Of a DNA stretch of 24,795 nucleotides, positions 1 through 24,795 are shown piece by piece (position 1 is the first letter of the stretch; every line of letters begins with the position of its first letter). The notes below the pieces were generated by a model. It was not told where the DNA came from, did no database searches, and saw only the letters and a list, made by a program, of their open reading frames with translations. The DNA is taken from positions 1-24,795 of IMG/VR virus record IMGVR_UViG_3300026097_000098. One strand, given 5' to 3'. Source of the stretch: a virus. The position numbers were made by a program, and so were the translations under genes.

Positions 1-364
1 TCCAGTGTTCGTTGAGATGCTGAAAGACGAAGACTCTCGTGTACTGAACGCCGACTTCGGTGGCTCAGGTCTCATGAACGGTCTCGTACTTAACAACCTG
101 CACGGCTTCCGTGTATACGTATCTAACAACCTGCCTTACCTCGGTACAGGTGCTGGTACAACAGGTACAACTGCACAGTCAACTAACTACGGTGTTATCG
201 TAGGCGGTCAAGACGATGCTGTTGCTTCTGCTGAGCAGATCAACAAGGTTGAGAACTACCGTGACCCAGACAGCTTTGCTGACATTGTTCGTGGTATGCA
301 CCTCTATGGAAGGAAGATACTCCGCCCTGAGGCTCTTATCACAGCAAACTACAACGCTGCTTAA
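1..364 (+). CDS. Major capsid protein, C-terminal fragment
   Basis: The open frame enters from the left edge and ends with TAA at 362-364, so only about the last 120 residues are seen; the GTG at position 5 is internal and not a start. The fragment is rich in Gly/Asn/Thr and ends in a segment containing VENYRDPDSFADIVRGMHLY and then GRKILRPEAL, the kind of C-terminus seen in T7-like and marine podovirus capsid proteins (family resemblance from memory). It is followed at once by a terminator and then by two tail-tube-type genes, the usual place of the capsid gene in T7-like phages. The protein would form the hexamers and pentamers of the icosahedral head. Which exact capsid subfamily cannot be decided from the fragment. 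Confidence 0.8.
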   Translation, partial: PVFVEMLKDEDSRVLNADFGGSGLMNGLVLNNLHGFRVYVSNNLPYLGTGAGTTGTTAQSTNYGVIVGGQDDAVASAEQINKVENYRDPDSFADIVRGMHLYGRKILRPEALITANYNAA

Positions 365-380
365 TCACGCTTAATAAGGC

Positions 381-418
381 GGGCTGGTCTCTTAGGAGGC
401 TGGCCCCTCTTTACTTTC
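381..418 (+). terminator. Rho-independent terminator after capsid gene
   Basis: An 11-bp hairpin has its left arm at 381-391, a TTAG loop at 392-395 and its right arm at 396-406, with some G-T pairs. It is followed by the T-rich tail CTCTTTACTTTC. It lies 16 bases after the capsid stop codon. In T7 a terminator occupies the same place after gene 10 and lowers expression of the tail genes relative to capsid; the same role is inferred here. Confidence 0.7.
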
Positions 419-431
419 TGAGGGACACCTA

Positions 432-1154
432 ATGGCTAACTATGTTACACTGGTAAATCAAGCACTGCGTCGTGTTAACGAGGTAGAGTTAGACATCGGT
501 GGCGATGGCTTTAGCGATGCCCGTAACTTGCAGGCTTTAGCTAAAGACGCTATTAACTCTTCTGTTCGTGAACTCTTGCAGAACACACAGGAGTGGCCTT
601 TTACTCTTACAACATATGCGCAGCCTATGACTGTGGGTACAGGTGTGTATGACCTCGCATCTGACGCCTCTAAGGTAGACTGGGATACATTCTACATCAA
701 GCGCTTATCTTCTAAGGGTAACACACCTGAGAAACTACCTGTCCTTACTTATGAGGACTACCTGCGTTATCACCGTGCTGGTGAGGATGTAGGCGGTACT
801 GATGCTTACAATGTACCTACTAAGGTGTATCAGACGGAAGACTTGAAGTTTGGCGTTACGCCACTGCCTGATGATGCTTACGAGATTGAGTATCGCTACT
901 GGTCTTACCCTGCTGATATGGCATTCTACAACGATGAGTGTATTGTACCTGATAGGTTTAACACTGTTGTAGTTGATGGTGCAGTGATGTATCTCATGCG
1001 GTTCCGTGCTAATGAGCAGAGTGCTGCATTGCATCAGCAGAAGTTTGAGGATGGTATGGACAACATGCGTCGCTTGTTGCTTGACTCTCCTTTGTACCTT
1101 ACATCCACTGTTATTGCGGGTAAGCACTTCAACCCACAGCCAGGCATTAAGTAA
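432..1154 (+). CDS. Tail tubular protein A-like (gp11-type adaptor)
   Basis: 240 residues. It begins MANYVTLVNQALRRVNEVEL, and has a helical N-terminal part with QALAKDAINSSVRELL, a central beta-rich part including YNVPTKVY and FGVTPLPDDAYEIEYRYW, and a helical end (VVVDGAVMYLMRFRANEQ, then FEDGMDNMRRLL). This arrangement resembles the gp11-type tail tube/adaptor proteins of T7-like and marine podoviruses, which form the ring joining the portal to the tail nozzle. A GAGGG sequence lies just upstream of the ATG. The TAA overlaps the start of the next gene (TAATG), so the two are probably translationally coupled. Assignment rests on position and on recalled family resemblance rather than a catalytic motif. 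Confidence 0.75.
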   Translation: MANYVTLVNQALRRVNEVELDIGGDGFSDARNLQALAKDAINSSVRELLQNTQEWPFTLTTYAQPMTVGTGVYDLASDASKVDWDTFYIKRLSSKGNTPEKLPVLTYEDYLRYHRAGEDVGGTDAYNVPTKVYQTEDLKFGVTPLPDDAYEIEYRYWSYPADMAFYNDECIVPDRFNTVVVDGAVMYLMRFRANEQSAALHQQKFEDGMDNMRRLLLDSPLYLTSTVIAGKHFNPQPGIK

Positions 1155-2701
1155 TGGCAGATAACTTACGCACCTTTGCTACTCCTTGTATGGGTGGCTT
1201 GGTAGTTAACCAAGACCCTCTAACTCAGGGTGGTCAGCTAGCTGGTTCTGCTACACGTTTGATTAACTATGAGCCTGCCTTGAATGGCGGGTATCGTCGT
1301 ATTAGCGGATACACTAACACATACGGTGAAGTACCTGGTGAAGCTACTACTGCTGTACTTGGTGTTCACGTATCTGCTGACATTAATGATGGCATCTTTG
1401 CTGCACGTAAGCCTGCCTCTGGTAGCAACTACTTGCACAAGTGGAACAACTCTACAGAGTCGTGGGACACCGTTACGTCTGTAGGTTCACCTACTATGGT
1501 AGGCGTAGACAAGGTACGCTTTGAGAGCTTTAACTGGGGTACACCTAAGTTTGCTATGGCAGATGGTGTTAACCCTGCTTCTACATGGGATGGTACGACA
1601 TACGTACAGCTTAATGGCGGACAGTCGCCCAGCGCCCCTAGTCTTGTTGCAGCGTTTAACAATCACGTGTTTCTTGCTGGTGATAGCTCTGAGCCGTACA
1701 ACTTGTACTTTAGTGCGCCACTAGATGAGACTGACTGGACACCTGCTTCAGGTGCTGGCGTTATCAACGTAGGCTTTGAGATTGTACAGCTTAAGTCTTT
1801 CCGTAATGAGTTGTACGTCTTTGGGCGCAACAACATTAAGCGCTTAGTTGGTAACAACATCTCTGACTTCGTGTTGCAGACAGTTACGTCTAACCTTGGT
1901 TGTGTAGCACCTGATAGCGTAGCAGAGTTTAACGGTGAGATTCTCTTCCTAGCGCCTGACGGTATTCGCCCTGTTACTGGTACAGACCGTATCGGTGACA
2001 TTGAACTTGCTACTCTGTCTAAGCCTATCCAGTCTATCTTTGAAGACTACACAGCTAACGAAGATCTAGCTACTATGACTACTGTAGTAGTTAAGAAGAA
2101 ATCGCAGTTCAGGTTGTTCTTCGCTAACCAAGACTCTCTAGGTATTATTGGCGCTATTCGTCGTAGTGGTACAGGCGGTACAGGCTTTGAGTTTAGTCAG
2201 CTTGTAGGTGTAGAAGTTAACTGTGCGCACAGCAATTACATTGGTGACGAAGAGTTTGTACTTCACGGAGACTCCAACGGGTTCGTATATCGCCAAGAAG
2301 TAGGCAATGACTTTGATGGTAGAGACATCTTTAGCTTGTTTCAGACACCGTTCTACTACATGGATGATCCTGCGCTACGCAAGTCGTTCTACGATGTAGA
2401 TACGTACATGCGTTCTGAGGGTGAAGTAACTGTTACTATGGCAGTAGATTACGACTATAGTGACCCTACTATCACAGTAAGCTCCGACTACTTCCTGTCT
2501 ACTGCAGGTGCTGCTGCATACTATGACAAGGCTACGTTTGACTCCACAGACATCTATGATGGTAACCCATCTCCTGTAGAACGTACTACTATTGCTGGCT
2601 CTGCTAAGTCTGTGTCTATTCGTTACGTTACAAACGATACAAACCCTAGTCATACTATTCAAGCTATTACACTAACATATGGCCTACACGACAGGCGCTA
2701 G
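1154..2701 (+). CDS. Tail tubular protein B-like (gp12-type nozzle)
   Basis: 515 residues, starting MADNLRTFATPCMGGLVVNQ and overlapping the previous stop by one base. An early segment, LINYEPALNGGYRRISGYT, is typical of the 'stabilisation/tail hub' family that includes gp12 of T7-like phages and related marine podovirus proteins. The rest is beta-rich with short repeats such as FNNHVFLAG and FNGEILFLAPDGIRPV. Such proteins form the distal nozzle of the short tail and provide fibre attachment. T7 gp12 is larger (about 790 residues), so this is a compact member. No frameshift or truncation is visible. Its place between the gp11-like gene and the fibres supports the call. Confidence 0.72.
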   Translation: MADNLRTFATPCMGGLVVNQDPLTQGGQLAGSATRLINYEPALNGGYRRISGYTNTYGEVPGEATTAVLGVHVSADINDGIFAARKPASGSNYLHKWNNSTESWDTVTSVGSPTMVGVDKVRFESFNWGTPKFAMADGVNPASTWDGTTYVQLNGGQSPSAPSLVAAFNNHVFLAGDSSEPYNLYFSAPLDETDWTPASGAGVINVGFEIVQLKSFRNELYVFGRNNIKRLVGNNISDFVLQTVTSNLGCVAPDSVAEFNGEILFLAPDGIRPVTGTDRIGDIELATLSKPIQSIFEDYTANEDLATMTTVVVKKKSQFRLFFANQDSLGIIGAIRRSGTGGTGFEFSQLVGVEVNCAHSNYIGDEEFVLHGDSNGFVYRQEVGNDFDGRDIFSLFQTPFYYMDDPALRKSFYDVDTYMRSEGEVTVTMAVDYDYSDPTITVSSDYFLSTAGAAAYYDKATFDSTDIYDGNPSPVERTTIAGSAKSVSIRYVTNDTNPSHTIQAITLTYGLHDRR

Positions 2702-2716
2702 AAGAGGAAAACAAAC

Positions 2717-4159
2717 ATGTCAGGCTATACACGCCAATCTGTTGCAGATGTGGTACCTACGGCGGTAGTACGTGCAGCGCCTATCAACGCAGAGTATAAC
2801 AAACTCCGTGATGCTTTCACGTTTAGCTCTACAGGTACTACAGGACACAAGCACGACGGTACAGCAGATGAAGGCTCCTATGTACCGCTGATTGCTGATC
2901 TTGATGGTAAGAACAAAGTAGAGGTTATCCAGGCTAACAACCGCATCGGTGTTTGGATTGAAGTGGGTGGCACATCTACTGAGCAGTTCCGCTTTCAGGA
3001 CGGACTGATTGTACCTGTACTAGACAACGACATTGACCTTGGTACTTCTTCATTGGAGTTCAAGAATGTTTACGTAGACGGTACAGCATTCATTGATACA
3101 GTAAGTGTTGGTGATAACGACTACACTACTATCACTGATAACACTTACGCTGTTGCAGCGGGTGATCTACTCTTTGATGTAGCAGGTAACATCAACTTAG
3201 ATGCTGATGGCGGTAATGTAGTACTTAAGGATGGTGGCACTACGTATGCTACATTTACAAGTAACTCAGGTGATCTTACACTAAAGAGTGGTACTACTAC
3301 TGCTGTAACATTTACAGGTGCTAACGCTGACCTTGCTGGTACACTTGATGTAACAGGTAACGCTACATTTGATAGTGATGCTACCATTGATGGTAACACT
3401 ATTATTGGTGCTACGAACACGAACACTGTAGCGGTTAACGCTAAGATTACTACGGCTCTTGTACCTACTACTAACGGTGTTAATGCGCTGGGTGGTGCTT
3501 CTGCTTACTGGGGTGACAGCTTCCTAAAGAGTGTAACTACCACAGGTAACGTTACTATAGGCGGTAACATTACAGTAAACGGCACTGCTGATTTTACTAA
3601 CACTACACTAGAGAACGTAAACGACCCGACTACTGCACAGCAAGCAGCCACAAAAAACTATGTAGATACAGCTATCAACAATCTTATCGCTGGCGCTCCT
3701 GCCACACTTGATACGCTAGACGAGATTGCTGCAGCTATCAATGACGATGACAATGTTTACACTACCCTAACAAACAGCATCGCAACTAAGCTATCACTAT
3801 CAGGCGGCGCTATGACAGGCGCTATTGCTATGGGTGGCAATAAAGTAACGGGTGCAGGCGCACCTACTACAGGTTCTGACCTCACAAACAAAACGTATGT
3901 AGATAGTATTCTTGGTTCAGCAACCGCAGCAGCAGATAGTGCAGCAGATGCACAGAAGCTAGCTATCAACCCAGAAGATAGTCAATATACTCTCTCTGAC
4001 AGTGTGACAACAGGTTTCTCTGCTTTGCACTATTCAGAGAAAGCATCAGAGACTTATGCTAACCTTCTAGCTCTTGCTAGTGTAGTTAGTGCTACTGTAG
4101 GCGACTATGGTTTTATCAACGCCGATCCAGACTCAACGGCAGATTACGGAGCATTATAA
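2717..4159 (+). CDS. Tail fibre protein with YVD-type repeats
   Basis: 480 residues, preceded by the ribosome binding site AGAGGAAAAC. The N-terminal 40 residues look like a particle-attachment segment. Residues about 60-270 are Gly/Asp/Thr-rich with many short beta repeats (for example GDLTLKSGTTTAVTFTGANA), as in trimeric fibre shafts. From about residue 310 comes the fibre unit TKNYVDTAINNLIAGAPATL, ending near residue 390 with SDLTNKTYVD, a motif widespread in phage fibres. The C-terminus ends rather abruptly with DYGFINADPDSTADYGAL, a phrase that in other marine phage fibres often continues into further repeats (recalled). The stop is followed directly by the next start (TAAATG). It probably attaches the rest of the receptor-binding apparatus to the tail. 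Confidence 0.72.
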   Translation: MSGYTRQSVADVVPTAVVRAAPINAEYNKLRDAFTFSSTGTTGHKHDGTADEGSYVPLIADLDGKNKVEVIQANNRIGVWIEVGGTSTEQFRFQDGLIVPVLDNDIDLGTSSLEFKNVYVDGTAFIDTVSVGDNDYTTITDNTYAVAAGDLLFDVAGNINLDADGGNVVLKDGGTTYATFTSNSGDLTLKSGTTTAVTFTGANADLAGTLDVTGNATFDSDATIDGNTIIGATNTNTVAVNAKITTALVPTTNGVNALGGASAYWGDSFLKSVTTTGNVTIGGNITVNGTADFTNTTLENVNDPTTAQQAATKNYVDTAINNLIAGAPATLDTLDEIAAAINDDDNVYTTLTNSIATKLSLSGGAMTGAIAMGGNKVTGAGAPTTGSDLTNKTYVDSILGSATAAADSAADAQKLAINPEDSQYTLSDSVTTGFSALHYSEKASETYANLLALASVVSATVGDYGFINADPDSTADYGAL

Positions 4160-4948
4160 ATGAGTACGCAAATCCAACGCCGCCGTGGTACAACTGCTGA
4201 ACACTCTACGTTCACTGGAGCCGCAGGCGAACTTACTATTGATACAACTAAGAACACTGTCATCGTACATGATGGTGCTACAGCAGGAGGCTTTCCTCTA
4301 GCTAAAGAGAGTGGTGTCCCTGCTAGCATCAAAGACTTGACAGATGTTTACGCTGCTATGTCTCCTACAGATGGGCAAGTACTTACATTTGATACTACTA
4401 ATGGCTGGCAGGCTGAGAGTATCCCTACTATTAATACACTAAGTGATATTGCTAACGTCACTATTACAAGTGCTACATCAGGTGAGTTCCTGAAGTGGGA
4501 CGGTGCTGCATGGGTAAACGATAGTATCCCTACTATTAATACGTTGAATGATATTAGCAACGTGACTATCACCAGTGCAACTACAGGCGAGTTCCTGCAG
4601 TGGAATGGTTCAGCCTGGGTTAACGCTGTAGTTGAAGCCTTTGATGTACAGACACAAACTACTACTGCTACAACACAGGTGACTGTTGCATCATATAACG
4701 CAACAACGTATGATGGCATCAAGGTAGTCATTACGATGCACGACTCTGTAGCCACTGAGCGTAGCATCACTGAGTTGCTTATCACACATGATGGCACTAC
4801 TGCTGTAGCTACTGAGTATGCACAAGTTAATACTGCTACTGCTCTGGCTACGTTTGATGTAGACATCTCTGGTGGTAACGTCCGTATCCTAGCTACACCA
4901 GCAAGCACTAATAGCACAGCGTTTACAGTTAAAGCTATTACTCTGTAA
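4160..4948 (+). CDS. Short tail fibre with Mtd-like N-terminal domain
   Basis: 262 residues, starting directly after the previous stop. The first 50 residues, with RRRGTTAEHSTFTGAAGEL, NTVIVHDGATAGGFPLA and TIDTTKN between them, closely resemble the N-terminal domain of Mtd, the receptor-binding protein of Bordetella phage BPP-1, a domain shared by many fibre proteins. Residues about 55-155 hold three units of the type SIPTINTLSDIANVTI...GEFLKWDGAAWVN; the second and third are exactly 35 residues apart (105 bp). The last 100 residues are a Thr/Val/Ala-rich beta domain (AFDVQTQTTTATTQ and following). No C-type-lectin variable region of the Mtd kind is apparent. Likely a virion fibre or baseplate-proximal spike. 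Confidence 0.72.
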   Translation: MSTQIQRRRGTTAEHSTFTGAAGELTIDTTKNTVIVHDGATAGGFPLAKESGVPASIKDLTDVYAAMSPTDGQVLTFDTTNGWQAESIPTINTLSDIANVTITSATSGEFLKWDGAAWVNDSIPTINTLNDISNVTITSATTGEFLQWNGSAWVNAVVEAFDVQTQTTTATTQVTVASYNATTYDGIKVVITMHDSVATERSITELLITHDGTTAVATEYAQVNTATALATFDVDISGGNVRILATPASTNSTAFTVKAITL

Positions 4949-4964
4949 GACTAATACTCCTAGT

Positions 4965-4982
4965 GGAAAGGGAAGCTAGATG
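4965..4982 (+). repeat. Initiation-region repeat, upstream copy
   Basis: The sequence GGAAAGGGAAGCTAGATG supplies the ribosome binding site and ATG of the homing endonuclease gene. A near copy occurs at 5531-5547, at the other end of that gene, in front of the next fibre gene. Confidence 0.5.
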
Positions 4983-5555
4983 AGCAATACGAAAGATACC
5001 TTTGGCTATCAGTGGGTTCGTAAGTCTACAGGAGAGTTTTACAGAGGTATTCATACAGGTGTCCCAGAAGATAACTACGCAGGTAGCGGACACGTTTTTA
5101 AGGCTAAATATGGGGGCCACAGGAAAACGCAGTGCAGTAATCCTGATGACTGGGTACGAGATATTTTGTTTATAGGCTCCCGTGAAGAATGCTTATTGTG
5201 GGAGTCTCTTGTGGTTACGCAAAGAGAAATAGATAACCCTAAATGCTTAAATCTTGTGTCTGGTGGAGACTCTCCTTTGTATGTTTCTGATGAGACTAAA
5301 CAAAAGATGTCTGATGCTCGTTCAGGAGAGAAGCACCCTATGTATGGTAAGTATCACTCCGAGGGCGTTAAGTCTAAAATATCTAGTACGCTGTCTGGGC
5401 GGACCTTAACAGAAGAGCATAAAAGAAAGATAGCGGAGTCGGGCAAAGGTAGGGGTCACTCTGAGGAAGCTAGAAAAAGAATCTCAGAGGCTAAGAAAGC
5501 ATACTGGGCTAAACGTAAAGAGACAACTATGGAAGGTGAAGTAGATGTCGGGTAA
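4980..5555 (+). CDS. Homing endonuclease, degenerate GIY-YIG type with NUMOD3 repeats
   Basis: 191 residues. Residues 8-40 (FGYQWVRKSTGEFYRGIHTG, then VPEDNYAGSG) match in spacing the Y...YxG-H...YxGSG pattern of GIY-YIG-like phage nucleases, and E75 in LLWESLVV is a candidate catalytic Glu. Residues about 100-175 hold at least three NUMOD3-like DNA-binding units: SDETKQKMSDARSGEKHP, VKSKISSTLSGRTLTEEHKR and EEARKRISEAKKAYW. Such free-standing nucleases cut alleles lacking the gene and spread by repair. The gene sits between fibre genes, overlaps the next start by 11 bases, is richer in A/T and in AGA arginine codons than its neighbours, and begins MSNTKD like adjacent fibre genes (MSGNTKD, MSNNKD), consistent with insertion. 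Confidence 0.8.
   Translation: MSNTKDTFGYQWVRKSTGEFYRGIHTGVPEDNYAGSGHVFKAKYGGHRKTQCSNPDDWVRDILFIGSREECLLWESLVVTQREIDNPKCLNLVSGGDSPLYVSDETKQKMSDARSGEKHPMYGKYHSEGVKSKISSTLSGRTLTEEHKRKIAESGKGRGHSEEARKRISEAKKAYWAKRKETTMEGEVDVG
5531..5547 (+). repeat. Initiation-region repeat, downstream copy
   Basis: The sequence GGAAGGTGAAGTAGATG lies at the 3' end of the homing endonuclease reading frame and forms the ribosome binding site and start codon of the following fibre gene. It closely matches 4965-4982, and the first codons after each ATG are also alike (MSNTKD against MSGNTKD). Confidence 0.5.
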
Positions 5556-7494
5556 CACTAAAGATTTTAAGGTACGTTCAGGTATTCAACCCACGGTCTA
5601 TCACGAGGCTGTGGGTACAGTTGTGTCTGGGAGTGAGGGTTACTACCTTGCTGGTGCTAGTTATGATAGTAAGAGTTTTAGTGTTGCTGGTCAAACAGCC
5701 TTACCCGTAAGCTTGAGATTTAAGTCTGATGGTACAAAAGTTTATGTTTTAAGCACCTCTGCTTCTGACGTAATGTATCAGTATTCACTAAGCACTGCTT
5801 GGGATGTTTCTACAGCCAGTTATGATAGTGTTTCATTGAGTGTAGCTACACAAACAACAAGTCCCATTGGTATGTACTTTAAGGCCGATGGCACAAGTGT
5901 TTATGTCGCATCTTTAAGTCCTCAAACTGTTTATCAGTACGACTTAACAACTGCATGGGATTTAAGCACAGCTAGTTATGCAAGTAAGTCTTATAACGCA
6001 TCTACTCAGATGGGTACAGAAATGCGTGACGTTTTGTTTAAACCTGATGGCACAAAGATGTACCTAACTTCTTCTAACAACGATGCAGTGTATCAGTACA
6101 GTCTATCTACAGCTTGGGATGTCTCAACTGCTAGTTACGACAGTAAGAGTTTTAGTGTTTTCTCTTATGATAGTACGCCCCAGTCAACAGAGTTTAATGA
6201 TGACGGTACTAAGTTTTATCTGAACGGACAGCAGTACGATAGCATACGTTCATTCTCGTTATCTACAGCTTATGACATTAGCACTGCGTCTGATGATGGG
6301 ATAACATTTGATTTATCATCTCAAGATTCGTCCACTTTTGCTATTGCTTTAGGTGATAATGGTAACAAACTCTACATGGTAGGAATTACCAACGACACCA
6401 TCTACCAATACTCCACAGTCCTAACCACCAACACTCTAGACCTATCCACAGGTAACGTCTTTGAGATTACCCCAACGTCTGACATCCAAGTAACACTAAC
6501 CAACCCTGCTGATAGTGGGACATCTAGTGGTGCTACTTTGTTGTTGAGTGGGAGTGTAGGATCAAGTTATGACTTAGCAGGAGCTAGTTACACATCTGCG
6601 TTTAGTGTAGCAAGCCAAGAGGCCACTCCGTCTTCTGTAGCTTTTAAGTCAGATGGCACAAAGATGTATGTTATTGGTTCCACTGGCGATGATGTGAATG
6701 AATATGCGTTATCTACAGCTTGGGATATTACCACAGCATCTTTTACAACAAACTTCAGTGTTTCTTCACAAGGAACAAACCCCGCTGGAGTTACATTTAA
6801 AACAGACGGTACATCTTTTTATATCACTGACGCCAATAACTTTGGGTATCAGTATGACATGTCAACAGCATGGGATGTCTCTACTGCATCTTATGCAAGT
6901 AAGTCACACGACTTCACATCACAAGCGGCATCACCATACAGTATAAAGTTCAAATCTGATGGCACAAAGATGTATATAGCTAATGCAGGGACAGATGATA
7001 TTTATCAGTACAGCCTATCTACAGCTTGGGATATTTCAACAGGTTCATACGATAGTGTAACTTTTGCAGCTACGGATGCAGGGGCCGATTGTAGGGCAGT
7101 TGAGTTCAAATCAGACGGTACAAAGATGTACATTGTAAGTAACACAAATGATGCGGTGTATCAGTATTCATTAAGTACTGCTTGGGATATATCAACAGCT
7201 TCGTATGATAGTGTCAGCTTTAGTGTTACATCTCAAGAAACTACACCGACTTGCGTTGTTTTTGGTAATAGTGGCACAAATATGTACGTGGCAGGTTTTG
7301 GTAATGCGTCTGACAATGTGCTTCAGTACAGCACAGGTTCCGCAGCCACCATCACATACGACTCAGCCCTACAGTTCTCTGGCGGTACAGCACCTACGTC
7401 ACCCGCTATCGGTACTACAGACGTACTAACATTCAACACGACAGACGGTGGTACTACATACAATGCTGCACTTGCTATAGACGGAGCTTCCTAA
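5545..7494 (+). CDS. Fibre/adhesin protein with two five-repeat beta-propeller modules
   Basis: 649 residues. After a 37-residue leader (MSGNTKDFKVRSGIQ...) come five repeats starting at residues 38, 91, 143, 196 and 248, then a linker, then five more starting at 347, 398, 448, 500 and 552. The repeat consensus is ASYDSVSFSV-x-SQ...P, then F-x-SDGTKMYV, then VYQYSLSTAWDVST, a YVTN-like beta-propeller blade pattern. The linker at 297-345 (begins LDLSTGNVFEITP) and the last 50 residues (GGTAPTSPA, TFNTTDGGTTY) form the two halves of a small beta domain that the second module interrupts. Position between fibre genes and absence of enzymatic motifs suggest a receptor-binding role. The stop overlaps the next start (TAATG). 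Confidence 0.7.
   Translation: MSGNTKDFKVRSGIQPTVYHEAVGTVVSGSEGYYLAGASYDSKSFSVAGQTALPVSLRFKSDGTKVYVLSTSASDVMYQYSLSTAWDVSTASYDSVSLSVATQTTSPIGMYFKADGTSVYVASLSPQTVYQYDLTTAWDLSTASYASKSYNASTQMGTEMRDVLFKPDGTKMYLTSSNNDAVYQYSLSTAWDVSTASYDSKSFSVFSYDSTPQSTEFNDDGTKFYLNGQQYDSIRSFSLSTAYDISTASDDGITFDLSSQDSSTFAIALGDNGNKLYMVGITNDTIYQYSTVLTTNTLDLSTGNVFEITPTSDIQVTLTNPADSGTSSGATLLLSGSVGSSYDLAGASYTSAFSVASQEATPSSVAFKSDGTKMYVIGSTGDDVNEYALSTAWDITTASFTTNFSVSSQGTNPAGVTFKTDGTSFYITDANNFGYQYDMSTAWDVSTASYASKSHDFTSQAASPYSIKFKSDGTKMYIANAGTDDIYQYSLSTAWDISTGSYDSVTFAATDAGADCRAVEFKSDGTKMYIVSNTNDAVYQYSLSTAWDISTASYDSVSFSVTSQETTPTCVVFGNSGTNMYVAGFGNASDNVLQYSTGSAATITYDSALQFSGGTAPTSPAIGTTDVLTFNTTDGGTTYNAALAIDGAS
5656..6417 (+). repeat. 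Five-repeat propeller module 1
   Basis: Five consecutive 52-53-residue units, starting at residues 38, 91, 143, 196 and 248 of the encoded protein and ending at an IYQYST motif. The fourth and fifth units are the most diverged. Confidence 0.7.
6583..7335 (+). repeat. Five-repeat propeller module 2
   Basis: Five consecutive 50-52-residue units starting at residues 347, 398, 448, 500 and 552, closing with VLQYST. It is placed inside a small beta scaffold domain rather than at its edge. Confidence 0.7.
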
Positions 7495-8642
7495 TGTCAA
7501 ACAATAAAGACTTCGTAGTGAATGGCCCTGTCGTTATCGGCAAGGACACTAAGGTTACAGTCGGTAGTATTACATCAGGTGACATTGACCTAGCCACAGG
7601 CAACTACTTCGATGACACACTATCTGCTAATACGACATACACACTTAGTAATGCAGGGGATGTGCAAGCGTTTCAGCTAGAGGTTACTGGTGGTGCTGTA
7701 GGGTATGACTTAGGTTCTGCTGTGTATGATAATGTTAGCTTTAGTGTATCTCAAGACTCACGCCCGTATGACATGGCGTTCAATAGTACGGGAACAACAA
7801 TGTTTGTGATTGGCACTGACTCTGACAACATGTATCAGTACTCTTTGTCTACAGGCTTTGACGTTACCACTGCTTCATATGACTCAGTTGCATTCTCTTT
7901 TAATTCACAAAGCACTTCAACTTCTGGGTTTGCAGTAAAACCAGATGGCACTAAGGTTTATGTTATAGGCGGGACAACAGCATACCAGTATGACCTGTCT
8001 ACTGCTTGGGATTTAACCACGATGTCCTATGCAAGTAAATCTTTTTCATTAACGACTGGAACAGAGGGGAACCCTCGTGGTTTAGCATTTAGTTCTAACG
8101 GTATTAAGATGTATATGGTTGGGTCAGATGACGACACTGTTTATCAATATACATTAAGTACAGCTTGGGATATATCTACTGCGTCTTATGATAGTGTTAG
8201 TTTCAGTGTTAGTAGCCAAACCGCTGTGCCTTCTGATGTAGAGTTCAATTCAGATGGCACTAAGATGTATATCTTAGAGAGTGGCAATGACGGTGTTGTC
8301 TTACAGTACTCCCTTAGCACCGCATACGATGTATCTACAGCTAGTTATGACAATGTTAGCATACCTGTTGGACCTGGTGTTGGTGGTTACGAAGGGGACG
8401 CACAAGGTATAGCATTTAGTTCTGACGGCACTAAGATGTATGTTTTAGGTTTTCAGACTGACACCATTTACCAATACTCCACTGCCACAGACGCAACCCT
8501 CACATGGCCTAGCTCAATAGAGTGGGCTGGTGGTGTAGCACCTTCTGCCCCTGCTAATGGTGAGACAGACGTATATACATTCACGACTGACGATGGTGGC
8601 ACGACATACACTGGTGTTAAGTCCATCGACAACGCAAGCTAA
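7494..8642 (+). CDS. Fibre/adhesin paralogue with one five-repeat propeller module
   Basis: 382 residues, overlapping the previous stop by one base. The leader MSNNKDFVVNGPVVIGKDTK is followed at 31-67 by the first half of the scaffold domain (IDLATGNYFDDTLSANTTYT and following). Five propeller repeats start at residues 76, 127, 177, 230 and 283 and end with IYQYST at about 330. The second half of the scaffold follows (LTWPSSIEWAGGVAPSAP, then TFTTDDGGTTY). It is clearly paralogous to both neighbours, with the same blade consensus DGTKMYV...VYQYSLSTAWDIST. No nuclease, esterase or lyase motif is visible. It is probably a separate subunit of the fibre complex; a chaperone or non-virion role cannot be excluded. 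Confidence 0.68.
   Translation: MSNNKDFVVNGPVVIGKDTKVTVGSITSGDIDLATGNYFDDTLSANTTYTLSNAGDVQAFQLEVTGGAVGYDLGSAVYDNVSFSVSQDSRPYDMAFNSTGTTMFVIGTDSDNMYQYSLSTGFDVTTASYDSVAFSFNSQSTSTSGFAVKPDGTKVYVIGGTTAYQYDLSTAWDLTTMSYASKSFSLTTGTEGNPRGLAFSSNGIKMYMVGSDDDTVYQYTLSTAWDISTASYDSVSFSVSSQTAVPSDVEFNSDGTKMYILESGNDGVVLQYSLSTAYDVSTASYDNVSIPVGPGVGGYEGDAQGIAFSSDGTKMYVLGFQTDTIYQYSTATDATLTWPSSIEWAGGVAPSAPANGETDVYTFTTDDGGTTYTGVKSIDNAS
7719..8483 (+). repeat. Five-repeat propeller module 3
   Basis: Units of 50-53 residues start at residues 76, 127, 177, 230 and 283 of the encoded protein. The module splits the scaffold domain between the segments QLEVTGG and LTWPSS. Confidence 0.7.
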
Positions 8643-8669
8643 TCGTATAACATAGAGGAGAGTGAATCT

Positions 8670-9809
8670 ATGGAAGCATTTCGAATTAAGAACGGCATTA
8701 CGGCCACACGGTATTTAGGTAGTAACGGTACTGAGACTGCTGGTAGTGTAGGGTACGCCCTATCTGAGGCATCTTACAATAGTGTTAGCTTTAGTGTGAC
8801 TACTCAAGATACATTGCCTCGTAGAGCAATTTTCAACAATGATGGTACTAAGATGTATATGCTTGGGGCCTCTAATACGAGTGTATATCAGTACTCTTTA
8901 TCTACAGCTTTTGACGTTAGTACTGCTTCTTACGACTCTGTTAGTTTTAACGTAGGTAGTACGATGGCGGGGCCTTTTGACGTTACTTTCAACAATAATG
9001 GCACTAAGATGTATATACTTGCATTTGACACTGATGCCATTCACCAATACACTTTATCTACAGCTTTTGACTTAAGCACCATTTCATATGATAATGTTAG
9101 TTTTAGTGTAGCTAGTCAAGATACTTTGCCTCGTGGATTAACTTTTAACACTGATGGTACTAAGCTGTATTTGGTTGGGGATACTAATAATAGCATATAT
9201 CAGTACTCTTTATCTACAGCTTTTGACGTTAGTACTGCTTCTTACGACTCTGTTAGTTTTAGTGTAGCTACTCAGGATACTAGTCCGTCAGGTATAGCCT
9301 TTAATACTAATGGGTTCAAGATGTATGTGGTAGGGTTTGCTTACGACAGTGTATATCAATACAGCCTAACTACAGCTTTTGACCTAAGTACAACTTCTTA
9401 TGATAATGTTAGTTTTAGTGTGGCTAGTCAGGACACTACTCTTTATGGCTTGGCTTTCAACAGTGCTGGCACTAAAATGTATATACTTGGTGGTGCAACA
9501 GACACCATATACCAATACTCTACAGCACTCCTAACACAGACCCTAGACCTTTCCACTGGTACTACATTCAGCTTCACCCCTAGCGGTGCAACTACAGTAT
9601 CCTTCACTAACCCACCAGCATCAGGTAATGCTATAGGTTTCTCTGTAGAGATTAACGGTAACGGTAGTGCTATCACATGGCCTGACAGTGTGAAGTGGCA
9701 TGAGGCTACAGCACCAGTAGCTACAGCAACAAAAGAGTTATACACGTTTGTTACGACTAAGGGTGGCACAACGTATTACGGCAAGAAAGCCGCTGAGGGA
9801 GTAGCGTAA
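8670..9809 (+). CDS. Fibre/adhesin paralogue, five exact 52-residue repeats plus intact scaffold domain
   Basis: 379 residues, preceded by the strong ribosome binding site AGAGGAG. Residues 1-33 are a leader. Five propeller repeats start at residues 34, 86, 138, 190 and 242, all exactly 52 residues apart, with consensus SYDSVSFSVASQDT, then DGTKMYILG, then IYQYSLSTAFDVST. Residues 292-379 are an uninterrupted scaffold domain (LDLSTGTTFSFTP, SFTNPPASGNAIGFSVEING, ITWPDSVKWHE, TKGGTTYYG), in contrast to the two upstream paralogues where a propeller splits it. At DNA level the repeats are very similar, indicating recent duplication. The stop overlaps the next start (TAATG). Likely a virion adhesin subunit. 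Confidence 0.7.
   Translation: MEAFRIKNGITATRYLGSNGTETAGSVGYALSEASYNSVSFSVTTQDTLPRRAIFNNDGTKMYMLGASNTSVYQYSLSTAFDVSTASYDSVSFNVGSTMAGPFDVTFNNNGTKMYILAFDTDAIHQYTLSTAFDLSTISYDNVSFSVASQDTLPRGLTFNTDGTKLYLVGDTNNSIYQYSLSTAFDVSTASYDSVSFSVATQDTSPSGIAFNTNGFKMYVVGFAYDSVYQYSLTTAFDLSTTSYDNVSFSVASQDTTLYGLAFNSAGTKMYILGGATDTIYQYSTALLTQTLDLSTGTTFSFTPSGATTVSFTNPPASGNAIGFSVEINGNGSAITWPDSVKWHEATAPVATATKELYTFVTTKGGTTYYGKKAAEGVA
8769..9524 (+). repeat. Five-repeat propeller module 4, 156-bp period
   Basis: Five units of exactly 156 bp, the last one partial. A 66-bp stretch starting at 8884 is repeated without a mismatch starting at 9196, exactly 312 bp away, so the latest expansion copied a two-repeat unit. Confidence 0.8.
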
Positions 9810-11767
9810 TGTCTAACACTAAAACAGTAATGAGCCAAGCGGCTAACACCCAAGGTCTTCCTCTTGATATTACAGATGTGTTCAGCACTTATTTGTATGA
9901 GGGTGATGATCTAGTAAAACAGATTACTAACGGCGTTGACCTTGATGGCGAAGGTGGGTTGGTTTGGATTAAAAGCAGAGACTCCGCTACTTCTCCAAAC
10001 TTTGACCACATGCTTTTTGATACGGAGCGTGGCGCTACAAAAAAACTAGCGTCCAATACAACTGCTTCTGAACTCACAAATGTAGATACTTTAACGTCTT
10101 TTAACTCTGATGGGTTTACAGTTGATGATGATGATGGAACAAATAAAAACCTTGAGAACTACGCCTCTTGGACATTCCGCAAAGCACCTAAGTTCTTCGA
10201 TGTGGTGACTTACACTGGGACTGGTAGTGCGCAGACTATTAGTCACAGCCTTGGTAGTGTGCCTGGCATGGTGATTGTAAAGAATATCACAACGGGTGGG
10301 GCTAATTCTAACTGGACAGTGTGGCATAAGGGACTGTCAGATAACAGTAAATTCGTAAGGCTTAACACAACAGATGCTGAAGCTACGGCATCTAATCAGT
10401 TTAACGGTACAGCCCCAACGTCTACTGTTTTCAGTGTTGGAACAAGTAGCAATACAAATGCGTCAGGCGATACTTTCGTCGCCTACCTATTCGCCCACAA
10501 CGATGGTGACGGTGAGTTCGGCCCTAGTGGTGACCAAGACATTATCAAGTGTGGGAGTTATACTGGAACAGGCGTAGCAAATGATTTGCTTGAAACACTA
10601 GGCTTTGAGCCGCAATGGATGCTTGTAAAGCGTACTAATGCAGCGTCTGACTGGATCGTTGTTGACACCATGCGTGGCGCAGTTGCTGGCGGTGATGTGT
10701 ATAATATCTACGCAAATCAAAGTGATGCAGAGGTTGAAGTAGGCTCAGTTGCGCCAGATGCTGTCGGTATCCGTTCAGGTAATGTTGGAGCTTGGGGTGA
10801 GAGTAACGCCTCTGGCGGCAACTACATCTACATCGCCATCCGCCGTGGCCCGATGCGTCAGCCTGAGAGTGGGACGGAGGTGTTTGACGTAAACAAAACA
10901 ACGTCGAACCAGTTTGTGAACACTGGCTTCCCTGTTGATCTGCAATTAGGCCAGTTCACGGGCGGTGGCGAAACCTATGTGGTTGATCGTCTTCGTGGTA
11001 TGTCAACATCAACAACAGGGTCTTTTCCTTTTCTGCGCACACAAGGCACTAACGCTGAGTCCTCAAACACGGGCAGTATTGGGTTCAATGGTTTTGTTCA
11101 AGACGGTTTCTCGCACACTCTTGGCAACTTCCCTCAGGCTCTTTGGTCGTTCCGCCGTGCGCCCGGCTTCTTCGATGTTGTGGCGTATACTGGGGATGGC
11201 ACGGCAGGACGTACTGTAAGCCATAACCTTGGTGTTGCACCTGAAATGATGTGGGTTAAGCGTAGGAGTGCCACTGGGGGGTGGGGTGTTTACCATAAAA
11301 CTTTAGGGGCCTCGGCTTACCTTGTTCTTCAGGTAGATAATGCGGCTTTTACGGAGAACAGTTTTCCGTGGAACGACACTGCGCCAACAGAGAGTGTTTT
11401 CACATTAGGCTCAGGTTTTACAAACCAGTCAAGTAGCACATACATCGCCTACCTCTTTGCCACCCTAGCTGGCATCAGCAAAGTGGGCAGCTACACGGGT
11501 AACGGCTCAAGCCAGACTATCGACTGTGGCTTTACGTCAGGCGCTAGGTTCATCCTAGTGAAGCGTACAGACAGCACAGGTGATTGGTATGTGTGGGACA
11601 CTGAACGTGGTATTGTCGCAGGGAATGACCCATACCTTGAGTTGAACACGACAGACGCAGAAGTGACTAGCACGGACTGGGTTGACCCAGACAACAGTGG
11701 CTTCATCGTAAACGGCACGACAATCAATGCTTCAAGTGCTGAATACATCTTTTACGCAATAGCATAA
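9809..11767 (+). CDS. Large multi-repeat virion/fibre protein (DUF7483-like repeats)
   Basis: 652 residues. The N-terminus MSNTKTVMSQAAN resembles the leaders of the upstream fibre genes. Internal units recur with the pattern FDVVTYTGTGSAQTISHSLG, then VPGMVIVK, then W-x-VWHK or W-x-V-x-DT-x-RG, and close with YLFA or IFYAIA; about five copies can be seen at roughly residues 20-120, 125-235, 240-350, 455-560 and 565-652. Two WSFRRAP/WTFRKAP joints separate blocks. This repeat resembles the DUF7483-type domain common in marine phage tail proteins (recalled, not searched). The protein has no signal peptide or membrane segment. It ends the fibre cluster and lies just before a chaperone-like gene, so it is probably the distal or receptor-facing component. 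Confidence 0.62.
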   Translation: MSNTKTVMSQAANTQGLPLDITDVFSTYLYEGDDLVKQITNGVDLDGEGGLVWIKSRDSATSPNFDHMLFDTERGATKKLASNTTASELTNVDTLTSFNSDGFTVDDDDGTNKNLENYASWTFRKAPKFFDVVTYTGTGSAQTISHSLGSVPGMVIVKNITTGGANSNWTVWHKGLSDNSKFVRLNTTDAEATASNQFNGTAPTSTVFSVGTSSNTNASGDTFVAYLFAHNDGDGEFGPSGDQDIIKCGSYTGTGVANDLLETLGFEPQWMLVKRTNAASDWIVVDTMRGAVAGGDVYNIYANQSDAEVEVGSVAPDAVGIRSGNVGAWGESNASGGNYIYIAIRRGPMRQPESGTEVFDVNKTTSNQFVNTGFPVDLQLGQFTGGGETYVVDRLRGMSTSTTGSFPFLRTQGTNAESSNTGSIGFNGFVQDGFSHTLGNFPQALWSFRRAPGFFDVVAYTGDGTAGRTVSHNLGVAPEMMWVKRRSATGGWGVYHKTLGASAYLVLQVDNAAFTENSFPWNDTAPTESVFTLGSGFTNQSSSTYIAYLFATLAGISKVGSYTGNGSSQTIDCGFTSGARFILVKRTDSTGDWYVWDTERGIVAGNDPYLELNTTDAEVTSTDWVDPDNSGFIVNGTTINASSAEYIFYAIA

Positions 11768-11782
11768 CAAGGAGAACACAAC

Positions 11783-12364
11783 ATGTATGCTAAAATCAAT
11801 GGTGGAACAGTAGTAAAGTTCCCGTACACATTCGGTGATCTACGCAAGGATAACCCTAACGTATCATTCCCTAAGAACATCACACAGGGTATCATGCAGA
11901 AGTATGGCATGGTAGGTGTCCTAGAAGGGCCTAAGCCTGAATGTGGCACTTACCAGCGTGTAGAACGTAACGTAACACCCACACGCCCTGTCATCGGTCA
12001 GTACACAGAAGAAGATGCACCTATGCCTGACATGGTAGGTGAGGACATCATTGCTGGTTACTGGATGATTGGCTATACTGCTGTAGATATGTTTGCTGAT
12101 ACTACAGAGACAGACGAAGATGGTAACGAAGTCGTAACCACTAAAGCTGAACATGAAGCTGCTTACCAAGCTACACTGGATGCTAAGGCTGCTGAGACTA
12201 ACCGCAAGACACGGGATGACTTGCTTGCTGAGACAGACTGGATGGCACTCTCTGATGTAACTATGTCTGCTGAAATGACTACGTACCGCCAAGCATTGCG
12301 TGACATTACTACACACGCTAACTGGCCTAACTTAGTTGATGCTGATTGGCCTACTAAGCCTTAA
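11783..12364 (+). CDS. Tail assembly chaperone-like protein
   Basis: 193 residues with a good ribosome binding site (AAGGAGAACACAAC before the ATG). The C-terminal part has TRDDLLAETDWMALSDVTMS, then TTYRQALRDITTHANWP, and ends DADWPTKP. This RD-LLA-TDW ... YRQALRDI ... WPTKP pattern is characteristic of the phage tail (fibre) assembly chaperone family. The N-terminal part (MYAKINGGTVVKFPYTFGDL) is also typical of proteins paired with fibres. Position directly after the fibre locus fits a role in folding or trimerising the fibre proteins; such chaperones are usually absent from the finished virion. The C-terminal family match is fairly secure, the client is inferred. Confidence 0.72.
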   Translation: MYAKINGGTVVKFPYTFGDLRKDNPNVSFPKNITQGIMQKYGMVGVLEGPKPECGTYQRVERNVTPTRPVIGQYTEEDAPMPDMVGEDIIAGYWMIGYTAVDMFADTTETDEDGNEVVTTKAEHEAAYQATLDAKAAETNRKTRDDLLAETDWMALSDVTMSAEMTTYRQALRDITTHANWPNLVDADWPTKP

Positions 12365-12400
12365 TAAAGCTTGACATTCCAGCAGATATAGGTTAAAACT

Positions 12401-12655
12401 ATGAGTGACATTAAACTCTCCTCAGATGAACTAGAAGACATGCTGGATCGTGCAGCACGGCGTGGGGCTAAGGAAGCCCTGCGCTCTATCGGCTTACTTG
12501 ATGACGATGCACATAAAGACATTACAGAAATGCGTAGCTTGCTAGAGGCATGGCGTGATACCCGTAAGTCTATCTGGACTACAACAATACGTATAGTCAC
12601 TACAGCAGTACTTGTGTTCATTGCTGGTGCTGTATGGATGAACATGGGTAAGTAA
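12401..12655 (+). CDS. Small membrane protein (DUF6127-like; candidate holin accessory)
   Basis: 84 residues. The N-terminal two thirds is a charged helix (LSSDELEDMLDRAARRGAKE, then DAHKDITEMRSLLEAWRDTR) and the end is one membrane segment of about 20 residues (IRIVTTAVLVFIAGAVWMNM). This charged-helix, EAWRDTR, single-membrane-helix design resembles a widespread small phage family (DUF6127 in my recollection) often found near lysis or tail genes. The expected topology is N-terminus in the cytoplasm with a C-terminal anchor. It may take part in lysis or membrane docking, but no function is proven for the family. It stands alone between the chaperone-like gene and the Q/N/A-rich virion protein, 11 bases before the latter. 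Confidence 0.6.
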   Translation: MSDIKLSSDELEDMLDRAARRGAKEALRSIGLLDDDAHKDITEMRSLLEAWRDTRKSIWTTTIRIVTTAVLVFIAGAVWMNMGK

Positions 12656-12666
12656 GGACATAAGAA

Positions 12667-15111
12667 ATGGCTAAGAAGTTTGGTGGCTTTACACCTCAGC
12701 AACAACAAACACTGCTATCCAAGATGGGCTACTCTGGCCCAGCCCAGCAGGATGACTTGAATAAGTTCATGATGTCTAGCCCTAAAGCTGCATCCATGAT
12801 GGGCAGGTATGCACAGATGGCTAAGGCCCGTGTAGAGGGTGGCCCACGTACTGCTATGCAGGTTGGTGGCTACATGGCTCCGCCTAACCCTATGCAGCAG
12901 CCTGTACAGCCTCTTGACTATAACCGTTTGTACGCTAACCCTAACCAGCAGCAACGTGTACAGCAACCTATTGCTATGCAGGCTGGTGGTACGGTGCAGT
13001 CTCAGATTGATGCACTGCGGAAGCAGTACAAGGAAGAGATGGCTAAAGATGGCCCTGACAGGAATGCAAACCCAGCGTTTATACGCTCTCAGATTGTTGC
13101 ACTAGAGCAGCAACAGCAAGCTGCTACCTCTGCTGCACAGACTACGCCTGACACTACAGGTGGGCTTGACATGAGTCCTACACCCGATTCTACTACTACA
13201 GGCGCAGCAGAACAGCTAGGCTTTACACCTACCGATCCTACGCCTGTACTACCTGCTGACACTCGTGGTGCGTTGGATACTGCACAGGCAGGCTTAGCCC
13301 AAGAAGAAAACTTACTACAAGACTATACACAGCAGCTTGCAGGCATGGCTGCAGATGACCCACAGCGTGAGTCGCTAGAGGAAGCTATCCAGCAGCAACA
13401 GACTGCCGTTACTGGCGCTAAAGCTAATCTATCGCAGGCACAGACTAACTTAGAGCGTGTAGGTATGCCTAGCACCACAGAGATGCGTGCTGACATTCTT
13501 GAAGACCCTATGTCTATGGTTACTACTGCTGATGTAGCACGTGTATCTGATGCGGATCGTGCAGGCGGTAAGATGGCTGCAGGTACAGGCCAAGCAGGCG
13601 CTGCAGCTACAGCAGATACAGTAGCGGCGGCTAAAGCAGGTGATGTTGTAGCCCCCGAAGTTAAAGAGGCTGCTACCTTTACTGCCGAACAGACAGCACA
13701 ACAGGTGCAGGACACACTAGACAGACTTACTGCTGTAACAGGTAAGCCCAGCGCTGAGGCACTAGCTGATGCACAGACTATGGACCCTGAACAGCTAGCA
13801 CAGCTAGGCTTGACAGTAGATCAGATTAATCAGGCTGTAACTGTACAGGCTCCTACACCTCGTGAAGTACAAGAGGGTGAGCTTATTGAAGGCTCTACTG
13901 TAGACATGGCACGTGTAGAGGAGGCAGTTAACTTCGCTGCAGCTACAGGTGTACCGTCTACTGAAGCTACTGTGCAAGGCCAGCTTACGGGACTACTTGA
14001 GCAGTTTGAGGGTGGTGAGACACCTCCATGGGCTGCAGGTGCTATGCGTGCTGCTACAGCTACCTTAGCTGCACGTGGGTTAGGCGCATCAAGCATGGCG
14101 GGACAAGCGGTTGTACAGGCTGCTATGGAGTCTGCACTACCTATCGCTCAACAGGATGCACAGACACAGGCACAGTTTGAAGCACAGAACCTGTCTAACC
14201 GTCAGCAGACTGCTATGTTCGCTGCACAGGAGAGAGCTAGGTTCTTGGGCATTGAGTTTGACCAGAACTTCCAATCACGTGTAGCTAACGCTGCTAAGAT
14301 CAGTGACATTGCTAACATCAACTTTAGTGCTGAGCAACAGATTGCACTAGAGAATGCTCGTATGGCTCAGACTGTAGACATCACTAACCTGCAGGCTCGT
14401 AATGCTAAGATCATGGCTGATGCTGCAGCTATGTCACAGCTAGAGATTACTAACCTTAACAACAGACAGCAGGCTGCGGTACAGAATGCTCAGTCATTCC
14501 TGCAGATGGATATGACTAACCTGTCTAACCAACAGCAAGTCGCTATGTTTAAGGCGCAGGGTAACATTCAGTCTATCATTACGGATGCTGCTGCTGCCAA
14601 TGCTGCTGCACAATTCAATGCATCTAGTGAGAACCAGACTAATCAGTTCTACGATAACTTGACTACACAAGTAGCACAGTTCAACAACGAACAGTCTAAC
14701 GCTATGGAACGCTTTAACGCAGACCAAGCCAACGCTATTGCTCAGTTCAACGCATCACAACGCAATGCACGTGATCAGTTCAACGCCAGTCAAGCACTTG
14801 TAGTTGAGCAAGCTAATGCTCAGTGGGAGCAGGCTATCACTACTATGGAGAATGCTGCACAGAATGCAGCTAATCGTGACGCAGCCATGCAAGCTAACAG
14901 CCTTACTGAGACTACGTATAACAACATGCTGCAGCAAGAACGTGATGCACTAGACTACGCATGGCGTTCAGCAGAGAGTGCCTTGCAGAGAGAGAGCAGC
15001 CTGATGATTGCTGAGATGCAGACACAAGCTGAGGTAGACATGGCACGAGGTGAAGGCACTGGTAAGCTTCTTGAAAAAGGCGTAGACTTTGTTTTAGGCT
15101 TGATGGATTAA
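12667..15111 (+). CDS. Q/N/A-rich internal virion protein, 814 aa
   Basis: 814 residues. The N-terminus MAKKFGGFTPQQQQTLLSKM, together with the following MGRYAQMAKARVEGG, is a phrase I recall from large structural proteins of marine podoviruses and cyanophages. Residues about 190-420 are Ala/Gln/Thr-rich with coiled-coil character. A conserved-looking segment near residue 455 reads WAAGAMRAATATLAARGLGA. From about 500 onward come heptad-like repeats with LSNRQQ-A-MF-AQ and, at about 640-720, QFN-A-Q-NA repeats. No enzyme motif or membrane helix is seen. By size and location, upstream of a lysozyme-domain gene and two large proteins, it is most likely an internal core or ejection protein, comparable in position to T7 gp14/gp15; the assignment is inference. 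Confidence 0.6.
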   Translation: MAKKFGGFTPQQQQTLLSKMGYSGPAQQDDLNKFMMSSPKAASMMGRYAQMAKARVEGGPRTAMQVGGYMAPPNPMQQPVQPLDYNRLYANPNQQQRVQQPIAMQAGGTVQSQIDALRKQYKEEMAKDGPDRNANPAFIRSQIVALEQQQQAATSAAQTTPDTTGGLDMSPTPDSTTTGAAEQLGFTPTDPTPVLPADTRGALDTAQAGLAQEENLLQDYTQQLAGMAADDPQRESLEEAIQQQQTAVTGAKANLSQAQTNLERVGMPSTTEMRADILEDPMSMVTTADVARVSDADRAGGKMAAGTGQAGAAATADTVAAAKAGDVVAPEVKEAATFTAEQTAQQVQDTLDRLTAVTGKPSAEALADAQTMDPEQLAQLGLTVDQINQAVTVQAPTPREVQEGELIEGSTVDMARVEEAVNFAAATGVPSTEATVQGQLTGLLEQFEGGETPPWAAGAMRAATATLAARGLGASSMAGQAVVQAAMESALPIAQQDAQTQAQFEAQNLSNRQQTAMFAAQERARFLGIEFDQNFQSRVANAAKISDIANINFSAEQQIALENARMAQTVDITNLQARNAKIMADAAAMSQLEITNLNNRQQAAVQNAQSFLQMDMTNLSNQQQVAMFKAQGNIQSIITDAAAANAAAQFNASSENQTNQFYDNLTTQVAQFNNEQSNAMERFNADQANAIAQFNASQRNARDQFNASQALVVEQANAQWEQAITTMENAAQNAANRDAAMQANSLTETTYNNMLQQERDALDYAWRSAESALQRESSLMIAEMQTQAEVDMARGEGTGKLLEKGVDFVLGLMD

Positions 15112-15124
15112 GGTTTAACATATA

Positions 15125-16249
15125 ATGGCATTATTCAACAACACACCCATGCAGCCTACTGTAGCTGAGCTTGAAGAGCTTATCTCTTCTGAGCGAGAAG
15201 CTATACAGTCAGGTAGAGGCATTGCATCTAAGCCTCAGCAAGTAAGCGCTTCAAAGGAAGACCTTGTGCTAGGCTTCTTCAATGACATCTTTGGTGCAAC
15301 ACAAGAGAAAGCGGAGGCTGTTCGTGAAGAGATTGCTCCTGACATGGAAGAGATGGCTAGACGTTCTGTTGTCGGTGCAGTACCTACAAGTGTTCGCCCT
15401 ATGGCTAGGCCTGACCCTCTTGCTACACGCATGTTTGATGAAACAACAGACGCCCCCAAAGTTGTAGAGGAGCCTGCACCTGTAACTGCAGAAGAGTTGG
15501 AATCCGAAGGGGTAGCATCTGCTGATGTGGACGCTGCTGTAGCTGAGGCACTAGAAGAGCCTGCTGCCACAGATGGCGGTGGCTTGATGAGCCGCAGGCT
15601 GGACGAGAAGGGTAAGGCTTTACCCATTACAGAGCTTAGAAACTACACAGATAACTATGCAGAGGTTTATCTTACAGAGCATGAAGGACTGAAGCCTCAC
15701 AAGTCTTTAGAGGGTGGTAAGGATACGGCTGCATTAGGGGTTAAGTTTTCTTTAGGTCTTAAGCGTAGTGACTATAAGTCAGATGCAGAGTTTGCAGGTG
15801 CAGTGGCTCTTAAGCATAGAGATAAAGCTAAGGCTAAGTTTGGAGAAGATAAGTGGGCCAACCTACCTGAGAGTGTTAAGTTCGCTATGACGGACTTGAA
15901 TTACAATACAGGTACTATCGGCTCTTCGGGCGATAAAGAAGACACTACCGCTGCCATGAAGAACACCTTAGACTTTGTAGGCATGACAACCAAGGCAGGA
16001 GAAAAGGCTTCTCTTATATCTCTAGCTAAGAGACGTGCTTGGAACTGGAATAAGGCCGCTTCTGACATTGGTGAATCTGAGATTGCTAAGATTAAACAGA
16101 TACCTACCAGCACTGGCGGCACTAAGTTTGAATACTTAGACGAAGACGATAATGTCGTACACTCCACCACCACAACTAGGAAGCCTGTAAAGCTTGACAA
16201 TAGCGGGAAGGCTACAGTTCTTACTACTACTAGAGAGATGGATATGTAA
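15125..16249 (+). CDS. Virion protein with C-terminal lysozyme (GH24-like) domain
   Basis: 374 residues. The first 160 are acidic and low-complexity (for example VEEPAPVTAEELESEGVAS), without a signal peptide. Residues about 175-320 resemble a phage muramidase: YLTEHEGLKPHKS (E187 or E185 as candidate catalytic Glu), KDTAALGVKF in place of the usual GxxTxGxGH, DLNYNTG at 257-263 in place of FNVG, and SLAKRRAWNWNKAA at 299-312 matching the typical GLxxRRxxEWxL. Such enzymes cleave peptidoglycan glycan strands. The long acidic N-terminus and its place among presumed internal virion proteins favour a virion-carried lysin that opens the wall at entry; a lysis endolysin is the alternative, supported by the holin-like gene that overlaps its stop (TAATG). 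Confidence 0.62.
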   Translation: MALFNNTPMQPTVAELEELISSEREAIQSGRGIASKPQQVSASKEDLVLGFFNDIFGATQEKAEAVREEIAPDMEEMARRSVVGAVPTSVRPMARPDPLATRMFDETTDAPKVVEEPAPVTAEELESEGVASADVDAAVAEALEEPAATDGGGLMSRRLDEKGKALPITELRNYTDNYAEVYLTEHEGLKPHKSLEGGKDTAALGVKFSLGLKRSDYKSDAEFAGAVALKHRDKAKAKFGEDKWANLPESVKFAMTDLNYNTGTIGSSGDKEDTTAAMKNTLDFVGMTTKAGEKASLISLAKRRAWNWNKAASDIGESEIAKIKQIPTSTGGTKFEYLDEDDNVVHSTTTTRKPVKLDNSGKATVLTTTREMDM

Positions 16250-16692
16250 TGCTTGGCCTTCCTCTTGAACTAATCACAATGCTAGGCTCCACCGTGTTAG
16301 GTGGGGTCATGTCTGTATGGGGCCAGAGCATTAAAGCTAAACAAGCTCAGCAAGAAATGCTTATGCAACGTGCTGAGTTCAACAGAAGTGCTGTAGCTGA
16401 TGCACGTGATGCAGGCAAGAAGGACTCACACTTTGCTTGGACACGCAGGCTCATTGCTTTGTCTGCTGTGTTCAGCATTATTGTCTTGCCTAAGCTAGTC
16501 GCTGTATGGTATCCTGAAGTAAGCGTATTCGTAGGCTACACTGAAGCTACAGGTGGTCTGTTTAACTGGTTGTTTGGCCCTGCAGAAGCTGTGCAGTGGA
16601 AGATGGCTACAGGCTTCGTAATCACACCCCTAGATACACATATCGTATCAGCTATTGTAGGCCTCTACTTTGGCGCTGGATTCACTAAGTAA
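16249..16692 (+). CDS. Holin-like membrane protein
   Basis: 147 residues, starting within the stop of the lysozyme-domain gene. An amphipathic/hydrophobic N-terminus (LELITMLGSTVLGGVMSVWG) is followed by a charged helix (AKQAQQEMLMQRAEFNRSAV), a clear membrane segment (RLIALSAVFSIIVLPKLVAV) and a hydrophobic C-terminus (VSAIVGLYFGAGF). The pattern WTRR-I-A-...-VLPKL...ITPLDTH-VSAI-GLYFG recurs in small proteins of marine podoviruses (recalled). Pairing with a lysozyme-domain gene makes a holin the natural guess: a pore-former in the inner membrane that times lysis. A structural membrane-docking protein is an alternative, since large virion genes surround it. Confidence 0.55.
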   Translation: MLGLPLELITMLGSTVLGGVMSVWGQSIKAKQAQQEMLMQRAEFNRSAVADARDAGKKDSHFAWTRRLIALSAVFSIIVLPKLVAVWYPEVSVFVGYTEATGGLFNWLFGPAEAVQWKMATGFVITPLDTHIVSAIVGLYFGAGFTK

Positions 16693-16703
16693 GGTATAAC
16701 ACT

Positions 16704-17267
16704 ATGTCATTATCACCCTTTGATGGGCCTATCCCCGGCCAGTCCCTAACTGCTGAACCCGGCAACGCACCTTGGGAAAAGCCTTCTAAGTTCTCTGATC
16801 CACTTGATGCACTTGAAATGTACATGGAGAAGCTGGGCGATGAAGAGACCCTAGACGATGTGATGGATATGCTAGACATTGGCATCCCTGTAGCGGTTGT
16901 GGCAGGTACTATGCTTGGCATGGGTGTCATGAATGGTATGCACACTGTAGACGTTAAGCTTTTGCTTAAGCCTTTGTTGATGGCACAGATCAAGTCTCTC
17001 GCTGATGCTACTGGTGTAGAGTACAAGATGACTATGGCAGACTACCGTGACCGGGATGCAGAAGCTGAACAGAGACGTAGAGCTAAGCTAGCTGCTAAGC
17101 TTGGTATGCGTACTGAGGGTGTGTCTAAACCTGATGCGGGTCAAGAGATCATGATGAAGGTAGAGGGTGAGATTGAACAGACTGAGATGCAGGAAGAGCC
17201 TGTAATAGAAGCTCCAATGCAAGACGAACAACAGCCACAAGGCTTGATGGCAAAGGAGCAAATGTAA
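16704..17267 (+). CDS. Hypothetical phage protein, likely virion-associated
   Basis: 187 residues. The Pro-rich N-terminus MSLSPFDGPIPGQSLTAEPG is a phrase I recall from conserved proteins of marine podoviruses and cyanomyoviruses, but no function is known to me. Residues about 32-58 form an acidic helix (DALEMYMEKLGDEETLDDVM), residues about 63-82 a hydrophobic stretch (GIPVAVVAGTMLGMGVMNGM) that could insert in a membrane, followed by VDVKLLLKPLLMAQIKSLAD. The C-terminal 70 residues are highly charged, with QRRRAKLAAKLG and a Gln/Glu-rich tail. It is tightly packed: 11 bases after the holin-like gene and one base before the next start. Confidence 0.55.
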   Translation: MSLSPFDGPIPGQSLTAEPGNAPWEKPSKFSDPLDALEMYMEKLGDEETLDDVMDMLDIGIPVAVVAGTMLGMGVMNGMHTVDVKLLLKPLLMAQIKSLADATGVEYKMTMADYRDRDAEAEQRRRAKLAAKLGMRTEGVSKPDAGQEIMMKVEGEIEQTEMQEEPVIEAPMQDEQQPQGLMAKEQM

Positions 17268-17268
17268 G

Positions 17269-18987
17269 ATGGCTATTCGTGGTGCGTTTAGTGCAGGGCT
17301 TGTCAAGGGCTTTGCTGAAAGTATGGAAAAGAGTATTGATGAGCGCAAGGCACGCATGAATCAACTCATCGACAATCAGATGGATACTGTGCGTCGTACT
17401 GCTCCTAAGATTGCTAAGTCTATGGCTGAAGCTAAGAATGCTCAGATGATTATGGGCGAGATGAAGGCTCAGTTCGGTGTCACAGATGAGGAGTTCATTG
17501 CTCTTGCTCAAAGCTACGACATCAATCAAGTATATGGTGCTATCCAGAAAGCACAAGCTAACCTGCCAGAAGGTGCAAAGATAGACAAGTCGCAGTTCTT
17601 GGGTTCGCTTAACATTCCTAAAGGTACATCCCTGCCAGAAGGTATGACAGCAGAGCAAGCACTTGAAAGTATTTACCTTGGCTATGCTCGTAACATCAGC
17701 GAAAAGCCTGACGATAAGTCTGAGGTACACAGAGCTAAGTCTTGGGGCAAGGCTCTTAAAGACACTCTCATGCTGGACCCTCGTGCATCAGCAGAAGAGC
17801 AGTTGGAAGCCATGTCCTACATGGGTATCCCTGTACAGGAAGTGCTGCAGTATGAAGCTTCTCAGGGTGTAGGGTATCAGCCTCTGCCCGGTGCGCAGCG
17901 TGTGCAAGGCTTTGACATTGACGTAACTGATTACAAAGAGCGGGACTACATGTCTACCGCTAACACGTATGAGCGTACATTCACTCGTACCTTTGCTGGT
18001 ACAGATGACTTAGCTAACGTGACTGACATGGCTGGTGCATTGAAGGCTATCGGTGCTGAGGATGAAGCTGAACTAGGCAACCGTCTACGTAAGGGCGGTA
18101 CAGCTATTGCTGATCTAGAGTTAGGCCTTTCTCAGGCGGGTGTACAGAGTAAGCTTGAGCGTGACCGCACTCTGCTTAGACTATCTAATGAAGTCAACAC
18201 GTCTGCTGAGATGGATAACCTTATCTCTGCTGTAGAGAACGGTACTGCGGAAGAGCTTATCCTAGAGTCTATGCAGAAGAACGGTAGACTGACTAACGAC
18301 TACATTGAGTATATCCTTACTGGTACTATGCCTACTGAGGAAGACCAGATTGTTGAAGACCCTACGATTACTCCTGAGCCTGACGACTTAGAGCAAGCTG
18401 TAGTTGCACAAGAAGGTGATGCAGAACCCGCAGAGGTAAGCACAGGCGACGCAACTGTAGACGCTATCTTAAATAACGCTCCTGCAGAAGACGATGAAGG
18501 AGAAACAGAAGAGACAGGCAATAAAAGCGTACAGCAACGTCTAGACGAAAACCAAGACAACCTGCGTGCAGCTATGGCAAGTGTCACTAAAGAAGAATGG
18601 CAGAACATGTCCCGCTCTGAGCGTGAGGAAGCAGGTCTACCTGTACGCCCACTAGACATGCGCTTCGCTGGTGCGGATGCATTTAAAGGTAACGAACTTC
18701 CTTCCACTACGGAAGCACCCGAAGGTAGTATTGCTGCCAAGGAATACGAGTCTGCTGCGGAGTTTATTCAGGACAACGATCAACGTATCCTTGATGAACT
18801 AGAGAGTAAAGGCCTTACTGGTGAGTCCAGCAAAGATGAAATCAAGCGTGCCTTGACAGACTTCTATCGTGCTAACCAAGACGATCCTACTATCGGTAAC
18901 TACATCGCCAATGCACCCATGCAAGACATTGACAGAATTGCAGATGTCTTTATGCTTACGTTGAAGCAACTAGAAGAACAAGAGTAA
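17269..18987 (+). CDS. Internal virion-like protein, 572 aa
   Basis: 572 residues, starting just after the previous stop (TAAGATG). It is largely helical. The N-terminus MAIRGAFSAGLVKGFAESME is followed by a charged helix (KSIDERKARMNQLIDNQMDT). Residues about 355-430 are strongly acidic and probably disordered (EEDQIVEDPTITPEPDDLEQ and following, then AEDDEGETEETG). The C-terminal segment after 430 is again helical. No catalytic motif or membrane helix is recognised. Size, helical nature and position immediately before the 1147-residue protein fit an internal core/ejection protein comparable in place to T7 gp15. This is a positional inference; I do not recognise the family by sequence. Confidence 0.5.
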   Translation: MAIRGAFSAGLVKGFAESMEKSIDERKARMNQLIDNQMDTVRRTAPKIAKSMAEAKNAQMIMGEMKAQFGVTDEEFIALAQSYDINQVYGAIQKAQANLPEGAKIDKSQFLGSLNIPKGTSLPEGMTAEQALESIYLGYARNISEKPDDKSEVHRAKSWGKALKDTLMLDPRASAEEQLEAMSYMGIPVQEVLQYEASQGVGYQPLPGAQRVQGFDIDVTDYKERDYMSTANTYERTFTRTFAGTDDLANVTDMAGALKAIGAEDEAELGNRLRKGGTAIADLELGLSQAGVQSKLERDRTLLRLSNEVNTSAEMDNLISAVENGTAEELILESMQKNGRLTNDYIEYILTGTMPTEEDQIVEDPTITPEPDDLEQAVVAQEGDAEPAEVSTGDATVDAILNNAPAEDDEGETEETGNKSVQQRLDENQDNLRAAMASVTKEEWQNMSRSEREEAGLPVRPLDMRFAGADAFKGNELPSTTEAPEGSIAAKEYESAAEFIQDNDQRILDELESKGLTGESSKDEIKRALTDFYRANQDDPTIGNYIANAPMQDIDRIADVFMLTLKQLEEQE

Positions 18988-18996
18988 GGCATCACA

Positions 18997-21900
18997 ATGG
19001 CTGATCAATACACGTACTATACGCCTGACAACATGAAAGGCAAGAAGGTATCTGACTTAAAGAGGAACCCTGAGTTCCTTAAGGATGCTGTAACCTTTCT
19101 TAAGAGTAGACGTAAGGGCTGGACAGATGAGGAGCTAAAAGGTCTTACACCTGATGACGTAGCCTATGAGGTGCTAGAACACTTCCGTATCATGAATACA
19201 AACGAAGTAAGCATGTCTAAAGACTACTACTTTGTTAAGGATGATAAGACTCAAGAGAGCGAGAAGCAGTCCTATGCCCGTCTCATGAATGCATTTGATA
19301 ATGCTAAGGGTGAAGGTATCTTGGACGGTGGCTTTGCTGGTGTGCGTGACTATGCTGAAGGCTTCCTGACAGCCCCTACAACGTACATCTCTGCTGCTGC
19401 GCTACCCCTGACAGGCGGTGCTGGTAGTGCCGCTGTACAGGCCGCTAAGGAAGGCTCTAAGCAAGCCCTGAAACAGTTAGCTAAGCACTCCATTAAGCGT
19501 GGTCTGTTGGACACAGCGTTTGAGGGCAGTGTTGCTGCTGCATCACAGCTTGGTACAGAGCTTATCAAGAAAGATGCTAGTGCTACTATTGGTGAAGACT
19601 ATGAAGTAAGCGGTACAAACATTGCTCTAGCTGGTGCGCTGGGCGGTGCAGCAGGTGGTGCAGCTTATGCTATCCCTGCACGCCAGCAGTACAAAGGTGC
19701 GCAGCGCATGGTTGAGGTTGTCGAGAAAGGCAACTCAGCTAAAGCAGCACGTATGGCTGAGACAACTAACCGTGCAGTAGAAGACTTGAAGAAGCTGAAC
19801 GAGACAACAGAAGGACGTAAGTTCATCAAGTTCAGTAAAGACAAGTTGATGGCATCCATTGACCCTAAGCTTGTCGAGGAAGGTATGGCTGCTAAGGTAG
19901 ACATCCTGAGTGAAGACTTGCCTGACGGACTTATCGGTGGCTTAGATCGTGGTACAATCCAGCGCTTAGGTGCTGCATCTGTGGACCTAGCACGTCAGCT
20001 AGGCGTTAAGCCTGAGAAGGGCCAGCGTATCACGGAGTACCTTGCTCGTCGTATTGATGAGGGTGATGGTGTAACACTGTTTGATAGCGTAGCAGACAAG
20101 TATGGCTTGTCACGTAGACAGCTAGCTGCTGTGTATGCTGCTGAGGTATCAGAGGCTGCTCGTATCCTTGTGCAACAAAAGCAATTCAAGACTGCTGCAG
20201 GTAAGAAGCTCACAGGCAAAGAAGCTAGTGAGGCTGCAGGTAAGTTCAAGGACAAGCTAGACGAACTGTACGACATGGGTATGTCTACTGTGTCTGGTCA
20301 AGAAGCTAAAGAGCTTAGTGATGCACAGCTACAACTAACCAGAAGCCAACGTGTAGTGCGTAACCTTCGTAATGTTGAGGATGCTCGTCGTGCATTCATG
20401 ACTTCACAGCCTGCTACAACCATGCGTAACAACATCTTTGGTGTTGCTATGACAGGCATTGATGCACTGGACCAGTTCAACGCATACATGCTGCGCTCTG
20501 TCACAGGCAAGGAGTCTGCTGCTGCTACACTAGATGGTACAGGCGACATTGCTAAGTACTTGCTGCGTGATCAGTATGTAGCTGAGACAGCCGTAGAACT
20601 ACTGCGTCAGGATGCACCAGAGCTTATGCAGAAGGTGTTCATGGAGGCAGCACAGGCAGAGACAGGCGTAGTACGTAACACTAAGCTAGCCAAGGCTGGT
20701 ACGTTTGTTAACACGCTCAACACTATGTCTGACCACATCTTTAAGCGTGCTGTTGTGGCTGGTACTATTGACCGGGAGCTAAAGCAACAAGGCTCTTCTC
20801 TTGCTGAGTACCTAGAGAAAGGCATGATGAGTGAGATACCTGACAACATTATCAACAAGGCTTTGGATGATAGCTTAGGCTTTACATTCCAGAGACGCTT
20901 TGGTGGTAAGGATGCCAGTGAAACTAACAAGTTTGTGAACAAGACCATTGGGTTTATCCATAGGTCAGGACTTACTACGCTAATCCCCTTCCCACGCTAC
21001 CTTGCATCACAGGCTAAGTTTATCAAGGACTACTCTGTACTTAACATTGCGTACAAGGGCGGTAAGCTTACTGATGAAGAGTGGGCTAAGCAGATGACAG
21101 GCGGAGCTATCTTTGCTTCCGCTTACATGTACCAGAAGGACAACATTGAGCAAGGCCTTAACTGGTTTGAAGATGAAATGGTGTCAGGTGAGGTGACTAA
21201 CGCACAAGCTGCTATGGGTCCAACAGCACCTATCCATTACGCTGCTAACATTGCTGCACGTATCTCTATGGGTATGCCTAACGATCTGCTTGATGATCAG
21301 GATCGCTTTAGCCGTAACATGATGAACCTCATCCTTGGCTCAGAGTTCCGCCCTAGTGGTACATCCTTGGATGAAGTAACAGAAACCATGTATAACGCTG
21401 CTAAGGCTATCGCTGATGGCGATACATCGTTTGATCCACAGCCTATAGCTAAGGTGGTAGGTGACTACTTTAGTACGTTCACATACCCTGCTGCTGTGGT
21501 GAAGGACTTCTATGGTCAGTACGATCCACGTTCATCCTATATCCCACAGACACTGGATGCTACAGTATCCCTGCCTGACATTGGCGGGCCACGTAGCCCT
21601 AACCTGTATCTGTACAGCAGGTTCGCTAAGAACATTGTAGACTTCAACTTGAATGAAATGTCTGCTACACTCAAGGATGCTACAGGCATTGACATGGGTA
21701 CAACACAAGTAGAAGGCCTCATGAAGTTCATGGGTAGCTCTACTCGTACACACTTTCAGATGATGGACCCTGATAACCAAGACACCGGGTACGACGTTGT
21801 ACGACATGATGTGTTTGGTGATGGGCCTATCCGTCAGCTTGACCCTCTGCTTAAACAGATCACAGGTTTCACTAAGAGTGCGCCACCTAATGCTTTGAAG

Positions 21901-22440
21901 CGTGAGATGGCTAAGCTTAACATTGATCCCTTTGCTTTGTATAACCCTTATCGTGAGAAGAACAGCGCACTAGAGTTGTTCACTCAGCAGATTGCACAGG
22001 GCTCATTGGCTGAGGAAGTAGAGGCTTTCATTGAAGCTGATCCAGTCTATCAAAGCTCTGACATACGACGTAAGCGCAAGCTGCTTGAGGATAAGATTAA
22101 GAACGTCATTAACAAGAAGCGTGACACAGCACGTACTATCCTGTCAGACTTCGCTGCTAAGAATGAAGAGTATCAGTCAGATTTCAATGCCTATGTGCGT
22201 GGCGAATACACTGCTATGGGTCCAAGAGAAAAGGCTGACGCAGATGCAGCATGGGCTGATGTAGCAGGGCGCTACAAGTTTGAGGGTAGGTCTATCACAG
22301 AGGCTATTGATGAGATCAACTCCTCTACTCAGTATGATGAGGATGAGAAGGACTCACGTAGGTCTGTACTACTACTCTGGTATATCCAAGCAGGTAAGCT
22401 AGAGAAGAAAACACGGCGTGCTATAACAGAAGCAGACTAA
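18997..22440 (+). CDS. Large internal virion (ejection) protein, 1147 aa
   Basis: 1147 residues, the longest gene of the window and the last of the + strand unit. The N-terminus is MADQYTYYTPDNMKGKKVSD. Residues about 105-230 include Ala/Gly-rich, weakly hydrophobic stretches (ISAAALPLTGGAGSAAVQAA and NIALAGALGGAAGGAAYAIP) that could insert into membrane. The remainder is helical and charged, with many Lys/Glu segments and a basic C-terminal region (SSDIRRKRKLLEDKIKNVIN). There is no lysozyme motif, unlike T7 gp16. Length and position correspond to the largest ejection protein of T7-like phages, which forms the conduit across the host envelope during DNA entry. Function is inferred from context. 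The stop codon lies 13 bases before the terminator hairpin. Confidence 0.58.
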   Translation: MADQYTYYTPDNMKGKKVSDLKRNPEFLKDAVTFLKSRRKGWTDEELKGLTPDDVAYEVLEHFRIMNTNEVSMSKDYYFVKDDKTQESEKQSYARLMNAFDNAKGEGILDGGFAGVRDYAEGFLTAPTTYISAAALPLTGGAGSAAVQAAKEGSKQALKQLAKHSIKRGLLDTAFEGSVAAASQLGTELIKKDASATIGEDYEVSGTNIALAGALGGAAGGAAYAIPARQQYKGAQRMVEVVEKGNSAKAARMAETTNRAVEDLKKLNETTEGRKFIKFSKDKLMASIDPKLVEEGMAAKVDILSEDLPDGLIGGLDRGTIQRLGAASVDLARQLGVKPEKGQRITEYLARRIDEGDGVTLFDSVADKYGLSRRQLAAVYAAEVSEAARILVQQKQFKTAAGKKLTGKEASEAAGKFKDKLDELYDMGMSTVSGQEAKELSDAQLQLTRSQRVVRNLRNVEDARRAFMTSQPATTMRNNIFGVAMTGIDALDQFNAYMLRSVTGKESAAATLDGTGDIAKYLLRDQYVAETAVELLRQDAPELMQKVFMEAAQAETGVVRNTKLAKAGTFVNTLNTMSDHIFKRAVVAGTIDRELKQQGSSLAEYLEKGMMSEIPDNIINKALDDSLGFTFQRRFGGKDASETNKFVNKTIGFIHRSGLTTLIPFPRYLASQAKFIKDYSVLNIAYKGGKLTDEEWAKQMTGGAIFASAYMYQKDNIEQGLNWFEDEMVSGEVTNAQAAMGPTAPIHYAANIAARISMGMPNDLLDDQDRFSRNMMNLILGSEFRPSGTSLDEVTETMYNAAKAIADGDTSFDPQPIAKVVGDYFSTFTYPAAVVKDFYGQYDPRSSYIPQTLDATVSLPDIGGPRSPNLYLYSRFAKNIVDFNLNEMSATLKDATGIDMGTTQVEGLMKFMGSSTRTHFQMMDPDNQDTGYDVVRHDVFGDGPIRQLDPLLKQITGFTKSAPPNALKREMAKLNIDPFALYNPYREKNSALELFTQQIAQGSLAEEVEAFIEADPVYQSSDIRRKRKLLEDKIKNVINKKRDTARTILSDFAAKNEEYQSDFNAYVRGEYTAMGPREKADADAAWADVAGRYKFEGRSITEAIDEINSSTQYDEDEKDSRRSVLLLWYIQAGKLEKKTRRAITEAD

Positions 22441-22452
22441 ACACAAAAGAAG

Positions 22453-22480
22453 AGGGGCCACATTGAGCGGCCCCTTTTTT
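22453..22480 (+). terminator. Rho-independent terminator at convergence of the two gene units
   Basis: The GGGGCC arm at 22454-22459 pairs perfectly with GGCCCC at 22469-22474, followed by TTTTTT at 22475-22480: a strong terminator for the + strand virion unit. On the other strand the hairpin is followed by TCTTCTTTTG, so weaker termination of the - strand unit is possible. The T-tract contains part of the stop codon of the - strand gene that ends at 22479. Confidence 0.9.
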
Positions 22481-22685
22481 ATTGTTTAACACCGTGCAAG
22501 TCTACGCATCGTTCTGCCCACATCTGCACTTCTATTAAGTTCTTCAATGCTTGATGCTTCTCTTCTGTACTATGTAGATTGTCTACAAGGTACTGCCTTA
22601 CATCCTGCATCACTTCGTCCAACCCCGCCCTAAACTGTGTGTGTCTCCCAGAGATAAACGCCTCAGCTTCTTTCTCTAGGCTCAA
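22479..22685 (-). CDS. Small two-helix phage protein, possible Acb2/Tad1-like
   Basis: 68 residues if translation starts at the TTG at 22685-22683, which lies five bases after the PhoH stop and follows the ribosome-binding-like AGGAAGGGA; no ATG is suitably placed, and a longer reading from 22763 would overlap PhoH by 74 bases. The protein reads SLEKEAEAFISGRHTQFRAG, then LDEVMQDVRQYLVDNLHS, then TEEKHQALKNLIEVQMWAER: two helices and a turn. The turn plus second helix, with EK-x-x-ALxxLxE-x-xMWA, resembles small phage proteins of the Acb2/Tad1 hairpin type, some of which sequester cyclic-nucleotide signals of bacterial CBASS or Thoeris defence. The similarity is recalled and weak; a function is not established. 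It is the last gene of the - strand unit. Confidence 0.6.
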   Translation of the reverse strand: MSLEKEAEAFISGRHTQFRAGLDEVMQDVRQYLVDNLHSTEEKHQALKNLIEVQMWAERCVDLHGVKQ

Positions 22686-22689
22686 TGTG

Positions 22690-23400
22690 TTAAATCCCTT
22701 CCTTGAGGAACACCTTGACCCACTGCGCACAGATGTCAGAACGTATAATGTCCTCAACACCAAACTCTACAATGGGTACAGGTATCATGTGTTTCTTAGC
22801 TAAGTGAATTACTTTAGACAGACCGTCGGCTTCCTTCAAGTCTGACTGCTGTACGTCACCATTAAGTACAATAGTACTACCCTCACCAACACGAGTCAAC
22901 AACATCTTAAGCTCATGCGTAGTGATGTTCTGTGTTTCGTCTACGATAATGAAAGCATTGTCAAAGCTACGCCCACGCATCAGTGCTAGTGGAGCCATCT
23001 CTACGTTGCCGTTCTTGATAGCTGTCTCTAGCATGCCCTTGCCCCAGTGTTTCTCTAACACGTCAAGCACAGGCAATGCCCAAGGGTAGGTCTTTTCTTC
23101 TAGTGTACCGGGTAGATACCCTAAGTCCTTACCTACTGCTACGTGAGGGCGTGTGATAACGATCTTGTCAATCGCCTTGAGTGTGTACTGGTCTGCAGCA
23201 TACGTAGCTGTAACGTATGTCTTACCTGTACCAGCAGGACCAAGCACAAACACTTGGCTGTTCTGGTTAAGGTGATCCAAGAAAGCCTTTTGCTTGTCTG
23301 TCTTGGGGGTGATGCCAGAGGTCTTCTTAGTCTCAGCACCCTTGTAGTTAGTCTTTCGGCGTGACCGTGTTTGCTTCTTTGGTGGCTCAAGATTGTCCAT
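22690..23400 (-). CDS. phoH: PhoH-like P-loop ATPase
   Basis: 236 residues. After a basic N-terminus (KKQTRSRRKTNYKG) the ATPase domain shows Walker A GPAGTGKT at 54-61, ITRPHVAVGKDLGYLPG at 82-98 and Walker B IIVDETQN at 151-158, then VLNGDVQQSDL near 188-198, all diagnostic for the PhoH family. PhoH proteins are predicted RNA-associated ATPases/helicases; in phages their role is unknown, though they are frequent in marine phages and were first linked to phosphate starvation in bacteria. It is of normal length for the phage form. The start overlaps the end of the upstream HNH gene by 14 bases, and the stop is directly followed by a small TTG-start gene. Confidence 0.93.
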   Translation of the reverse strand: MDNLEPPKKQTRSRRKTNYKGAETKKTSGITPKTDKQKAFLDHLNQNSQVFVLGPAGTGKTYVTATYAADQYTLKAIDKIVITRPHVAVGKDLGYLPGTLEEKTYPWALPVLDVLEKHWGKGMLETAIKNGNVEMAPLALMRGRSFDNAFIIVDETQNITTHELKMLLTRVGEGSTIVLNGDVQQSDLKEADGLSKVIHLAKKHMIPVPIVEFGVEDIIRSDICAQWVKVFLKEGI

Positions 23401-23797
23401 CGTTATAGTGCCTTTTTAAATAGGTTAATGCTTTTTCTAGTCCGTCAATATCGTCACCTAAGTTTCCAAGACCTAGATTGCAATCTTCGCATAACCAGCC
23501 TCTAAACTTTAATGTGCTGTGGTCGTGATCTACTACTAGTGATTTTGTATGAGGTTTACTGCAGCAGTCACATACTTCTCCTTTTAAATGCTCATACTCT
23601 TTACGTAAGCGTATGCGTAACTTAGAGTCTTTCTTAAAACAGGTCTTACACCTTCTATCTAAGTTGTCTTTATTAGCAGCAGCAGAATAGTACTGATCTA
23701 AAGTTTTTACCTCATTACATACTTTACACCGTCTTCCCTCTGATCCATCAGGTGCTAAGGTTGAATCTGCTAAAGAACTAAACATTTCTAACTGCAT
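23387..23797 (-). CDS. Endonuclease VII-type HNH nuclease
   Basis: 136 residues. An N-terminal zinc ribbon uses C24/C27 and C50/C53 (CKVC and CKTC). The nuclease part has C76...C79 and C103...C106 (CDCC and CEDC) around the core VVDHDHSTLKFRGWLCEDCN, the signature of recombination endonuclease VII (T4 gp49-like), followed by DIDGLEKALTYLKRHY. The fold is zinc-stabilised, with the DHDH motif holding the catalytic His. Family members resolve branched DNA or act as homing nucleases. Here it lies between glutaredoxin and PhoH, starts in the TAATG overlap with the former and overlaps PhoH by 14 bases. It has no good ribosome binding site, so translation is probably coupled. Small size and A/T-rich codons suit a mobile HNH gene. 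Confidence 0.85.
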   Translation of the reverse strand: MQLEMFSSLADSTLAPDGSEGRRCKVCNEVKTLDQYYSAAANKDNLDRRCKTCFKKDSKLRIRLRKEYEHLKGEVCDCCSKPHTKSLVVDHDHSTLKFRGWLCEDCNLGLGNLGDDIDGLEKALTYLKRHYNDGQS

Positions 23798-24042
23798 TAC
23801 ACGTCACGCTTACCTTCATTCAACAGGTAGTCTTTCAACTCAGTGTAACCACCAATGTATTCACCTGAGGGGGCGAACACTTGCGGTACAGTAGTTAGAC
23901 CCGCTTTGACCATAAGCTTTAACATCCAGCGGTTGTCTGCGTGTTGTACGTTATACATGTCATACGTTTCACCTGCACCAATGAGCAATGCCTTGGCGCT
24001 GTCACAGAAGTTGCATTGGCTGCGTGTTAGGATAGTGTACAT
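23797..24042 (-). CDS. Glutaredoxin
   Basis: 81 residues from the ATG at 24042, which has GGAGAAAGT just upstream; a longer frame from 24102 would run through the neighbouring tRNA-like element and is rejected. The start MYTILTRSQCNFCDSAKALL carries the redox motif C10-N-F-C13, followed by the cis-Pro segment TTVPQVF and the glutathione-side motif GEYIGGYTEL, a complete minimal thioredoxin fold of the glutaredoxin type. It would reduce disulfides at the expense of glutathione. The ribonucleotide reductase upstream in the same direction has a C-terminal redox cysteine pair, making this the probable electron donor. The stop overlaps the HNH start (TAATG). Confidence 0.9.
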   Translation of the reverse strand: MYTILTRSQCNFCDSAKALLIGAGETYDMYNVQHADNRWMLKLMVKAGLTTVPQVFAPSGEYIGGYTELKDYLLNEGKRDV

Positions 24043-24059
24043 ACTTTCTCCGTTGTAAA

Positions 24060-24147
24060 TGGAGGTCGCTGGAGGAATTGAACCCCGTGGCATCCATCCC
24101 ACTGTTTAACGCCAAGAGTTTAGAAGACTCATGTGGGGGCAGCAACC
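24060..24147 (-). tRNA. Atypical tRNA-like element with encoded CCA (UCU anticodon-like loop)
   Basis: 88 bases between reductase and glutaredoxin. The 5' end GGTTGCT pairs over all seven positions (one G-T) with AGCGACC near the 3' end, which is followed by TCCA. Before it lies a T-arm-like hairpin, GGGG-TTCAATT-CCTC. A hairpin GAGT-CTTCTAA-ACTC has a seven-base loop identical to that of many tRNA-Arg with anticodon UCU, and GTGG-GATGGATG-CCAC could be a long variable arm. No normal D arm can be drawn: the bases after the acceptor are GCCCCCACAT, which can pair with GTGGG instead. It may be a degenerate or unusual tRNA, or a tRNA mimic acting as a processing signal. Identity uncertain. Confidence 0.45.
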
Positions 24148-24237
24148 ATATAATAAGCAGTTTAGACACTTGCTCAGGTGCAGAAGACCGAGGTGTATGA
24201 AGGTGACAAGACCAGCACAGGGACGTTCGGTCATAAC

Positions 24238-24795
24238 TTATGTCAGGTCAACAATCTCACAGCTATCACCAGAACATGCTAGTGTCTGACTTCCTGCCGT
24301 GTTGTCCTCAGCTTCATACTCTGATAGCTTAGCCCAGTCAATAGCTGTAGGCATACAAGATAGCAGTGTCTCATAGTCTGACTTACCGCACTCCTGATAT
24401 GGCGCTTGCTGGTACGTATGCTCATTGTAGGGCAAGAAGCTAACACCTGACATCTCATCAAAGTGTTTGTACACGAATGCACCTACCTCAAACCACTCAT
24501 CTGCTTTGACGTTGATAGTCACAGAGGGTTTGTGTTCACACCAGTTACGTTGATAAGCAAGCCACATCTCTAGCTGTTCAATGGCAGACATGTCAGACGT
24601 AGTAACTGCACCCGTAGGAGCTTTCATAGGGAAGCTGAACACTGTTGTGCTATCAGGCTTCATTACGTCAGGCTCGTTAGGGATACCCTGGTCAACCATA
24701 AACTGTGTCAGGGGGTCTTTGTTGTCACCTCTGACGGTTCGGATATAGTGGGCGCTGTGTCGGGCGTGAATGCCTGAAGCACTATCAACAAGCTG
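24238..24795 (-). CDS. nrdJ: Class II (cobalamin-dependent) ribonucleotide reductase, C-terminal part
   Basis: The frame is open to the right edge, so the 5' part is outside; 185 residues are visible and the Met at 24699 is internal. The visible start reads LVDSASGIHARHSAHYIRTV, followed by DNKDPLTQFM, then STTVFSFPMKAPTGA, QLEMWLAYQRNWCEHKPSVT and VYKHFDEMSGVSFLP, all hallmarks of the monomeric adenosylcobalamin-dependent triphosphate reductase (Lactobacillus RTPR type). The tail has C-S-G-D-S-C, the CxxxxC pair that relays electrons to the active site. The enzyme makes deoxynucleotides for phage replication and needs vitamin B12 from the host. It heads the - strand unit seen here; glutaredoxin follows after the tRNA-like element. 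Confidence 0.93.
   Translation of the reverse strand, partial: QLVDSASGIHARHSAHYIRTVRGDNKDPLTQFMVDQGIPNEPDVMKPDSTTVFSFPMKAPTGAVTTSDMSAIEQLEMWLAYQRNWCEHKPSVTINVKADEWFEVGAFVYKHFDEMSGVSFLPYNEHTYQQAPYQECGKSDYETLLSCMPTAIDWAKLSEYEAEDNTAGSQTLACSGDSCEIVDLT

Follow-up and report, generated by a model that had tools for sequence, protein, structure and literature searches.

The window, that is, the whole stretch of 24,795 nucleotides analysed here, carries on its minus strand a tRNA-like RNA of 88 nt (24060-24147, by direct read of that strand), which is very probably a functional phage-encoded elongator tRNA-Arg(UCU) of a non-cloverleaf family, reading AGA and probably also, by wobble, AGG. With the family a new structural class likely joins the natural tRNAs, made up of genuine elongators for Arg, Tyr and possibly Cys whose D-arm has given way to a pseudoknot threaded about the anticodon arm. 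With a relocated G18-G19-N20 in this pseudoknot, many unrelated phages would supply infected bacteria with a tRNA L built via a different topology. This explanation is preferred on the grounds of homology, covariation, the conservation of anticodon and identity bases, the association with tRNA arrays, and the absence of the canonical isoacceptor alongside.

The RNA in the window and its fold

The minus-strand read (GGTTGCTGCCCCCACATGAGTCTTCTAAACTCTTGGCGTTAAACAGTGGGATGGATGCCACGGGGTTCAATTCCTCCAGCGACCTCCA, 24147 to 24060) bears out all the features that the earlier note had described. The CCA, the T-arm with a normal T-loop and the anticodon hairpin (UCU in the loop CUUCUAA) are present, the D-arm is missing, and the gene lies, as claimed, between two other minus-strand genes, one for a class II ribonucleotide reductase (RNR), which ends at 24238, and one for a glutaredoxin. 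The C-rich run thought able to pair with GTGGG is indeed complementary to it (CCCAC/GTGGG), and this pairing covaries in the family. The 7-bp acceptor stem is there as well, but RNAalifold on the family extends it to 8 bp with G8:C77 and leaves a T-stem of 4 bp. Of the note's "novel minimal tRNA" the first half is the best fit; "minimal" was wrong for an RNA of 88 nt whose D-arm is replaced by a pseudoknot. The RNA has the acceptor stem and 3′ CCA of a functional tRNA, and its 7-nt anticodon loop (CTTCTAA) combines U33 and a purine at position 37 with a sense anticodon.

Standard annotation overlooks the gene. ARAGORN calls no tRNA at this site, the tRNA model RF00005 does not match the RNA, and an Rfam scan returns nothing at gathering score, the best sub-threshold match being tRNA-Sec (RF01852; 23.8 bits against a gathering score of 47, E 0.018). 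The covariance-model search proposed in the note thus found no standard cloverleaf. Single-sequence folding gives a stability no better than that of shuffled sequences (z -0.56), by a method that is uninformative for a pseudoknot, and the support for the fold is therefore comparative and not energetic. The nested part of the fold lies 4.2 kcal/mol above the MFE of the window RNA; the proposed fold is the exact MFE in four family members.

The family fold obtained from covariation comprises an 8-bp acceptor stem, a 4-bp T-stem, an anticodon stem of 5-6 bp, a 5-bp helix (P2) and a crossing helix of 3-4 bp. It is the addition of the crossing helix GGC(G)/(T)GCC to P2 that makes this a pseudoknot and not a cloverleaf. 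The parts in the window are as follows.

24060-24147, minus strand: whole tRNA-like RNA, anticodon UCU (Arg), CCA encoded (sequence; hold-out covariance model, 24064-24147; homologues)
24147-24060, minus strand: the same RNA in segments, GGTTGCT-G-CC-CCCAC-ATGAGT-CTTCTAA-ACTCTT-GGCG-TTAAACA-GTGGG-ATGGA-TGCC-AC-GGGG-TTCAATT-CCTC-C-AGCGACC-T-CCA
24140-24147, minus strand: 5′ strand of the 8-bp acceptor stem, GGTTGCT plus G8, which pairs with C77 (two-sided changes in 7/7 pairs)
24133-24137, minus strand: 5′ strand of P2, CCCAC, at the position where a D-stem would start; pairs with 24098-24102
24114-24132, minus strand: anticodon arm, ATGAGT-CTTCTAA-ACTCTT (stem covaries; anticodon UCU at 24122-24124)
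24110-24113, minus strand: 5′ strand of the pseudoknot helix, GGC(G), crossing P2; pairs with 24089-24092
24103-24109, minus strand: A-rich connecting loop, TTAAACA (TTAAA conserved in Arg members)
24098-24102, minus strand: 3′ strand of P2, GTGGG (covariation)
24093-24097, minus strand: ATGGA, proposed relocated D-loop, in which GG would act as G18-G19 and A (24093) as A20
24089-24092, minus strand: 3′ strand of the pseudoknot helix, (T)GCC (covariation)
24072-24086, minus strand: T-arm, GGGG-TTCAATT-CCTC, 4-bp stem and 7-nt loop (alignment, covariation, RNAalifold)
24064-24071, minus strand: 3′ strand of the acceptor stem, C77 plus AGCGACC (covariation, RNAalifold)
24060-24063, minus strand: discriminator U73 and encoded CCA (direct sequence)

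No D-arm is found between the acceptor and anticodon arms, either in the sequence or by RNAalifold on the family. The branch is 8/4 instead of the canonical 7-bp acceptor and 5-bp T-stem, since alignment pair 9-82 is formed in 58/62 sequences and the usual fifth T-stem pair, 66-82, in 3/62.

The comparison supports an 8-bp acceptor stacked with the 4-bp T-stem into a 12-bp branch, the anticodon arm, and P2 in the place of the D-arm, where CCCAC directly behind the acceptor pairs with GTGGG on the far side of the anticodon arm. It also supports the crossing helix, whose two strands adjoin the 3′ side of the anticodon arm and the 5′ side of the T-arm. P2 and the anticodon stem presumably form one stack; the GG that follows P2 would dock with the T-loop as G18-G19, and the next A would stand in for A20. 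The resulting L-like shape could be accepted by ArgRS, EF-Tu and the ribosome. The RNA would be cut out of the RNR-glutaredoxin transcript, charged by the host ArgRS and used in infection, and related genes would play the same role for Arg CCU/ACG and Tyr GUA.

The family, its carriers and covariation

With the window RNA as query, blastn against phage records detected its counterpart in the unrelated Escherichia phage Av-05 (E 2e-5); Acinetobacter and Nitrincola phages were among those with weaker matches. An exact anticodon-arm pattern led to seven contigs in which the RNA is complete and shows compensatory changes (acceptor GGTCACT/AGTGACC, P2 CCCGC/GCGGG). The family was then extended by pattern scans of IMG/VR and by blastn with further members as queries. 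The Av-05 query matched 339 phage records at E < 1e-3, of which 301 are Vibrio phages, mostly near-identical isolates, and IMG/VR yielded dozens of contigs with family members. A descriptor scan of the fetched loci gave 101 distinct RNAs. As a control, the first 206 loci gave 97 matches on real DNA, 0 on reversed DNA and 1, 0 and 0 on three shuffled sets; ARAGORN tRNAs overlapped 0/97 of these members and none in the later loci.

The carriers span Vequintavirinae, Demerecviridae, Straboviridae, Zobellviridae and one 440-kb phage, and include Avunavirus, Hadassahvirus and Melvirus. Among cultured carriers are Aeromonas phage AhSzw-1, in which Arg CCU and UCU forms stand in tandem, Vibrio phage VspSw_1, and Pseudomonas phage Rembedalsseter, which has the Tyr form. 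In the annotated carrier records inspected the gene is never named a tRNA, and where the site is annotated at all it is a "hypothetical protein." In an Acinetobacter tRNA array a member sits unannotated between tRNA-Leu and tRNA-Thr. Five pattern matches (L110, L111, L131, L135 and L144) were set aside as chance. The stretch L104:8930-9020 (also L106), part of a large tRNA array, resembles a tRNA and does not fit the family: it has a normal T-arm and a CCCAGT/ACTGGG pairing, and its anticodon arm is not clear.

No member was found in the plasmids searched. Among bacterial genomes (398 at phylum level and 289 at class level) at least two carry family genes, the search having been filtered. One has a Tyr and a Cys form on the minus strand, separated by half a kilobase with a small ORF in between (L208:9082-9166 and 9598-9688), together with canonical Tyr and Cys tRNAs; the other (L301) has a Tyr form. 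The idea that the family tRNA-Cys was the only Cys tRNA of bacterial genome G343 was dropped, a canonical tRNA-Cys being present. A pattern scan of the genome_contigs set added one further true member, on a contig of a Verrucomicrobia bin with six ordinary tRNAs.

A covariance model (R2) built from 41 members, with the window and its nearest kin left out, finds the window RNA as its sole match in the window (87.3 bits, E about 7e-25). Together with the Av-05 homologue, this indicates that the RNA is not a chance resemblance. With model R1, the family members in phage loci score at least 40 bits and ordinary tRNAs at most 27.

Across 62 Arg-rich sequences the proposed structure pairs 90.1% of cells, against 67.0% after shuffling, with 371 two-sided changes against 105; the covariation score is 0.617, compared with 0.175 for shuffled alignments and 0.07-0.11 for slid structures. 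RNAalifold without a supplied structure recovers the acceptor, P2, anticodon stem and T-stem and adds pair G9-C82. The eighth acceptor pair is G:C in 56/62 sequences, and a two-sided change keeps the pairing in 2. P2 is paired in 97.7% of cells, with two-sided changes such as CCCGC:GCGGG, CCTGC:GCAGG and CCGAC:GTCGG. Pairing of the crossing helix is kept across members as GGC:GCC, GAC:GTC, AGC:GCT, ACTT:AAGT, CCTT:AAGG and ACGT:ACGT, and its two variable pairs (columns 36-63 and 37-62) are formed in 81/83 cells, 34 of them changed on both sides.

Members selected by descriptor had to pair, which makes the covariation, in the Arg-rich set as in the Tyr alignment, partly circular for the acceptor, P2 and anticodon stem. 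Pairing was therefore also scored, at fixed register, in 36 distinct matches picked by loop motifs alone. The acceptor had at least 6/7 pairs in 30 (5.0 expected after shuffling), P2 was complete at 5/5 in 32 (20.8 expected), and the anticodon stem had at least 4/5 pairs in 34 (12.4 expected). At fixed register the pseudoknot of Arg forms exceeded every shuffle and that of Tyr forms did not reach significance, in a test that mixed two registers. The Tyr pseudoknot accordingly rests on the Tyr alignment, in which it is 86% paired with two-sided changes present; MAFFT misplaced P2 in this alignment (61% paired).

Anticodons, identity elements and genomic context

By descriptor, the 101 RNAs have the anticodons UCU (68), CCU (3), ACG (1), GUA (28) and GCA (1). 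One further ACG form lies in L193, and L210 and L211 hold variants with a short P2. In the latter two loci, from Vibrio phages D260 and D119, the family Arg(UCU) is accompanied in the same phage by a second tRNA-like RNA without a D-arm, an Arg(ACG) form whose P2, CCG(T):(A)CGG, is shorter; this may be a variant of the fold. Anticodon-free patterns returned nearly all UCU with a few CCU, ACG and GUA; these patterns favoured GGA and so lean towards Arg, the Tyr forms coming mainly from a Tyr-anticodon pattern. A point against the preferred reading is that AGA, with 29/258 Arg codons, is not dominant in the window.

The loop CTTCTAA is found in 65 and an encoded CCA in 63 of the 68 distinct UCU members. 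All Tyr forms (28/28) have G1:C72 and A73, and the one Cys form has U73; in bacteria G1:C72 and A73 are determinants for Tyr and U73 for Cys (PMC9976931). The Arg forms vary at 73 and 1:72 and have C35 throughout. The discriminator is U in 37/68 UCU members, the window RNA included, which counts against the tRNA-Arg reading, as the E. coli Arg set has A/G73. The base after the GG that follows P2 is A in 71/72 Arg forms and 4/28 Tyr forms, a conservation that is in part ascertainment, as most patterns required GGA; in Arg loci found otherwise it is 13/14. In E. coli the main Arg identity base is A20, which adjoins G18-G19 (PMC9976931). For this reason GGN is read as a moved piece of the D-loop, and GGA in the Arg forms is plausibly a relocated G18-G19-A20.

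Among tRNA-rich loci a canonical tRNA-Arg(UCU) is present in 0/22 with the family form and 23/55 without it (Fisher p 9e-5), the two groups being drawn from different searches and the loci not all independent. For Tyr the trend is the same and not significant (5/20 vs 26/57). Many family members sit within tRNA arrays: a canonical tRNA lies within 300 nt of 44/101 distinct RNAs, on the same strand in 44/44. In a close relative, L040, a canonical tRNA-Arg(UCU) (L040:3571-3647) occupies the identical RNR-glutaredoxin slot. The pseudoknotted RNA was not found at this slot in the nearest RNR-glutaredoxin relatives among IMG/VR and cultured phages, and it probably arrived separately in the lineage of the window.

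The gap appears as a repeated tRNA landing place in three relatives, with the canonical tRNA-Arg(UCU) in L040, a tRNA remnant in L044 (about 3735-3815) and the pseudoknotted tRNA in the window (24060-24147). Remnants of 45-50 nt, made up of an acceptor and T-arm with CCA, also lie about 120 nt downstream of the family tRNA-Arg in L137 (5683-5727) and L138 (10730-10774). A separate element, ACCTRAGCANGTGNNTAAACTGCTYA, follows the RNR stop codon (24153-24180, minus strand) and is conserved in 16 loci, L003, L005, L007, L008, L012, L071 and L084 among them; its outer stem pair covaries (GAGCA..TGCTC / AAGCA..TGCTT), and it therefore looks like a small RNA hairpin.

Phages employ tRNAs to counter defences that cut tRNAs, and the decoy suggested in the earlier note is retained as an unlikely rival, less probable than a novel tRNA. 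Such a mimic would be processed and perhaps charged, and would serve to tie up or withstand nucleases of the host defence, or as a sensor of ArgRS or TyrRS, and not to decode. Its altered elbow could evade enzymes that recognise the D-arm. That the family covers just Arg, Tyr and Cys among 20 isotypes, which would be strange for a general tRNA fold, also suits a mimic; the retention of amino-acid-specific identity bases and intact anticodon loops, the replacement of the canonical tRNA-Arg(UCU) by the family form, and the position of members among ordinary tRNAs in arrays on the same strand, point the other way. It is very unlikely that the RNA is a structured processing or regulatory element (a substrate of RNase P/Z or CCA enzyme) separating the RNR and glutaredoxin messages: the same-strand gap between the two genes would fit, but the family turns up in tRNA arrays and in many further settings, such an element would have no use for the anticodon loop and identity bases, and a pure RNase P/Z processing point, as envisaged earlier, would need no amino-acid-matching anticodon loop, discriminator or 1:72 pair. 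A decaying tRNA-Arg retained by chance is hardly tenable and is refuted for the family, for although phage tRNA remnants exist (downstream in L137/L138 and in the L044 slot), compensatory changes occur in every helix together with a strictly kept anticodon loop in unrelated phages, the hold-out model matches at E 7e-25, neither pairing nor conserved loops have been lost as in a pseudogene, and the stems, whose lack of conservation in relatives had been named beforehand as refuting, are conserved.

Significance and comparison with known systems

The cloverleaf is treated as universal in bacteria, and PMC11551756 states that all known bacterial tRNAs adopt it. A widespread natural exception, if true, would mean that translation can work with a different topology, and the question of what a tRNA must look like could be put to natural examples. 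Because ARAGORN and Rfam miss these genes, tRNA counts for phages fall short, and some Arg and Tyr tRNAs taken to be "missing" are in fact there. The fold could become an orthogonal tRNA scaffold and might give resistance to enzymes that read the D-arm. A published description of such a fold was not found in the open-access papers searched, and as far as these show it appears undescribed for tRNAs of bacteria or phages; neither phages nor pseudoknots come up in a review of non-canonical tRNAs (PMC7609411).

The window RNA shares with canonical tRNA-Arg(UCU) (RF00005) the acceptor, CCA, CUUCUAA loop, T-loop TTCRA, occurrence in phage arrays and the slot seen in L040. It differs in having no D-arm, an 8/4 instead of a 7/5 branch, and P2 with the crossing helix. 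The plant-virus tRNA-like structure BMV TLS-Tyr is pseudoknotted. It can be aminoacylated, as the phage RNAs are predicted to be, and has Tyr identity bases (PMC9976931). Unlike the phage RNA, it forms the 3′ end of an RNA-virus genome, has the eukaryotic C1-G72, is pseudoknotted in the acceptor itself and is no elongator. The D-armless tRNA-Ser of metazoan mitochondria is not known to have a replacement pseudoknot or a relocated GG. It is like the window RNA in lacking the D-arm (PMC7609411) and unlike it in being mitochondrial. The 12-bp acceptor/T branch, here 8+4, is shared with tRNA-Sec (RF01852) and the allo-tRNAs, which have an 8/4 branch (PMC7609411); those are serine-type with a D-arm and a long variable arm, whereas the window RNA has neither and the family is Arg/Tyr/Cys. 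The engineered mini HisT used by evolved E. coli shows that a tRNA lacking the D-arm is acceptable to HisRS, EF-Tu and the ribosome of a bacterium (PMC11551756). Mini HisT is artificial and its D-arm is simply absent, unlike that of the phage RNA; the use of this tRNA-His by E. coli makes a working phage elongator plausible.
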